64,000 bases of DNA from positions 124,001-188,000 of the forward strand of contig NZ_CP060397.1 in assembly GCF_015840715.1 (NCBI RefSeq), read 5' to 3'. A program made the translations under genes and the position numbers. The notes under the pieces were generated by a model that saw only the letters and a list, made by a program, of their open reading frames with translations, was not told where the DNA came from and searched no databases. The first letter of the stretch is position 1. Each line of letters opens with the position of its first letter. Shown here piece after piece: positions 1 to 64,000 of the stretch. Source of the DNA: Synechococcus sp. CBW1004 (lineage in GTDB: Bacteria > Cyanobacteriota > Cyanobacteriia > PCC-6307 > Cyanobiaceae).

Positions 1-2067
1 ACAGAGCAGGAACTCCTTGAGGTGGTTCGCCAGGCAGCAGCGGCAGGGGTGAGGGCCATTCAGTTCACAGGTGGAGAACCGATGCTGCGCCAGCAGCTTG
101 TGCTGAAGCTGATCCGCGAGTCACGCCGGCTCGGCATCGGTTCAACCCTCACCACCAATGGATTCTGGGGCTGCACACCGAAGCTTGCCCGCACCCGGCT
201 GCAGGCGCTGCTGGCCGCCGGTCTGGCCCGCCTCACCGTGAGCTTCGATCGCTACCATGCGGCCTTCCAAGGTCCGGAGCCTGCAGTCAACATCGTTGAA
301 GCCGGCGCCGTACTCGGCTTACCCGTGAACATCAACATCACCCGGGTGCAGGATGAAGACGATATCGATGCGTTCGTGGCGCCCTTCGCCGAGCTCCCGA
401 CGGCCCAGCTGCGTTTTTACGACGTTCAGCCAGTAGGCGCTGCGGCTCGCAATACCCCCGATCACCAGTGGCGGGGGCAAACATCCGGATTCTGCAGAGC
501 CTGTGATGCCGCCACCGTCACCGATGACGGTCGGCTGATCGCTTGCAACGGCCCAGCCTATTTCACGCCTCCCGGTCATCCGCTCCACATCGGTTCGCTC
601 AGCGACAAGCCTCTATCCGCCCTGTTGGCTGCCCATCGCGACGATCCACTGCTCGACGCGATCCGAACACTCGGTCCCGAGCGGCTGCGCGCGGAACTCG
701 TGAAGATTCCGGGGTTTGAGGCCTTCCCATTCCACGATCGCTACCGCGGCCTGTGTGATCTCTGCCTTCACATCACCGGTGATCCCTCCGCAGCTGCGGC
801 CCTGAGGGAGCACATGGCTCATGGGCTCCTCGCCGCTGAGCGCCACGCCATGGCGCTGTTGATCGCCGACCAGCGCCGTGCCGGCGCGCTGAACCGCCGG
901 ATCGTGAATGCGGAGGCAGCCGCGAGACTGTTCCATCAGGGCATCACCACGGGCACGAGTTCCTGGAGATCTGAAGCGTCACGGTTGCTCGGCCGCGCTG
1001 ATCTCGACTGGCAGCAGCAGGCGGCGATGCTGCTGGCCTCCGGACTGGCTCGACCGCTTCTTCCGGTTCTCGATGCCCCCGAGCTGCAGCGCTGGGCCCC
1101 GGCGTTCTTCAACACAAGGGTGCGTGAGGCTGCGCTTCGCGATGGTCTGCGTGAGGTGGTGCAGATGGACGCGCTCGAGCGTATCGACCGGGCGCTTACC
1201 CTGCTCGGAGGGCGTGGAGTGTTGCTCAAGGGGGCGGCCTTTCTCGCCAGGGGCGGCGAACAGACGGTGCTACGGGCCGCTGGTGATGTTGATCTGTTGG
1301 TGGACGAACGGTTGGCTCAACCGCTCCGGCATCAGCTGATTGCGGATGGTTTTCAGGGCGATCCCAATGCCATGCGCAGCGCTCAGCATCACCTGGCCCC
1401 GATCAGCTGGCGCGGGGTGCCGATCGAAATTCATACCGGAATCATGCCCGCCTTCTGGGGGCTGCCGGAACGACAGATGCTGCAGCGGAGTTGGGCGGTG
1501 CCTGGGTTTTCTGCGCTCGACACGCTCGATCCCGAAGGGATGATCCTGCATGCCGTCACTCATGCCACCACCCACCTCTTCGGCCAGGGTCACAAGCTGG
1601 CCTGGGATGTACAACACGTGCTGCAGACGGCCGGCCGGCCGCTCGATTGGCCGCGTCTCCAGGCCTGGGTGGAAGCCTGTGCTGTCCCGCGGGCTTTCTG
1701 GGTCCCTTGCGCCGTGGTGGCAAGGGAAATGACTCTTGAAATTCCCGCGGCCTTTCTCGTTTCGGCGCCGGCCGATCGCCGTCAACGGCAGCTTGAGCTG
1801 ATCGCCCAGCGGCGGCTGTTCACCGCCATTGAATCGACGTTCGCAATCAATCCACTCAGCCGCACCGCCGTTTTTCTGCTGCTGCACGATGGCCTGCCAG
1901 CACGACTGGCCTATCTGCATATGTTGTTCGGCTCCGCCGCCAGAGAAGCCCGTCGCTCTGCGGCCAGCCATTCCGCTGTCCAAAGACCCACCGCTCTTCC
2001 TGCCCATCTTCGTGAGGCCTGGAAGCAGTTGCGGCAGTTCCGTGCTGTCTGCCGAACCCTGCCTTGA
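1..2067 (+). CDS. Radical SAM/SPASM-like protein fused to nucleotidyltransferase-like domain (5' truncated)
   Basis: The frame is open from base 1, so the gene starts before the window; an in-frame GTG at 22 is probably internal. The N-terminal part is a radical SAM core: the FTGGEP motif is visible near the left edge, while the CxxxCxxC iron-sulfur motif would lie upstream. Paired cysteines follow at about 490 (FCRACD) and 760 (LCDLC), suggesting an auxiliary SPASM-like cluster. The C-terminal half (from about 1,200) has LLKGAAF and GDVDLLV, the signature of the PF14907-type nucleotidyltransferase-like family often seen near peptide-modifying enzymes. Substrate and pathway are unknown. The domain calls come from motifs; the link to peptide or sugar modification is inference. 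It is followed by a 174-base gap and malic enzyme, which gives no functional clue. Confidence 0.75.
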   Translation, partial: TEQELLEVVRQAAAAGVRAIQFTGGEPMLRQQLVLKLIRESRRLGIGSTLTTNGFWGCTPKLARTRLQALLAAGLARLTVSFDRYHAAFQGPEPAVNIVEAGAVLGLPVNINITRVQDEDDIDAFVAPFAELPTAQLRFYDVQPVGAAARNTPDHQWRGQTSGFCRACDAATVTDDGRLIACNGPAYFTPPGHPLHIGSLSDKPLSALLAAHRDDPLLDAIRTLGPERLRAELVKIPGFEAFPFHDRYRGLCDLCLHITGDPSAAAALREHMAHGLLAAERHAMALLIADQRRAGALNRRIVNAEAAARLFHQGITTGTSSWRSEASRLLGRADLDWQQQAAMLLASGLARPLLPVLDAPELQRWAPAFFNTRVREAALRDGLREVVQMDALERIDRALTLLGGRGVLLKGAAFLARGGEQTVLRAAGDVDLLVDERLAQPLRHQLIADGFQGDPNAMRSAQHHLAPISWRGVPIEIHTGIMPAFWGLPERQMLQRSWAVPGFSALDTLDPEGMILHAVTHATTHLFGQGHKLAWDVQHVLQTAGRPLDWPRLQAWVEACAVPRAFWVPCAVVAREMTLEIPAAFLVSAPADRRQRQLELIAQRRLFTAIESTFAINPLSRTAVFLLLHDGLPARLAYLHMLFGSAAREARRSAASHSAVQRPTALPAHLREAWKQLRQFRAVCRTLP

Positions 2068-2241
2068 TCAAAAGGATGGTCGCGAGTGGATTTCGATGGT
2101 GGGCGCCTCGATCGGATGTTTCCCAACAGCTAAACGGCGAAGGCGCTGGATGCTTACCGGCCTTCACCCCCCTGTCTGCCGCAGGACGATCAGAACAGCC
2201 CGGTGCCCTGACCTAGACCGGAACCACGCTGCTCCCCGCCC

Positions 2242-3975
2242 GTGACCGCCCCCCTCCCTGCTCCCGTGCGCACCTCGCTGCGGGGCGCGGCCCTGCTGGC
2301 GGATGCGCGCTGCAACAAGGGCACGGCCTTCAGCAGGGAGGAACGCCAGGCCCTGCAGCTCGAAGGCCTGCTGCCCTGGGAGGTGGAGTCGCTCGAGCAG
2401 CAGGTGGAGCGCTGCCGCCAGGCACTGGCGGCCATGGACAGCGACCTGGAGCGCTACGGCTGGCTGCAGGGCCTGCGCGAGCGCAACCTCACCCTGTTCC
2501 ACCGGCTGCTGGCGGATCACGTGGAGCTGGTGATGCCGCTGGTGTACACCCCCACCGTCGGCCAGGCGATCCAGGCCTTTTCGCGCACCTACCGCACCCC
2601 TGCGGAGGGGGTGTTCCTCTCGGCGCCGATGCAGGGCCGCCTGCGCCAGGTGCTGGCGGCCGCGATCGCCGCCTGGAGCCCCGAAGGACCCGACTGGCGG
2701 CCGGAGCTGCTGCTCGTGACCGACGCCGAGGGGATTCTGGGCATCGGCGATCAGGGCGCCGGTGGCATCCACATCTGCCAGGGCAAGCTCGCCGTCTACA
2801 CGCTCTGCGCCGGCGTCGATCCGGCCACCACCCTGCCGGTGATGCTCGATGTGGGCACCGACCGGGAGGATCTGCGCGCCGATCCCACCTATCCGGGCGT
2901 GCGCCAGCCGCGCCTGCGGGGCGAGGCCTATGACGCCTTCGTGGCCGAGTTCGTTGAGGCGGTGGCCGAGCTCTGCCCCGGGGCCCTGCTGCAGTGGGAG
3001 GACTTCGCCGCCGGCACCGCCCGCCGCGTGCTCGACGCCCACCGGCAGCGGATCGCCAGCTTCAACGACGACATCCAGGGCACCAGCGGCGTCGCCTGCG
3101 CCGCGATCCTGGCGGGCCTGCAGGGACTGGGGAAGAGCCTGGCGGAGTCGCCGATCGTGATCTTCGGGGCGGGCACGGCCGGCTGCGGCATCGCCGAGCG
3201 GCTGGAGCGGCTGCTGATCGGCCAGGGGCTGAGCCCGATGCAGGCCCGCTCGCACCTGTGGCTGCTGGATCGCCGCGGCCTGGTGTACGCGGGCCGGGCC
3301 GGGGTGCGGGAGCTGGCGCTGCCCTGGGCCGCCGACGCCGGCCGGATGGAGGCCCTGGCGGCGGCAGGAGCCAGGCCCGACGCCGAGGGCCAGATCGGCC
3401 TGCAGGAGCTGGTGGAGGCGGTGAAGCCGGCGGTGCTGATCGGCACCTCCACGGTGGCCGGTGCCTTCGATCAGGCGGTGATCGAGGCCCTCTGCCGCGG
3501 CTGCGCGCGGCCGATCGTGCTGCCGCTCTCCAATCCCACGCCCCTGGCGGAGGTGACGCCGGCGAACCTGCTGCGCTGGAGCGAGGGACGCGCCCTGGTG
3601 GCCACCGGCAGCCCCTTCGCGCCGGTGCCGGTGGCGGGCCGTCTGCGGCCGATCGGGCAGTGCAACAACTGCTTCGTGTTCCCGGGGCTGGGCTTCGGCG
3701 CCCTGGCGGTGGGGGCCAGCCAGGTGAGCGAGGCGATGATCGACGCCAGCCTGCAGGCCCTGGCGGCGGTGATCCCGGCCGCCTCCGATCCCGACGCCTC
3801 GCTGATGCCGCCCCTGAGCCAGGTGCAGGCGGTGTCGCGGGCGGTGGCGGAGGCCGTTGCCCTGACGGCCGTGGCCGGGGGCCTGGCGACGCGGGCCCAG
3901 ACCCCCGAGGAGGCACGGGCCTGCCTGGAGCAGCGCCGCTGGCGGCCGGTGTACCCGGAGGTGCTGCCGGCCTGA
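2242..3975 (+). CDS. maeA: NAD(P)-dependent malic enzyme (oxaloacetate-decarboxylating)
   Basis: The 577-residue product converts malate to pyruvate and CO2 with reduction of NAD(P), in the cytosol. The family motif YTPTVG is at residues 102-107, the metal-binding segment FNDDIQGTSG begins near 274, and the Rossmann dinucleotide loop FGAGTAGCGIAERL is near 308-321. Length fits the roughly 560-residue bacterial/eukaryotic-type family. The start is GTG at 2242; no strong ribosome binding site is visible. It stands alone on the plus strand. In a cell that also carries pyruvate:ferredoxin oxidoreductase it could supply pyruvate for fermentation, but that link is inference. Cofactor preference cannot be fixed from sequence inspection alone. 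Confidence 0.93.
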   Translation: MTAPLPAPVRTSLRGAALLADARCNKGTAFSREERQALQLEGLLPWEVESLEQQVERCRQALAAMDSDLERYGWLQGLRERNLTLFHRLLADHVELVMPLVYTPTVGQAIQAFSRTYRTPAEGVFLSAPMQGRLRQVLAAAIAAWSPEGPDWRPELLLVTDAEGILGIGDQGAGGIHICQGKLAVYTLCAGVDPATTLPVMLDVGTDREDLRADPTYPGVRQPRLRGEAYDAFVAEFVEAVAELCPGALLQWEDFAAGTARRVLDAHRQRIASFNDDIQGTSGVACAAILAGLQGLGKSLAESPIVIFGAGTAGCGIAERLERLLIGQGLSPMQARSHLWLLDRRGLVYAGRAGVRELALPWAADAGRMEALAAAGARPDAEGQIGLQELVEAVKPAVLIGTSTVAGAFDQAVIEALCRGCARPIVLPLSNPTPLAEVTPANLLRWSEGRALVATGSPFAPVPVAGRLRPIGQCNNCFVFPGLGFGALAVGASQVSEAMIDASLQALAAVIPAASDPDASLMPPLSQVQAVSRAVAEAVALTAVAGGLATRAQTPEEARACLEQRRWRPVYPEVLPA

Positions 3976-4079
3976 TCGGCGCCGAGGCGCTCTGGGCTGC
4001 GGCCGTCACGGTGGCGCCCGGGCTGGCGCCCACCCCCTCTTCCATCCAGGAAGCGCGCCGATGGCGGCCCGGCGGTGCG

Positions 4080-4105
4080 GTCCAACCATTAAGTCCAACC
4101 ATTAA
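4080..4105 (+). repeat. Tandem 13-bp direct repeat upstream of pyrFE
   Basis: Two perfect head-to-tail copies of GTCCAACCATTAA lie 70 bases before the pyrFE start. Function is unknown. It could be a regulator site or a simple slippage duplication. Confidence 0.7.
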
Positions 4106-4174
4106 GAGCGATGTCGCGGGCTCGCGCTCGGCACCGGCGGCGGCTTAGCAACGCTCCATCCTCCGGCCGCCGCG

Positions 4175-5827
4175 ATGGGCTTCTTCGTCCAGCTCACCGA
4201 CGCGATCGCCAGCAACCAGTCGCTGCTGGTGACCGGTCTGGATCCGAATCCGGAGATGCTGCAGAGCTGGACCTTCCGGCGCGGCATGGCGGGGCGTTCC
4301 TTCCTGTCGCAGGCGCGCCACTGGATCAAGGCGGTGATCGAGGCCACCGCACCCCATGTGTGCGCCTACAAGCCCAGTCTTGGCTTCTACCAGGCCCTCG
4401 GCCCGGTGGGGCTGGAGCTGCTGCGCGAGGTGCGCGAGCTGGTGCCGCTCGACATCCCGCTGATCATCGATGCCAAGCACGGCGATCTCAACAGCTCATC
4501 GGCCCTGGCCCACTATCTGTTCCGCGAGCTGGGGGCCGATGCCGCCACCCTCTCGCCGCTGGCGGGCCAGGACATCGCCGCCCCGTTCCTGCTCTATCCC
4601 GACAAGGCCGTGGTGGTGACCTGCCACAGCTCCAATCCGGCGGCGCGGGTGCTGCAGCACCATCCGGACGAAGAGCGCCCCCTGTACCTGCGCATCGTGC
4701 GCGAGGCCCAGCTGTGGGCGACGCCGGAGCAGCTGATGCTCGAGGTGGGCACCAGCGATCCGGCGATCCTGGCCCGGGTGCGGGCCGAGGCGCCGGAGAG
4801 CTTCCTGATCCTGCGCAGTCTCTGGGCCGAGGAGGACAGGCTTGATGCCCTGCTGGAGGCGGGTCTGAGCGCCTCCGCCGATGGCCTGCTGCTGCCGCTG
4901 CCCCAGAACCTGCTGGTGGAGGACGACATGGCCGAGCGGGCGGCCTGTCTGAAGCGGCGCATCGAGGAGCGCCGCCATCACTGGCTGGAGAGCCGTCAGC
5001 GGGAGGCGGGCGCCAGCTGTCAGCTGTGGCTGCCCGGCCAGGACGTCCAGGCCGACGCCAGGCCGGTGGGCTCCGATGGCACCGCCGATCCCTCGGTCGA
5101 TGGACGCCCCTCCGCCGCGAGGGGCTCCATCACCGGGGCGGCCATGACCGGGGCGGGTGCGATCGAGCCGATGGAGGCGCTGATCCTCGATCTGTTTGAC
5201 ATCGGCTGCCTGCTGTTCGGCGAGTATGTGCAGGCCTCCGGCGCGGTGTTCAACTATTACGTCGATCTTCGCCAGATCATCTCCGATCCGAACCTGTTCC
5301 ACCGGGTGCTGCACAGCTATGCCGAGCTGCTGCAGGGGCTGGACTTCGATCGCATCGCCGGCATTCCCTACGGCTCGCTGCCCACCGCCACGGGCCTGTC
5401 GCTGCAGCTCCACAAACCGCTGATCTATCCCCGCAAGGAGGTGAAGGCCCACGGGGCGAGGCGGCTGATCGAAGGCGACTTCAACGAGGGCGATGTGGTG
5501 GCGCTCGTCGATGACATCCTGATCACCGGCGGCAGCCTGCTGGAGGGGATCACCAAGCTCGAGAGCTCAGGCCTCGTGGTGCGCGACGTGGTGGTGTTCA
5601 TCGACCATGGCAGCGGAGGTGGCAGCGGAGGTGGTAGCGCTGGCGGCGGTTCAGGCGGCGCCGGTCAGGGGAGCGATGCGCTGCGCCGTCTGGCGGAACG
5701 GGGCTATCGCGTGCGCGCCGTGCTCGATATCGGTCGCATCACCACCGTGCTGCGCCGCCATGGACGGCTCAGCGAGGCGCAGGCCTCCCTGCTGGGCCAC
5801 CAGCCCCAGGCCGTCAGCCGCGTCTGA
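4175..5827 (+). CDS. pyrFE: Bifunctional orotidine-5'-phosphate decarboxylase / orotate phosphoribosyltransferase
   Basis: This 550-residue fusion would catalyse the last two steps of UMP synthesis in the cytosol. The N-terminal domain is a type-2 OMP decarboxylase with the catalytic DAKHGD motif at residues 99-104. A variable linker (about 285-330) follows, then an orotate phosphoribosyltransferase domain with the PRPP-binding motif VALVDDILITGGS around residues 442-454. The order PyrF-PyrE is the opposite of the eukaryotic UMP synthase and is known from cyanobacteria. An unusual Gly/Ser-only stretch occupies residues 479-500, inside the phosphoribosyltransferase domain rather than in the linker. 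The start is ATG at 4175. Confidence 0.93.
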   Translation: MGFFVQLTDAIASNQSLLVTGLDPNPEMLQSWTFRRGMAGRSFLSQARHWIKAVIEATAPHVCAYKPSLGFYQALGPVGLELLREVRELVPLDIPLIIDAKHGDLNSSSALAHYLFRELGADAATLSPLAGQDIAAPFLLYPDKAVVVTCHSSNPAARVLQHHPDEERPLYLRIVREAQLWATPEQLMLEVGTSDPAILARVRAEAPESFLILRSLWAEEDRLDALLEAGLSASADGLLLPLPQNLLVEDDMAERAACLKRRIEERRHHWLESRQREAGASCQLWLPGQDVQADARPVGSDGTADPSVDGRPSAARGSITGAAMTGAGAIEPMEALILDLFDIGCLLFGEYVQASGAVFNYYVDLRQIISDPNLFHRVLHSYAELLQGLDFDRIAGIPYGSLPTATGLSLQLHKPLIYPRKEVKAHGARRLIEGDFNEGDVVALVDDILITGGSLLEGITKLESSGLVVRDVVVFIDHGSGGGSGGGSAGGGSGGAGQGSDALRRLAERGYRVRAVLDIGRITTVLRRHGRLSEAQASLLGHQPQAVSRV

Positions 5828-5942
5828 GCGGCACCGGTCAGCGCGATGTGGGTTGGCTTTGGTGAAGTCCTGCCCCGGCGGGCCCATGCCGCCTCGTACG
5901 GTGGACGAGTGCCCTTGCGATCCCCGGGCACACATTCTTCCC

Positions 5943-6176
5943 ATGTCCCAGGGCAACCGGGCCGCGGCCAGCTCCGCTCCCTCGATCGGCGAGCTGGAGG
6001 CGAAGTATCCCCTGTACTGCAAGGCGTTGAGACTGCTCATCCAGGAGGGCCGCACGCTCGCCGAGATCCAGCGCACCGTCTGCTGGGGGCGGCTGGAGCA
6101 GCTGCACATCTGCCTGCCGGGCCGCTACAAGTCGCCCGATTATCTGCACACGGTGCTGCAGCGCTCGCCGGTCTGA
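5943..6176 (+). CDS. Small conserved protein, 77 aa, unknown function
   Basis: An ATG at 5943 opens a 77-residue frame that runs past a longer upstream extension sharing the frame. After a Ser/Ala-rich start, the protein is compact, with an IGELEAKYPLYCKALRLL helix and a C-terminal PGRYKSPDYL segment. It resembles short conserved hypothetical proteins of picocyanobacteria, although I cannot name a domain family. Two Cys (C26, C47) and one further Cys near the end are visible without a metal-binding spacing. It is preceded by pyrFE with a 115-base gap and may be separately transcribed. Confidence 0.6.
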   Translation: MSQGNRAAASSAPSIGELEAKYPLYCKALRLLIQEGRTLAEIQRTVCWGRLEQLHICLPGRYKSPDYLHTVLQRSPV

Positions 6177-6374
6177 GCGTCAGCCGGGTCCACGCGGTCC
6201 TGGCGCCCTCGGGTTGGAGTCGTCTCCGGACCGCCGCACGGGGGCGAGCCGCTCGTCTGCTCCCTGTGGCCTGGCCTGTTGTTCCGGGGTGAGCTGCCCG
6301 CCACGGCGCCGGCTGCCCCGGCAGCGGCCCTACGGTGCCGACGGGAGTTCCCCCCGAGACGTTGATCCCAAGGC

Positions 6375-9300
6375 ATGGAGCCCAGACCGGAGCGATCGAT
6401 CGCCGAACCCTTCCTGCGGCGGCCGGTGCTCACCCTGGTGGTCAGCCTGCTGATCCTGCTGGCCGGCCTCTACAGCCTTCCCAACCTGCAGGTGGAGAAC
6501 CTGCCTCCGATCGCCCCGAGCCGCGTCACGGTGCGGGCCAGCTATCCCGGCGCCGGTCCTGAGGTGGTCGAGCAGGGGGTGACGGCCCTGCTCGAGAAGC
6601 AGCTCAACGGCCTGGAGCGGCTGGACACGATCCGCTCCACCAGCTCCTTTTCAGGCAGCACGATCACCCTGGCCTTCGAGGGGGGGGATCCCGAGCTCAA
6701 CCAGATCAACACCCAGAACGAGGCCACGGTGGTGACGCGGCAGCTGCCGCCGCAGGTCGCCCGCTTCGGGGTGCAGGTGCGGCGCAGCTCCGATGACCTG
6801 CTGCTGGTGCTCAGCTTCAGCGCCGAGCGAGGCCTCTACAGCGACACCTTCCTGACGGGCTGGGTCGACCAGGTGGTGCGCGACCGGCTGCGGCGCGTCA
6901 GCGGTGTCAGCGATGTGACCCTGTTCGGTGGCAGCAGCCTCGCCTTCCGCCTCTGGCTGGATCCCGCCCGGCTGGAGGAACACAACCTGACGATCGTGGA
7001 TGTGCGTCAGGCGCTGCAGGCCCAGAACGTGCTGGCGGCTCTGGGGCAGAGCGGCGACGCGCCGGCGCCCGCCGATCAGCTCACCACCCTGCCGCTGCGC
7101 ATGGAGGGGCGGTTGCGGACCCCCGAGGAGTTCGGCGACCTGGTGGTGGCCCGCAGCGACGACGGTGGGATCATCCTGCTGCGCGACCTGGGCCGGGTGA
7201 GCCTGGGCAAGGAGAGCTACGAGACGATCGCCACCAACCTCTCCGGCGACTCCGCCATCGCCCTGGGCGTGTTTCAGCGGGACGGCAGCAATGCCCTGGA
7301 GGTGCGTCAGGCGCTGAGCGAGGCGTTGAAGGACCTGGAACCCCGCTTCCCGCCTGGGGTGGCGATGGAGGTGATCGTCGATGAGGCCCGCACGGTGCGC
7401 ACCAGCATCGACAGGGCCGTGGAGTCGCTGCGGGATGCCGTGCTCCTGGTGTTCGCCGTGCTGCTGCTGGGGCTCGGCAACAGCCGCCTGGCCCTGATCA
7501 GCGCCGCCGTCGTCCCGATCTCGCTGATCGGTTCCCTCACCCTGCTGCGTCTGTCCGGCGGTTCGATCAACACCCTGTCGCTGTTCGGCATGGTGCTGGC
7601 CTCCGGCCTGCTGGTGGACGACGCGATCGTCGTCAGCGAGGACATCGGCCGTCGCATCGAGCAGGGCACGCCGGCCCTGCGGGCGGCGCGCGAGGCGATG
7701 GCGGAGCTGGGCGGCGCCGTGATCGCCACCTCCCTGGTGCTGGTGGTCGTGTTTCTGCCGGTGCTGGGGCTCGAGGGCAGTCTGGGCCGCCTCTATGCGC
7801 CGATCGCCATCGCCATCTGCGGCGCGATCGCCCTCTCCACCCTCAATGCCATCAGCCTGACGCCGGTGGCCTCCAGCTGGCTCCTGCGTCCCGGCCAGCG
7901 CGAGCCCGCCTGGCTGGAACGCGTCACCGATGTCAGCCGGCGGGCGTTGGAGGGACTGGAGGAGCCCTACGGCCGGTTCCTCGATCGGGTGCTGCGCCAC
8001 CGTCGCCTGATGCTGGTGCTGCTGCTGACGGGCCTGCTGCTCACCGGCCTGGCGCTGCGGGCCCGTCCCACCTCCTTCATCCCCCAGGAGGACAACGGCC
8101 AGCTGCGGGGCGTCGTGATCCTTCCCGATGGCATGGCCCTCGCCCGCACCCAGGAGGTGCTCGAGCAGGTGAGCCGGATCGCCCGCAGTGAGCCCCTGGT
8201 CGCCAGCGCCAACTTCTATGCAGGCCGCTCGTTCGGTGACAGCAGCCCCAACAAGGGCCAGATGTTCGTGCGGCTCAAGCCGGTGGAGCAGCGCACCAGG
8301 CCGGAGCAGAGCAGCGCCGCCGTGGCCGAACGCCTCAACGCGAAGCTCCGCAGCGGGGTGCGCGGCGCCGTCGTGCAGCTGAGTGAGGCCCCGAGCGTGC
8401 GCGGTTTCAGCAGCGAGGGGGGCATCGAGCTCGAACTCCTCGACAACAGCTCCGGTCAGCTGAGCCTGGAGGCCTTCGAGGCCCAGGCTCGCGAGTTCCT
8501 GGCCGAGGCCCAGGAGCTTCAGCTCAATGGCCGACCGGCCTTCGATCGGGTGTCGACCCGCTTCACCACCTCCGCCCCCCAGCTGCGGCTGATCCCCGAT
8601 CGCCTGCGGCTCGCCTCGCTGGGGGTGTCGCTCTCCGACCTGGTGGACACGCTCGGTGCCAGCTTCGGCAGCGATTACGTCAATGACAGCTTCGAGAGCG
8701 ACCAGGTGCGGCGCGTGATCGTGCAGCTCGATGGCCGCAGCCGCCGCGATGCCGAGGATGTGCTGGCCCTGCCGGTGCGCAGCCGCGAGGGGCGGCTGAT
8801 CCCGCTGTCACAGGTGGTGCGGATCGAGCAGGGCTCCGGCCCGACGGTGATCAACCACTCGGGCCTGGTGCGATCGATCAGCCTGCGGGCTCTGCCGGCG
8901 CCGGGGGTGAGCACCGGCCAGGCGATGGCGCTGCTGCAGCAGCTGCATACCGAGCGCTCCAATGCGGCGATCGGCCTGGAGTGGGCCGGCCTGGCGCGGG
9001 AGGAGGCGAAGGCCGGCGGCGGCAATCTGCGGGTGTTCGCCCTCGGGCTGCTGGTGATGGCGTTGGTGCTGGCCGGCCTCTACGAGAACCTGCTCGACCC
9101 GCTGATCATCCTGGTGACGGTGCCGCTGGCGATGCTCGGCGCCGTCGTGGGCCTGTCGCTGCGGGGCCTGGCGCTGGATGTGTATGGCCAGATGGGGCTG
9201 CTCGTGCTGGCCAGCCTGGCGGCCAAGAACGGCATCCTGATCGTCGAGTTCGCCAACCAGCGACTGGAGCAGGGGATGACCCTCTCCAGGGCCATCCATG

Positions 9301-9563
9301 GCGCGGCCGTCGCCCGTCTGCGGCCGATCCTGCTCACCGCCATCTCGTCGCTGGCGGGATTCCTGCCGCTGCTGTTCGCCAGCGGCTCCGGTGCGGTGAG
9401 CCGCACGAGCATCGGCACGGTGGTGTTCAGCGGCCTGCTGGTGGCGACGGTGCTGAGCCTGTTCGTGGTGCCGGCGCTCTATTCGCTGATCAAGGGCTGG
9501 GAGCTGGGGCTGGTGGGGAGGCTGCCGGTCCGCCCGATGGAGCCGGCTGAGCCGGAGGGGTGA
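6375..9563 (+). CDS. RND-family efflux transporter, AcrB-like inner-membrane pump
   Basis: The 1,062-residue length is typical of HAE1/AcrB pumps. The N-terminal signature follows the first membrane helix (PNLQVENLPPI, then RASYPGAGPE). The proton-relay aspartate pair sits in GLLVDDAIVV at D415-D416, and a second set of C-terminal membrane helices follows the docking domain. It would export drugs or lipophilic compounds from the inner membrane or periplasm using the proton gradient. No membrane-fusion protein or TolC-like partner lies next to it, so those would have to be encoded elsewhere. The start is ATG at 6375. Its 3' end overlaps a convergent small gene by 74 bases. Confidence 0.93.
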   Translation: MEPRPERSIAEPFLRRPVLTLVVSLLILLAGLYSLPNLQVENLPPIAPSRVTVRASYPGAGPEVVEQGVTALLEKQLNGLERLDTIRSTSSFSGSTITLAFEGGDPELNQINTQNEATVVTRQLPPQVARFGVQVRRSSDDLLLVLSFSAERGLYSDTFLTGWVDQVVRDRLRRVSGVSDVTLFGGSSLAFRLWLDPARLEEHNLTIVDVRQALQAQNVLAALGQSGDAPAPADQLTTLPLRMEGRLRTPEEFGDLVVARSDDGGIILLRDLGRVSLGKESYETIATNLSGDSAIALGVFQRDGSNALEVRQALSEALKDLEPRFPPGVAMEVIVDEARTVRTSIDRAVESLRDAVLLVFAVLLLGLGNSRLALISAAVVPISLIGSLTLLRLSGGSINTLSLFGMVLASGLLVDDAIVVSEDIGRRIEQGTPALRAAREAMAELGGAVIATSLVLVVVFLPVLGLEGSLGRLYAPIAIAICGAIALSTLNAISLTPVASSWLLRPGQREPAWLERVTDVSRRALEGLEEPYGRFLDRVLRHRRLMLVLLLTGLLLTGLALRARPTSFIPQEDNGQLRGVVILPDGMALARTQEVLEQVSRIARSEPLVASANFYAGRSFGDSSPNKGQMFVRLKPVEQRTRPEQSSAAVAERLNAKLRSGVRGAVVQLSEAPSVRGFSSEGGIELELLDNSSGQLSLEAFEAQAREFLAEAQELQLNGRPAFDRVSTRFTTSAPQLRLIPDRLRLASLGVSLSDLVDTLGASFGSDYVNDSFESDQVRRVIVQLDGRSRRDAEDVLALPVRSREGRLIPLSQVVRIEQGSGPTVINHSGLVRSISLRALPAPGVSTGQAMALLQQLHTERSNAAIGLEWAGLAREEAKAGGGNLRVFALGLLVMALVLAGLYENLLDPLIILVTVPLAMLGAVVGLSLRGLALDVYGQMGLLVLASLAAKNGILIVEFANQRLEQGMTLSRAIHGAAVARLRPILLTAISSLAGFLPLLFASGSGAVSRTSIGTVVFSGLLVATVLSLFVVPALYSLIKGWELGLVGRLPVRPMEPAEPEG

Positions 9564-9807
9564 AGTTCGAGCTGCCGCCGGTGGGCTGCAGGCCGGGGTT
9601 GACCCGCGACAGGCGCATCAGCATCGCCAGGAACGGCGACCACACGAACGACAGCAGAAGGGCCGCCAGCAGGATGCGCAGCCAGAGGGGCCAGCCTCCG
9701 GCTTTGGGGGGTGCCTTGGGCCGATCCGGGTTGTCGGGCTCAGTCGCGTTGTCGTGGAGTGGGGAGCTGGACGGATCCGGCATGGGGGGAGGCTCGGCCG
9801 ATTCCAT
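9490..9807 (-). CDS. Small single-pass membrane protein, unknown function
   Basis: The frame runs further upstream, but the likely start is ATG at 9807 (preceded by AGG) or ATG at 9783. The product of about 105 residues has a Pro/Asp-rich N terminus, one strong membrane helix (WPLWLRILLAALLLSFVW) and a Pro/Ala/Ser-rich C-terminal tail. No family is recognised. Its last 74 bases lie opposite the end of the RND gene; the C-terminal tail is low complexity, so the real coding support comes from the helix region outside the overlap. Confidence 0.45.
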   Translation of the reverse strand: MESAEPPPMPDPSSSPLHDNATEPDNPDRPKAPPKAGGWPLWLRILLAALLLSFVWSPFLAMLMRLSRVNPGLQPTGGSSNFTPPAQPAPSGGPAASPPAPAPSP

Positions 9808-9975
9808 CCTGGGCAGGGCGGCAGCCGTTGGCAGCGCTCCGCGATCGTCGGGGCATCGCCGCTGCGGCCGCCCCGGTGAGCAGCCTCTACGCTCGGCCCA
9901 TATGACCACGGCGTTCAGTCCCGGTTGTTCCGGCAGACGTCCGTTTCTGATTCACACTTTCGCATCCCTGCGCTG

Positions 9976-12900
9976 ATGGACGCCGACAAGACCTGTGTGG
10001 CGGGATTTCCACTCGTGTCGTTCGTGTGCCAGACCGACGCGGATCTCCTGCCACATTTTGTGCGCTGGTATCAGCGCCTTGGGGTGGATCGCTTCCTGCT
10101 CCTGATGCATGGCAGCTGGGATGACGACGTGCGCCGGGCGGTTGTTTCCCTTCCAGGCGTCGAAGCCATCGCGGCTCCAGATGGTGTGTTCTGCAAGCAG
10201 CTCAAGTGCGACGCGATCACGGAGGTGGCACGGCGATTCCGAGGCGAGTGGGTGGTGTTCGCCGATGCGGATGAATTCCTCGAGATGCCGGCAGCGGATC
10301 TCCGCGCGATGGTGGACATGCTCGAAGCTGCCGGCGTCGAGGAGCTGTACGCCAGCCTGCTGCAGCGCGTGGCGGCGGACGGCAGCCTGCCGGAGGTGGG
10401 TCCGCAGAGCGATCTCGATGCGCTGTTCCCGCTGTTTCATGCGGGCCTGTGTGAGGACATGGGCCTGGCGGTTCCCGCCTGGAAGAGCAAATATCCCTTC
10501 GCCCGGGTCGGGCCTGATTTCTACTATCAGCGAGGCAATCACCTACCTGGCAATTTCCGCTCGGTGGCCCATGTGCCGATGCGGGCAGTGCTGCATCACT
10601 TCAAATGGCGCAGTCGTCTGTATGCGGCGTTCGCGCGCCAGCGCGGCACGGGGACGAACTTCGGCGAGATGGCCGTCTACCGGCAGTGGCTGGAGACCCA
10701 TGGCCGCCTGCCGCTGGAGGGGGCGAAGCCCTGCTCGCGCGCGGCGCTGGAAGCCGAGGGCTGGCTGCGTCGTCCCACCCAGGAGGAAGGCCGCCAGCTC
10801 GAGGCCCTGATTCAGGAGCGATCGGCAGGGGCGGCCTCGGGCCTGCGGGTGGGCTTCGTCACCTTTGAACTGGGCGGACCCGGCACCCCCAATGGCGGCA
10901 TCGCCACCGCCATCTCGGCCCTGGCCAAGCTGCAGGCGGCCCACGGGATCTCTGTGGAGGTGTTCTATTGCCCGTTCCACATGCCCAGGGAACTGCCGGC
11001 GCTGTGGTTCGAGTACTGGTCGACCTTCGGCGTGACGCTGCACTACATCCCGCGTCTGGCGGCGGATGAGGAGCGCACGCTCGAGACCCACGAGGTGGAG
11101 CAGGCGATCGTCGAGGCGGTGCGGCGGGCGGGTCGCTTCGATCTGCTGCATTTCCATGACACCCAGGGTTTTGCGGCGGCGTTCACGATGCTCAAGGCCG
11201 CGGGTCTGGCCTTCACCGAGACGACGCTGGCGATCACCACGCACGGCGGCACGCGCTGGCACAACGAACCCAACGGCACGCCCTGGGACGAGGCGGCCTA
11301 CGAGCAGGAGCTGGTGGCTCAGCGCCTGTGTGATGTGGTGGTATCGCCCAGCGCCTACCTGATCGAGTGGAATCGCGAGCATGGCGCGCTGCCAGGACGG
11401 GAGCGGGTGCTGCCCAACGTGCTGGAGCCGGAGAGCAAGTCGTTCACGCCGGCGGTGGATGCAGCCGTGCTGCCGGGGTGCGTGGCCTTCTTCGGGCGGG
11501 TGGAGATTCGCAAGGGCTTCGATCTGTTCCTCGCCGCCCTGCGCGAGTTGGTAACCACGACCGATCTGAGGCCGGAGGTGCTGATCCTGGGGCGCTTCGG
11601 CAATGGCTATTCGCAGGAGCGTTTTGACGCGGAGACGGCGGATCTGCCGCTGCCGATCACGCACCACCGCTCGCTCAATCCCCAGCAGGCCCTGCGGATG
11701 CTCAAAGACCGGCGGGCGCTGGCGATCATGCCGTCGCGCCAGGAGAACTCGCCCTATGTGGTGTACGAGGCGATGGAGAATCAGCTGCCCTTCCTGGCGA
11801 GTTTCACCGGCGGCACGGCCGAGCTGATCCGCAGTGAGGACCGGCCTGATGCCGAACTGCCGGCGGATCCGATCGCCATGGCCACCAGGATGGCCCGGGC
11901 CCTGCGGGAAGGGCTGCGGCCGGCGCGGCTGGCGATCGATCCTCTCGAGATCGAGCTGCGCAATCTCACCACCTGGCGGAGCCTGGCTGCGGAGCGGGGG
12001 CAGCCTGCCGACGGACCCGGGCAACAGGCGACACCTCCCCTGGCCAGAGTGCCGCTCAGTGAGTGGCGCCTGGCCGCACGCCGCGATCCGCACGACATCG
12101 TGGCGCTGGTTCCGGATGGCGATGCGGTCTCGGATGAAACGCTGCAGGGGATGACCCGCCTGCTGGCCCGCTCGCCCATCGCGGATGTGGTCGAGCCGTT
12201 CTGCCACGTGGTGGAGGAGGGCAGGGGCCGGCAGATGACGTCCCTTCAGATCAGGACAAAGGCGACGCCTCAGGAAGCGGCGCTGATCACCGGAGCCCTG
12301 CCGCTGGTGCTGCGTGCCGGGGTGCTGGCGGAACTGGAACCGGTGCTCGCCCCTGTCAGGCAGGACCGGTTGTTCGGCATCTTGATGGAAGGCATCCAGG
12401 CCGCGGGCAAAAGGGTTCTGCCGGCACTGATCAATGTGGGCACCCGTCGATTCAGCCCTGGGCTGGAGGCACGATCCCTGTGCAATCGGCTGTGGCTGCC
12501 CATCGGCCGATCCAGCATCGTGGACAGGACCACGGTGGCTCCCATCGACATGTCTCAGCTCTGCGGTGTGCTCATCACAGATCCCTATGTGGCGATCTCG
12601 ACCTGGTCAGAGTCGGCTCCCTATGGAGCGCTGTCGCTGTTCCCCCAGGCGTTCCAGGGGCGGCCCTCCCTGCATCTGATCACCCTGGGAAGCTCGCTGC
12701 TCTGGGCCGTCCCCGATGAGTTGCCACGTCGCCTGGCGGAGGCAGCCGAACGCTGGCCGCAGGCCCGCTTCCGGGTCCTGGCTTCCGATGCGGTGGAGCT
12801 GCAGGCCCTGCGGGAGGCCGGTCTGCCGGCGCTGCTTGGAAATCTGAACATGTTCGTGAGCGAGCAGGACTTTCACCCGCCCCACGAGGCGGCGTCCACA

Positions 12901-14094
12901 CCGGCCTGGGATGCGATCTGCATCGGGGCGCTGGAGTTGCGTGAAAACCATTTCCTGGCCAGGCAGATCCCATCGCTCGCATTGGTTCATCACCGCTACG
13001 AAGGCATGGAGGACGTGGGGGAGGAGGTGCGCCGGCTGTTGCCGCAGGCGACCTATCTCACCGATGATCTGGAAAGCCCGGAGGGCTTTTTCTATCCCTC
13101 AAACGATCAGCTCAGCAGCTGGATCGGCCAGTCGGCCACGGGGGTGGTGCTCTCACAAACCAATGGCAGCTGTCCAGAGAGTGTGCAGATGCTGCTCTGC
13201 GGCACACCTGTCGTCTCGGTGGCGAACATCGGTGGACGGGATCACTTTCTTCATCCCCCCCACGCCGTGCATGTGGCCGCAACACCGGAGGATGTGGCTG
13301 CGGGCGTCGCAGAGCTCAAAACCAGGAGGCTGTCCCGTCAGGAGGTGTATCGGGCCACGCTGTGTCGCTTGCAGGAGGCGCGCGTCCGCTTTGCCGCTGA
13401 TGTCGATGTGGCCATTGCCGAGGAGTTCGGCCCTGGCCTGCCTGGAGTCGATGTCACGCCGCTGATTGGTGAAGCTGCGCGCTATCGCAAGGCATTCGAT
13501 GTGCTGGGTGAGGGCCTTGCAACAGTCCCTGAGGGCCAGTCCAGCCATGAGAGCATCACCGGTGCTGCACCTTTGCTGGAGTCGCATCATGCTTCACAGC
13601 CTCAGCAAAGCAAGCCCAAGCCGATGGTGGCGATTTCGGAGAGCCACAGTCGATTCTCTCCCGAGGCCATCAGGCTCAAACTCCAGACAGCCGAGCAGAT
13701 GATGAGTCAGGGCAGCAGCATGGAAGACGTCTGCTCCTTTCTTGAAGTGCCGGCGATCACGTTTCAGCGTTGGCGGCAGCACTACGGCGGATTAGGGAGT
13801 AATGCCGGCCAGAGAAGGCGAAAAGTCGGCCCTTCAAAACCTATTTGGGATGATCAATCTGCGCTCCCAAGCCGACAAGTCCTGGAGACGACTCGCCACA
13901 AGAATCAGGGTCGGAAGGGGGTTGATAGCCTCGATCTGCTTTCTACCCACGATTCAGTTGAGGTACAGCAGCTCAAACGTCAACTTCAGGAAGCGCGTGA
14001 CGAGGCAGATCTCCTTCTGATTCAATTACATAACCTGCAGCTTGCAATGAATCCGAACTATTCGTCATCCATTGATGCAACCACAAATGTATGA
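9976..14094 (+). CDS. Giant multi-domain glycosyltransferase with C-terminal transposase-like HTH and coiled coil
   Basis: From ATG at 9976 (a TTG at 9925 is the alternative) the product has 1,372 residues. Domain 1 resembles the GT92/Glyco_tranf_2_4 type, with a DADEF metal-binding motif at residues 97-101. Domain 2 (about 285-680) is a GT4-type GT-B fold: a GGIATAI nucleotide loop, GRVEIRKGFD, and an E-x7-E pair at E590/E598. A third region (about 690-1190) has GT-B-like features such as CGTPVVSVANIGG. The last part (from about 1,227) reads like the helix-turn-helix of IS3 OrfA proteins (VPAITFQRWRQHYGG), followed by a heptad-rich helix near 1,328-1,360. It probably builds surface polysaccharide. 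The gene borders an AT-rich mobile region, and its own last 500 bases are less GC-rich. Confidence 0.8.
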   Translation: MDADKTCVAGFPLVSFVCQTDADLLPHFVRWYQRLGVDRFLLLMHGSWDDDVRRAVVSLPGVEAIAAPDGVFCKQLKCDAITEVARRFRGEWVVFADADEFLEMPAADLRAMVDMLEAAGVEELYASLLQRVAADGSLPEVGPQSDLDALFPLFHAGLCEDMGLAVPAWKSKYPFARVGPDFYYQRGNHLPGNFRSVAHVPMRAVLHHFKWRSRLYAAFARQRGTGTNFGEMAVYRQWLETHGRLPLEGAKPCSRAALEAEGWLRRPTQEEGRQLEALIQERSAGAASGLRVGFVTFELGGPGTPNGGIATAISALAKLQAAHGISVEVFYCPFHMPRELPALWFEYWSTFGVTLHYIPRLAADEERTLETHEVEQAIVEAVRRAGRFDLLHFHDTQGFAAAFTMLKAAGLAFTETTLAITTHGGTRWHNEPNGTPWDEAAYEQELVAQRLCDVVVSPSAYLIEWNREHGALPGRERVLPNVLEPESKSFTPAVDAAVLPGCVAFFGRVEIRKGFDLFLAALRELVTTTDLRPEVLILGRFGNGYSQERFDAETADLPLPITHHRSLNPQQALRMLKDRRALAIMPSRQENSPYVVYEAMENQLPFLASFTGGTAELIRSEDRPDAELPADPIAMATRMARALREGLRPARLAIDPLEIELRNLTTWRSLAAERGQPADGPGQQATPPLARVPLSEWRLAARRDPHDIVALVPDGDAVSDETLQGMTRLLARSPIADVVEPFCHVVEEGRGRQMTSLQIRTKATPQEAALITGALPLVLRAGVLAELEPVLAPVRQDRLFGILMEGIQAAGKRVLPALINVGTRRFSPGLEARSLCNRLWLPIGRSSIVDRTTVAPIDMSQLCGVLITDPYVAISTWSESAPYGALSLFPQAFQGRPSLHLITLGSSLLWAVPDELPRRLAEAAERWPQARFRVLASDAVELQALREAGLPALLGNLNMFVSEQDFHPPHEAASTPAWDAICIGALELRENHFLARQIPSLALVHHRYEGMEDVGEEVRRLLPQATYLTDDLESPEGFFYPSNDQLSSWIGQSATGVVLSQTNGSCPESVQMLLCGTPVVSVANIGGRDHFLHPPHAVHVAATPEDVAAGVAELKTRRLSRQEVYRATLCRLQEARVRFAADVDVAIAEEFGPGLPGVDVTPLIGEAARYRKAFDVLGEGLATVPEGQSSHESITGAAPLLESHHASQPQQSKPKPMVAISESHSRFSPEAIRLKLQTAEQMMSQGSSMEDVCSFLEVPAITFQRWRQHYGGLGSNAGQRRRKVGPSKPIWDDQSALPSRQVLETTRHKNQGRKGVDSLDLLSTHDSVEVQQLKRQLQEARDEADLLLIQLHNLQLAMNPNYSSSIDATTNV

Positions 14095-14230
14095 ATATAC
14101 AGGGCATTCTCGCGCCTGAAATATGAAAATTACTCGATGAACGGCATACTTATGTTTGTTTCTTGCATTCGAATCTCTTCTCCCGCCGCATTTATAGGCC
14201 TAGGGCCTCATGATGCGGCCTTGAGCCCTT

Positions 14231-14705
14231 GTCTATGAGACTTTCGAGGCTCACCTCAGCGCAAGGGGGATGACCGTGCGGCAGAGAACGATCAACGATC
14301 CGACCTTGATATCGGCACTCGGCTCCACGAAGAACAAAGCCGGAGAGCTGAATCCGAAGATACATCAGAAGACGGTAGAGAAAAAATCCTATTATCGCCG
14401 CCCGGGAGGCTGAGTCTACGGGATGAAGGTCCACCTAGGTGTGGACAAGGACTCAGCTCTAATTCACTAAGTTGTGAACACTTCTGCCAACATGAATGAC
14501 CTGACCTACGTAGACTTGATCGAGACGGCCCTAGCCGGAACGGCTTCTGCTTGAAGTAGGCGCACATCCGCGCAAATGGCGAGCACCCCTTTTGGGTGAC
14601 AAGCATCAGATCGGCTTTCAGAAGAACCGGCTGCGTGGCATAGTGAAGAACCGCCATAAGGTCAATGTGCTGTCGGCGCTGACCAATCTGTTTTTGGCAT
14701 AGCGA
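14231..14705 (+). pseudogene. Degraded IS5-family transposase remnant
   Basis: Conceptual translation on the plus strand in shifting frames gives recognisable IS5-type transposase pieces in the right order: RQRTIND.TLI and STKNKAGE from 14,279 on, then GMKVHLGVDKDS near 14,422, a segment like NTSANMNDLT near 14,475, and the C-terminal FQKNRLRGIVKNRHKVNVL block ending about 14,705. A TGA and several frameshifts interrupt it. The same motifs are intact in the transposase gene at 16,905-17,888, but the two are clearly different elements (KNRHKVNVLSALTNLF versus RKNNLKLTMLFALANL). I see no inverted repeats. It is a fossil of an older insertion. Confidence 0.8.
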
Positions 14706-14965
14706 TGGTTGATCTTGATGCTGTTAGGGGTAAAATAGTAGTTCTTGAGACTAAAGTGCGTCGTCCAGTTCCACTCAAAGAATAGGTAAGACATGTGCCT
14801 GACTGTGATGGAGAATCTTGAGCCTAACCAGAGGCCCAGTCGTCGAGAGTCATACCTGAGCCGGTCTTCAAATCCCTGTTACCAAGAGAGTCCTTAGAAG
14901 AAAAGAACAAGAGAGACCTGTTGTGAGATTTGAGGTAAAATTACAGGATCCTAACCGCTCCTCCT

Positions 14966-16132
14966 TTGACTCCAAGACCCAGGCTGCTTCTACATATCGG
15001 TACTGAAAAAACGGGGACCACTGCGATTCAAGAGTATTGCCGCCTTAATTCCAACAGATATGCTGAACTAGGGGTGATAATACCGGATTATCTGGGTTGG
15101 TCAAACCACTCACTCTTTACCTGTTGTTTTTACTCGGACGCAAGAAAGGATGAAATGGCGTTAAAGCATGGAATGAATTCATTGGAAGAACGTAGTCGAA
15201 AAAGAAGTGAGACTCTGTCCCGCTTAATACAACACACACTTTGCCATCCGGAAGGCACATTTCTAATATCTTCAGAGCACCTTCATTCGCGTCTGACCAA
15301 TGAGGAAGAAATTGAATCTCTCGCTAGGTTTCTTTCGCCACTATTTGACTCAGTTACTATTGTTTTATACATTCGAAAGCCCATTGATACGGCAATATCG
15401 GCATGGTCGACAGGCGTCAAATGCGGACTAACTGGCACCTCTCTTCCTTCGCCATCAAACCCATATATTCACAATCTCTGCATGCATAAAGAATCAATCC
15501 TACGCTGGAGCAATTATTTTGGAGAATCTAACTTATGCGTGCGACTCTTTAGAAGAGATGCCTTATTCAAGAATGACCTGATTCACGACTTCGTCGAATC
15601 ATGCGGCATTGGCTTCAGTTCTGATATGATAATCCCGCCTAAGACTAACGAGAAGCTGGGACTTGATGGCATCCTATTCCTTGCCGAAGTCAACAAGGTG
15701 CTGCCATTAATAATTGATAACAAGCCCAATCCAGTTAGAGGTAATATTGCCAATTACTTTTCGAAGCACTTTTCTGATTCTCCTGCTTATATTCCTTCAG
15801 AAGACGAAGTACTTAGCTATTCAAGCTATTATAATCATTCAGATCTGTGGGTCAAGGACAATTATTTTGGTCATCTAGACTCTCTCTGGGGAGAAGAGAG
15901 TCGGTTCCCCATGGTTCAGGCTAAAAACGATAATCTCATTTGGGATGCAGATATCAAATCGGACTCCAGACTGGGTTATTCGCCTGAGAGTGTGTCTCGG
16001 TTGCTAACCTTACTATCGCAAGTATGGGTAGACAAGAGCCATCGAATTATCTCCCTTGAATCGGAAAACTTGCGTCTAATGGATGAGCTAAGTCAGCTGA
16101 AAAAAAGTATTATTCTTGACGAACAAGATTAG
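14966..16132 (+). CDS. Sulfotransferase-family protein
   Basis: A 388-residue protein beginning at TTG (14,966), the only usable start after an in-frame TAA at 14,936. The N terminus carries a P-loop-like PAPS-binding segment, HIGTEKTGTTAIQ. A second motif, LYIRKPIDTAISAW, matches the 3'-phosphate-binding region of sulfotransferases. The C terminus ends in a short helix rich in Leu, Glu and Lys. It probably transfers sulfate to a carbohydrate or other surface molecule. It is markedly AT-rich compared with neighbours and sits between IS5 remnants, which suggests horizontal transfer. Exact substrate is unknown. Confidence 0.75.
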   Translation: MTPRPRLLLHIGTEKTGTTAIQEYCRLNSNRYAELGVIIPDYLGWSNHSLFTCCFYSDARKDEMALKHGMNSLEERSRKRSETLSRLIQHTLCHPEGTFLISSEHLHSRLTNEEEIESLARFLSPLFDSVTIVLYIRKPIDTAISAWSTGVKCGLTGTSLPSPSNPYIHNLCMHKESILRWSNYFGESNLCVRLFRRDALFKNDLIHDFVESCGIGFSSDMIIPPKTNEKLGLDGILFLAEVNKVLPLIIDNKPNPVRGNIANYFSKHFSDSPAYIPSEDEVLSYSSYYNHSDLWVKDNYFGHLDSLWGEESRFPMVQAKNDNLIWDADIKSDSRLGYSPESVSRLLTLLSQVWVDKSHRIISLESENLRLMDELSQLKKSIILDEQD

Positions 16133-16845
16133 AATTGTAGTTCCGATTAAATTAGCATACTTTATTTCAGATTAAGAACTCCTGAGAGAGGGAGATCGGG
16201 GCCAGGCCGCAAAAAGACTGGTCCCGAATCCACATCTGCTCGCAGTTCATGTTCAAGCCGGTGGCGCGCTCATGAGTTCTGATTGTTGCCTCATCCCTGC
16301 TTCTGTGACGAATAGAGGATGTAGCCAGTAGGCAAAAAGGACTTCATGAAGCTCCAGTCGGCTTCTTCTTGCCAACCGCTAGCACTTGCTGTCCGAATTT
16401 TCTTCAGTGTGGGCGAGACTTATAGCCAAAGGCATTCCTGACATTCGCATTCATCGTATGGATCAGGATATCTGTCACCTCTCTGGCTTGATTGAACAGT
16501 GAGAGATCGGTTGAATGATGGATATCCACCGGAGCACAGACGGTATCGATCAATAATCAACCCTGCTTCGTTGGCTTCTTTGCGGGTGGCATCTTCTGTT
16601 CGCCAGCGCTGGTGGATCCACCTTAACTGTTGATGGGATTCTCTTGTACCTGGGAACCAGATGAAGGAATCAGATTCAGGCAGTGTCAAACGATGCGTCC
16701 AATGTAGTCAGCTAAGGAAGCTCTGATCAAGACCGGGAATTGAGCGCAAGCGTGTCTCATTCTCGTCAATGAGACACAAGTGGGGTATTTTGTCCTTGGC
16801 TACTCGCCAGGTGCTCCAATCCAGGGCCTGACTGGCTTATTTCTC
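16133..16845. other. Gene-poor AT-rich stretch
   Basis: No convincing coding region is present. A minus-strand frame at 16,420-16,689 (89 codons) has no recognisable motif or start context. The one structural feature is a perfect inverted repeat at 16,752-16,777. The composition is like that of the neighbouring transferred genes; the stretch may be decayed mobile DNA. Confidence 0.5.
16752..16777. repeat. Perfect 10-bp inverted repeat with 6-base loop
   Basis: GTGTCTCATT is followed by the loop CTCGTC and by its exact complement AATGAGACAC. There is no following T-run, and it lies over 600 bases from the end of the sulfotransferase gene, so it is not a typical terminator. It lies about 100-150 bases outside the IS5-type transposase gene. 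Confidence 0.75.
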
Positions 16846-17947
16846 GTGAGTTCCCCGATCATTTTTGGCTGCTCACCCTCAAGATGGCACACTTATTCTG
16901 TCATTTACGCTGTAGAAGGACAACGTTCGCGCACCATCCAGAGATTGGCGAGGGCAAACAGCATCGTCAGCTTGAGGTTGTTCTTGCGGATGCCTCGGTA
17001 GAAGACCTTCCGAAATCCAAACTGGCACTTGATGATCCGAAATGGATGCTCCACCTTTGCCCTGACATGTGCTTTCGCCGCCTCCATCAGATCCAGCAGT
17101 CTTCCCTCTGGGGTGTCCGGTAGAACTCGGCGCTGTCCGGGCTTCATGGCGATGCGCATCTCTGCTTCGCAGTCCTTGAACGCCTCACGCTTTTCGATGC
17201 CGATGTGGCCAGAGTCGCCGTAGATCACGCGTTCCTCGCCATGGACGCGATCGGGTGCCGTGTTCAGCTCATGGACGTTGGCAGCCGTGCTCACCACGGA
17301 ATGGACCAGACCCGAGGCTGCATCCACACCGATGTGGCACCGCATCCCAAAGAACCACTGGTTGCCTTTGGCCACCGAGTGCATTTCAGGATCCCGCTCG
17401 CCCGTCTTGTTCTTGGTTGAACTGGGAGCGTTGATGATTGTGGCATCGAGGATCGTACCCTCCTTAAGCATCACGCCCTTCTCCCGCAGGCTCTGGTTCA
17501 CCGTCTCCAGGATCTGCTCTGCTATCCGATTCTCTTCCAGGAGGTGGCGGAAGTTCAGGATCGTCGTCTCGTCAGGGATCCGGTCCTCAACCATGTCGAT
17601 CCCAGCAAAGCGGCGGAAGCAGGGGGTATCGATCAGCATCTCCTCCATCAAGGGATCGGAAAGCGTGAACCACTGCTGCAGCAGGTGGATGCGCAGCATC
17701 ACCTCCAGCGGAAACGGTGGGCGCCCGCCCTTGGCAGAAGGCCTGTGGTACACAGGCGAAATCAAGGCCAGGAAAGGATCCCAGGGCACTGTGGCTTCCA
17801 TCTCATCGAGGAAGCGCTGCCGGCGCGTTTTCTTCTTGGCGTAGGTCTGCTCGTAGTCCGTGAAACCCAACTGGAGGGGGGCCGCCATCCGCTGCCAGTC
17901 TCATTATTGGAACTGTACTGATTCTATCGGGTTTTTCAGGGGTTCCC
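16846..17947 (-). mobile_element. IS5-family insertion sequence (ends tentative)
   Basis: The transposase gene is intact, so an IS of about 1.1 kb is expected. On the minus strand the sequence outside the start contains GGGAACCCCTGAAAAACC, which looks like an IS5-type terminus. The opposite side has only a weak match (GAGTTCCCCGATCATTTTTGG). I could not find a clean inverted repeat or target duplication, so the borders are approximate. Confidence 0.4.
16905..17888 (-). CDS. IS5-family transposase
   Basis: The 327-residue protein has the full IS5-type layout: an N-terminal DUF772-like region (GRPPFPLEVMLRIHLLQQWF), first catalytic Asp in GTILDATIINAPSS, second in VIYGDSGHIG, and Glu in VEHPFRIIKCQFGF. 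No frameshift is seen, so it may be active. It starts with ATG at 17,888. It lies among AT-rich polysaccharide genes but is itself of higher GC content, consistent with a separate arrival. Confidence 0.95.
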   Translation of the reverse strand: MAAPLQLGFTDYEQTYAKKKTRRQRFLDEMEATVPWDPFLALISPVYHRPSAKGGRPPFPLEVMLRIHLLQQWFTLSDPLMEEMLIDTPCFRRFAGIDMVEDRIPDETTILNFRHLLEENRIAEQILETVNQSLREKGVMLKEGTILDATIINAPSSTKNKTGERDPEMHSVAKGNQWFFGMRCHIGVDAASGLVHSVVSTAANVHELNTAPDRVHGEERVIYGDSGHIGIEKREAFKDCEAEMRIAMKPGQRRVLPDTPEGRLLDLMEAAKAHVRAKVEHPFRIIKCQFGFRKVFYRGIRKNNLKLTMLFALANLWMVRERCPSTA

Positions 17948-18103
17948 TAACAGCAGTTTCTTGGAACCGCTTACGGAAGCACACAATTACCGTGGACTCT
18001 GAAATTTGAATCATGCCAACGTTCACGGGCTTTCTTGATTTCCGATGGCATGACCAATGGCGAGGAATTACCTTTTTGATCAGAAGGCAGAAAGTTAGGC
18101 GGC

Positions 18104-20047
18104 TCAAACCCTCTTAATATTTGCATTCAAGATGTCAATTAAAAAAGGACTCTGCTTCGCGTATGTCCAAAAATAGTTTGCAAGCTTCTCTGAAGGCTCG
18201 TTCCAAGGCTTAATGTTAGAAGTGTAGTGAAGAATCCGAATATTATTCCCGGAGCTATAATAATCTTCTTTTTCATCCTCCAAGAGATCTGCAAAGTTCT
18301 TTTCCTGTCTGCTGACTAGCCCATGATGCCATTGAAAATTCCAGCGTTGATCTATAAATGTGACTTGACCTTGGCAGACAACATTCAATGTATCTTGGTC
18401 AGGGCACGCCAGCGAATCGTTAATGCTTAAAAACGACAAGCACTTCTGTTTGGTATTATTGCGAATAAAAGCCTCTGTATTTATTATTATAACACCCGAA
18501 TTGAAATACTCTTTACGGCTGAATCTAAGCCTGTCTTCTAGGTATGAAGCCATGAACTTATGGACAGGATTCTTGGCGGCTGCAAGAATATTTTCCCCAA
18601 GATCAACTTGGTAAAGCTCGTGCAAGTCAGACATCACAACAATATCACAATCAAGATAAATGACTTTGGCTAAATATGAGAAAACCTCAGCAATAATAAG
18701 TCGATAGTACATTTCAATACTGTAGTGCGCCCTTGTATAAAGTGTATCGATGTCAATGAAAGGACTTACATCTATGAGTTCAATATGAAGATTGGTCGTT
18801 GACAAAGAACGTACACGCTGGATTGTTTCGACCTCAAGGTCTGTATAAAATATAAATAAGTATATCTTTGTTTTTGTGGTGGATTTGATCGATTCAATGG
18901 CGACAGCTAAATAAGGGATATAAGCCTCGTTCGATGCCATGACGATAGGTATGAATGGTTCAGGATCATTCAGAAGGGTCTGTTCGATTCTTTTGACCTG
19001 CTCGTGAACGCCTCTCTGATAATCATCAAGGACTCCTTGCTGATGAAGTTTATCAAACAAAGGATTTGACTCTGATAAATGATAAACTGGCTTCAGAAAT
19101 AATGATAAGCTATCGCTAAAAGCATCGCCCGTGCAACTCGATCCGTCGCCCCAATGCCTCAAGAACAATGCTTTTGCATGACTTTCTAAGGCAGTTCCCA
19201 TACAGAACGTGACAGTTGCTAAATTGTCAGATATCAAATCGTAAGCTATTAAGCGTACCACTTCTTCATGAAGACTCAGCAAGCCTCGGCTTAGCAAGAA
19301 ATCATAGATAATTCGGACAATAGCAGCTTGGGCCATGTGAATCGCAATTTTTGACAAGGTAAACTTGCGACCGCCAGTGACCCCAGTTCCGTAGGAATAA
19401 ATGTAGAGACTGTCGCCAATAGAATCAATAGAGACCGCATATAGTAAAATAAAAAACTGAAGCAGTAAATCCTGGGCTTTATAGATGGGCTGAGTCGGAA
19501 GATTGGAGGCCGCAACTTTGACTAGCCGTGCATTGTAGATCTTGTTCCAAATCGTAAAACCAAAGACTTTCGATTCAAAGCAATGACGTAATAGATTACC
19601 CGTAATGCGGTCTTTTGACTTGTAAGTTAAAAAGTCTTCGAACCACTCAATCTGACCAGGGGTAGCCTTGACAGCTTTAACGGCTACTCCAAACTGTAGG
19701 ATATCTACTTGTTTGGTTTCTATTGCGTTGTAGGCCGTTTCGCATGCAAACTTCTCTAGTGCATCATCGGCGTCGACAAACATAATGTACTTTCCATTGG
19801 AAGCATGAATTCCGACTCTTCGGGAATAGCAAGCACTCTTATTCTCTTCGTTTGTAATTACCCTTAATCGCTTGTGTTGCTTGTCAAGATCCGTTAGGAT
19901 GCGAGGGGTTTCGTCGGTCGAGCAGTCATCAACAACAATAATCTCAATATCAAACAAGGACTGTTGTATTATGCTGTCGACGCATTTCCCGATTGAGTTT
20001 TCTGCGTTGTAGGCTGGAACAATGATGCTGACCTTGGGATTTTGCAT
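18104..20047 (-). CDS. Two-domain glycosyltransferase (GT2 + GT8)
   Basis: The 647-residue protein begins with a classical GT2 domain (VSIIVPAYNAENSIGKCV; VVDDCSTDET near 39-47; metal-binding VDADD at 91-95). A linker of about 150 residues follows, then from about residue 366 a GT8-type domain (IVMASNEAYIPYLAVAI) with the metal-binding motif YLDCDIVV, whose DCD is at 466-468. The two transferases probably add consecutive sugars to a surface glycan; donor and acceptor are unknown. The gene is strongly AT-rich. It starts with ATG at 20,047, with an IS3 element 37 bases upstream that may have separated it from its original promoter. The GT8 half also resembles LPS galactosyl/glucosyltransferases. 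Confidence 0.85.
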   Translation of the reverse strand: MQNPKVSIIVPAYNAENSIGKCVDSIIQQSLFDIEIIVVDDCSTDETPRILTDLDKQHKRLRVITNEENKSACYSRRVGIHASNGKYIMFVDADDALEKFACETAYNAIETKQVDILQFGVAVKAVKATPGQIEWFEDFLTYKSKDRITGNLLRHCFESKVFGFTIWNKIYNARLVKVAASNLPTQPIYKAQDLLLQFFILLYAVSIDSIGDSLYIYSYGTGVTGGRKFTLSKIAIHMAQAAIVRIIYDFLLSRGLLSLHEEVVRLIAYDLISDNLATVTFCMGTALESHAKALFLRHWGDGSSCTGDAFSDSLSLFLKPVYHLSESNPLFDKLHQQGVLDDYQRGVHEQVKRIEQTLLNDPEPFIPIVMASNEAYIPYLAVAIESIKSTTKTKIYLFIFYTDLEVETIQRVRSLSTTNLHIELIDVSPFIDIDTLYTRAHYSIEMYYRLIIAEVFSYLAKVIYLDCDIVVMSDLHELYQVDLGENILAAAKNPVHKFMASYLEDRLRFSRKEYFNSGVIIINTEAFIRNNTKQKCLSFLSINDSLACPDQDTLNVVCQGQVTFIDQRWNFQWHHGLVSRQEKNFADLLEDEKEDYYSSGNNIRILHYTSNIKPWNEPSEKLANYFWTYAKQSPFLIDILNANIKRV

Positions 20048-20114
20048 GGTAGGACGGATGTGCTAGGCAAGTTAGAACGGTAACTGCCAGGAAAGATGAC
20101 GCCCCTGCCGCCGT

Positions 20115-21200
20115 TCAGGCAGCCATCGCCAATGTAGCCGGAGTGATGCCGTTTTCTGGTGGTGGCGGATTGATCCAGACCACCTCCGGTTGATGCCAAC
20201 AGCGAATGCTGCGGCTCCAACGACGCGGGTGCAGCTGGCGGGCCTGTTCGTAGACCTCAGCCCGTTGGCGAGCAATGGAGACAGCCCGGCCGGTGTGTCG
20301 CTGAACAGGTGTCACGAACCGGATGCCGCTGTGGCGGTGCCGCTCGTTGTACCAGTCCACGAACGTCATCACCCAGCGGCAGGCGTCGGCCTGGCTGGGG
20401 AAGGGGCGCCTTGGGTAGTCCGGCCGGTATTTCACCGTCCGGAACAGCGACTCCGAGAAGGGGTTGTCGTTGCTCACCCTCGGCCTGGAGAAGGATCTGA
20501 GCACACCCAGCTCCTCCAGGCGGCTTTCCAGCGTGGCGGCCCGCATGGCATTGCCGTTGTCGGCATGGAGGATCAAGGGCTGAGGGCGTCGGCGACTGAT
20601 GCGCTCCCGCAGGCAGGCTCGGCTGACGAGATCAGCCGCGATCTGGGCGTCTTCCCGTTCAGCGACATCCCAGGCCACGATCTTGCGGCTCCATACATCG
20701 ACCACCAGATAGAGGTAGAGCCAGATGCCCCGGACGCTGGTGGGCAGGTAGGTGATGTCCCAGCTCCAGACCTGATTCGGCCCGTCAGCCCTCAAGCGCG
20801 GAACAGGACGCGGCTCCTGCGGAGGGCGGGCTCGGCCGCGGCGGTGCGCCTGCCCATGGGCGTGGAGCACGCGGTAAAAACTGCGCTCTGAACCGATGTA
20901 GAGCCCCCTGTCCGCCAGTATCGGCACGATCTGTCCCGGCGGCAGAGCAGCAAATTCCGGTTCGTTGCAGGTCAGCAGGATCCGCTGACGCTCCTCGTCC
21001 GTGAGGCGATGAGACACGTGGCGTGGACTGCCTTTACGGCGATCCAGGCCGCCCCCATCACCGGCGAAATGACGCCTCCAGCGCTGCAGGGTCGTCAGAC
21101 CCACGCCCAGCAGCTCGGCGATCTGGCAGGCCCGTGCGCCAGCTTCCATACCGGCATCGAGGATCTCCAGGGCCTTGCGCCGATCCTCGGGCGAGGTCAA
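20115..21200 (-). CDS. IS3-family transposase OrfB (rve integrase)
   Basis: The 361-residue product carries an N-terminal helix-turn-helix (LGVGLTTLQRWRRHF), an HTH_21-like region, and an rve catalytic domain. The catalytic residues are visible as WDITYLP (Asp), HADNGNAM (Asp) and NPFSESLFRTVKY (Glu). It starts at a TTG that overlaps the orfA stop as TTGA (21,200-21,197), so it may be made by translational coupling or by frameshifting. The coding frame is complete. Confidence 0.93.
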   Translation of the reverse strand: MTSPEDRRKALEILDAGMEAGARACQIAELLGVGLTTLQRWRRHFAGDGGGLDRRKGSPRHVSHRLTDEERQRILLTCNEPEFAALPPGQIVPILADRGLYIGSERSFYRVLHAHGQAHRRGRARPPQEPRPVPRLRADGPNQVWSWDITYLPTSVRGIWLYLYLVVDVWSRKIVAWDVAEREDAQIAADLVSRACLRERISRRRPQPLILHADNGNAMRAATLESRLEELGVLRSFSRPRVSNDNPFSESLFRTVKYRPDYPRRPFPSQADACRWVMTFVDWYNERHRHSGIRFVTPVQRHTGRAVSIARQRAEVYEQARQLHPRRWSRSIRCWHQPEVVWINPPPPENGITPATLAMAA

Positions 21201-21703
21201 TCCGCCTCGTCCTCTCCCCAGTAAGCCTGGATCTTTTTTGAGGCGATCAGCAGTGCCGCCGCCTCCGCCAGGGCTTTGTCCTTGCGGGGCAGCTCCTGCT
21301 GCAGGCGTTTGATCTCCCGCCGATCAGCCTGGTGGCGCTTCTCGAGGTCCTTCTGCTCGGCCATCGTCAGCAGCGGCTGTGCGTTGGCATCCTCGGCCGC
21401 CTGTCGCCAGCGGTCCACCTGCTCGGGGAACAGGCCCCGCGCGCGGCAATAGGCCGCAAGCTCGGTGCCGTTGAGCCCCGCAGTCTCCAGGACCACGGTG
21501 AACTTGTCGCTGGAGCCCCAACCCTCGGGATCCTTCTGGCTGGCGGGCACCACCTCCCCCTGCAGGCGCCAGGCCTTGCGCCACTTGTAGAGGGTGATCA
21601 CGTGGATACCCAGCTCGGCTGAGATCTGGGCCACGCTCTGCCGGTGCGGCGGCCCCATCCGACGACGGACATCAGCCTTGACGGCCTCGCTGTAACGACG
21701 CAT
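21197..21703 (-). CDS. IS3-family transposase OrfA
   Basis: The 168-residue protein has an N-terminal helix-turn-helix (VAQISAELGIHVITLYKWRK) and a C-terminal coiled coil (DLEKRHQADRREIKRLQQEL) expected for OrfA multimerisation. It starts with ATG at 21,703 just inside the right inverted repeat and overlaps orfB by 4 bases. Confidence 0.9.
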   Translation of the reverse strand: MRRYSEAVKADVRRRMGPPHRQSVAQISAELGIHVITLYKWRKAWRLQGEVVPASQKDPEGWGSSDKFTVVLETAGLNGTELAAYCRARGLFPEQVDRWRQAAEDANAQPLLTMAEQKDLEKRHQADRREIKRLQQELPRKDKALAEAAALLIASKKIQAYWGEDEAD

Positions 21704-21777
21704 CGCTCTGTTCCATCAAGCCCCCTGGTGGTGAAAGTGGTCCCGATGGAGAGGCGTCATCTTTCCTGGCAGAGGGG

Positions 21778-22047
21778 GCACAGGCCCTTGCGGATGTCCT
21801 TGAGGCCGCCGCGGCGCACCAGATAGCGGGCGGCGGCGTGGATCGCGGTGCGCGGATCACGGATGTCGCCGCCCTTGCCGATGCCGGGTTCGGCCCAGGT
21901 GGTGGGCAGGAATTGCATCGGTCCCCGTGCATCGGCCACCGACACGCCATCGATGCGGCCCATGCCGCTCTCCACCAGATTCACCGCCGCCAGCACCTGC
22001 CAGGGGATGCCCGTGACGGCGGCGGCTTCGCGGTAGTAGCGCAGCAA
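21778..22047 (-). pseudogene. Truncated copy of a lytic transglycosylase (SLT) domain
   Basis: On the minus strand this stretch encodes the SLT core (YYREAAAVTGIPWQVLAAV, then NLVESGMG, ARGPMQFLPTTW and AARYLVRRGGLKDIR). By manual alignment about nine of ten bases match the intact gene at 29,371-30,408, over its residues of about 181-270. Homology stops at 22,047 on one side and about six bases from the IS3 end on the other, so both ends of the gene are missing. The catalytic Glu remains, but there is no start, signal or C terminus. Confidence 0.9.
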
Positions 22048-22153
22048 TTACGCCTGAGGATTGGGTGTCATGAACTGCATGTGCGGAGCAAAATCTGCAT
22101 GACCACCTTTTTGATGCCATCCCTGGTTCTGTGCATGGCCTTGATTCCCAATT

Positions 22154-22312
22154 TCATGGGCCTAAATACATGCCGCCAGCCACATTGCGACTGAATCGCA
22201 AGCTATGGTCGTTCATCGCTTTATAATCTGTTGAGTCAGAGGCCATTCTGGAGTCTGTAATGTAGATCTCCTTGTCACTCCGGTCCATCTTCACTCTCTT
22301 CACTGCTGGCAT
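22154..22312 (-). CDS. Possible 52-residue protein, unknown
   Basis: An ATG at 22,312 opens a short frame with mixed composition (MPAVKRVKMDRSDKEIYI at its start, a Met/Ser/Asp-rich middle, ending GGMYLGP). I recognise no family. It may be a chance frame or a remnant; it lies between the transglycosylase fragment and the sucrose-synthesis promoter. Confidence 0.2.
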   Translation of the reverse strand: MPAVKRVKMDRSDKEIYITDSRMASDSTDYKAMNDHSLRFSRNVAGGMYLGP

Positions 22313-22351
22313 GCTTAAGGGCCCTGATTAGCCTTGTTTTCTTTGGGAGTC

Positions 22352-22380
22352 TTGACAAAATCTCTTTTTTGGGCAATAAT
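22352..22380 (+). promoter_or_regulatory. Sigma70-type promoter for sucrose-phosphate synthase
   Basis: TTGACA at 22,352-22,357 and AATAAT at 22,375-22,380 are separated by 17 bases, the optimal spacing. The synthase start is 136 bases past the -10 box, leaving a 5' leader of about 130 bases. Confidence 0.65.
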
Positions 22381-22515
22381 GGGATTGTGAGTTTCAGGCG
22401 CAGATATTTCCATTCCTTTTTCAAGGCGCGTTTGATTCTTGTCCGGCAGGTCGTTCTTCTATGCGAAACCTGTGCTTTCCACTGACGACATCATCGTTCA
22501 GCGTCCCTCGCACCG

Positions 22516-24645
22516 TTGCCCTTGTTTATTCTCCTGATCAGCATCCATGGTCTGATTCGAGGTCAGAATCTTGAGCTAGGACGCGATGCTGACACGGGTG
22601 GGCAGACCAAGTATGTTCTCGAGCTCACCAAGGCCCTGGCGCGTCAGCCCGAAGTTGCGCGGGTGGATCTCGTCACGCGCAGAATCGTTGATCCAGCCGT
22701 CAGTGATGACTATGCCAATCCAGTTGAGATCCTGACTGAGAATGCGCGCATCATCCGCATTGATGCTGGGCCTGAGGAGTATCTACCCAAGGAGTCTCTC
22801 TGGCCATACCTCGATACCTTTGCTGACAATCTGTTCACCTGGCTGCAGCAGCAGGAGCGACAACCTGATGTTCTCCATAGTCACTATGCCGATGCAGGTT
22901 ATGTCGGCGCCCGTCTGACACGCGCCACAGGTATTCCCTTGGTGCACACGGGGCATTCGCTGGGCCGCGATAAATTCCGCCGCCTGCTTGGGCTTGGGCT
23001 GTCCTTGGAAAAAATTGAAGACAGTTACCATATTCAGGATCGAGTTGCCGCCGAAGAAGAGACGCTCAGTACCTCTTCGCTGATCATTACGAGTACCCGC
23101 AATGAAATTGAAGATCAATATGAGCTTTATGACTATTATCCTCCCGAGCGGATGAAGGTCATTCCCCCGGGCACCGATCTGCAGCAGTTCTATCCGCCAC
23201 GACCCGGCGAGCATCTGGAGGATCGGCCTCGTCTGTCCCCATTCCTGCATGATCCGGCCAAGCCGATGATCCTGGCGCTGTCACGACCCGATCAGCGCAA
23301 GAACATCATCACGCTGGTCGAAGCCTATGGCGAATCTGAACCGCTGCGCCGTGTCGCCAATCTGGTGATTGTCGCCGGCAACCGTGACGATCTGCGCGAG
23401 CTGGCGGAGCAGACTCAGGCGGTATTCACCGACCTTCTGATCACCATCGACTGTTATGACCTCTATGGGCAGGTTGCGATCCCCAAACATCACAGCTCTG
23501 AGGATGTGCCGCTTCTCTACCGGCGTGCATCCGCCAGCCGGGGAGTGTTCATCAATCCCGCGTTGACCGAGCCCTTTGGGCTCACCCTGCTGGAGGCCGC
23601 CGCCAGTGGTCTGCCCGTGGTGGCGACTGAAAACGGCGGTCCTGTCGATATCCTCGCCAATTGTCGCAATGGCCTTCTCGTCGATCCTCTGAACAAGGAG
23701 GCCATCGCCGAATCGTTGCTGCGCATCCTTGAGGACCAGGCGCTCTGGCACGAGTTCTCGGCCAACGGTATCCGTCATGTGGCGATGCATTACTCCTGGG
23801 ATGCCCATGCCAGCAGCTATCTGGAGAGCATTCAGCCTCTCATCGTCTCCCGGCCTGCGTTGGCCATCCCGCCGGCTGCCCAGGTGATTCCGCGCAATCG
23901 CGATCGAGCCATTGTCACCGCGATTGACAACACCCTGCTTGGCGATGCTGAGGCTTTGCGGGAGTTCATTCAAACCGTCCGTCAGCAGCGGCGCAGATTT
24001 GTGTTTGGAATTGCCACGGGACGTCGGCTGGATTCTGTGCTTCAGATCCTCAAGCGCTATGGCATTCCCACTCCCGATGTGTTGATCACCAGCCTCGGAA
24101 CGGAAATTGTGTATTCAGCTCAACTCATCAGTGATCTGGCCTGGACGTATCACATCGACCATCTCTGGACACCCAGGGTGATGCGCCGCATCCTGGAGTC
24201 TGTTCCTGGCCTGCGCCCGCAGCCGAAGAGTGAGCAGAGTCGCTTCAAGGCGTCCTACTACTACGACGCCGCCGTCGCGCCGCCGATCCATGAGATTCAG
24301 TCACTGCTGCGCCAGCAGGAGCTGTCGGTCAATGCCACCCTCTCCTTTGGCCAGTATCTGGACATCATTCCAGAGCGGGCCTCCAAGGGGCAGGCGCTGC
24401 GTTTTGTCGCCAGTCAGTGGGGTATTCCGCTGGATCACATTCTGGTGACGGGAGGATCAGGGGGTGATGATGACATGCTCCGTGGCAACACCCTCGGAGT
24501 TGTGGTGGCCAATCGGCACCAGGAGGAACTGTCAGATCTCAGTGGCAGTGAGCGTGTTTACTTCGCGCAGCGGGCCCATGCCGGTGGCATTCTGGAGGCC
24601 ATCGATCACTATCAATTCTTCTCCGCAGGCAGCCTGTCTTCATAA
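22516..24645 (+). CDS. spsA: Sucrose-phosphate synthase with C-terminal phosphatase-like domain
   Basis: The 709-residue protein would join UDP- or ADP-glucose to fructose-6-phosphate, giving sucrose-6-phosphate. The N terminus has the family signature GQNLELGRDADTGGQTKYV, and the GT4 domain ends with the EPFGLTLLEAAASGLPVV block. From about residue 465 a HAD domain similar to sucrose-phosphatase follows, but its first motif reads AIDNTL, with Ala469 where the nucleophilic Asp should be, so that domain is probably inactive. The start is a TTG at 22,516; an in-frame TGA lies shortly upstream and no better start is present. Sucrose is a compatible solute in cyanobacteria. The next functional gene is the separate phosphatase, now split off by an IS66 element. 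Confidence 0.93.
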   Translation: MPLFILLISIHGLIRGQNLELGRDADTGGQTKYVLELTKALARQPEVARVDLVTRRIVDPAVSDDYANPVEILTENARIIRIDAGPEEYLPKESLWPYLDTFADNLFTWLQQQERQPDVLHSHYADAGYVGARLTRATGIPLVHTGHSLGRDKFRRLLGLGLSLEKIEDSYHIQDRVAAEEETLSTSSLIITSTRNEIEDQYELYDYYPPERMKVIPPGTDLQQFYPPRPGEHLEDRPRLSPFLHDPAKPMILALSRPDQRKNIITLVEAYGESEPLRRVANLVIVAGNRDDLRELAEQTQAVFTDLLITIDCYDLYGQVAIPKHHSSEDVPLLYRRASASRGVFINPALTEPFGLTLLEAAASGLPVVATENGGPVDILANCRNGLLVDPLNKEAIAESLLRILEDQALWHEFSANGIRHVAMHYSWDAHASSYLESIQPLIVSRPALAIPPAAQVIPRNRDRAIVTAIDNTLLGDAEALREFIQTVRQQRRRFVFGIATGRRLDSVLQILKRYGIPTPDVLITSLGTEIVYSAQLISDLAWTYHIDHLWTPRVMRRILESVPGLRPQPKSEQSRFKASYYYDAAVAPPIHEIQSLLRQQELSVNATLSFGQYLDIIPERASKGQALRFVASQWGIPLDHILVTGGSGGDDDMLRGNTLGVVVANRHQEELSDLSGSERVYFAQRAHAGGILEAIDHYQFFSAGSLSS

Positions 24646-24652
24646 GTTCTTG
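24645..24652 (+). repeat. Left 8-bp target-site duplication of IS66 element
   Basis: AGTTCTTG starts at the last base of the spsA stop codon and is repeated exactly at 26,366-26,373. An 8-bp duplication is the family rule for IS66. Confidence 0.93.
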
Positions 24653-26365
24653 GTACCCATTCAGGGGGGCGGGACAGCTCATCGCGAACATCGATACGAC
24701 TGAACCCTTGACGTCGGCTTGAATCCCGGTTGCATCTCAGGCAGAGACTTCCTGCGATGACCACCCCTCCGGCCGGGATTTCAGAAGCGGACTGGGCTTC
24801 CACTCCGGTGGGCGTGAGGGCTGGCTTCCTTGAGGTTCTTGCACAGCTCCAGAGACAACAGCAGGAGAACGACCAGCTCCGAGCGCAGCTCACCGACCTG
24901 GCGACGGAACTGGCCAGCCTGCGCGAGCGGATCGGCCGCAACTCCCGCAACTCCTCCAAGCCGCCCTCCAGTGACGGCACGGGTTTTAAGCCGCCCACCC
25001 GCTGCAAAGGCACTGGTCGCAAGCGGGGTGGTCAGCAGGGGCACCCGGGAGCAGGGCCGGAGCTGCTGCCGATCGCGCGTGTGGATGAGGTGCTCGAGCA
25101 CCACCCGGACGCCTGCCGCCGCTGCGGCACCCTGCTACAGGGGGAGGATGCGGAGCCGCTGCGCCATCAGGTGATCGAGATTCCACCGATCAGCCCGGTG
25201 GTGATCGAACACCGTCTGCACCGTCTGGTCTGCCCCTGCTGCTCCACCAGCACCTGCGCCGAGCTGCCGGCGGATGTGGAGCCCAGCCGCTACGGCCCAC
25301 GCCTGAGCGGCCTGGTGGGACTGCTGGGCAGCGCCTTTCCCCTGAGTTTCGGCCGAACCCAGGCGCTGCTGGATCAGCTGCTGGGTGTGGAAATCAGCCG
25401 CGGCGCTATCGCCACCATCCGGGCACGTCTGAGCGCAGCCCTGCAGCAGGCGGTGGAGGAAGCCCTGGAGGTGGCCCGGCAGCAGCCGGTGGCCTACGTG
25501 GATGAAACCGGCGCCCCCACCGGCAACGCCGACGGTTGTAATCCTGCTGGCAGGCGCGGCTGGCAGTGGGTCATGGTCACACCACTGGTTACGGTGTTCC
25601 TGCAGGGCCTGAGCCGCTCAAGTGCAGCGGCAATGGAGCTTCTGGGCCATACCTTTGCAGGGATCGTGGTGAGTGATCGCTTCTCGGCCTACAACCACCT
25701 GCCCGTGGAGCAGCGGCAGCTGTGCTGGGCCCACCTGATCCGGGATCTGGCGGCCATCGCTGAACGCCAGGGCGCCAGCAGGGAGATCGGAGCCCAGATG
25801 CTGGCTCTGCAGCAGCATCTGTTCGCTCACTGGCACCAGTGGAAGAGCGGAGCGATCGACCGGCCCCAGCTCCTGCATCGATGCCACCCCCTCCGCTTGG
25901 CGTTCGAGGCCACGCTGCAGCGGGTGGTGGATCTGGGCTGTGAGCGGGGCGAGCAAACGCCCTGGGCCCAGACGGTGCGAACCTGTCGCCAGTTGCTGCA
26001 GCGCAAGCAGGCGCTCTGGACTTTTCTGGAAACGCCAGGGATCGAGCCCACCAACAACGCTGCCGAGCGGGCACTGCGGCAATCGGTGATTCACCGCAAG
26101 ATCAGCCATGGCGTCCAGTCCTCCGGCGGCGCCATCTGCCGCAGCCGGTTGCTCACCGTCACCGCCACCCTGCGGCAGCAGGGCCGCGATGTCTGGCAAT
26201 TCCTGGAGCAGGCCTGGATTGCCCATCGCCTCGGCGGCGTGATGCCATCGCTGGTGCCGGATCGCTGAGGCAGCGATCACACGTGGAAGGAACAGATGGC
26301 CCCTCTCAGAGGAGAGATCGGAGATTGACTGACGCACTGGGGTGTCCCGACCCCTGAACGCTTAC
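24653..26365 (+). mobile_element. IS66-family element, tnpC-only type, with perfect target duplication
   Basis: The left end begins GTACCCATTCAGGGG and the complement of the right end begins GTAAGCGTTCAGGGG; both then reach CGGGACA. These imperfect terminal repeats start with GTA as IS66 ends do. The 1,713-bp element carries only the tnpC-type gene, as in the ISBst12-like subgroup, with no tnpA or tnpB. Exact 8-bp duplications on both sides indicate a fairly recent insertion. Confidence 0.93.
24757..26268 (+). CDS. IS66-family transposase (TnpC type)
   Basis: From ATG at 24,757 the protein has 503 residues. In order are a coiled-coil N terminus (QQQENDQLRAQLTDLATELA), the IS66 basic patch (NSRNSSKPPSSDG), a zinc-finger region (CRRCG and CPCC), and the DDE domain with AYVDETGAP, VVSDRFSAY and NNAAERALRQ. 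The catalytic residues are all present and there is no frameshift, so it may be active. Confidence 0.93.
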   Translation: MTTPPAGISEADWASTPVGVRAGFLEVLAQLQRQQQENDQLRAQLTDLATELASLRERIGRNSRNSSKPPSSDGTGFKPPTRCKGTGRKRGGQQGHPGAGPELLPIARVDEVLEHHPDACRRCGTLLQGEDAEPLRHQVIEIPPISPVVIEHRLHRLVCPCCSTSTCAELPADVEPSRYGPRLSGLVGLLGSAFPLSFGRTQALLDQLLGVEISRGAIATIRARLSAALQQAVEEALEVARQQPVAYVDETGAPTGNADGCNPAGRRGWQWVMVTPLVTVFLQGLSRSSAAAMELLGHTFAGIVVSDRFSAYNHLPVEQRQLCWAHLIRDLAAIAERQGASREIGAQMLALQQHLFAHWHQWKSGAIDRPQLLHRCHPLRLAFEATLQRVVDLGCERGEQTPWAQTVRTCRQLLQRKQALWTFLETPGIEPTNNAAERALRQSVIHRKISHGVQSSGGAICRSRLLTVTATLRQQGRDVWQFLEQAWIAHRLGGVMPSLVPDR

Positions 26366-26373
26366 AGTTCTTG
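26366..26373 (+). repeat. Right 8-bp target-site duplication of IS66 element
   Basis: AGTTCTTG repeats the sequence at 24,645-24,652. Removing the element and one copy would bring the spsA stop and the phosphatase ATG to within about 38 bases, an operon-like spacing. Confidence 0.93.
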
Positions 26374-26404
26374 ATCTCTGTTGTTACTCCATCACCGCCT
26401 TCGG

Positions 26405-27277
26405 ATGAGCACCTTTCTTCTTTGCACAGACCTCGACCGCACCCTGCTCCCGAATGGGACGCTGCCGGAGTCTCCGCAGGCAAGACCGCTCCTGAAGGAG
26501 TTTGTTGACCGTGAATCGGTACATCTGGCCTATGTGACCGGCCGCGATCTCGCACGCGTCGAAGCGGCGATGCAGCGCTATTCCCTGCCGGTGCCGGACT
26601 GGCTCATTGCGGATGTCGGTGCTTCGCTGTATCGGGTGAACGGCGGCTCCCGGTGGCGTTGTCCCGACTGGGATGAGCGCCATGCGCGTTGTTGGCGCGG
26701 CCAGAGCTGGCAGGAGCTGGCCGCGCTGCTCAAGGATGTCACTCCACTGACCCTGCAGGAGCCAAGCAAGCAGGGCCGGTACAAGCTCAGTTTCTATCAT
26801 CCGCTGGAAGCGGACGTCGAACAGCTTCGCACTGAGATTCAGCCCCTGCTGAGGGCTCAAAGGCTGGCGACCAAACTGATCTTCAGTGTGGATGACATCA
26901 ACCACATCGGCCTTCTGGATATCCTTCCTGAATCGGCAGATAAACTGTGCGCCATCCGGTTTCTGATGACTGGCCACGACTATTGTCCTCAGCAGACTCT
27001 GTTTGCAGGAGACAGTGGCAATGATCTGGAGATCTTCGAGAGCGACATTGCCAGTGTGATCGTCGCCAACGCCTCCGCCTCGATCATCGCGAAGGCACGC
27101 CAGCTCGCCGACGCGGCGAGCACCTCAGGCCAGCTCTATGTGGCCCGCGGTGGCTTCCATGGCATGAATGGCAACTATGCCGCCGGCATCCTGGAAGGCT
27201 TGTCGCATTTCTATCCGGATCAGATCCGCACCCTCCCTGCCGCTGTCACATCCATTCATGCCTGTGGCCACGGCTGA
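26405..27277 (+). CDS. spp: Sucrose-6-phosphate phosphatase
   Basis: The 290-residue HAD-superfamily enzyme removes phosphate from sucrose-6-phosphate. HAD motif I is intact as TDLDRTLL (nucleophile D9, acid/base D11), the motif III Lys is in ESADK, and motif IV is GDSGND at 202-207. Length and motif spacing fit cyanobacterial and plant sucrose-phosphatases. ATG at 26,405 is chosen over a TTG at 26,381 because homology begins with MSTFLLCTDLD. It follows the IS66 element by about 30 bases, so it may now depend on a promoter within or at the edge of the element. Confidence 0.92.
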   Translation: MSTFLLCTDLDRTLLPNGTLPESPQARPLLKEFVDRESVHLAYVTGRDLARVEAAMQRYSLPVPDWLIADVGASLYRVNGGSRWRCPDWDERHARCWRGQSWQELAALLKDVTPLTLQEPSKQGRYKLSFYHPLEADVEQLRTEIQPLLRAQRLATKLIFSVDDINHIGLLDILPESADKLCAIRFLMTGHDYCPQQTLFAGDSGNDLEIFESDIASVIVANASASIIAKARQLADAASTSGQLYVARGGFHGMNGNYAAGILEGLSHFYPDQIRTLPAAVTSIHACGHG

Positions 27278-27357
27278 GATCCGCTTGCATGCTGAACCTG
27301 ATCACGGCGGCCCACATCGGTGCGTTGTCCTGGGTGTGACGGCGTTGCCGCCCGAGG

Positions 27358-29361
27358 ATGCCGTCACCAATCCCGCTCCAGCCCACGCGATGCGCCTTCG
27401 AAGGCATGTACGAACCCAACCTCCACTCCCTGCTGACTGCCATCCTGAATGAACTCCGGCTCGAGGGTGAGGCGCAGGTTCTGCGTTGTTTCTATACGCG
27501 TCTGGGTGCCAACTCTGCCAGTATCTTTGCGCGTTTCCAGGCTCTCTACGGTCAGCGGGATGATTTCCAGCATCAGTGTCAGGTGCTGGTGAAAACGCTG
27601 GCAGAAGCGGCACTGCGTCGTCCCCGTGAGCTGATGGTGCTTGATCAGGAACGCGAGCGTGACCCGGCCTGGTTTCTCTCACAGCGGTGGGTTGGAATGG
27701 CGCTGTACGCCAATGGTTTTGCCGCGAATCTTTCTGATCTCGTCCATAAGATCGACTACTTCTGTCAGCTTGGCGTGAACCTGGTTCATGTCATGCCGAT
27801 CCTCAAGTGTCCGAAGGGTCGATCCGATGGCGGTTATGCCATCAGCGATTTCCGCGAGATCGACGATCGCGCCGGCAGTTTTGAGGATTTTCAGCGCCTG
27901 GCCAGTGCCTTCCGGCAGCACGGCATCCTGTTGGCGTTGGACATCGTTCTCAATCACACGTCGGACGAGCATGAATGGGCCCAGCGGGCCAAAGCCGGCG
28001 AGGAGCGCTTCCAGAACTACTACCTGACGTTCCCGGATCGGAGCATCCCCGATCGCTTCGAGCAGGCGATGCCTGAGGTGTTCCCCCAGAGCAGTCCAGG
28101 CAACTTCACCTGGAATGCGTCGATGCAGCGCTGGGTGATGACGGTGTTTCATGACTATCAGTGGGATCTCAACTATGCCAATCCTGAGGTCTTCATCGCG
28201 ATGCTCGACACCATCCTGTTCTGGGCCAATGAGGGCGTCGATGTCTTGCGTCTCGATGCGGTTGCCTTTCTCTGGAAGCGCATCGGCAGCTCCTGTCAGA
28301 ATGATCCCAATGTGCATCAGATCCTGGCCCTGCTGAAGGACTGCTGCCAGGTGAGTGCGCCGGCTGCGTTGTTCATTGCTGAAGCGATCGTGGCGCCATC
28401 GGAGGTTGTCAAATACTTCGGTGCGGATGCGATCTCATCCAGCGAATGCGATGTGGCTTATAACGCAACTCTGATGGCTCTGCTCTGGGAAGCGATTGCC
28501 ACGAAAAATGCCCGGTTGCTCACTCAGGGGGTTCGCAACCTGCCGGCCAAACCATCGCGAACGACCTGGCTCAACTATGCCCGTTGCCACGATGATATCG
28601 GCTTCGGATTTGACGATCAGGATATCCGTGTTGCCGGCTATGATCCCCTGCCCCATCGCCGCTTCCTGGCGGATTATTTCACCGGGGTTTTTGATGGTCA
28701 GCCCCGCGGTCTCATCTTCAACCGTGATGAGCAGACCGGCGCGGCACGGATCTGCGGCACTCTCGCCTCTCTTGTGGGGCTTGAATCGGCGCTTGAAACG
28801 GGGAACGAGGAGCTCCTGGCTGAGGCGATCCAGCGCATCCTCCTCCTGCATGGCATGATCTTTTCCTTCGGCGGCATCCCATTGTTGTTCAATGGAGATG
28901 CTGTCGGCACGCTCAACGATTACAGTTATTGCGAGGATCCTGCCAAGCGTGACGACAGTCGCTGGGTCCATCGCGGTGGACTGGACTGGGAGCAAGCCGC
29001 TCGCAGGAATCTGCCTGGAACGATCGAGCATACGTTGTTCAGCGGGATCCAGAGGCTGATTGCGGTGCGCGCTTCTCTGCCCGCTTTCGCGGATCTGAAT
29101 AATCGCTCCCTGCTCGCTTTTGATCACCCACACCTTCTCGGGTTCCTGCGCCTCCATCCACAGAATCCCTCCGATCACGTGCTTGTGATGGCCAATTTCG
29201 ATGTCAGGCCCCATCGGGTGGCGCAGCATGAACTGGCGTCTGAGGGCTTTGCAGCGGTTGGTCACCTGGTGGATCAGTGCACGGGCGCGTCGCCGCACCT
29301 CGAGGATGGCCAGCTGATCATTCCACCGCTTCAGTTTCACTGGCTCACCCGGCGCGGTTGA
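27358..29361 (+). CDS. ams: Amylosucrase-family glycoside hydrolase (GH13)
   Basis: The 667-residue product (an ATG at 27,406 is an alternative start) has an N-terminal helical region and a GH13 barrel of the amylosucrase/sucrose-hydrolase subfamily. The nucleophile is D300 in VLRLDAVAF, the acid/base E342 in LFIAEAIV, and the third Asp D412 in CHDDIGF. It would cleave sucrose, either transferring glucose to a glucan or releasing glucose and fructose. In other cyanobacteria an amylosucrase gene is linked to sps, so the module sps-spp-ams probably both makes and degrades sucrose. The 80-base gap to spp suggests one operon. Transfer versus hydrolysis cannot be decided here. Confidence 0.88.
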   Translation: MPSPIPLQPTRCAFEGMYEPNLHSLLTAILNELRLEGEAQVLRCFYTRLGANSASIFARFQALYGQRDDFQHQCQVLVKTLAEAALRRPRELMVLDQERERDPAWFLSQRWVGMALYANGFAANLSDLVHKIDYFCQLGVNLVHVMPILKCPKGRSDGGYAISDFREIDDRAGSFEDFQRLASAFRQHGILLALDIVLNHTSDEHEWAQRAKAGEERFQNYYLTFPDRSIPDRFEQAMPEVFPQSSPGNFTWNASMQRWVMTVFHDYQWDLNYANPEVFIAMLDTILFWANEGVDVLRLDAVAFLWKRIGSSCQNDPNVHQILALLKDCCQVSAPAALFIAEAIVAPSEVVKYFGADAISSSECDVAYNATLMALLWEAIATKNARLLTQGVRNLPAKPSRTTWLNYARCHDDIGFGFDDQDIRVAGYDPLPHRRFLADYFTGVFDGQPRGLIFNRDEQTGAARICGTLASLVGLESALETGNEELLAEAIQRILLLHGMIFSFGGIPLLFNGDAVGTLNDYSYCEDPAKRDDSRWVHRGGLDWEQAARRNLPGTIEHTLFSGIQRLIAVRASLPAFADLNNRSLLAFDHPHLLGFLRLHPQNPSDHVLVMANFDVRPHRVAQHELASEGFAAVGHLVDQCTGASPHLEDGQLIIPPLQFHWLTRRG

Positions 29362-29370
29362 AGGCCCCCT

Positions 29371-30408
29371 TCAATACCCGGAGGATCCCGACGGTGGTGC
29401 GCTGGCCGGCGACTGTTTCAGAAACGTGGCCACAGCCACGGGCCGGGTCTGATGGGTTCCCTGCGGCAGCCACAGGTCGCCCCCGGCGGCGGCGTAGTGG
29501 ATCTGCCAGTGATACAGCCCGGTGTAGGCGGCCGGATCCTCCTTGAGCAGCTGGGCGTAATGCAGCACGCCCCTGCCGTAGGCGTCGCTGTTGTTGTAGC
29601 CCCACAGCCCCCGGCGGATGTCCTTCAGCCCGCCGCGGCGCACGAGATAGCGGGCGGCGGCGTGGATGGAGGTGCGTGGATCGCGGATGTCGCCTCCCTT
29701 GCCGATGCCGGGTTCGGCCCAGGTGCTCGGAAGGAACTGCATCGGCCCGCGTGCATCCGCCACCGAGATGCCATCGATGCGGCCCATGCCGCTCTCCACG
29801 AGATTCACCGCCGCCAGCACCTGCCAGGGGATGCCCGTGGCGTCCGCGGCTTCGCGGTAGTAGCGCAGCAGGTTCTCCGGCGGTTCCGGGGCGATGATCC
29901 GCCATGCCGGCACCTGGCGTGGGCGGCGGCTGGGGGAATGCATCGAGATGAACTCCCGCCGTGCCGCCAGGTGCAGATCGAACACCCGTTGCCAGCGCGG
30001 CGGCAGCTGAGCGCGCACCCGCTCGGACAGCTCGCGCCGGTGGCCCAGCACCCGATAGATCACCTGCTGCTGGTGACCCAGGACCGGCAGCTGCTCCACC
30101 GGGGTGTCTGCGGAGCGCAGGGCCTCCTCCACGGCAATCAGCAGGGTCGCCAGCCGGCCAGGATCGCTGGGCACCAGCGGGTAGCGCCTCCCTTCGGCGC
30201 TGGCGGGCCAGCTGGGATGCTCCGGCAAGGCGACGACCTGCGTGGTGGAGGGCTCCGGAGCAGGGGCGGGAGGGGCTCCGGTGGCGATGTCGCTCAGGAG
30301 TGAGGCGGTGGTGCAGCCGGGCCCCAGCAGGGTCAGCAGCAGGGCCAGTCCACCGCCGGCGGCGCCTGGAGTGAGCCGGGAGGAAAGGCGGCGAAGCATG
30401 GGGCCCAT
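29371..30408 (-). CDS. Lytic murein transglycosylase, SLT domain, lipoprotein
   Basis: A 345-residue protein with an N-terminal hydrophobic segment ending in the lipobox-like LGPGC (Cys32), so it is probably a lipid-anchored periplasmic enzyme. After a Pro-rich spacer and a helical region, the SLT domain spans about 180-290, with the catalytic Glu205 in NLVESGMG and the motifs ARGPMQFLPSTW and GYNNSDAYGR. It cleaves peptidoglycan glycan strands. It is convergent with the amylosucrase gene, leaving only 9 bases between them. A broken copy of its SLT core lies at 21,778-22,047. Confidence 0.88.
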   Translation of the reverse strand: MGPMLRRLSSRLTPGAAGGGLALLLTLLGPGCTTASLLSDIATGAPPAPAPEPSTTQVVALPEHPSWPASAEGRRYPLVPSDPGRLATLLIAVEEALRSADTPVEQLPVLGHQQQVIYRVLGHRRELSERVRAQLPPRWQRVFDLHLAARREFISMHSPSRRPRQVPAWRIIAPEPPENLLRYYREAADATGIPWQVLAAVNLVESGMGRIDGISVADARGPMQFLPSTWAEPGIGKGGDIRDPRTSIHAAARYLVRRGGLKDIRRGLWGYNNSDAYGRGVLHYAQLLKEDPAAYTGLYHWQIHYAAAGGDLWLPQGTHQTRPVAVATFLKQSPASAPPSGSSGY

Positions 30409-30486
30409 CCAGGCGGAGACGCACAGCGGCGGAGGTTAGGCGGCGGCACCATCGACAGGCACCGCTCCGCAGCAGCGCCCTGCGAT

Positions 30487-31032
30487 TCAGAGGCGCGGCA
30501 GGTCGGGGGAGGCCAGCAGTGCCTCGTCGGGCCAGGCGCCGAAGCCTGCGAAGCGGCTGGCCAGCAGGCTCCAGAGGTTGGTGTGTTGCCGGAGGTCCTG
30601 TTCGGCGGCCCATTCCGCCTCCTGCACCTCCCCTTCCGGCAGGCCCAGGCCCTCCACCAGGCGGCGGTAGGCGATTTTCTCGCGGGCATTGATCGGGCTG
30701 CTCTCGCCGTCCTCGCGGCTGATGCGGATCACCATGTAGGCGAGCTTGACCGCCAGCTGCTTCTGGTCGTGGCCCTGGATCTGGGGGATCAGCGCATCCA
30801 TGGCGGGCAGGCCCAGGGTGTCCGCCACCAGGGACGACGCCTCGGCGGCGGCTTCGGATTTCTCCTCCTCGGTGAGCAGCACCTCGGTGGCCAGGGACTG
30901 CAGCAGCTTCCGCTCCTTGGCCGACACCTCGCCGTCGCTCCAGGCGATGCAGCACAGCAGGCGGAGCAGCACCCGATCCGGATCCCGGCTGGCTGGTGGC
31001 GTCAGGGCGGCGTCGGAGGGAGGAAGGCTCAT
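30487..31032 (-). CDS. TerB-like domain protein
   Basis: From ATG at 31,032 (a GTG at 31,056 is the alternative) the protein has 181 residues. The region LLCCIAWSDGEVSAKERKLL, followed by paired acidic helices, resembles TerB-like domains, which carry conserved Asp/Glu residues and are thought to bind metal near membranes. No tellurite cluster is present, so the role is probably general and remains unknown. It is soluble, with no signal peptide. Confidence 0.65.
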   Translation of the reverse strand: MSLPPSDAALTPPASRDPDRVLLRLLCCIAWSDGEVSAKERKLLQSLATEVLLTEEEKSEAAAEASSLVADTLGLPAMDALIPQIQGHDQKQLAVKLAYMVIRISREDGESSPINAREKIAYRRLVEGLGLPEGEVQEAEWAAEQDLRQHTNLWSLLASRFAGFGAWPDEALLASPDLPRL

Positions 31033-31119
31033 GGCGGGTTCGATCGCAGGAGACACCCCATGCCGCGACGCAGTGTCCGCAACACCGCGCCGGTGCCTGA
31101 GGGGTGTCAGGCGGCGCAG

Positions 31120-32088
31120 TCAGGCAGCAGCGTCGGGCCCGGAGGGGGCTGGAGAGCTCAGCCTGCCATCACTCCGGCGGCGGCGCAGCTGTCCGGGGTA
31201 GGGACCGCGGCCATCGAGGCAGGCGGCGCCGCAGTGGCAGCCCAGGCTGAGGGTGGCGGCCAGATCCCATCCCGCCGACAGGCCAGCGGTGACGCCGGCG
31301 GCGAAGGAGTCGCCGGCGCCGTAGGTGTCGCGCACCGGCCGGTCGCGCTGCGGTGCCGCGAAGCGCTCACCGTCGGCGTGGTCCCGGGTGAAGACGCGGC
31401 CGCCGGCGGCTCCTTCCGTGGCGATCCGCAGGGAGGGTGCGGGATCGAGGTCGCCGGGCTCGTAGCGCTCGGCCGGATCAAGGGCGCTGCCGATCAGGGC
31501 CTCCAGCCGCACCCCCGCCTCGCGCAGGATCTCCAGCCGTGTGCGGGGAGTTGCGGTGAGGCAGCGTGCGGCGCGGGCCAGGCGGATGGCCTCGGCATCG
31601 GCGGCCGTGATGAAGGCGCCGTCGCATTGCGCCAGCAGGTCCCAGGCCAGCGGATCGGCTGCGGTGGGGGTGAGGCGCTCGCCGATCACCGTGATCGTGC
31701 GCTCGCCGGCGGCATCGATGAAGGTGATCGCCTCGCGGGTGGGGGCGTCGTCCCGCCAGGCGACGTGCAGCTCCAGCCCGAGGGCGGTGAGCTCCGCCGC
31801 CGCGCGCTCACCGGCCGCATCGCGTCCCAGTGACGTGAAGAAGGGGACGGGAGTCCCCAGCAGTCGCGCCAGCTGCACCGCCACCACGGCACCGCCGCCG
31901 GCGGGCACCTCATGCACCTCCAGGGCCTTGATGATCTGTCCAGGCCGGGGAAGCTCGGCCACCTCGACGAAGCGCACCACCTCCACATGCCCCAGGACCG
32001 CCAGCCGCAGAGGCGGCAGCGGCGGCAGCTGCTCCAGGGGCAAGGGCACCGCCGTCAGATCAGCGGCGGACGCGGGGGGGAGGCTCAT
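31120..32088 (-). CDS. PfkB-family carbohydrate kinase
   Basis: The 322-residue protein has the two PfkB signatures: an N-terminal glycine-rich segment (EVPAGGGAVVAVQLARLLG) and a C-terminal ATP/catalytic motif (DTYGAGDSFAAG) with the catalytic Asp. Members phosphorylate fructose, ribose, adenosine and other sugars; the substrate cannot be read from sequence. A fructokinase often accompanies sucrose genes in cyanobacteria, but this gene is 1.8 kb from the amylosucrase gene, on the other strand. The linkage is therefore only suggestive. Confidence 0.82.
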   Translation of the reverse strand: MSLPPASAADLTAVPLPLEQLPPLPPLRLAVLGHVEVVRFVEVAELPRPGQIIKALEVHEVPAGGGAVVAVQLARLLGTPVPFFTSLGRDAAGERAAAELTALGLELHVAWRDDAPTREAITFIDAAGERTITVIGERLTPTAADPLAWDLLAQCDGAFITAADAEAIRLARAARCLTATPRTRLEILREAGVRLEALIGSALDPAERYEPGDLDPAPSLRIATEGAAGGRVFTRDHADGERFAAPQRDRPVRDTYGAGDSFAAGVTAGLSAGWDLAATLSLGCHCGAACLDGRGPYPGQLRRRRSDGRLSSPAPSGPDAAA

Positions 32089-32180
32089 GGGCCCACAGGC
32101 GTGGGGCTTTCAGTGTTGCAGGAGTCGGCGAAGCGAGGCGTGCTGTGCCGGATGCGCCGAGGCCGTCCATGCACAAAAAG

Positions 32181-32202
32181 GCCCGGTGGTTCTCCACCGG
32201 GC
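32181..32202. terminator. Bidirectional intrinsic terminator
   Basis: The stem GCCCGGTGG / CCACCGGGC closes a four-base loop. TTTT follows on the plus strand and CTTTTTG on the minus strand. It lies just past the hli gene, so minus-strand termination of hli is its clearest use. Confidence 0.85.
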
Positions 32203-32235
32203 TTTTGTCAGATGGTGTGTCGCAGCTGAATGGGA

Positions 32236-32379
32236 TCAGCCCAGACCGATCTGGCTGAGGATGCCCTGGCCGGTGAGCAGTTCGGTGGCGAGGCCGATCA
32301 CAAAGCCGAGCATGGCCAGGCGGCCGTTCCAGGTCTCGGCGAAGGCCACGAAACCGAAGCGGGAGGTGGGAGTGGTCAT
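32236..32379 (-). CDS. hli: High-light-inducible protein (HLIP/SCP)
   Basis: The 47-residue protein has one membrane helix with the chlorophyll-binding signature AETWNGRLAMLGF and a second-half motif (VIGLATELLTGQG) typical of HLIPs. These single-helix proteins sit in the thylakoid membrane, bind chlorophyll and carotenoid, and protect photosystem II during light stress. ATG at 32,379 is the only sensible start. An HLR1-like element lies 33 bases upstream and a strong terminator downstream, so it is a single-gene transcript. Confidence 0.95.
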   Translation of the reverse strand: MTTPTSRFGFVAFAETWNGRLAMLGFVIGLATELLTGQGILSQIGLG

Positions 32380-32411
32380 GGGGATGTCGCGTCTTTGCGA
32401 AACGTAAAGGA

Positions 32412-32429
32412 ACTGTAGCGTTGTGTAAA
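32412..32429 (-). promoter_or_regulatory. HLR1-like element (RpaB-type site) upstream of hli
   Basis: Read on the minus strand, TTTACACA and GCTACAGT are separated by two bases. This matches the known HLR1 layout of two (G/T)TTACA(T/A)(T/A) repeats with a 2-bp spacer, at six or more of eight positions in each half. RpaB control is inferred from the family, not shown here. Confidence 0.5.
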
Positions 32430-32491
32430 GCCGCTCGGCGGGTCGATGGTGTTCGGCTGACCTGCCCGTTCGGTCCCGCCGGGCGGGGGGG

Positions 32492-33547
32492 TCAGCAGAT
32501 CCGAGGCAGGAGCTCCCCGCTCTGGGGTGCCAGCAGGCGCTCGCTGCCGAAGGGCGTGCGCAGCAGCACCTGAGCCGTTGCCGCGCCGTTCCCCCCGGCG
32601 CTGCCGGGCTGCACCTCGCCGATCCAGCCGCCCCCCAGCGGCTGCAGCAGCTGCAGGCTGGTCTCCAGGTCCTGCGGTGCCACCACCAGCAGACAGCGCC
32701 CCTCATTGGCCAGATGCAGCGGATCGAAGCCCAGCAGGTCGCAGCAGCGGGCCACGGCTGGGCACACCGGCAGGCGCTCCTCCTCCAGAACCAGTGCGTG
32801 GCCGCCGGCCTCCGCCAGTTCCTGCAGGGCCGCCGCCAGGCCACCGCGGGTGAGGTCGCGCAGGCAGCGTGGCCGAACACCCGTGGCCAGGAGCTGCTCC
32901 ACCAGGGGCCAGAGCGGCGCGCAGTCGCTGGGCAGCGGGGGCTGCAGGTCCAGGCTGTGACGGGCCGCCAGCACCGCCACCCCGTGGCGCCCGAGATCGC
33001 CGCTCACCAGCAGCTGATCGCCGGCGCGGATCCGCTCCGGGCCGATCGGCTCCGGCGTCTCCAGCAGGCCGATGCCACTGGTGTTGATGTACAGGCCGTC
33101 GGCCTTGCCCCGCTCCACCACCTTCGTGTCGCCCGTGACCACAACCACGCCACAGTCGCGGGCCGCCTGACGCAGCGAGCCCAGCAGGCGGCGGAGGCGT
33201 TCGAGCTCCAGCCCCTCCTCCAGGATCAGCCCCAGGCTCAGATGCAGCGGCCGGGCTCCGGCCATCGCCAGGTCGTTGCAGGTGCCGATCACCGCCAGCT
33301 TGCCGATGTCGCCGCCGGCGAATTCCAGGGGCGTCACCACATAGCTGTCGGTGGTGAAGGCCAGCCGGCCGTGCGGCAGCTGCAGCCGTGCGGCATCGTG
33401 CAGCGCCAGGGCGGGATCGGCGTAGAGCGGCCGCAGTTCCCGTTCGATGAGCGCGCGCATCAGCGTGCCGCCGCCGCCATGGGCGAGGCGGATGCGTTCG
33501 GGCTCGCTGCCCCCGGGCAGCTCAGCGGGGGAGGGACTGCCTTGCAT
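32492..33547 (-). CDS. hypE: Hydrogenase maturation factor HypE
   Basis: From ATG at 33,547 the protein has 351 residues and ends in the PRIC tail whose Cys carries the thiocarbamate that becomes cyanide on the hydrogenase iron. It has the PurM/AIRS-like fold features: GGGGTLM near the start, FTTDSYVV, VVTGDTKVVERG and ANEGRCLLVV. HypF supplies the carbamoyl group and HypD/HypC receive the product. It is isolated from the other hyp genes by about 4 kb containing plus-strand genes. Confidence 0.95.
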   Translation of the reverse strand: MQGSPSPAELPGGSEPERIRLAHGGGGTLMRALIERELRPLYADPALALHDAARLQLPHGRLAFTTDSYVVTPLEFAGGDIGKLAVIGTCNDLAMAGARPLHLSLGLILEEGLELERLRRLLGSLRQAARDCGVVVVTGDTKVVERGKADGLYINTSGIGLLETPEPIGPERIRAGDQLLVSGDLGRHGVAVLAARHSLDLQPPLPSDCAPLWPLVEQLLATGVRPRCLRDLTRGGLAAALQELAEAGGHALVLEEERLPVCPAVARCCDLLGFDPLHLANEGRCLLVVAPQDLETSLQLLQPLGGGWIGEVQPGSAGGNGAATAQVLLRTPFGSERLLAPQSGELLPRIC

Positions 33548-33680
33548 CACCGCGTTCGTCGCTCGCCTGGGGCCGTGGCCGCAGCCTGGCAGCGGCGCGG
33601 GGTCTTCCGCCTGGCCCACCTGCCAACCGCCTCCCGCCTCCGCAGGTCAGCCCATGGGGCCAGCGGCTGGAGGCACGGTT

Positions 33681-34436
33681 TCAGCAGGCCCGCAGTACCA
33701 GCATCCGGTTGTTGGACGGCATCGCCACATCCGCCACGGGCTCCAGGCCCAGGCCACGGGCCATCTCGAGCAGCGCCGCCGCATCACGCACCCCCATGGC
33801 GGGATCGAGGCTGCGCAGGTGGGCATCGAAGGCCGCATTGCTCGCCGCGGTGTGCACGCCGTGGTCGTGGAAGGGGCCGTAGAGCAGCAGCAGGCCGCCC
33901 TCCTGCAGTGCCCTGCGGCTGCCGGCCAGCAGGGGTGGCAGCGCCGTCTCCGGAAGGATGTGGCAAGTGTTGGCGCTGAACACCGCATCCCAGGGTCCGG
34001 GAGGCCAGGTTTCGGCGCGGGTCACATCCAGCTCCAGCGGCGCCGGCAGCGACGCTCCCGCCGCCAGCTCCACCGGAGCCTCCTGCAGCGCCGCGCGCAG
34101 ATCGGCCAGGGCCTCGGCCCGTTCACTGGTCTGCCAGTGCAGGCCAGCCAGCTGGCTGCAGAAGAAGCGGGCGTGCTGGCCGCTGCCCGATCCGACTTCC
34201 AGCACCCGCAGCGGCGGCTGCAGCCAGTCGCGCAGCATCGACAGGATCGGCTGCTTGTTGCGTTCGCAGGCAGGGGAGAAGAGCACGCTGTTTTCGCTGG
34301 GGAGTGAACTGCTGGCCGTGGGCTGCAGGAGCGGGGCGCTGCGGTCCGTTGTCGCCGCAACATGGTTGCGCTCCAGGACTGAATGCTGGCCTGCTGGGCC
34401 GATGCTTCCGTCACATCCCCATGCAGGGGCTGACAC
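33681..34436 (-). CDS. DUF938-type SAM-dependent methyltransferase
   Basis: A protein of up to 251 residues. The start may instead be GTG at 34,286, directly before the conserved LFSPACERNKQPIL segment. The SAM-binding glycine motif is VLEVGSGSGQHARFF, and a later GPFHDHG motif is typical of DUF938 proteins. Substrate unknown. It is not clearly part of the hydrogenase pathway despite lying beside hypE. Confidence 0.75.
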   Translation of the reverse strand: MSAPAWGCDGSIGPAGQHSVLERNHVAATTDRSAPLLQPTASSSLPSENSVLFSPACERNKQPILSMLRDWLQPPLRVLEVGSGSGQHARFFCSQLAGLHWQTSERAEALADLRAALQEAPVELAAGASLPAPLELDVTRAETWPPGPWDAVFSANTCHILPETALPPLLAGSRRALQEGGLLLLYGPFHDHGVHTAASNAAFDAHLRSLDPAMGVRDAAALLEMARGLGLEPVADVAMPSNNRMLVLRAC

Positions 34437-34610
34437 GGCCTGGCATCAGCCCCCTGGCCCTTGACGCGCTGCCGGGCTGGCAATCTCCGGGGCGATCGCC
34501 GCGCCTGCCTTGCGTCAGCGACGCTGCTGAGTGCAGTACCAGGCCTGTGCGCCGCAATGCAGCCAGGCCCGCAGGGAATTCCTAGCGTTCCGCGGCTGTG
34601 CCGCCCACTC

Positions 34611-35363
34611 GTGACCCCGATCGACTGGCTCTGGATCCTCCATCCACTGCTGATGGTGGTGATCGCCTATCCCTTGCTGGGGATCGTTCTGTATCTGGCC
34701 CGCCGCACGCGCCTGCGCCGGCTCGGCCGGAGCCGCCTGCCGGTCAGCAGCGGTGCGGAGCACACCGATCTGGGCAGGGGCCTGGCGGTGGCGGTGGTGG
34801 CGATCACTCTGCTGGCCCTGGTGGTGGTGATCAGCACCAAGGGGCCCCTGGCCCAGTTCGCCGGCGGTCCCGGCCGGCTGGCACTGCTGGCCCTGGTGGC
34901 CGTGGGCACGGCCCTGGCGCTGGCGTCGCTGCTGCGGGTGCGTGCTGCGGCCCTGCGCGCTGTGTTCGCGCTGCTCACCTGGGTCGGCATGCTGGGTCTG
35001 GGCAGCCAGCCGGAGGTGTGGCGGCTCAGCGACGATCCCCTCTCGCCTGGCTTCTGGCAGTCGCATTACTGGGGCGGCGCCGGCCTGATCGGTCTGCTGC
35101 TGTTCTCCGTGGCCGCCAGACCCGAGATCCAGCGCAGCCTGCGCTGGCGACGCCTGCATCTGAGCGCCAATGTGCTGGCGGCGCTGCTGTTTGTCACCCA
35201 GGCCGCCACAGGCACCCGCGATCTGCTCGAAATCCCGCTGAGCTGGCAGAAGCCCACCATCTACGCCTGCGATCCGGTGGGTCAGACGTGCCCGCCGCTC
35301 GCTCCACCCAGCGCGCCCCCGGCCGACGCGCCCGCTCCCTCCACTCCAGCCCCGGCCACCTGA
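34611..35363 (+). CDS. DUF4079-family membrane protein
   Basis: The GTG at 34,611 gives a 250-residue protein; upstream extension lacks conserved features. It has several membrane helices, starting with WILHPLLMVVIAYPLLGIVL, with additional helices near ALAVAVVAITLLALVV, and a Pro-rich C-terminal tail. DUF4079 is widespread in cyanobacteria and chloroplast-bearing organisms; no biochemical role is assigned here. It ends 21 bases before the cellulose-synthase-like gene, so the two probably share a transcript. Confidence 0.75.
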   Translation: MTPIDWLWILHPLLMVVIAYPLLGIVLYLARRTRLRRLGRSRLPVSSGAEHTDLGRGLAVAVVAITLLALVVVISTKGPLAQFAGGPGRLALLALVAVGTALALASLLRVRAAALRAVFALLTWVGMLGLGSQPEVWRLSDDPLSPGFWQSHYWGGAGLIGLLLFSVAARPEIQRSLRWRRLHLSANVLAALLFVTQAATGTRDLLEIPLSWQKPTIYACDPVGQTCPPLAPPSAPPADAPAPSTPAPAT

Positions 35364-35384
35364 GTCCCCGCGCCCTGCCGTCCG

Positions 35385-37628
35385 ATGCGTCTTCCCTGGG
35401 CGGTTGCCCTGCTGCTGTTGCTGGGACTGCGCTACCTGCTCTGGCGGGCGACCGACACGCTCAACCTCGCCACTCCCCTGGCGGCGGCCATCAGCGTCAC
35501 GGCCCTGGCGGCCGAGGCCCTGCTGATCGCCAGCAGCTTCCTGGAGCTGCTGTTCAGCCTGTGGCTGCCGTCCGGACCGGGACGAGGGGACGAGCGATCC
35601 CCGCTGCCGGCTGCGCCGCTTCCGTGGGTGGAGGTGCTGGTTCCCAGCTACGGCGAGCCGCCCGAGCTGATCGAGCGCTGCCTGCGCGCCTGCCGCGATC
35701 TCGACTATCCCCGCTTCCGCGTCTGGCTCCTCGATGACAGTGGCCGGCCGGAGCTGGAGCAGCTGTGCGCCGATCTGGGGGTGCGCTACCTGGCCCGCCA
35801 GGAGCGCCGCCACGCCAAGGCCGGCAACCTCAACCATGCCCTGCCCCATCTGCAGGGCGAGCTGATCGCCGTGTTCGATGCCGATGTGCTGCCGCTGCGC
35901 CGTTTTCTGCGGCGCACCGTGCCGCTGTTCGAAGAGCTGGGCTCGGGCATCGATGCTAGGCGAAGCGCGCCGGTGGGCTTCGTGCAGACGCCCCAGACCT
36001 ACCGCAACGCCGATCCGGTGATGCGCAACCTGGCACTGGAGCGCTGGTTGATGCCCGATGAGGAGAGCTTCTACCGCTGGATCGAGCCCTGCCGCGAGGC
36101 CGTCGGGGCCGTGGTCTGCGCCGGCACCTCGTTCGTGATGCGGCGCGAGGCCCTCGAGCGGGTGGGGGGCTTCGAGACCGGCACCCCCTCGGAGGATCTG
36201 GCCACCGGCATCCGGATCACGGCGGCGGGCTACCGCAATCATTATCTCCCCGAGAAGCTGAGCGCCGGTCTGGCACCGCTGACGGCGGCGGCGATGGCGC
36301 GGCAGCGCTGCCGCTGGGCCAGCGGCACCCTGCAGGTGCTGCGCACGGGAGCCAGCCCGCTGACCATCCGGGGACTGAACCCCCTGCAGCGCCTGGCCTA
36401 CCTGGAGGGGATCGTGCACTGGCTGATGCCACTGCCGCAGTTGCTGCTGGCGCTGATGCCCCTGAGCCTGGGGGTGCTGGGGGTGGTGCCGCTGCGGCTC
36501 AGCGGCGAAGGGCTGCTGCTCCATGCCCTGCCGTTTGCCCTGGCTCAGCTGCTGCTGGTCCGCTGGCTGAGTGCACACTCGCGCACGGCCCTGCTGCCGG
36601 AGCTCTACCGCTGGATCTTCCTGCTGCCGCTGGTGGGTGCGGTGCTGCTGACGCTCCTCGGCAGGCCGCAGCGCTTCCGCGTCACCCCCAAGGCCCTGGC
36701 CGGTGGGCGCCGCACCTCGCCGGCCAGGCGGCTGCTGTTGCCCCTGCTGGTGCTGCTCAGCCTCCAGGTGGTGAGCCTGCTGAACCTGCTCCGTCCCGCC
36801 ATGGGGGCCGCCCTGGCGCCCCTCTCCACCGCCACGCTGACGGTCAGCCTGGTGTGGGCGGCCCTGAACCTGTTTCTGCTCAGCCTGGCGCTGCGGGCCT
36901 GCTTCGATCGGCCTGGCCTGGCGGCGCAGCCCTGGTTCCGTCTGCGCCTGCCCTGCCGCGTGCATGGGGGCGAGCGGGAGGCGGAGGCGGAGTTGGAGGC
37001 GATCAGCGAGATGGGTGTGGAGCTGCTTCTGCCAGAGGGGTGGATGTCCGGTTTCTCGCTGCCGGAGCCGCCGGCAGACGGGCTACCGGGGACAGGGATG
37101 CCCGAGGCGATCGGGTTGGAGGCCATCGCGTCGGGCAATCTGGAGCAGCCTGGCCTCGCCCACGGGATGGCGCCGACCGGAACGGAGACTCAGCCGGTTG
37201 CCACCCGCCAGGGAGCTCTCCAGCCAATGCCTGCGATGTCAACCGCACCCCAGGCCGAGGGGGCGCAGGGGGACGGGCCCCTGGCGGGCAGGGCGTCTGA
37301 GGCGATCCGTCCCGGCCAGTCGCCGCAGAGCCGGCCGGAGCTGTGGCTGGATCTGCAGGTCGAAGGGTTGGAGCGTCTCCCCCTGCAGCTCACGGCCCGT
37401 CTGGGCCGGCGGCTGGGAGCCCACTGGGGCCCCCTCAGCGCGGCGCAGCGACAGGCCCTGTTCCGCTTTCTCTACAGCCGGGATGGCCTCTGGCCGCAGC
37501 GCAAGGCGCCACCCGAGCCACTCGCCCTGGTGGTGGTGCTGCAGCGATGGCTGCTCGGCTGCCGCCCGGAGTGCTGGTTCCGCCGCAGCCTGATTCCCCA
37601 GAACCCGCCGGTGGTCAAGGCGGGCTGA
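35385..37628 (+). CDS. Cellulose-synthase-like processive glycosyltransferase (GT2) with PilZ-like region
   Basis: The 747-residue protein has N-terminal membrane helices and then a processive GT2 domain with all four catalytic motifs: DDS at 117-119, DAD at 165-167, the catalytic Asp271 in TPSEDLATG, and QRCRW at 307-311. A block of membrane helices and a C-terminal segment resembling PilZ (PCRVHGGEREAEAELEAISE) follow, the latter interrupted by a low-complexity insertion of about 100 residues. It is similar to BcsA/CesA enzymes that polymerise glucose from UDP-glucose. No BcsB, BcsZ or BcsC is adjacent. The PilZ c-di-GMP residues are not clearly conserved. Confidence 0.85.
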   Translation: MRLPWAVALLLLLGLRYLLWRATDTLNLATPLAAAISVTALAAEALLIASSFLELLFSLWLPSGPGRGDERSPLPAAPLPWVEVLVPSYGEPPELIERCLRACRDLDYPRFRVWLLDDSGRPELEQLCADLGVRYLARQERRHAKAGNLNHALPHLQGELIAVFDADVLPLRRFLRRTVPLFEELGSGIDARRSAPVGFVQTPQTYRNADPVMRNLALERWLMPDEESFYRWIEPCREAVGAVVCAGTSFVMRREALERVGGFETGTPSEDLATGIRITAAGYRNHYLPEKLSAGLAPLTAAAMARQRCRWASGTLQVLRTGASPLTIRGLNPLQRLAYLEGIVHWLMPLPQLLLALMPLSLGVLGVVPLRLSGEGLLLHALPFALAQLLLVRWLSAHSRTALLPELYRWIFLLPLVGAVLLTLLGRPQRFRVTPKALAGGRRTSPARRLLLPLLVLLSLQVVSLLNLLRPAMGAALAPLSTATLTVSLVWAALNLFLLSLALRACFDRPGLAAQPWFRLRLPCRVHGGEREAEAELEAISEMGVELLLPEGWMSGFSLPEPPADGLPGTGMPEAIGLEAIASGNLEQPGLAHGMAPTGTETQPVATRQGALQPMPAMSTAPQAEGAQGDGPLAGRASEAIRPGQSPQSRPELWLDLQVEGLERLPLQLTARLGRRLGAHWGPLSAAQRQALFRFLYSRDGLWPQRKAPPEPLALVVVLQRWLLGCRPECWFRRSLIPQNPPVVKAG

Positions 37629-37740
37629 TGGCCTGGCGCCTCCGGCTCGGATTCACGGTTCGGGGGTTCCGCCGCAGGGGCACTCCGGCCGCGCATGCAC
37701 CCTGCAGGGGATGGGCCCGTGCCGCAGGCCCAGGCGGGGC

Positions 37741-39147
37741 TCAGTCGTCCTGTTTCGCATGAAGCCCGGCTCGGTGCCGATAGAGGAAGTACGCCGCGCA
37801 GGCCCCTTCGCTGGAGACCATCGGCGCCCCGAGCGGATGCTCGGGCGTGCAGGTGGTGCCGAAGGCCGGGCACTGCTGCGGTGTGGCCAGGCCGCGCAGG
37901 ATCGAGCCGGCGATGCAGCGCTGGGATGTCGGTGACCACTCGGAGTCGCTGACGCCGGTCTGGGCTCCGGTCGCTGGCGGCGCTGAGGGCGGCGGTGCGT
38001 GGATCGGCCGAGTCTCCGCAGCGGCGATCCCGCAGGTCGGGCAGCCGACACCATCCGTGCTGGGCCGCCGGGGCCCCGCGCCGTGCCTGTCATGGCGGGT
38101 TTCTGTCGGCGTCTCTCTGGCAGGCGAGCTGGCGGCTGGCGCCGTGGTCGGGTGTTCGCTGGCCCCTCTCTCCAACCGGAAGCGCTCGATGGCATCCAGC
38201 GCCCGGTAGGGCCCCCGCAGCGCCAGCCCTCCGCCGGCCATCACCCCCAGGCCCCGCCAGGGTCGATCGCACGGTTCGAACACCTCCTCCAGCAACAGGC
38301 GGGCCGCCGGGTTGCCCGCGGCCTGCACGACGGCGTCATAGGCGTTCTCCACCCGCGCCTCCCCGCCCTCCAGCTGACGCACGCAGGCCAGCACGCCGGC
38401 CATCAGCTCCAGGGGTTCAAATCCGGTCACCACCACCGGCAGCCGCCAGTGCTCCACCAGCTGCTCCAGCTCGGCGGTGCCCAGCACGCTGCAGACATGG
38501 CCGGCCGCCAGGAAGCCCTGCACCCGGTTGGCGGGGTCGGCCAGGATCGCCTCCATCGCCGGGCTCACCCGCACATGGGCGGCCAGCAGCGACAGGTTGC
38601 CCACACCCAGTGTCAGCGCCTGGCGGGCCAGCAGGGCCGTGGCCGGCGCCGTGGTCTCAAACCCCACGGCCAGGAACACCACCTGGCGATCGGGATGGTT
38701 GCACGCCAGCGCCAGGGCCTGCAGCGGCGAGGTGAGCAGCCGCACGTCGCCACCGGCGGCGCGCACGCTCAGCAGCGTGTCGCGGCCCTCCCCCGGCACC
38801 CGCAGCATGTCGCCATAGGAGTAGAGGATCACATCCGGCCGCCGCGCCAGCGCCAGCGCCTGCTCGATCGTGCGGGCGGGCGTGACGCACACCGGGCAGC
38901 CGGGCCCATGGATCAGGCGCAGACCCTCGGGCAGCAGCTGATCCAGCCCCCAGCGGACGATCGCGTGGGTCTGGCCGCCGCACACCTCCATCAGGGTCCA
39001 CGGCCGGGTGGTGATCGCCTTCAGCTCCGCCGCCATGGCCTGCACCGCGGCGACGGAGCCGAGCCGGTTCCGGCCGGCCTCGACAACGTCACCGGCCACG
39101 GCATGCACGCCACCAATCGCCGTTCCAGGGGCCGTGGCGCCGTTCAC
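37741..39147 (-). CDS. hypD: Hydrogenase maturation factor HypD
   Basis: HypD is the iron-sulfur scaffold on which the Fe(CN)2CO unit is built with HypC. GTG at 39,147 overlaps the previous gene's stop as GTGA and gives 468 residues, against about 370 in most HypD. The conserved motifs are all present: EVCGGQTHAI, GPGCPVC, CNHPDRQVVFLAVGFETTAP, GHVCSVLG and the C-terminal CPAFG..CTPEHPLGAPMVSSEG. The extra length is a Pro/Ala/Thr-rich block inserted between RFRLE and the Cys-containing CIAGSILRG segment. Confidence 0.94.
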   Translation of the reverse strand: MNGATAPGTAIGGVHAVAGDVVEAGRNRLGSVAAVQAMAAELKAITTRPWTLMEVCGGQTHAIVRWGLDQLLPEGLRLIHGPGCPVCVTPARTIEQALALARRPDVILYSYGDMLRVPGEGRDTLLSVRAAGGDVRLLTSPLQALALACNHPDRQVVFLAVGFETTAPATALLARQALTLGVGNLSLLAAHVRVSPAMEAILADPANRVQGFLAAGHVCSVLGTAELEQLVEHWRLPVVVTGFEPLELMAGVLACVRQLEGGEARVENAYDAVVQAAGNPAARLLLEEVFEPCDRPWRGLGVMAGGGLALRGPYRALDAIERFRLERGASEHPTTAPAASSPARETPTETRHDRHGAGPRRPSTDGVGCPTCGIAAAETRPIHAPPPSAPPATGAQTGVSDSEWSPTSQRCIAGSILRGLATPQQCPAFGTTCTPEHPLGAPMVSSEGACAAYFLYRHRAGLHAKQDD

Positions 39148-40178
39148 CACGGCCCGCCGGTCTGCATCGCCTCCAGGGGCCGGAAGGTCTGCAGGCTGCG
39201 CAGATAGGGGGTGCGCTCGTAGTGGCTCGGATCCGGGGCCTGGGACTGGGCCATGCATCCCACCAGGTCTCTGACGCACGCGTATTCGTGTTCGGCGAGC
39301 CAGAGGTTCAGTTCATCGCGCAGCCCCAGCAGCCGCTGCGGGCCGTGGCGCAGCAGCGCCCCCACCACCTGGGTGCAGCAGGCTCCGGCCATCAGCAGCC
39401 GCACCACGTCGGTGCCGCGATGCACACCGCCGCTGGCGGCCAGCTGCAGCGGCTCGCGGCCATGCAGCAATGCGATCCAGCGCAGCGGCAGACGCAGATC
39501 CTGGGGGGTGGAGAGCAGCAGATGGGAGCGCAGCTCCAGCGCCTCGATGTCGATGTCGGGTTCGTAGAAGCGGTTGAACAGGGTGAGGGCATCGGCGCCG
39601 GCACCCGCCAGGCGGTGCGCCATACCGCGCAGATTCGTGAAGTACGGGTGCAGCTTCACCGCCAGCGGAATCGACAGTTCCGAGCGCACCTCCCGCACGG
39701 TCTCCTCCACCTGCGTCTCGATCGCGGCGCTGCTCAGCTCCGGGTCGGTGGGCAGGCCGTAGAGGCTCAGCTCCAGCGCCATCGCCCCGGCCGCCTCGAT
39801 GCGGCGGGCGCTGTGTACCCAGCTGCCGGGATGGGCGCCGTTGAGGCTGGCGATCAGGGGAATCGACAGCTGGGCTCGGGCCTGCTCGATCAGGCGCAGA
39901 TACAGATCCTCACCGCCGCTGAACCAGTGCGGATCGGGCAGATAGGAGAGCGACTCCCCATAGCTCTCGCTGCCCTGCAGCGCCCGCTGATGGAAGGCGA
40001 TCTGCTCTTCGGCGAGCTGCTCTTCGAACAGCGAATGCAACACGATCGCGGCGGCACCGCAGTGCTCCAGTTCGCGCAGCTGCCCCACATCCTCACTGAG
40101 CGGGCCGCAGGCTCCCACCACCAGCGGCGAGTGCAGCGGCAATCCCAGCCAGCTGCAGGAGAGATCCGGTTCGGCCAT
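39144..40178 (-). CDS. Dihydroorotate dehydrogenase-like flavoprotein
   Basis: The 344-residue protein has a DHOD-type TIM barrel: LHSPLVVGACGPLSED at the N terminus, a substrate-like lid region, VKLHPYFTNL with the phosphate-interacting Lys, and the C-terminal FMN-binding SGGVHRGTDVVRLLMAGA. In cyanobacteria such proteins are commonly encoded next to nifJ, and this one is on the same strand as nifJ, about 2.4 kb downstream of its end. It is not the biosynthetic PyrD by context; its substrate is unknown. It ends in a GTGA overlap with hypD, so the two are translationally coupled. Confidence 0.85.
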   Translation of the reverse strand: MAEPDLSCSWLGLPLHSPLVVGACGPLSEDVGQLRELEHCGAAAIVLHSLFEEQLAEEQIAFHQRALQGSESYGESLSYLPDPHWFSGGEDLYLRLIEQARAQLSIPLIASLNGAHPGSWVHSARRIEAAGAMALELSLYGLPTDPELSSAAIETQVEETVREVRSELSIPLAVKLHPYFTNLRGMAHRLAGAGADALTLFNRFYEPDIDIEALELRSHLLLSTPQDLRLPLRWIALLHGREPLQLAASGGVHRGTDVVRLLMAGACCTQVVGALLRHGPQRLLGLRDELNLWLAEHEYACVRDLVGCMAQSQAPDPSHYERTPYLRSLQTFRPLEAMQTGGPW

Positions 40179-40304
40179 GGCGGTGCTGCCTCTTCCCGAC
40201 TCTGGCCAGCTCCAGGGGCAGCGGCAAGCGAGGGAGCAGCACCCGGAGGGAGCTGTTGCGGTGTTCCGCTGGCTTCAAGGGCAGTGGGCGGCCCCGATCG
40301 GCCT

Positions 40305-40976
40305 TCAGCCCTGCCGCAGAGGCTCCAGTTCGCGGCGGCCGTGGCTTTCGGCCAGAGCGTCGTAGCCCCCGATCGGCTGGCCGTCGACGAACACCTGGGG
40401 CAGCGAGCTGCTGCCGCTGCGCTGCTCGATCTCGCTGCGCAGGGCGTCGCTGTCGACCTGCAGAACGCGATGGGGAATCGAGAGGGTGCGCAGCATGCGC
40501 AGGGCCCGGGCCGACCAGGGGCAGCCGGGCAGCACGGCGATCTCCACCCGCGGTTGCGTCAGCGAATCGATGCTCACCGGCGCCCGGCTGGACTGCACGG
40601 GGCTGTCGCTTCCATGGTCGCCGGCTGCGAGGGCAGCCAGTGGCGTGGCGCTCGGGAGAAAGCCCACGAGCAGGTCGGCGCCGCGCAGCACCAGAGTGCC
40701 GGGCTCCAGATGGCCGCCCCAGACTCTGCAGTCGCCGTCGGAGAAGCTCAGATGCAGGTGCACCCCCTCGGGCGAGAGGGTGCCCGAGAGGGTGATGATC
40801 TCCAGCTCACCGCGCAGCCGGGTCGGAGAGGCCTTGCCCGGGCACTGGAACACGGCGGTCGAGAGATTGCCCACCACCGACAGCACGTAGCCCGTGGCCC
40901 CGTGGTCACGGGCAAGGGCCTCGAGGCTGAGGCGCACATCGCTGCCGGCGTCGAGATGCAGCGGCAGGGGTTGCAT
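40305..40976 (-). CDS. PPC (DUF296)-glutaredoxin fusion protein
   Basis: From ATG at 40,976 the protein has 223 residues. The N-terminal half matches the PPC/DUF296 fold (VRLSLEALARDHGATGYVLS, then LEIITLSGTLSPEGVHLHL). From about residue 140 it becomes a glutaredoxin: IAVLPGCPWSARALRML, with CPWS at the active site, then PQVFVDGQPIGGYDAL. The second active-site Cys is replaced by Ser, making it monothiol-like. Monothiol glutaredoxins often handle iron-sulfur clusters, which would suit this locus, but that is inference. Confidence 0.8.
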   Translation of the reverse strand: MQPLPLHLDAGSDVRLSLEALARDHGATGYVLSVVGNLSTAVFQCPGKASPTRLRGELEIITLSGTLSPEGVHLHLSFSDGDCRVWGGHLEPGTLVLRGADLLVGFLPSATPLAALAAGDHGSDSPVQSSRAPVSIDSLTQPRVEIAVLPGCPWSARALRMLRTLSIPHRVLQVDSDALRSEIEQRSGSSSLPQVFVDGQPIGGYDALAESHGRRELEPLRQG

Positions 40977-41042
40977 GGCGGCGGGCGGGTCGAGACCTGC
41001 CAATGGTCGCAGGCCGTTGTGGGCCGTCTCCCGGTTCGGTCG

Positions 41043-41345
41043 TCAGCCCTGGGGTCGCCGGCTGCTGGCGAGGGCCTGCAGGCCCATCGCCACATGGGCC
41101 TGGAGGGCGCCGAGGGCCATCAGCTGGCGGGGGCCACGGCCCTCGGCCACGGCAGGTCCGGCCTGCTGCAGGGTCTGAAGCAACTGCTGGCTGGCGCGGC
41201 TCCAGGCCTCGAGGGCGTTGTCCAGGTTGGCCATCTCGCTGTCGCTGCTGGCGCTGATCGGCGTCGCGTCGGCCGGAGCGCTCTGGGCCAGGTTCTGCAG
41301 CTGTCGATAGCTGATCGAGGCGGGAATGGCGAGGGGCTCTTCCAT
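41043..41345 (-). CDS. Hypothetical protein, 100 aa, helical
   Basis: The frame starts with ATG at 41,345. The protein is rich in Ala, Gln and Leu and appears entirely helical, with segments such as LDNALEAWSRASQQLLQTLQ and LMALGALQAHVAMGLQALAS. No metal or catalytic motif is visible. It lies on the same strand between nifJ-linked membrane genes and the PPC-glutaredoxin gene. I recognise no family. Confidence 0.55.
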   Translation of the reverse strand: MEEPLAIPASISYRQLQNLAQSAPADATPISASSDSEMANLDNALEAWSRASQQLLQTLQQAGPAVAEGRGPRQLMALGALQAHVAMGLQALASSRRPQG

Positions 41346-41502
41346 GAATAAGGCGTCATGAACTTTGGTGAACTGACGCTATGGGTGGCGGCCGTGGCCC
41401 TCAAGGGGCGGTGATGTCGGGATGACCGAATCCGACGGGGCCGGCCGGAAGGCCCCTGCCACGGGGTGGCGGCCACGGCCTGGCGAGACCTGACCTCAGG
41501 CC

Positions 41503-42033
41503 TCAGCCGCCGTTCTCCACGGCCCGGGCCCGCAGGCTGCTCAGCTCCACCCGGCTGACGCGCGGGTCGTCGCTCTCGGCCACCAGCTGCAGCCGCTCCC
41601 CGTGGCGGCCCTGCCGTTCGACCTTGCGCTCGCCGATCACCGCGCCGGAGGCGTCCAGCAGGGCGAAGGCGGCGCTGATCGTGCCGCAGTTGCGCTCCAG
41701 GCATTCCACCTCCACCGCCCCGGCCGCCCCGCCGCCGTAGATGCGCGGCGGCCGGCAGGGGGCCTGGCAGGGGCGGGCGTAGACGCCGCCATCGAGCTGC
41801 TTCCAGCCGGCGGCCAACAGGGCTTGGCGGCGCTGGATCAGCGCACCGGCCGGGTCGTCGGGCACGGGGCGCTGCAGCACCAGGGTGCGGGCCTGCCAGC
41901 CGAGGGCCCCGCCCAGGCCCAGCAGGATCAGGCAGCCGAGAAGCTTCAGCGCCGTCCCCAGGCCGCCGCTCCGGGCGCCGGGCCGCGATGCCTCCTTTGC
42001 TGTCGAGGCCATCGCCCGCTCAGGGGTTGCCAT
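41503..42033 (-). CDS. Membrane-anchored hypothetical protein with Cys-rich centre
   Basis: A 176-residue protein (an ATG at 42,012 is a shorter start) with one N-terminal membrane helix (ALKLLGCLILLGLGGALGW). An outer domain carries four central cysteines (ARPCQAPCRPP and VECLERNCGTI) and then a charged beta-like region. The layout suggests a periplasmic or lumenal domain held by one helix. It overlaps the upstream membrane gene by up to 14 bases, so the two are probably cotranslated. No family is recognised. Confidence 0.55.
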   Translation of the reverse strand: MATPERAMASTAKEASRPGARSGGLGTALKLLGCLILLGLGGALGWQARTLVLQRPVPDDPAGALIQRRQALLAAGWKQLDGGVYARPCQAPCRPPRIYGGGAAGAVEVECLERNCGTISAAFALLDASGAVIGERKVERQGRHGERLQLVAESDDPRVSRVELSSLRARAVENGG

Positions 42034-42526
42034 CGCCGTAGCCGCGCAGCGAGCGGAACATCAGGCCGGCGCCGCTGCCCATCAGGGTGAACATCATCAG
42101 CAGGTTCCACAGGGTGGTGGGCTGGAACTGCACGAACAGGGTCTGCAGCACACCCGCCCCCAGGGCCGCCAGCGAGGCCGCCACCAGATACCAGCCCCAG
42201 CGCACGTGGCGCTGAGAAAACAGGAGGGCCACCCCCAGGCTCAGGGGGATCAGCAGCAGGCCGATGCCGCCGGGGGCCAGCAGGTTCGGCAGGCCGGGCC
42301 AGCCGCCGCCCAGGCCACCACCCCGGCCCCCCCATCCGCCGAAGAAGCCGCCGCGCCAGCTGCGGCCGCCGCCCTGGCCCAGCCAGCCGCTGCCGGCGGA
42401 GCCCACCATCACCTGCTGGAAGAACAGGAACACGCCCATCGTCAGCAGGACGGCGCCGATCAGGAAGGTGAGAAAGTCCTGGATCGGGTTGCGGGATTCC
42501 ACGGCCGGTTCAGCCTCTGGGGGCAT
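42020..42526 (-). CDS. Small polytopic membrane protein linked to nifJ
   Basis: From ATG at 42,526 the protein has 168 residues: one membrane helix (LTFLIGAVLLTMGVFLFFQQ), a Gly/Trp-rich loop (GGFFGGWGGRGGGLGGGW), and three further helices. The gene starts 35 bases after the nifJ stop and is likely in the same transcript. The sequence gives no catalytic motif. It could be an unknown membrane partner of the fermentation locus, but this rests on position only. Confidence 0.6.
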   Translation of the reverse strand: MPPEAEPAVESRNPIQDFLTFLIGAVLLTMGVFLFFQQVMVGSAGSGWLGQGGGRSWRGGFFGGWGGRGGGLGGGWPGLPNLLAPGGIGLLLIPLSLGVALLFSQRHVRWGWYLVAASLAALGAGVLQTLFVQFQPTTLWNLLMMFTLMGSGAGLMFRSLRGYGDGNP

Positions 42527-42561
42527 CCTGCCCGGCCCGGCCGCCGCTGCCAACGGGGAGC

Positions 42562-45500
42562 TCAGCCGGCGCCATCCGGCTGGGACAGGGCCCGGTACAG
42601 CTCCAGCCGCCGGTCCCGTTCCACGCGGGCGCGTTCCTGCAGCTCCCGGCTCCGCTCCCGGGGGCCGCCGCGCAGCAGGCGAAAGCGCTGCTCGCTGGCC
42701 CACTGGTCCGCCAGATCCCGCTTCGGTGCGGGGCTGTCGAGCTGCAGCGGCGTCTCGCCCTGCGCGCGGCGGCGCGGGTCGTAGCGGTAGAGCAGCCAGC
42801 GGCCGGTGTCCACCGCCAGCTTCTGCTGGGCCATGCCGTGGGCCATGTCGATGCCGTGGGCGATGCAGTGGCTGTAGGCCAGGATCAACGAGGGCCCCGG
42901 ATAGCTCTCGGCCTCCAGAAACGCCCGGATCGTGTGTTCATCGCGGGCGCCCATCGCCACCGAGGCCACATAGACCGTGCCGTAGGTCATCGCCATCAGC
43001 CCCAGGTCCTTCTTGGCGGTCTCCTTGCCGGCGCTGGCGAACTTGGCGACCGCCGCCAGCGGGGTGGACTTGGAGCGCTGGCCACCGGTGTTGGAGTACA
43101 CCTCGGTGTCAAGCACGAGCACATTCACATCGGCGCCGCTGGCCAGCACGTGATCGAGGCCGCCGAAGCCGATGTCGTACGCCCAGCCGTCGCCACCCAC
43201 CAGCCAGACGCTGTGCTTCTCGAGGCTGCCGGCCAGCGCCAGCAGCCGGGCCGCCGGCGAGGACGGATCGCGCGCCTCGGGCCTGGCCTCCAGCCGCCGC
43301 CGCAGCTCCGCGATCCGCTGGCGCTGCTCGGCGATGCCCGCCTCATCGCTCTGATCGGCGTTCAGGATCTGCTGGACCAGCTCCTGCGGCAGCGCCTCAT
43401 CGCCCTGTCCTTCCAGCTGCGGATCCCGGAGGAGATCCTCCGCCATGCGCCGCTGCTGATCCACCGCCAGGCGCATGCCCAGGCCGAATTCGGCGTTGTC
43501 CTCAAACAGCGAATTGCTCCAGGCAGGCCCACGGCCCTCGCCGTTCTTCGCCCAGGGGGTGGTGGGCAGGTTGCCGCCGTAGATCGAGGAGCACCCCGTC
43601 GCGTTGGCCACCAGCATGCGATCGCCGAACAGCTGGCTGGCCAGCTTCAGGTACGGGGTCTCGCCGCAGCCGGCGCAGGCGCCGGGGAACTCGAACAGGG
43701 GCTGCTGCAGCTGCTGCTGGCCGATGCGGCGCAGGTCCAGGTCCGCGCGCGGCGCCTCGGGGAGCTGCAGGAAGAAGTCCCAGTTGGCCCGGCCTGTCTC
43801 GCGCAGCGGGCGCTGGGGCACCATCTCCAGCGCCTTGCGCTTCGGCTGGGTCCGGTCCCGCGCCGGGCAGACCTCCACACACAGGCTGCAGCCGGTGCAG
43901 TCCTTCACCGACACCTGGATCGTGAACGCCTGCCCCTCGAAGGCATGGTCACGGGCCGGCGCCTGCCGGAAGCCCGGCGGCGCCGATTCCAGGGCGGCGG
44001 GCTCGGCCACCTTGGCGCGGATCACCGCGTGCGGGCACACCATCACGCATTTGCCGCACTGCACGCACAGATCGCTGTGCCATTCCGGCACCGAGGTGGC
44101 GATGTTGCGCTTCTCCCAGCAGGAGGTGCCCGTGGGCCAGGTGCCATCGCAGGGCATCGCGCTCACCGGCAGCCGGTCCCCCTCCAGGGCCAGCTGCGGT
44201 GCGATCACCGTGCGCACGAAGTCAGGGGCCCCGGGTGCGGCGGCGGCGAGGCCGGTTCCCCTGTCGCCGGGCTGTTCGGGCGGCTCGGGGAGTTCGCGCC
44301 AGGGCAGGGGAACCAGCTGGTCGAGGCTGGCGTCCACGGCCCGCAGGTTCATCGCCACCACCGCCTCCCCCTTGCGGCCGTAGCTGTGGCGGATCGCCTC
44401 GCGGATGCCTTCGATCGCCTCCGCCTGGGGCAGCACGCCGCTGAGGGCGAAGAAGCACACCTGCATCACGGTGTTGATGTGCGGGCCCATGCCGGCCTCA
44501 CGGGCGACGCGGGTGGCGTTGATCTGCCACACGTGCAGCTGCCGCTCGCGGATGCGTTGCCGCAGCAGCGCCGGCATCCGCAGCCAGCTCTCGGCCGGCT
44601 CGAACGGGCTGTTGAGCAGCAGTGTGCCGCCGATGGCCAGCTGCTCCACCAGCGGGAAGCGTTCCACGAAATCCCACTGGTGGCAGGCGACGAAGGTGGG
44701 CCGCTGGATCAGATAGGGCGCATGGATCGGTCGCGGGCCGAAGCGCAGGTGCGAGATCGTGACCGAGCCGCTCTTCTTGGAGTCGTAGACGAAATAGGCC
44801 TGAACCTGAAGATCGGTCTGTTCGCCGATGATCTTGATCGTGCTCTTGTTGGCCCCCACGGTGCCGTCGGCGCCCAGGCCGTAGAAGATCGCCCGCACTT
44901 CATCGGTGGCCTCGGCCCGCTCGAGCACGAAGCCCGGATCCACCACCAGGGAGCTGTGGCAGACGTCGTCCTCGATGCCGACGGTGAAGCCATGCAGCGG
45001 CGGCGGCAGGGATGGATCGAGGGCGCCGCGCAGGTTGTCGAGCACCGCCCTGACCATCGCCGGGGTGAACTCCTTGGAGCCCAGCCCGTAGCGGCCGCCG
45101 ATCACCTGGGGCAGCGGCGCCCCGCGCTGCATCAGCGGCCAGTGCCGCTGCAGCGCCGCCATCACCTCCAGGGCCAGCGGTTCGGCCGCGGCGCCCGCCT
45201 CCTTGCAGCGATCGAGCACCGCCACCGCCCGGGTGGTGGCCGGCAGCACCGTGGTGAAGCGCTCGCCCGCGAACGGACGGAACAGGCGCACCTTCACCAC
45301 CCCCACCGATTCCCCTGCGGCCTCCAGGGCCGCCACCGTTGCCGCGGCGGTGTCGCAGCCGGAGCCCATCAGCACCACCACCCGCTCGGCGGTGGGTGAT
45401 CCCACGTATTCGAAGAGGCCGTATCGGCGGCCGCTCAGGGCGGCGAAGCGTTCCATCGCCTCCTGCACCAGCTGCGGCACGGCGGCCACGAACGGATTCA

Positions 45501-46323
45501 CCGTTTCGCGGCCCTGGAAGTAGAGATCGGGGTTCTGGGAGCTGCCGCGCAGCACCGGATGGTGTGGGCTGAGGGCTCTCTGGCGGTGCGCCTCGATCGC
45601 CTCAGCCGGAATGAACTGCCGCAGCAGGTCATCGCTGAGGGTGTGGATCTTCTGGATCTCGTGGGAGGTGCGGAAGCCGTCGAGGCCATGCACGAAGGGC
45701 ACGCGGCCGAGCAGGGCGGCGCGGCTGGCGATGGCGGCGAAGTCGCCCGCCTCCTGCACCGAGGCCGAGCAGAGGATGGCGCAGCCGGCACTGCGGATCG
45801 CCATCAGGTCGCCATGGTCGCCGAAGATCGACAGGCCCTGGCTCGCGATCGCCCTCGCCGCCACGTGCAGCACCATCGGCGTCAGCTCGCCGGCCAGCTT
45901 GTAGAGGGTGGGCAGCATCAGCAGCAGGCCCTGGCTGGCGGTGAAGCTGGTGGCCAGCACCCCCGCCTGCAGCGCGCCGTGCAGGGCACCGGCGGCGCCG
46001 CCTTCGCTCTGCATCTCCACCACCGCCGGTGGCGTGCCCCAGAGGTTGGGCCGTCCTTCGGCGCTCCAGGCGTCGGCCCATTCCCCCATCGGTGTGGCCG
46101 GGGTGATCGGGTAGAGGGCGATCAGCTCGCTGAGGCGATAGGCCACCCGCGCCACCGCCTCGTTGCCGTCGAGGGTCTCCTGGATCGGCTCTGGTTCCGG
46201 CCCGTCGCTGCGGGTTCGGGCAGGCCGGGACTCCGTTGTCAGGGGCTGTGGGGCGGCGCCCTCCGGTCGCCCGGTTCCGCCTGGACGCTGTGCTGTCTGC
46301 ATGGCCGACCCCCGCGTTGCCAT
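42562..46323 (-). CDS. nifJ: Pyruvate:ferredoxin (flavodoxin) oxidoreductase
   Basis: The 1,253-residue single-chain enzyme oxidises pyruvate to acetyl-CoA and CO2 and reduces ferredoxin or flavodoxin. The domains follow the usual order: an N-terminal pyrimidine-binding domain (YPITPATPMGEWAD), domain II, the gamma domain, a 2x[4Fe-4S] ferredoxin domain (CVQCGKCVMVCPHA and CTGCSLCVEVCPA), and a C-terminal TPP-binding domain with CAGCGETPYLKL, GDGWAYDIGFGGLDH and NTGGQRSKSTP. A low-complexity N-terminal extension of about 50 residues precedes the core, so the true start may be an internal codon. It follows hypC by 27 bases. In cyanobacteria this enzyme supports fermentation and mixotrophic or reduced conditions and can feed electrons to the Hox hydrogenase. 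Confidence 0.96.
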   Translation of the reverse strand: MATRGSAMQTAQRPGGTGRPEGAAPQPLTTESRPARTRSDGPEPEPIQETLDGNEAVARVAYRLSELIALYPITPATPMGEWADAWSAEGRPNLWGTPPAVVEMQSEGGAAGALHGALQAGVLATSFTASQGLLLMLPTLYKLAGELTPMVLHVAARAIASQGLSIFGDHGDLMAIRSAGCAILCSASVQEAGDFAAIASRAALLGRVPFVHGLDGFRTSHEIQKIHTLSDDLLRQFIPAEAIEAHRQRALSPHHPVLRGSSQNPDLYFQGRETVNPFVAAVPQLVQEAMERFAALSGRRYGLFEYVGSPTAERVVVLMGSGCDTAAATVAALEAAGESVGVVKVRLFRPFAGERFTTVLPATTRAVAVLDRCKEAGAAAEPLALEVMAALQRHWPLMQRGAPLPQVIGGRYGLGSKEFTPAMVRAVLDNLRGALDPSLPPPLHGFTVGIEDDVCHSSLVVDPGFVLERAEATDEVRAIFYGLGADGTVGANKSTIKIIGEQTDLQVQAYFVYDSKKSGSVTISHLRFGPRPIHAPYLIQRPTFVACHQWDFVERFPLVEQLAIGGTLLLNSPFEPAESWLRMPALLRQRIRERQLHVWQINATRVAREAGMGPHINTVMQVCFFALSGVLPQAEAIEGIREAIRHSYGRKGEAVVAMNLRAVDASLDQLVPLPWRELPEPPEQPGDRGTGLAAAAPGAPDFVRTVIAPQLALEGDRLPVSAMPCDGTWPTGTSCWEKRNIATSVPEWHSDLCVQCGKCVMVCPHAVIRAKVAEPAALESAPPGFRQAPARDHAFEGQAFTIQVSVKDCTGCSLCVEVCPARDRTQPKRKALEMVPQRPLRETGRANWDFFLQLPEAPRADLDLRRIGQQQLQQPLFEFPGACAGCGETPYLKLASQLFGDRMLVANATGCSSIYGGNLPTTPWAKNGEGRGPAWSNSLFEDNAEFGLGMRLAVDQQRRMAEDLLRDPQLEGQGDEALPQELVQQILNADQSDEAGIAEQRQRIAELRRRLEARPEARDPSSPAARLLALAGSLEKHSVWLVGGDGWAYDIGFGGLDHVLASGADVNVLVLDTEVYSNTGGQRSKSTPLAAVAKFASAGKETAKKDLGLMAMTYGTVYVASVAMGARDEHTIRAFLEAESYPGPSLILAYSHCIAHGIDMAHGMAQQKLAVDTGRWLLYRYDPRRRAQGETPLQLDSPAPKRDLADQWASEQRFRLLRGGPRERSRELQERARVERDRRLELYRALSQPDGAG

Positions 46324-46350
46324 CGCCTGACTTTTTTATAGGCAGAGCGC

Positions 46351-46617
46351 TCAGAACTGGCCCATCAGTCCGTCGTCGTCCTCCTCCACCCGGGCGATCG
46401 CCAGGCCCACGTGCACCAGCACCCGGTCGCCCACCCGCGCCTCGGGGAGGCAGGCGAGGCTCACCTGCTGGCGCACGCCGCCGAAATCCACCTCCGCCAG
46501 CCGCCAGAGACCGTCCTCGGCACCGCCACTCACCGCGTTGCCGGTCCCGGCAGTGTCATGGCCCGGCGGCGGCTGGCTGCGGATCGCCAGGATGCGACCG
46601 GACACAGCCAGACACAT
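46351..46617 (-). CDS. hypC: Hydrogenase maturation chaperone HypC
   Basis: The 88-residue protein begins with the essential MCLA motif, whose Cys2 binds HypD and the iron centre. It then continues with the RVDFGG-like EVDFGGVRQQVSLACLPE and GDRVLVHVGLAI. The usual Pro after MCLA is replaced (MCLAVSG). A Gly/Ala-rich insert of roughly 12 residues separates the two halves. It lies between hypF and nifJ, 27 bases from each, so the three are cotranscribed. Confidence 0.93.
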   Translation of the reverse strand: MCLAVSGRILAIRSQPPPGHDTAGTGNAVSGGAEDGLWRLAEVDFGGVRQQVSLACLPEARVGDRVLVHVGLAIARVEEDDDGLMGQF

Positions 46618-46644
46618 GCGGCACGCGGAAGCGACTGCTTTCTT

Positions 46645-49437
46645 CTAGCTCCGGCGCTCCTGGCCGGCCTGGCACGGCTGCAGTTTCAGCGCCAGGATCT
46701 GGCCGGCGGCCAGGCCGCCGTCATTGAGCGGGATCCGCTCTCCCCAGAAGGGCTCCAGGTGGCGCTGCCGCAGGGCCGCGATCAGCCCCTCCAGCAACCG
46801 GCGGTTCTGGAAGCAGCCGCCGGCCAGGATCACGGCCGGGGCTGCCGCTGGGTCTGCTGATCCAGGCGTCAGCGGATCCGTGCGAGTGCCCGCGGATCGC
46901 TCCAGCCCCAGGCCGCAGACCGCCTCCGCCAGAGCCTGAATCAGCCCGTTGTGGAAGCGGGCTGCGCAGAGGTCCCGCGCCTGCCCCGAGGCGATGTCCT
47001 GCAGCAGGGCCATCAGCAACGGCTGCCAGTCGAGCAGGGGCAGGTCCCGCTCTTCTCCAGCCGTTGATGCGTCGTCGTCGCTGGCGGGTCCGCTCTCGGA
47101 GGTCAGGGGCGCCATCGGGGTGAGCCAGGCCATTGGGTAGGCGCCGGCCGTTGCGGGTGCCCGGGCGGCGCCGGCCTGCAGCAGCAGGCCCGCATGGGCG
47201 TCGTGGCTGGCGACCTGCACCAGATCCAGCAGTGAAGCCACCGCATCGAACAGGCGGCCGGCGCTCGAGCACCAGGGTGTGTTGCAGCGGCCGGCCATCG
47301 CCTGCAGCAGCAGAGGGATCTCCCCGGGCTGGAAGGCCGCGTGCACCGCCGCGGCGCCGGCGTGATCCACCACACCGGCGGCCCACAGCAGTCCCAGGGC
47401 GCTGCGGCGTGGTTCGCGCACGGCGCGCTCGCCCCCCGGCAGCGGGAACGGCCGCAGTGAGGCCAGTCGGCGACCGCCACGGCGGTCCAGCCACAGCAGC
47501 TCACAACCCCAGAGCGGCGCGGCCCCGCCGCCGTAGCCGAGTCCGTCGAGCACCAGGGCCGGCAGCGGCAGCGGCAGGCCGTGCTCGGCCGCCACCGCCA
47601 GGGCATGGGCCTGGTGATGCTGCACCTCCTGCAGGGGCGTGATCGCCCTCCCCGCCAGCAGCGGTGGCGCCAGCTGCCGGCTGAGGTACTGCGGATGGGC
47701 ATCCATCGCCGCGGCGAGCCTGTGCGGAGACTGCCGCTCCAGAACGTCGGCAAGGCCGCTGCGCCAGCGCTCCAGGCAGCGGCTGTCGGCCAGATCACCG
47801 AGATGGGGCGCGAGCCAGAGCTGATCGCCGATCGCCAGGGCCGGCGCGCTCTTCAGATCGGAGCCCAGTGCCAGCAGAGTCGCCGGGCGATCGCCCCCCT
47901 TGGCCAGTCCCGGGGGGGTGCCGACGCCCTGGGCGCTTCCGGCTGTCGGGGCTCCGCTGCTCCGTGGCCGCGCCGGATCCCAGGGGGCGGTCGCACGCCC
48001 GAGGGCCGCCGCTCTCGGCGCGGCCCCTGGATCCGGCAGGGTCAGGGCCTGGGGGGCATGGCCGCGGGCCCGGCGCAGCAGGGCCGGACGCCCATCGATC
48101 AGCTGCAGCAGGGAATCATCCAGCGGCCGGGCGATCGGCCGGTCATGCACCAGAAAGGCATCGGCGATGCCGGCCAGACGCTCCATCGCCTCGGCCGGAT
48201 CGGTGCACAGGGGCTCGCCGCTGCTGTTGCCGCTGGTGGCGACCAGCGGCCCGGCGAAGGCTTCGGCCAGCAGCAGATGCAGGGGCGAGGACGGCAGCAT
48301 CACCCCCAGCCCCGGCGCGCCCGGCGCCACGCCGGCCAGCACCGTCTCGTGGGCGTCGTCAGGGCAGGGGAGCAGCACGATCGGCGCTGCCGGATCCTCC
48401 AGAGCAGCCCGTTCCTCCAGGGTGGGATGCACCAGCTCCGCCAGCCGCTCGAGGCGATCGACCAGCAGGGCGAAGGGTTTGTGCGGCCGCCGCTTGCGCT
48501 CTCTCAGGCGGGCGACTGCGCCTGCATCGCGCGCGTCCACCAGCAGCTGGAAGCCGCCCACCCCCTGCAGCGCCAGGATCCGCCCCGAACGCAGCAGGGC
48601 CACGGCGGCTTCCAGGGCGGCAGCTGAGCTCCCAGGATTCGCCCCGATCCCTGGCTTGGTTCGGGTCGGTGGATCAGCGGCTCCTGCAGCACTGGCTGGA
48701 TGGCGTGCCGCGTCGGATCGGACCCGGCCGGCGCTCCCATGGCCAGGCAAGGCGCCGGCCAGAGGCCTGCCGCCGGCATCGAGCAGTCGCAGCGTCGGCC
48801 CGCAGGCCGGGCAGCCGATCGTTTCGGCGTGGAAGCGCCGATCGGCCCGATCCTCGAACTCGGCCTGGCAGGCGGGGCAGAGCGCAAAGGCCGCCAAGGT
48901 GGTGTGGGCGCGGGCGAAGGGCGCGGCGGTGGCGATCGAGTAGCGCGGCCCGCAGCTGCAGCAACTGATGAAGGGATAGCGGAAGCGGCGGTCGTGGGGA
49001 TCGCGCAGCTCGCGGCGGCAGGCGGGGCACAGGGCCTGATCCGCCACCAGAGACGGTGCCACCAGGCCGATCCCCAGGGGCTGCGGTGCCTCTGCGCTGA
49101 TGCGCAGTCCTGATCCCGCGGCCAGCCCGGGGGGCAGGGGCGGCTGGAGCCAGGCGATCTGCAGCGCCTCCAGCCGTGCCGCCGCCGGCAGGGCCTCCGG
49201 CAGCAGCGCGACAAAGCGCTTCAGGGCAGGGCGGGTGCCGGCCAGCTCCACCTGAACGGCGCCGGTGATGTTGCTCAACCGGCCATCGAGGCCGAGCGCG
49301 CCGGCCAGCCGGCCCACCGCGGGGCGGAACCCCACCCCCTGGACCACGCCCCGGCAGATCAGCCGCAGCCCCTGGCGAGCCTCCTTCTCCCCGGGAGTGG
49401 CCGCCATGGCGGGACTGCCGGGGAGAACGCCCGTCAC
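46645..49437 (-). CDS. hypF: Carbamoyltransferase HypF
   Basis: HypF makes the carbamoyl group that HypE dehydrates to cyanide. A GTG at 49,437 overlaps the hypB stop as GTGA; ATG at 49,407 is the alternative. The protein has about 920-930 residues, while the family usually has 750-780. It has an acylphosphatase domain (CRGVVQGVGFRPAVGR), two zinc-finger repeats (CPACRRELRDPHDRRFRYP and CPACQAEFEDRADRRFHAE), a YrdC-like domain (PHKPFALLVDRL), and a Kae1-like C-terminal domain (VQHHQAHALAVAAEHG). Two Pro/Ala/Gly-rich insertions account for the extra length: one before the YrdC-like domain, another before the C-terminal domain. Confidence 0.95.
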   Translation of the reverse strand: MTGVLPGSPAMAATPGEKEARQGLRLICRGVVQGVGFRPAVGRLAGALGLDGRLSNITGAVQVELAGTRPALKRFVALLPEALPAAARLEALQIAWLQPPLPPGLAAGSGLRISAEAPQPLGIGLVAPSLVADQALCPACRRELRDPHDRRFRYPFISCCSCGPRYSIATAAPFARAHTTLAAFALCPACQAEFEDRADRRFHAETIGCPACGPTLRLLDAGGRPLAGALPGHGSAGRVRSDAARHPASAAGAADPPTRTKPGIGANPGSSAAALEAAVALLRSGRILALQGVGGFQLLVDARDAGAVARLRERKRRPHKPFALLVDRLERLAELVHPTLEERAALEDPAAPIVLLPCPDDAHETVLAGVAPGAPGLGVMLPSSPLHLLLAEAFAGPLVATSGNSSGEPLCTDPAEAMERLAGIADAFLVHDRPIARPLDDSLLQLIDGRPALLRRARGHAPQALTLPDPGAAPRAAALGRATAPWDPARPRSSGAPTAGSAQGVGTPPGLAKGGDRPATLLALGSDLKSAPALAIGDQLWLAPHLGDLADSRCLERWRSGLADVLERQSPHRLAAAMDAHPQYLSRQLAPPLLAGRAITPLQEVQHHQAHALAVAAEHGLPLPLPALVLDGLGYGGGAAPLWGCELLWLDRRGGRRLASLRPFPLPGGERAVREPRRSALGLLWAAGVVDHAGAAAVHAAFQPGEIPLLLQAMAGRCNTPWCSSAGRLFDAVASLLDLVQVASHDAHAGLLLQAGAARAPATAGAYPMAWLTPMAPLTSESGPASDDDASTAGEERDLPLLDWQPLLMALLQDIASGQARDLCAARFHNGLIQALAEAVCGLGLERSAGTRTDPLTPGSADPAAAPAVILAGGCFQNRRLLEGLIAALRQRHLEPFWGERIPLNDGGLAAGQILALKLQPCQAGQERRS

Positions 49438-50276
49438 CGCCCGGCGAGTGTGGTCACCGGAGCGGCGAGCAGCAGCGCCGCCAGCGCCGCCAGTCCCTCG
49501 CCCGTGCGGGCCGACACCTCCAGCAGCCGGGCCCGGGGCGCCACCCGGGCGATGGCGGCCCGGGCGGTGGTGCGATCGAAGTCCACCGCCGCCGCCAGGT
49601 CCATCTTGCTGATCAGCACCAGGTCGGCGCCATGGAACATCGGCGCATATTTGAGCGGCTTGTCCTCGCCCTCGGTGGTCGACACCAGCACCACCCGCAG
49701 GCTCTCGCCCAGGTCGTAGGCGGCGGGGCACACCAGGTTGCCGACGTTCTCGATCCACAGCAGATCCAGCTGCGCCAGCGGTGTCTGCTCCGCCTCGAGC
49801 CGATCGAGGGCGCGGCCCACCTGGGCGGCCTCCAGGTGGCAGCCCTGGCCGGTGTTGATCTGGAGTGCCGGCAGGCCGGCGGCCTGCAGGCGGCGGGCGT
49901 CGTTGTCGGTGGCCAGATCGCCCACCAGCGCCGCCTGGCGCAGGGGCCTTTCACCGCCGGGGCCCTGCAGCGCCGCAGCGGCCAGGGCCTCCAGCAGCGC
50001 CGTCTTGCCGGAGCCCGGAGAGGAGAGCAGGTTGACCACCCGCACGCCGGCCTCCTGAAAGCGCCTGCGGTTGGCGTCGGCGTGCTGGTCGTTGTGCGCC
50101 AGCAGCTGCTGCTCCAGCGTCACGCGCCGGGCCCTTGATCCCGCTGGTGGCGGCACCCTGGCGGGAGGGTCAAGGGGCGAGGTGTCCTGAGCGGCCTGAA
50201 CCGGCGACGATCCGTCCTGTCGGGCCGTGCTGGTGTCATCCGATGGGGCCGGCGAGCAGCCGCAGGTGCCGCACAT
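49434..50276 (-). CDS. hypB: GTPase HypB for hydrogenase nickel insertion
   Basis: ATG at 50,276 is preceded at eight bases by GGGAG, which decides it against the GTG at 50,282. The 280-residue protein begins with the metal-binding MCGTCGC. After a variable Pro-rich linker it has a P-loop (SSPGSGKTALLE), a switch region (QINTGQGCHLEA), ENVGNLVCPA with conserved Cys, and the NKxD-like SKMD. It works with HypA to deliver nickel to HoxH. It overlaps hypF by 4 bases, defining the operon hypB-hypF-hypC-nifJ. Confidence 0.95.
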   Translation of the reverse strand: MCGTCGCSPAPSDDTSTARQDGSSPVQAAQDTSPLDPPARVPPPAGSRARRVTLEQQLLAHNDQHADANRRRFQEAGVRVVNLLSSPGSGKTALLEALAAAALQGPGGERPLRQAALVGDLATDNDARRLQAAGLPALQINTGQGCHLEAAQVGRALDRLEAEQTPLAQLDLLWIENVGNLVCPAAYDLGESLRVVLVSTTEGEDKPLKYAPMFHGADLVLISKMDLAAAVDFDRTTARAAIARVAPRARLLEVSARTGEGLAALAALLLAAPVTTLAGR

Positions 50277-50404
50277 GTGCACATCTCCCGCCGGCTACGA
50301 AGCGGCGTCTGCTCGCAACGCTAGGCACGCCGTTCAGCGGCGGCCCCTCGCCCCCTCGTCGCGGTCTCGGGCCAGCTGGTGGCTGTTTCGCTCAGACCTC
50401 TCCC

Positions 50405-51649
50405 TCAGGCCTGTCCGCTCTGGGCCGCGATCGTCGTCAGCCGGGCGGCCTCGGGATCCCAGAGGATGAAGCTGAAGCAGCCGCGGATGTCCGCCAGGGA
50501 GAGCCGTGTCACCCCCTGCAGCAGGGCGGCATTGCGCTCCTGGCAGGCCCGCAGGCGGTAGTTGGGGATCGCCTCGCAGAGGTGGTGGATGGCATGGCAG
50601 CCGATGTCGGCGGTGAACCAGTTGAGCAGGGGGGGCAGCTCCAAATTGCTGGTGCCTTCGAGCACCCCGGCCATCGGGCTCCACCCCTCGCTGCGGTGGG
50701 CGTAGGCATCGGGGAAGTTGTGCTGGATGAAGAACACGCAGATGAACACCGCAGCCCCGCAGGTCATCAGCGGTGCATACAGGCTCCAGAAGCGGCCGTG
50801 GCCGAGCTGCGATCCCATCAGCAGCCAGAAGGAGAGGACCGCGACGTTGTTCCAGAACAGATCGATCCCTTCAGCCGGGCTGTGCCAGTGGCGACTCCTG
50901 TGGGATGCATACAGCGTGCCCAGGTCGGCCCGGGGCGTGCGCTGCAGCTGGCCGATCAACCAGGGCATCAGATCGCGCAGCCCGAGCAGCAGCGCCAGCC
51001 TCGGCTTGATCACCAGATAGAAGAAGCCCCCGGGAAACAGCATCAGCGGATGGCGCAGCCAGCGGTAGAACCGCTTGCCGCCCGGGCTGAGCTCGGCGAA
51101 GGCGTGGGTGCTGATCAGGGCTGAGGGGCCCTGATACTTCTGCCAGTCGCCATTGTGGCGGTGGTGGAAGGCGTGGCCCCGCGACCAGGGCAGCTGGGGA
51201 ATGCCGGCCACCATCCCGAGCAGGAATCCCACCCAGCGGTTGGCCCGGCGGCTGCGGAACAGGCTCTCGTGACCGCAGTCGTGCATCAGCGAGAAACAGC
51301 GGGCCAGGAACAGCACCTGCAGGGCCAGCACCGGCAGCAGCAGCACCGGCTGATGCTCCAGGCACCACAAGGCCGCCGCCCACAACAGGCTGAAGGGCAC
51401 CAGGGTGTTCAGCACCTGCCAGGTGCCGATCGCATCGGAGCGCTCCAGGTAGGGGCGAAGCACGAAATCAGCCCGGCGAACGGCTGCGGTCGCCTGCGTC
51501 ACGTCCTCCGGGGAGGTCGCCTGCAGGGTTGGAGAGAGGGTCAGAACAGGGGTCGCGTGGGGGCCACTCAGAACGGGCGGGCCCGACCGGCGTGGCGTCA
51601 ACCCTAGGAGCGAAAACGCTGCATGACGCGCCGTGGCCTGGCTGGCCAT
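50405..51649 (-). CDS. Fatty acid desaturase-like membrane protein
   Basis: The 414-residue protein carries the three histidine boxes of membrane di-iron desaturases: HDCGHES, HAFHHRH and HAIHHL, embedded among membrane helices (WPFS-type hydrophobic segments around them). A low-complexity N terminus of about 50 residues precedes the first helix. It would introduce a double bond into a lipid acyl chain or oxidise a related lipid or carotenoid; substrate and regiospecificity are unknown. It is divergent from the Old Yellow Enzyme gene. Confidence 0.82.
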   Translation of the reverse strand: MASQATARHAAFSLLGLTPRRSGPPVLSGPHATPVLTLSPTLQATSPEDVTQATAAVRRADFVLRPYLERSDAIGTWQVLNTLVPFSLLWAAALWCLEHQPVLLLPVLALQVLFLARCFSLMHDCGHESLFRSRRANRWVGFLLGMVAGIPQLPWSRGHAFHHRHNGDWQKYQGPSALISTHAFAELSPGGKRFYRWLRHPLMLFPGGFFYLVIKPRLALLLGLRDLMPWLIGQLQRTPRADLGTLYASHRSRHWHSPAEGIDLFWNNVAVLSFWLLMGSQLGHGRFWSLYAPLMTCGAAVFICVFFIQHNFPDAYAHRSEGWSPMAGVLEGTSNLELPPLLNWFTADIGCHAIHHLCEAIPNYRLRACQERNAALLQGVTRLSLADIRGCFSFILWDPEAARLTTIAAQSGQA

Positions 51650-51698
51650 CGCGGTGGCGGCTGCGCTTCAGTGCATCGATCGGCACCGTTCACGCCCC

Positions 51699-52763
51699 AT
51701 GCCCGATCTGTTCACCCCCCTGCGACTCGGCCCGCTGGAGCTGCCGAACCGGGTGCTCGACGCGCCGCTGACCCGCTGCCGGGCGGATGCGGAGCATGTG
51801 CCGACGCCGCTGATGGCCGAGTACTACGCCCAGCGGGCCACGGCCGGCCTGCTGATCGCCGAGGCGACGATCGTGGCCGAGGGCCATGTCGCCTTCGGTG
51901 GTCGTGAGCCGGGCATCTACAACCAGGCCCAGATCGAGGGCTGGCGGCCGGTCACCGAGGCAGTGCATCGGGCCGGTGGTCGCATCGTGCTGCAGATCTG
52001 GCATGGGGGGCGCGCCTGCCATTCGCTGCTGGGCGGCCGGCAGCCGGTGGAGCCCAGTCCGATCGCGATCCAGGGCGATGAGATCCATACCCCCGAGGGC
52101 AAGAAGCCCTATGAGGTGCCCCGTGAACTGCGTGATGACGAGCTGCCGGGGATCGTGCAGGCCTTCGCCACGGCGGCGCGCCACGCCATGGCCGCCGGCT
52201 TCGATGGTGTCGAGATCCATGCCGCCAATGGCTATCTGCTCGATCAGTTCCTGCGCGATGGCACCAACCGGCGCGGTGGGCCCTACGGGGGGCCGATCGA
52301 GAACCGTGCCCGCCTGCTGCTGGAGGTGATCGAGGCGGTGACGGCGGAGACACCGCTGACGGGCGTCTGCCTGTCTCCGCTGAACAGCTACAACGACATC
52401 GCCGACAGCGATCCGGTCGCTCTGATCAGCTGGCTGGCCGAGCATCTGAACCATCGCGGGCTGGCGTACCTGCACCTGATGCGCGCGGATCTGCTCGGCA
52501 GGCAGCAGGGCGATGTGCTGACGCCGGTGCGTCAACGTTTCTCGGGGGTTCTGATCGGCAACATGGGCTACAGCCCCGAGGAGGCAGCCGAGGCGGTGGC
52601 CGGTGGAGCCGTTGATGCGGTGGCCTTCGGGCGGGCCTTCCTCGCCAACCCCGACCTGCCCCGCCGCATCGCCCTGGGGGCGCCGCTGCAGGAGCCTGAT
52701 CCGGCCACCTTCTACAGCCAGGGGGCCGAGGGCTACACCGACTATCCGGCGCTGCCGGCCTGA
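51699..52763 (+). CDS. Old Yellow Enzyme-family NAD(P)H:flavin oxidoreductase
   Basis: From ATG at 51,699 the protein has 354 residues. OYE features are LFTPLRLGPLELPNRVLDAPLTR at the N terminus (given in two parts: LFTPLRLGPLEL and PNRVLDAPLTR), the active-site region IWHGGRACH, the signature HAANGYLLDQFLRDGTNRR and the C-terminal FMN/phosphate motif AFGRAFLANPDLPRRI. These enzymes reduce activated alkenes using NADPH; the natural substrate is unknown. The gene lies between the desaturase and the GHL10-type hydrolase, transcribed on the plus strand. Confidence 0.92.
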   Translation: MPDLFTPLRLGPLELPNRVLDAPLTRCRADAEHVPTPLMAEYYAQRATAGLLIAEATIVAEGHVAFGGREPGIYNQAQIEGWRPVTEAVHRAGGRIVLQIWHGGRACHSLLGGRQPVEPSPIAIQGDEIHTPEGKKPYEVPRELRDDELPGIVQAFATAARHAMAAGFDGVEIHAANGYLLDQFLRDGTNRRGGPYGGPIENRARLLLEVIEAVTAETPLTGVCLSPLNSYNDIADSDPVALISWLAEHLNHRGLAYLHLMRADLLGRQQGDVLTPVRQRFSGVLIGNMGYSPEEAAEAVAGGAVDAVAFGRAFLANPDLPRRIALGAPLQEPDPATFYSQGAEGYTDYPALPA

Positions 52764-52819
52764 ACCTGAAGTCGGCAGGGGCCTCTTAGGGTCTGGCCCA
52801 CCCAACCGGCACGGGCGCG

Positions 52820-54499
52820 ATGGCACGGGGACAGCGCGGAACGCGATGGCGCCTGCGTCGCTGGGGCTCGGCGCTGCTGGCCCTGCTCCTGACGGTGGCT
52901 CTGCCGCTCAGCCGGACAGTCCGCTCCCAGTCCGCGGTGCCGCCGGCCCCACGGCCCTCCAACCGCCTGGGCGAGGAGATCCGGGCCGTCTGGTTCACCG
53001 CCAACGACATGGATGTGCTGCGCGATCGCACGCGCATGCGGGAGGCGGTGCGGCAGCTGGCGGCGCTGCACTTCAACACCATCTATCCGGTGGTCTGGAA
53101 CAGCGGCTTCGCCTACTACCCCAGCGCGGTCAGCGAGCGGCTGGGCCTGCAGGATTTCCAGTACCGGGGCCTGCAGGGACAAGACATCCTGGCGGAACTG
53201 ATCAGTGAAGCCCATCGCCAGGGACTGCTGGTGGTGCCGTGGTTCGAGTTCGGCTTCATGGTGCCGCCCGGCTCGGTGCTCACCCGCCGCCAGCCCGCCT
53301 GGCTCAGCCGCCGCCGCGATGGCAGCGTCACCTCGATCAGCGCCGCCGGAGAGGTGTCCTGGCTCAACCCGATGCATCCCCAGGTGCAGGCGATGCTCAC
53401 CGAGCTGATCCTGGAGATCGCCACCAACTACGACTCCGATGGCATTCAGTTCGACGATCACACCAGCCTGCCCAGTGATTTCGGCTATGACGCGTTCACG
53501 GCGGCGCTCTACAAACGCAGCACCGGCCGCGAACCACCGGCCAATGCGGCGGATGGCGTCTGGCTGAAGTGGCGTGCCGACCGCATCAGCGCGTTCATGC
53601 AGCAACTGGCCACGCAGCTGCGCCAGAAGCGACCGGGTTTCCTGGTGTCGCTGTCACCGAATTACCACGATTTCGCCTACAAGCGGCAGCTGCAGGACTG
53701 GCTCACCTGGGTCCGGCAGGGAAGCGTCGATGAGGTGGTGGTGCAGCTCTATCGCCCTGATCTCGCCAGTTTCGAAGCGGAGCTGACCCGACCGGAGTTC
53801 GCCGTCAGCCGTCAGCGGGTTCCAACGGCGGTGGGCATCTTCACCGGACAGCGCACCCAGCCGGAGCCGATCGAACGGGTGGTCGCTCAGGCTGAAGCCT
53901 CCCGCCGCCGGGGCCTGGGAGCGGGATTCTTTTATTACGAGACGCTCTGGGAGGAGGCGCAGGAGCCGGCAGCCCTGCGCAAGGAGGCCCTCGACGCCCT
54001 GTATCGCCAGCCGGCGCCGCGCCGTCCCGTCGCTGCCGCCGCGCCGCGGCCATCGCCGGCGCTCACTCCGGCCGCCCCGGCTGCGCCGCGGCCGCTGCCC
54101 ACCCCCTCACCCGCACCCGTCACCACTCCGGCGCCCCTGGCGCCTGGCTCCCCATCACCCGCCCAGCCCGGGGCGTCGGTCCCCAACGGCATGCCTGCCG
54201 AGCGCCCTCCTGCCTCCGGAGCACCCGCGCCTGAGAGCCCTGCTCCTGCGCAGGCCGCCCCGGTGGATCCGGCCCCGGTCGCTCCCGGCACGGCCCCGGC
54301 ATCGTCACCAGGGGCGTCGGCGACGCCGTCTGTTCCCGTGCAGCCCTCTGTTCCCGCACCGCCCGTCTCCATGCCTGCCCCGGTCTCCGTGCCGCCCCCA
54401 CCTCCCTTGCTGCCAGGCCCGCCCGAGTCGCCCGGCGCCCTCGATCCGTCCTGGGGCCCTTTCAACGGTGCGCCACCGGAACCGGTCCCTCCGCTGTGA
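52820..54499 (+). CDS. Secreted family-10-like (GHL10) glycoside hydrolase with Pro-rich tail
   Basis: The 559-residue protein begins with an Arg-rich signal sequence and hydrophobic core (ALLALLLTVALPL). The catalytic barrel follows: AVWFTANDMDVL, HFNTIYPVVWNSGFAYY, LVVPWFEFGF, SWLNPMHPQVQ and DGIQFDDHTSLP, matching the GHL10/DUF187 type found in bacteria and cyanobacteria. From about residue 395 the protein becomes almost entirely Pro/Ala/Ser, a long disordered tail of about 165 residues that may span the cell wall. The natural glycan is unknown. Confidence 0.85.
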   Translation: MARGQRGTRWRLRRWGSALLALLLTVALPLSRTVRSQSAVPPAPRPSNRLGEEIRAVWFTANDMDVLRDRTRMREAVRQLAALHFNTIYPVVWNSGFAYYPSAVSERLGLQDFQYRGLQGQDILAELISEAHRQGLLVVPWFEFGFMVPPGSVLTRRQPAWLSRRRDGSVTSISAAGEVSWLNPMHPQVQAMLTELILEIATNYDSDGIQFDDHTSLPSDFGYDAFTAALYKRSTGREPPANAADGVWLKWRADRISAFMQQLATQLRQKRPGFLVSLSPNYHDFAYKRQLQDWLTWVRQGSVDEVVVQLYRPDLASFEAELTRPEFAVSRQRVPTAVGIFTGQRTQPEPIERVVAQAEASRRRGLGAGFFYYETLWEEAQEPAALRKEALDALYRQPAPRRPVAAAAPRPSPALTPAAPAAPRPLPTPSPAPVTTPAPLAPGSPSPAQPGASVPNGMPAERPPASGAPAPESPAPAQAAPVDPAPVAPGTAPASSPGASATPSVPVQPSVPAPPVSMPAPVSVPPPPPLLPGPPESPGALDPSWGPFNGAPPEPVPPL

Positions 54500-54560
54500 C
54501 GGCTGGCCTCCGCCTCCAGCCCGCAGGTCCTGACGGGCTGCCGCCAGGCCGGCTGTCGGA

Positions 54561-55478
54561 TCAGGCGGCCGGCAGCGGTGGGCGATCGCTGGGGAAGAAC
54601 TGCCAGTCGGGGCCGAGCTGCTCCAGGAAGGCCAGCGGATAGGTGAGTTCGAAGACGATCAGAGGTAGCAGCAGCACCGAGCCCACATAGGGAATCAGGG
54701 CAAGACAGCAGCTGAACACGATGGTGAGCAGGGTCAGCAGGCCAACGGCCATGCCGAGCACAGCCCGCATCAGAAGGTAGAGCGCCAGGCTGCCGAGATG
54801 CTCCTGCCACAGAGGGCGCAGCACCTGCTTCCAGGCCTTGAGCACCGGCAGGCGATGGAGCCACATCACGGGGGCCACGACATCGAGAAGCAGCACGCGG
54901 ATCACCTCCATCACCAGGATCCAGATCAGCAGCAGCAGGGCAGCACTGAGTGCGGCGGCAATGGCGTGGGTGGCGAACACACCGGAGCGCCAATCCGGCA
55001 GGCTGATCAGCACGGCGAGCCCCAGGATCAACCCCACCACCACCAGGCTGATCAGACCCAGGGCGACGCGAAAGCGAAACAGGGAGTTGCCTTCGCGGCG
55101 AAAGGCATGCCAGGGCTCGACGATGCTGCCGCGATTGCGGATGACGCCATCGAGCAGCATGAAACGCCCCCGGCTGCTCAGCCAGGTGAACAGCACGACG
55201 AGAAGCGCCAGCAGCACCAGAACGCTGAGGGTCACCGTCAGGATGATGGCTCCATGCTCCTGGAACCAGGACATGGCTTCCTCAAGGTTGAAGTCACTGC
55301 CTGGGCCGGAGCTGGTTCCGGGGCCCCCTCCGCCGAAGACCCCTCCCGGACCAGCTCCCATCAGAAAGGCGCAGAACCCGAGCCGCAGCCATTTGCGCAG
55401 GTCAAAGGGGGCGAACAGCAGCCGTCGCGTGTGCTGGATCGCCACCGCAATCGGCTCGATCACGGACAGGGAGCTCAA
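54561..55478 (-). CDS. Polytopic membrane protein, unknown function
   Basis: The start is best placed at TTG 55,478, because AGGAGAGAGG ends two bases before it while the longer frame has no such site. That gives 305 residues. The sequence includes VIEPIAVAIQHTRRLLFAPFD, a Gly-rich loop (GVFGGGGPG), and about six membrane helices, including VTLSVLVLLALLVVLFTWL and ALGLISLVVVGLILGL. It resembles DUF-type integral proteins of the DUF7544/GDPD-associated kind, but I cannot assign it. It lies 78 bases after hypA on the same strand, so it may be the last gene of the hox operon. Confidence 0.7.
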   Translation of the reverse strand: MSSLSVIEPIAVAIQHTRRLLFAPFDLRKWLRLGFCAFLMGAGPGGVFGGGGPGTSSGPGSDFNLEEAMSWFQEHGAIILTVTLSVLVLLALLVVLFTWLSSRGRFMLLDGVIRNRGSIVEPWHAFRREGNSLFRFRVALGLISLVVVGLILGLAVLISLPDWRSGVFATHAIAAALSAALLLLIWILVMEVIRVLLLDVVAPVMWLHRLPVLKAWKQVLRPLWQEHLGSLALYLLMRAVLGMAVGLLTLLTIVFSCCLALIPYVGSVLLLPLIVFELTYPLAFLEQLGPDWQFFPSDRPPLPAA

Positions 55479-55556
55479 GGCCTCTCTCCTGCTGGTGGAA
55501 ACCCCATGATGCGTCCGGCTCCCGCAATCAGCCATCCAGGCTGAAGACGCCTCCGG

Positions 55557-55898
55557 TCAGCGCACCTCCAGGGCCACCAGCCGCAGCTCGCGGCCGCTGA
55601 TCAGACGGCGGCTGATCGTGTCGCAGCGGGGGCACTCGCAGCAGCCATCCCGCGCCAGGAAGCTGTCGTTGCAGGCCGCGCAGTCGCACAGGGCCGCTTC
55701 CCGTTCGATCCGCAGCTCCGCCCCCTGGGCGATCGAGCCCTCGATCACCACCGGAAAGGCAAAGCGCAGGGCGTCCTCTTCCACCCCGGCGAGATCACCC
55801 ACCCGCAGGGTGATCGCCTCGATGCAGGTGGCCCCTTCTGCTGCTGCCGCCGTCAGCGCCTGCCGCAGCACCTCCTCCATCAGGCTCAGTTCATGCAT
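55557..55898 (-). CDS. hypA: Nickel-delivery protein HypA
   Basis: The 113-residue protein starts with the nickel-binding MHE motif (MHELSLMEEVL) and contains the zinc-binding pair CDCAAC and CECPRC. Length is typical (about 115). It transfers nickel with HypB to the hydrogenase large subunit. It is six bases after hoxW, so it belongs to the hox operon, whereas hypB lies 5 kb away. Confidence 0.94.
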   Translation of the reverse strand: MHELSLMEEVLRQALTAAAAEGATCIEAITLRVGDLAGVEEDALRFAFPVVIEGSIAQGAELRIEREAALCDCAACNDSFLARDGCCECPRCDTISRRLISGRELRLVALEVR

Positions 55899-55904
55899 TG
55901 CAGT

Positions 55905-56522
55905 TCATGCATCGGTGGCAGGGGCTGCTGCGAGCCAGTGCCGCAGCTGCGCTTCCGCCGCAGGCAGCAGCTGTCGCAGCGGCAGCGACAAGCCCTGGCC
56001 ATGGGGCATCGCAAAGGCAGGCACCAGCAGCTGCCACCCCTGTGGTGCCGCCCCGTAGAGCAGCGCCGTGATCGCCAGCAGCCGGGCCGGATCGAGGTGA
56101 TGGCTGAAGGCCCCTTCCTCGTGGATGGCCGGGCGGTGCTCCGGGGTCAGGACGTCCAGGCGCTGCAGGTGCGGGGAGGGCCGGGGAGCGTGCCTGCCGT
56201 TGCTTGCCGTCACTGCCAGCGCGGCAACGCTGCCGCCGTCGCCGCCTGCCTCCAGCGCCTGTGGCCGTTCCGGGGCCTGGTGAATGCCTGTGCTCGGCCC
56301 CGGCGGCCACCAGGCATCGATGAACAGCACCCGCCGGACGTCCGTCAGTTCGGCTGCCAGCTCCGGGGTGAGCTGCTGCACGGTTCGCACGAGCAGCGGG
56401 CCTCTGGTGGGCGTCCCCGGCGGCAGTTGTTCGGCACGTTCCGCCAGCCACCAGCCCACGCCGTCGTCACCGCGCAGGGGGTTGCCGATGCCGATCACCA
56501 GGTCGGCGCCGCCCTCAGCCAC
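55905..56522 (-). CDS. hoxW: Hydrogenase maturation endopeptidase HoxW
   Basis: GTG at 56,522 overlaps the hoxH stop by eight bases and gives 205 residues. The peptidase motif [18 protein letters not shown] includes the nickel-sensing Asp/Glu region, and VLFIDAWWP corresponds to the second metal-binding site. The protein is longer than the usual 150-160 residues because of a loop around residues 95-125. It cleaves the C-terminal tail of HoxH after nickel insertion. Confidence 0.88.
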
Positions 56523-57981
56523 GGCTGCGCTCCGCCAGCAACCGCCCGTCGGCGGCCCGAAGCTCCAGCCGCAGCGGCATCTGCCCGGCGGCGTGGGTGG
56601 AGCACGACAGGCACGGATCAAAGCAGCGGATGCCCGCCTCGATGCGGTTGAGCAGCGGCTCGGGGATCTCGGCGTCCGCGGGCACCGGATCGGGGATGAA
56701 CTCCCGGGCGATCTGGGTGACGGTGCTGTTCATCGCCAGGTTGTTCTGGCCGGTGGCGATGATCAGGTTGACGCGGGTGATCAGGCCGTGGTCATCCACC
56801 CGGTAGTGGTGGAAGAGGGTGCCGCGTGGGGCCTCGCTGACGCCAACGGCTTCGTTGCGGTTGAGGCTGGCGCGGGCGCGGATGCGGCCGTGCATCAGCT
56901 CCTCGTCGCAGACGAGACGCTCGATCGCCTCCAGGCAGGCGACGATCTCCACCAGGCGGGCGTGGTGATAGGCGAACGACGAGGTGATCATCCGACCAGG
57001 GCCGACTCCGGAGCGCTGCCGCAGCTCCTCCAGCTCGGCATCGGCCCAGGGAGTACCCACCCGATCGCACACGTTCAGCCGCGCCAGCGGCCCGACGCGG
57101 TAGATCCCCTGCGGATAACCCAGCGGCTTGTAATAGGGAAACTTCAGATAGCTCCAGGGTTCCACCGCCTCCCCCAGAAAGGAGGCATAGTCGTCCTCGC
57201 TCAGTCGATCGGCGACGATCGATCCATCGCTGGCCCTGATCCGCAGCCCCCCCTGCGGTCCGCCTTCGATGTGCTCCCACTGGCCCTCGCCGTTCACCAG
57301 GCCCAGGAACAGGCTCTCGAAGTCGCCGAAGGTGCGCTGCTCCCGCTGCAGCGGCCCATCCAGCAGCTGCTTGTACAGCTCCAGCGCCGTCGTCACGGTG
57401 GCCTTCGCCTCCGGCAGGCGCCCCAGGATCCACTCGCGCGCCTCGGGGCTGAGGGGTGAGCGCACCCCACCGGGTACGGCCCAGGCGGCGTGGATTTTCC
57501 TTCCCCCCAGCAGCTCCAGGATCTGCTGGCCGAACTGGCGCAGGCGGATGCCGGATCGCGCCAGCTCCGGATCGGCGGCCATCAGGCCGAACACGTTGCG
57601 CTTCGCCGGATCGCATTCCCAGCCCAGCAGGAAATCGGGGCTGCTGAGGTGAAAGAACGACAGCGCGTGGCTCTGGGTGAGCTGGGCGAGGTTCAACAGG
57701 CGTCTGAGTTTTTCGGCCGCCGGCGGGATCGTCACCGCCAGCAGCTTGTCGCCCGTCTTGGCGGCGGCCAGCAGGTGGCTCACCGGGCAGATGCCGCAGA
57801 TCCGCGCCGTGATGCCGGCCATCTCGGTGAACGGATGGCCCTCGCAGAAGCGCTCAAAGCCGCGGTACTCCACCACATGGAAGCGCGCGCCCTCCAGCCG
57901 ACCGTCGGCGTCGAGCTGCAGGGTGATGCGGGCGTGTCCCTCGATGCGGGTGACCGGATCGATCGTGATCGTGCGGCTCAT
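56515..57981 (-). CDS. hoxH: Bidirectional NiFe hydrogenase large subunit HoxH
   Basis: The 488-residue subunit has both nickel-binding motifs: the N-terminal [10 protein letters not shown] and the C-terminal [10 protein letters not shown] tail of about 25 residues follows the final His and would be removed by HoxW. It forms the active site for reversible H2 oxidation and proton reduction with HoxY. It starts four bases before the hoxY stop region and its stop overlaps hoxW. Confidence 0.97.
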
Positions 57982-57985
57982 GGCG

Positions 57986-58645
57986 TCATCCGAAGCGCAG
58001 CATCTCCGGGCCCTCCAGCCGGGGCCTCTCGCCCCGCAGCATCGGCTCCAGGCAGGCGCGGATGCGCGCGGCCGAAGGCGGGCAGCCGGGCAGGTACACG
58101 TCCACCGGGATCACCTCGTGGAGGGGAAGCACCCGCGGCAGGAGCTCCGGCACCACCCCCGGGGCCACCGGGATCTGGGCCTGGCTGTCGGCCAGCTCCA
58201 GGTAGGAGCGCTGCAGGGCCGCCATGGCGCTGTCCCTGCCGCCGGGGGTGATCAGGTTGCGCAGGCCCGGCACGTTGGCGGTCACGGCGCAGTCCCCGAA
58301 CGAGACCACCACGGCCGTGCGCCGGCGCACCTGCAGCGCCAGCTCCAGGTTGTCGGCATTGGCCACTGCCCCCTCCACCAGGCACAGATCCACGCCCTCG
58401 GGATAGGTCTTGATGTCGCTGGCCACCGGCGAGAAGACGATCTCCACCTGCTCGGCCAGATCGAACAGGAACTCATCGAGATCGAGGAACGACATGTGGC
58501 AGCCCGAGCAGCCCGCCAGCCAGACCGTCGCCAGGCGCAGCTTTCGCGAGGGGGACGGCGCGGCTCTCCCCGGCTGATCGGTGCCCGGCACTGCGGCGGG
58601 GGATCTGCTCGCCGGATCAGGAGCCATCGCCATGGGGTCGCTCAT
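57986..58645 (-). CDS. hoxY: Bidirectional hydrogenase small subunit HoxY
   Basis: ATG at 58,645 overlaps the hoxU stop as ATGA. The 219-residue protein has a variable N-terminal extension and then [18 protein letters not shown], the first cysteines of the proximal [4Fe-4S] cluster, with further Cys at [15 protein letters not shown] and [10 protein letters not shown]. The family usually has about 180 residues, so the extra N-terminal 35 may be a mis-start or a real addition. It carries electrons between HoxH and the diaphorase part. Confidence 0.94.
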
Positions 58646-59361
58646 CGGTGCTGCCACTCGTGCTGGTCGCGGGCCCGGCGCAGATGCTGGGCGCGCTCGC
58701 GATCGGGGTGCTTCTCTGCCGTGCCGTCGGCCTTGTGAAACAGCGCCCCGGTGGGACAGACATCGACGCACTTGCCGCAGTGGGTGCAGGCGTCCACCTC
58801 GCCCCACGGCTGATCCAGTCCGGCGATGATGCGGCAGTGGGCGCCCCGCTCCGCCACGTCCCAGACGTGGGCGGCCTCGATCTCGTCGCACACCCGCACG
58901 CAGCGGGTGCAGAGGATGCAGCGGTTGTGGTCGAGGCTGAACAGCGGGTGCGACGCATCCACCGATCGGTTCGGCCAGCGGTAGGGGAAGCGGCTGTGGT
59001 CCATGCCCACCGTCACCGCCACGTCCTGCAGTTCGCAGTCGCCGTTGGCGACGCAGTAGGCGCATTCGTGGTTGCCCTCGGCGAAGAACAGTTCCACCGC
59101 CATGCGCCGGTATTCCCGGAGCTCCGGTGTATCGGTCTGCACCTGCAGGCCCTCGCTGGCCTCGCTGGCGCAGGCCGGCAGCAGCCGAGACACACCCTCC
59201 ACCTGCACCAGGCAGAGCCGGCAGGCCCCCACCGGGCTGAGGCCATCGAGATGGCAGAGGGTCGGCAGCCTGATGCCTGCCGCGCGCACCGCCTGAAGCA
59301 GGCTCGATCCCGCCGGCACCGCCACCGGCTGGCCATCGATGGAGAGGGTGATGACGCTCAT
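58642..59361 (-). CDS. hoxU: Hydrogenase diaphorase subunit HoxU
   Basis: The 239-residue protein has the NuoG-N-terminal-like set of clusters: a [2Fe-2S] site (LCHLDGLSPVGACRLC), the His-Cys ligand region HECAYCVANGDCELQD, and two [4Fe-4S] motifs (CILCTRCVRVCD and CTHCGKCVDVCP). Length matches cyanobacterial HoxU. ATG at 59,361 overlaps the hoxF stop by four bases. Confidence 0.97.
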   Translation of the reverse strand: MSVITLSIDGQPVAVPAGSSLLQAVRAAGIRLPTLCHLDGLSPVGACRLCLVQVEGVSRLLPACASEASEGLQVQTDTPELREYRRMAVELFFAEGNHECAYCVANGDCELQDVAVTVGMDHSRFPYRWPNRSVDASHPLFSLDHNRCILCTRCVRVCDEIEAAHVWDVAERGAHCRIIAGLDQPWGEVDACTHCGKCVDVCPTGALFHKADGTAEKHPDRERAQHLRRARDQHEWQHR

Positions 59362-61088
59362 GGGCCTGCGATCCCCGACTCGTACTCGGCCCGGAACCAG
59401 CGCAGGGTGCTGAGCACCGGGCTGGGGGCCGCCTGACCCAGACCGCAGAGGCTGGTGTCGCGCACCATGGCGCAGAGCTGTTCGAGCCGCTGCAGATCCG
59501 CCGGTTCGGCGCGGTGCTCCACGAAGCGATCGAGCAGCGCCGCCAGCTGCACGGTGCCGGCGCGGCAGGGCACGCACTTGCCGCAGCTCTCGCTGACGCT
59601 GAAGGCCATGAAATGGCGGGCCAGCAGTGGCATCGGCGTGCCGGTGTCGACCACCACCATGCCGCCGGAGCCCATCATGGCGCCAAGGGCCCGCAGGCTT
59701 TCGTAGTCCACGGGCGTGTCGAGATGGTCCGCCGGGATGCAGCCGCCGGAGGGGCCGCCGGTCTGCACCGCCTTGAGCGCGCCGCCGCCGGGGACCCCGG
59801 GCTGCTCGAGCGAGCCGCCACCGATCGTCTCGACGATGGTGCGCAGCGCGGTGCCCAGCGGCACCTCCACCAGGCCGGTGTGGCGCACGGCCCCCGACAG
59901 TGCGAACACCTTGGTTCCGGGGCTGGTGGGCGTGCCGATGGCGGCGTAGGCCTCGCTCCCCATCCGCAGGATCACGGGCACGGTTGCCAGCGTCTCGACG
60001 TTGTTGATCAGGGTGGGGGCACCCCACAGGCCCGACTGGGCCGGAAACGGCGGCCGCGGCCTCGGACAGCCGCGGCGGCCCTGGATCGAGGCCAGCAGGG
60101 CTGTCTCCTCACCGCAGACATAGGCGCCCGCCCCCACCCGCACCTCCAGGTCGAACTGGAAGGAGGCGGTGCCGGGAGCGCCGCCGAACAGGCCCCGCTG
60201 CCGTGCCTGCGCCAGAGCCCGGCGCATCCGTGCGATCGCCAGGGGATATTCAGCGCGCACGTAGATGTAGCCGCGCTCGGCACCGACGGCGTAGGCGGCG
60301 ATGGCGATGCCCTCCAGCAGCCGGTGCGGGTCTCCTTCGAGCACGCTGCGGTTCATGAAGGCGCCGGGATCGCCCTCATCGGCGTTGCACACCACGTAGC
60401 GAGGCCCCTCGGGCTGCAGGGCGACCGTGTCCCACTTCAGGCCGGTGGGGTAGCCCGCCCCGCCGCGGCCCCGCAGGCCGCTCAGGCGGATCTCGGCGCG
60501 CACCTGCTCCGGGCTGAGCTCGCGCAGGCAGCGCTGCAGCTGGGCATAGGCGCCACGCTCCAACGCCTCGTCGAGCGAGTCCGGATCGATCAGGCCGCAG
60601 TGCTCCAGCACCAGCGGTCGCTGCAGGGCGAAGAAGGGTTGCTCCAGATCCAGCCGCTGCGAGGCCAGAGCCGCCATGGCTGCCTCCGGTTGGGCCTCAG
60701 CACCGCCTGGGGCGGCGGAGCCCGTGTCCTGGTCGGTCGATGGAACGATCGGGTCTGACCCTCGGGCTGGCTGGCTGCCTGCCTGGCTTCCCTGCCCGTC
60801 CCTCCGGCGCTCTTCGTGGTCCCCAGGGCTGGCCAGTCTCACCAGGTCACCGGCCTGAGCAGGTCGCAGATCACCGAAGAGAGCCGTGCCGCCGGGACCG
60901 TCCCAGGCCACCAGAGGACCGCGTCCGCAGAGGCGCAGGCAGCCCACGCCCTTCACCGTGAGCGTGCCGCCGGTGTCCCGGGCGGCCTCCTGCAGGGCCT
61001 GCAGCAGTGCTTCGCCGCCGGCGCTGCGGCAGCCGCTGGCATGGCAGCAGCGCAGCTGGGAGGCGCTCCCGGGAGGCAGGGCGATCAC
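59358..61088 (-). CDS. hoxF: Hydrogenase diaphorase subunit HoxF
   Basis: The 576-residue protein binds NAD(P)H and FMN. An N-terminal thioredoxin-like [2Fe-2S] domain (CCHASGCRSAGG, then GCLRLCGRGP) is followed by a Ser/Gly/Pro-rich insertion (about residues 90-150). Next come the NuoF-type core with GLRGRGGAGYPTGLKW, CNADEGDPGAFMNRSVLEGD and GAYVCGEETAL, and the [4Fe-4S] motif SESCGKCVPCRAGT. GTG at 61,088 overlaps hoxE by four bases. Confidence 0.97.
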   Translation of the reverse strand: MIALPPGSASQLRCCHASGCRSAGGEALLQALQEAARDTGGTLTVKGVGCLRLCGRGPLVAWDGPGGTALFGDLRPAQAGDLVRLASPGDHEERRRDGQGSQAGSQPARGSDPIVPSTDQDTGSAAPGGAEAQPEAAMAALASQRLDLEQPFFALQRPLVLEHCGLIDPDSLDEALERGAYAQLQRCLRELSPEQVRAEIRLSGLRGRGGAGYPTGLKWDTVALQPEGPRYVVCNADEGDPGAFMNRSVLEGDPHRLLEGIAIAAYAVGAERGYIYVRAEYPLAIARMRRALAQARQRGLFGGAPGTASFQFDLEVRVGAGAYVCGEETALLASIQGRRGCPRPRPPFPAQSGLWGAPTLINNVETLATVPVILRMGSEAYAAIGTPTSPGTKVFALSGAVRHTGLVEVPLGTALRTIVETIGGGSLEQPGVPGGGALKAVQTGGPSGGCIPADHLDTPVDYESLRALGAMMGSGGMVVVDTGTPMPLLARHFMAFSVSESCGKCVPCRAGTVQLAALLDRFVEHRAEPADLQRLEQLCAMVRDTSLCGLGQAAPSPVLSTLRWFRAEYESGIAGP

Positions 61089-61639
61089 GGCTGCTCCTCC
61101 GGCCGGGGGGTCGGCCGCGCCGCTGACGCCCGGCCGTCGCCCTCCCCCGCCCGGGGCAGTCCGGCCTCGTCCAGTCGCTGCTCGAGCTGTGGACGGGCGT
61201 CCCCGGCGAGGGGCAGCCGCGTCAGCAGTCGTTCGTCCACCACCAGCACCGGCGCCTGGCCGCAGGCTCCCAGGCAGCCCACCCGCTGCAGACTCCAGCC
61301 GCCATCCCCCTCCGGATCGTCGAGCGCCACCCCCAGGCGTTCGGACAGGGTCTGGGCGAGCTGCAGGGCGCCGCGCACGAAGCAGGCGCTGCCCAGGCAG
61401 ACGGCGCAGCGATGGGGCGTCGGCTGCTTCAGCAGGAACAGGTGGTAGAAGCTGGCCACGCCGACGACATGGCTGAGCGGCAGGCGCAGCTGCCTCGCGA
61501 CCTGCCGCAGGGTGTCACGGTCGAGCCAGACCTGGCGCTCCTGCAGCCTGTGCAGCACTTCGATCAGGGCATCGGCCGGAGCACCGCCGGTGGCCTCGAC
61601 GGGGAGCTGGGCTGCGGTGTTCAGAGGAGGACGGACCAT
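61085..61639 (-). CDS. hoxE: Hydrogenase diaphorase subunit HoxE
   Basis: The first gene of the hox operon, 184 residues, similar to NuoE. The four cysteines of the [2Fe-2S] cluster are in CAVCLGSACFVRG and GCLGACGQAPV. The C terminus is a charged, Pro-rich tail. It probably links the diaphorase to ferredoxin or the membrane. ATG at 61,639 is the start; no clear promoter is visible in the 258 bases up to the tRNA gene. Confidence 0.95.
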   Translation of the reverse strand: MVRPPLNTAAQLPVEATGGAPADALIEVLHRLQERQVWLDRDTLRQVARQLRLPLSHVVGVASFYHLFLLKQPTPHRCAVCLGSACFVRGALQLAQTLSERLGVALDDPEGDGGWSLQRVGCLGACGQAPVLVVDERLLTRLPLAGDARPQLEQRLDEAGLPRAGEGDGRASAARPTPRPEEQP

Positions 61640-61758
61640 GACGCGATTCCGGCAGGTCGGGCCACCGTCCGGATCGGAGGCTCCAGTCCCTTGCTAGCTG
61701 CGGCGGGCATCCGTGGCTGCAGCGCCGCATCCCCTGCACGCTCAGGCGCAGCAGGCAC

Positions 61759-61790
61759 CAGGACAGGCATCAGGACAGGCATCAGGACAA
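61759..61790. repeat. 12-bp tandem repeat between hoxE and tRNA-Leu
   Basis: CAGGACAGGCAT occurs twice head to tail (61,759-61,782), followed by a partial third copy (CAGGACAA). It lies in the hox upstream region. Function is unknown; it may be slippage or a regulator site. Confidence 0.7.
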
Positions 61791-61897
61791 CACAGGGGCC
61801 TGGAGGCGCTGCTGGGCCTGCCTCCAGCGTTCAGAGACCGCCTGCATCCACGCGCTTGCCGGACGGTCACATGGCCGGAGGACTGTCCCGGGTGAGA

Positions 61898-61981
61898 TGG
61901 GGGCAGGGGGACTTGAACCCCCACAACGATCCCGTCTGCGCATTTTAAGTGCGCTGCGTCTACCGATTCCGCCATGCCCCC
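61898..61981 (-). tRNA. trnL-UAA: tRNA-Leu (anticodon UAA)
   Basis: The minus strand folds into a tRNA with acceptor stem GGGGGCA / TGCCCCC and discriminator A. The anticodon stem-loop has GCGCA, loop CTTAAAA and TGCGC, giving anticodon TAA. There is a long variable arm as expected for tRNA-Leu, and the TGG-stem GGGGG..GTTCAAGTC..CCCCC is intact. CCA is not encoded. No intron is seen, unlike the group I intron found in this tRNA in many other cyanobacteria. Confidence 0.96.
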
Positions 61982-62026
61982 GCTGCCGCACTCTAAATTC
62001 TGCGCACCGCCCCGGGGTCATCCCTG

Positions 62027-62329
62027 ATGCTGCCGCTGTACGCCCCCTTCGCCATCCGGCTCCCGTTCGCGCTCGATCCGGCTGCCCTGCTTCAGAGCAT
62101 CCCCACGGAGACCCTGCTAGTGCTTGGGCTGTATGGGGTGCTCGCAGGCGCCTATCTGGTGGCGGTGCCGCTGCTTCTCTACGCCTGGATGCAACGCCGC
62201 TGGACGGTGATGGGCAAGATCGAGCGCACGTTTGTCTACGGCCTGGTCTTCCTGTTCTTCCCTGGCCTGCTGCTGTTCGCCCCCTTCCTGAACTTCCGCA
62301 TGGCCGGCCAGGGAGCCGCCCGTTCGTGA
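62027..62329 (+). CDS. ndhL: NAD(P)H-quinone oxidoreductase subunit L
   Basis: The 100-residue membrane protein has two helices ([24 protein letters not shown] in two pieces: [13 protein letters not shown] and [11 protein letters not shown]; and [16 protein letters not shown]) and the conserved [14 protein letters not shown] link. NdhL belongs to the NDH-1 complex of thylakoids, involved in respiration, cyclic electron flow and CO2 uptake. It overlaps the next gene by four bases (GTGA). Confidence 0.9.
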
Positions 62330-62712
62330 CCCGGGGCGCGGTTCTGCTCGCCGGCCTGGCCGTCTTCGGTCTGGGTGGCGGTGGCTATCTCCTCTTCCAG
62401 TGGGGAGGGTTTCACGGGTTCACGCCGGGCATCGCCGCCTCGGCGCTGCTCATGGTGATCGTGCTCGTCTGGACGGGCAGTTATCTGTTTCGCGTCGTCA
62501 GCGGTCGGATGACCTACATGGAGCAGCGGCGCCGGTATCGGGCTGCCTACGACGCGGCCACCGACGCCGAGCTGCAGGCGCGCTTCGAGGCCCTCAGCCC
62601 CGAGGAGCAGAGGCGCCTCCTGGCTGAGGTGGGGCAGCTGGAGGCTGAGGACGGGGCAGCGGAGGACCCGCTCCCGGCGCCGCCACCCGGCCCGGAGGCC
62701 CCGACCCCATAG
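62326..62712 (+). CDS. DUF3007-type membrane protein
   Basis: GTG at 62,326 overlaps the ndhL stop. The 128-residue protein has two membrane helices ([18 protein letters not shown] and [17 protein letters not shown]) and a soluble helical tail ([19 protein letters not shown]) ending in an acidic Pro-rich segment. Proteins of this kind sit between ndhL and trpA in many picocyanobacteria, which supports the call. Role unknown. Confidence 0.85.
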
Positions 62713-62742
62713 GCTCGGTGCCTTCGCCCGCCCGCCGCAGCG

Positions 62743-63579
62743 ATGAGCGTCGCTTCACCCGGCCTTTCCACCGGTCTCACCCCGATCCAGCGCCGCTTCG
62801 CCGGGCTGGCCAGCCAGGGACGCTGCGCCCTGATGCCCTTCGTGATGGCGGGTGATCCCGATCTGGAGGCCACCGCCGCCACCCTGCTGGCCCTGCAGGA
62901 GGCCGGTGCCGATCTGATCGAGCTGGGGATCCCCTACAGCGACCCTCTGGCCGATGGGCCGGTGATTCAGGCCGCGGCCTCCCGGGCTCTGGCGGCGGGG
63001 ACCACCCCGGCCGCAGTCCTGAGCCTGCTGGTGAGCCTGCGCGACCGGCTCACCATCCCGGTGGTGCTGTTCACCTACAGCAACCCGCTGCTCAATCGCG
63101 GCATGGAGGCCTTCTGCGATGCCGCGTCGGCGGCCGGTGCCGCCGGTCTGGTGGTGCCAGATCTGCCGCTGGAGGAGGCCGAGAAACTGTCGGCCCTGGC
63201 GGCCGCCCGCGGTCTCGATCTGGTGCTGCTGGTGGCTCCCACCACGCCGCCGGAGCGTATGGCGCGCATCCACGCCGCCAGCCGCGGCTTCACCTACCTC
63301 GTCAGCGTCACCGGCGTCACCGGTGTGCGCAGTGCCCTGCAGGAGCGGGTCGGTGGGCTGGTGCGACAGCTCAAGGATCAGGGAGGGACGCCCGTGGCGG
63401 TGGGCTTCGGCATCTCCGCCCCTGAGCAGGCGCGCCAGGTGCGCGACTGGGGCGCCGATGGCGCCATCGTCGGCAGCGCCCTCGTCAAGCGCATGGCGGA
63501 GGCCCACAGCCAGGGCCGCTCCGTGAGCGATGAGGCCGGTCGTTACTGCGCCGAGCTGCGACACGCCCTGGATCACTGA
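62743..63579 (+). CDS. trpA: Tryptophan synthase alpha subunit
   Basis: The 278-residue TIM-barrel enzyme cleaves indole-3-glycerol phosphate to indole, passed to TrpB. The catalytic Glu is in [19 protein letters not shown] (shown to 19 residues), the catalytic Asp is also in that segment, and the phosphate site GFGISAPEQ and IVGSALVK close the protein. Length is normal. It follows the DUF3007-type gene by 30 bases and may share its transcript. Confidence 0.97.
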
Positions 63580-63734
63580 GCGCCTCACCTGTTGCTCAGC
63601 GCTGCGAACCGGGAGGCGCCCATGACGGGCTGTCCGGTGCAGCCAAGTCGCGGAGATCGGGTGCCCGCTCGTCCAGGATCCGGCCTGCTCAGAGCCGTTC
63701 GCCGCTGCGTCCGGCACTGGCAGGTCCCTGCCGG

Positions 63735-64000
63735 TCACGTCCCCGGGGCCCAGTGCAGGACCTCAAAACGGCTGCCAGCCGCCGGAGCTGAGGACCGCTC
63801 GAACGTCGTGCGCCAGCCGCTGGCCCAGTCGATCACCAGACGGTTGCTCTCCTGCCGCCACGATCCCGCCGCGATCGTGTCGATGGTGTTGAAGGCCCTG
63901 CCGCTGGAGAGCAGCGTGGCCAGGTAGGGCGGCAGCTGCGGCTGGGTGGGCGTCAGGCGATAGACGCCCACCCACGCCATCTCCGGCGCGGTCAGCCGCA
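63735..64000 (-). CDS. Unidentified protein, C-terminal part only
   Basis: The minus-strand frame stays open through the window end, so the 5' part is missing; an ATG at 63,980 may be internal. The visible 88 residues include WVGVYRLTPTQPQLPPYLAT, RAFNTIDTIAAGSWRQESN and a C-terminal WAPGT. Composition looks coding, with Trp and Tyr spaced through beta-like stretches. No family is recognised. Confidence 0.5.
   Translation of the reverse strand, partial: RLTAPEMAWVGVYRLTPTQPQLPPYLATLLSSGRAFNTIDTIAAGSWRQESNRLVIDWASGWRTTFERSSAPAAGSRFEVLHWAPGT

Follow-up and report, generated by a model that had tools for sequence, protein, structure and literature searches.

In the insertion sequence IS911, the helix-turn-helix (HTH) is the part that binds DNA specifically and the leucine zipper is the part that multimerises, as stated in an excerpt of the published work (PMC2909936). 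In eukaryotes, the HTH of Tc1/Mariner transposases has been captured by F-box genes, according to an excerpt of a further study (PMC12062965). Among the top-listed titles and abstract openings of searches in the open PMC literature, none described an IS3 HTH on a glycosyltransferase (GT). To our knowledge, reports of transposase-domain capture are rarer for bacterial metabolic enzymes. The multi-domain glycosyltransferase described here very probably ends in a composite tail, in which an HTH of 48 residues from IS3 OrfA stands in frame behind the enzyme and is followed by a basic linker and a coil of a type found in the genus.

The enzyme and its glycosyltransferase modules

The gene lies at 9976..14094 of the window, the 64-kb stretch of DNA that was analysed as a whole; it and all its parts are given on the forward strand. 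The window corresponds to G000:C1:124001-188000, and the genome is a single contig of 3.67 Mb. An ATG at 9976 yields a protein of 1,372 residues (P0001), an alternative TTG at 9925 one of 1,389, and the frame is open to 14094. The protein exceeds the Pfam cut-offs for PF13704, PF13439, PF13579, PF00534 and PF13692, which places it among the GT2- and GT4-type glycosyltransferases. Its N-terminal GT2-like module, Glyco_tranf_2_4, covers residues 21–111 (10036..10308; PF13704, 47.0 bits, cut-off 27.5). A GT4 module made up of Glyco_transf_4 and Glycos_transf_1 occupies residues 307–646 (10894..11913; PF13439 at 40.0 bits and PF00534 at 55.1 bits, both over cut-off). The C-terminal GT-B-like module, residues 928–1141 (12757..13398), is 26% identical to a 336-residue protein of the same genus (E 6e-15 as a single pair, 4.5e-10 in the genome search), the best C-terminal relative in a search of 42 genus genomes. 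Pfam Glyco_trans_1_2 reaches only 13 bits near residues 1071–1133, under its cut-off of 25. The alignment with the 336-residue relative covers residues 928–1141, and the last 231 residues of the enzyme are therefore extra relative to that protein. They open with a linker, residues 1142–1225 (13399..13650), delimited by the end of homology to the nearest C-terminal relative found. The enzyme would presumably act on a surface glycan.

Relatives of the enzyme as a whole are scarce. A comparison with 200 other genomes of the family gave no match at 1e-30, and at 1e-20 only the GT4 part matched, in two genomes of the class. In both searches the best two or three candidates per genome were scored, so weaker relatives of the whole enzyme may be missed. 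Apart from the GT4 part, no portion of the enzyme is strongly matched in the sampled genomes. No solved structure in the PDB matched the whole enzyme by sequence at E up to 0.001, a plasmid search with the DNA of the gene gave no match, and terminator and promoter scans stayed at chance level.

The OrfA-type helix-turn-helix

The HTH spans residues 1226–1273 (13651..13794) and is recognised by profiles, DNA similarity and predicted fold. A first-pass annotation had read the end of the enzyme as an OrfA-like module, possibly a captured transposon fragment, with the OrfA order of HTH and leucine zipper; the peptides it quoted are present and in frame. It had pointed to a profile search of the enzyme end against HTH_Tnp_1 (PF01527), and the tail alone passes with 27.7 bits (E 3.2e-6, cut-off 24.1). 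The whole protein scores 24.0 bits, just under the same cut-off, and in a six-frame search of the genus the HTH of the enzyme reaches 27.3 bits, above it. Our own profile, built from 33 distinct OrfA HTHs in fetched loci, gives the tail 58.3 bits.

An IS3-type element is resident in the same genome (G000:C1:321102), and the best blastn match to it covers window 13661-13790, with 68.5% identity to its OrfA gene over 130 bp (E 7e-8). The encoded resident OrfA is 45% identical to the HTH, the alignment of HTH and OrfA running over 48 residues without a gap. Another genome of the genus supplied the closest OrfA found, with 53–54% identity at protein level. The resident OrfA itself scores 63.7 bits for PF01527 and 51.5 bits for the NCBIfam IS3 model, which was built for the whole transposase and has a cut-off of 160; a relative with fused OrfA and OrfB (L087) reaches 268.9 bits against that cut-off. 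The local DNA alignment of the HTH scored 55, compared with a maximum of 24 among 300 shuffles, and the HTH DNA beat 300/300 shuffles against each of two OrfA genes. A chance resemblance is ruled out by the PF01527 score, the blastn match and these shuffle tests. The HTH thus appears to descend from an IS3-family OrfA gene related to copies in many genomes of the family; its placement in a tree is poorly supported. Since the genome still contains a relative of the donor, the captured piece (~144 bp) can be delimited at the DNA level.

An origin of the tail in phages was rejected, as no match was present in phage records, and a scan of viral contigs with the resident OrfA found nothing. A separate plasmid search returned only four Rhodococcus IS3 matches. 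A search of PDB sequences with the tail gave three matches at E 0.15–0.55, two to VP24 at the HTH and one to a chimera at the coil.

The first-pass annotation had also asked whether the HTH is structurally intact, and it is predicted to be: AlphaFold2, run with a three-row alignment, placed helices at tail residues 21–36, 41–48 and 52–62 with a pLDDT of ~89, within a tail model of modest overall confidence (mean pLDDT 66.7, pTM 0.32). Foldseek of the tail model against the PDB gave no significant match; its top row was TnpE of Shigella (2rn7, E 0.19), and 2jn6 stood at rank 28. Both are presumably transposase-type HTH proteins. Together, the profile match, the DNA identity to the resident OrfA and the three predicted helices bear out the reading as a transposon fragment. 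It holds for the HTH only, about 144 bp, where protein profiles, DNA similarity and an OrfA-like codon composition agree.

Base composition changes along the gene. The G+C content drops from 64–68% in the body of the enzyme (third positions 72–86%) to 58% in the HTH (71%), 53% in the linker (49%) and 44% in the coil (40%), in line with the less GC-rich end described in the first pass. Seven OrfA genes have a G+C content of 57–60% and a third-position G+C of 68–79%; the 71% of the HTH lies within this range, the values of linker and coil outside it. This composition profile fits a composite tail.

Constraint on the HTH was assessed against the majority of 39 OrfA HTHs, a reference that excludes three more divergent sequences as well as OrfAs with stops inside the HTH, the latter dropped at extraction. 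Of the 19 strongly conserved OrfA residues, 14 are present in the tail. At base columns conserved to 95% among the 39 OrfA HTHs, the enzyme differs at 3/28 first, 8/35 second and 5/9 third codon positions, and its divergence from the OrfA majority amounts to a dN of ~0.40 and a dS of ~1.06 (dN/dS ~0.37). These values bear on a possible though rather unlikely explanation, according to which the tail is a neutral passenger, insertion-sequence debris that became joined to the gene at its 3' end and is translated without a role. The dN/dS of the tail exceeds that among OrfAs, which is 0.18 between two OrfA subgroups, and this speaks for such a passenger. However, the HTH has neither stop nor indel, its fold is predicted to be intact, and two recognisable protein modules of different origin share one frame. 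When neutral evolution was simulated to equal divergence, a stop arose in 83% of runs and a protein identity as high as that of the tail in 6/5000. Part of the divergence arose inside the constrained IS lineage, so the simulations argue against mere decay without proving that the tail is used. As one genome only carries the fusion, selection after capture is inseparable from selection within the IS3 lineage.

The linker, the coil and the rest of IS3

Behind the HTH follows a basic linker (13795..13953), predicted to be disordered with an AlphaFold2 pLDDT mostly below 50. In the searches of family and genus genomes with the whole tail, none of the listed matches limited to this linker retains an open homologous frame; a linker without relatives and a G+C content falling along the tail are what a passenger could show. 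The tail then closes with a coiled-coil helix of the LLQLHQVQ type (13954..14049; profile match 13960-14040), which corresponds to the predicted helix 119–150 of the tail, with block means of the pLDDT of 85–94.

The first-pass annotation had likened this coil to the leucine zipper of OrfA. Profiles were built from 21 zippers and 21 coils, excluding any locus of the window gene. With the OrfA zipper profile the tail scored no higher than 1.6 bits, inside the range of the shuffles for that profile (maximum 5.3), whereas the genus coil profile gave 26.2–29.5 bits, compared with a maximum of 18.1 in heptad-keeping shuffles (494/500 scored). The layout differs as well: in OrfA the zipper begins within a few residues of YGGM, and in the enzyme ~53 unrelated residues separate HTH and coil. 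The identification of the coil as an OrfA zipper does not stand. Its sequence indicates instead a coil of a different type, present in many genomes of the genus. A search with the enzyme coil reached 20/41 same-genus genomes at E up to 1, its own included, with a best E of 8e-4 elsewhere. Because part of the members of the coil profile were found with the enzyme coil as query, the score of that profile is flattered; the core EAR-EA-L-LLQLH-Q recurs several times within some proteins of the genus, and the motif thus exists independently of the query.

The coil motif like EAREEAELTLLQLHQVQEELEHYFL was observed at the same-genus loci L061–L075, often in several copies per protein. Carriers of the EAREEAELTLLQLHQVQEELEHYFL-like motif at these loci mostly lack Pfam matches and include a small protein present in several genomes. 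In a Pfam scan of eight proteins from coil-motif regions of the genus, GT domains exceeded the cut-off in two, coil-family matches stayed under it in one, and the other five gave no match.

Other parts of an IS3 element were sought behind the enzyme. A tblastn search with a complete OrfAB protein against 13301-15000 gave a match at 13597-13827 only. No OrfB with a DDE domain was found overlapping or after the HTH, by tblastn in the same interval or by DNA shuffles, in which OrfB DNA was not above chance (56/100 shuffles as good, one element). The DNA of the OrfA leader was likewise not above chance (30/300 and 32/300 shuffles as good for two elements). Zipper DNA was inconsistent, with 4/300 shuffles as good for the resident element (L002), a borderline result, and 299/300 for L009. 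A comparison of copies, together with the IS5 copy that the resident IS3-type element interrupts, served to place the left end of that element; its leftmost 20 bases have no match in the 64-kb window at up to three mismatches. A whole OrfA or IS3 remnant was rejected, as no trace of an IS left end, leader or OrfB was found.

That HTH and coil are one captured OrfA is highly improbable. The order of the two elements is alike, the NCBIfam IS3 model aligns from the HTH across the coil at 24–29 bits, far under its cut-off of 160, and the zipper-DNA test with the resident element was borderline. Against a single OrfA stand the low zipper score beside the high genus coil score, the failure of the second zipper-DNA test and the ~53-residue spacer, of which OrfA has almost none.

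Most probably, a multi-domain glycosyltransferase gene lying among several insertion sequences acquired a single IS3 HTH in frame. The HTH would persist as a compact domain of three helices, retained or tolerated with a linker on either side, and might serve as a spacer or as a surface for interactions, and not as a regulator that binds DNA. The C-terminal coil could oligomerise the enzyme or tether it to partners that carry the same coil.

A DNA-binding glycosyltransferase, in which the HTH binds DNA, such as the ends of IS3 or a site within the glycan region, and the new coil replaces the zipper as dimeriser, we consider improbable. Its HTH fold is predicted to be intact, the order of HTH and coil could rebuild a dimeric binder, and an excerpt of the IS911 work assigns specific DNA binding to the HTH and multimerisation to the zipper (PMC2909936). 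With the zipper gone and another coil ~53 residues away, an OrfA-like dimer on DNA would form only if the coil takes over that role, but the spacer is long and predicted to be disordered. Moreover, 5/19 of the strongly conserved OrfA residues are substituted in the enzyme, including an H to Q change in the third helix, and the window contains no copy of the resident element's left end at up to three mismatches; the HTH may nevertheless bind other sites. Quite improbable, too, is the further idea that, through a captured HTH and a host coil standing in for the lost zipper, a surface-glycan enzyme binds DNA of its own region or IS3 ends and thereby couples glycan synthesis with the control of genes or with the activity of the element.

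Distribution, surroundings and known systems

The tail was searched in overlapping genome sets, in which its own genome is counted. In the family, 42/201 genomes had matches at E up to 0.01 and 60/400 at 1e-6, the latter among the best 9–10 candidates per genome; the genus gave 29/42 genomes at 0.05 and the class 12/388 at 0.001, again among the best 9–10 candidates per genome. Among the matches listed in 400 family, 42 genus and 388 class genomes there is no second copy of the HTH–coil fusion, and the same tail on other cyanobacterial glycosyltransferases, which the first pass had proposed to look for, is likewise absent from them. HTH matches outside the window gene lie, among those listed, in frames of at most 533 codons; the frame of one class match, in G385 (E 9.5e-4), was left outside the classing as transposase or enzyme. 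PF01527 gave 125 matches in the genus, with 35/42 genomes at E up to 0.001, and the enzyme frame, at 1,404 codons, is by far the longest among them. The 11 other PF01527 frames over 340 codons were all read by eye as transposase frames or as OrfA with read-through, a reading that left out six rows with frames of 278–334 codons. Two pattern scans of genome contigs, which find close relatives only, gave 13 and 16 stretches, none of them confirmed. A known glycan-enzyme domain as the source of the tail was rejected: neither Pfam nor NCBIfam gave a match of that kind, and a relative with the complete tail, which could have revealed such a domain, did not turn up among the listed matches.

A fusion known from a single genome is also what the passenger explanation would lead one to expect, and so are the insertion sequences nearby. 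A decayed IS5-type transposase remnant (14231..14696, forward strand) starts 136 bp past the enzyme stop and was detected by tblastn with the window's own IS5 transposase. It consists of two stretches, 14231-14503 (E 9e-15), which contains stops, and 14535-14696, which lies in a different frame. Its identity to the intact IS5 gene of the window (16905-17888; NCBIfam IS5, 310 bits, cut-off 140) is ~40%. The reverse strand carries a two-gene IS3-family element at 20115-21703, with an HTH_Tnp_1 gene and an integrase-core gene, the second scoring 192.5 bits for NCBIfam IS3 (cut-off 160). The HTH of this element bears only a weak resemblance to the tail (39%, E 1e-3), so the element is not a likely donor.

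Several further features were observed in the window and elsewhere in the genome. A similar but frame-disrupted copy of the 20115-21703 element lies near 3,468 kb of G000:C1 (L004). The resident IS3-type element (L002, ~321 kb of G000:C1) sits at the end of an IS5-type copy: the 578 bp up to L002:1414, where the element starts, are 100% identical to window 16714-17291. On the forward strand, 14966-16132 encodes a protein starting LLLHIGTEKTGTTAIQEY, sulfotransferase-like by eye, with no Pfam match over cut-off. This LLLHIGTEKTGTTAIQEY protein likewise ends in a short heptad-rich stretch. On the reverse strand, 18104-20047 encodes GT2 and GT8 domains in one chain of 647 residues. The same genome has 12 matches to PF00502 (phycobilisome), which mark it as cyanobacterial; as a control, the same search among 14 genomes was positive only in Synechococcus elongatus. 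At G000:C1:3229565-3238610, three equal-scoring phycobilisome gene pairs stand in a row, which looks like a threefold repeat.

If the tail is used, it illustrates how insertion-sequence debris can provide glycan-enzyme genes with novel combinations of domains; otherwise, the locus is a clean example of a translated passenger.

The enzyme resembles several known systems in part. A cyanobacterial multi-domain glycosyltransferase (L046; GT4 and GT2 by Pfam) likewise combines several GT modules in one chain and has, by eye, a heptad-rich stretch towards its C-terminus; unlike the enzyme, it has no HTH match at E up to 0.01. With IS3-type OrfA (PF01527) the enzyme has the HTH in common, gap-free over 48 residues at 45% protein and 68.5% DNA identity, but here the HTH is fused to an enzyme, and leucine zipper, OrfB, leader and IS left end were not found. 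With LLQLHQVQ-type coil proteins of the genus (among L061–L075) it shares the core EAR-EA-L-LLQLH-Q, and two of the regions have a glycosyltransferase gene no more than 2 kb away from such a protein. Those coils usually continue into EELEHYFL and are often repeated, whereas the enzyme has a single copy that ends soon after and stands behind an HTH. The F-box capture, as an excerpt of that study presents it (PMC12062965), differs in being eukaryotic and in involving Tc1/Mariner, and resembles the enzyme in that a transposase HTH has been joined to an unrelated protein.
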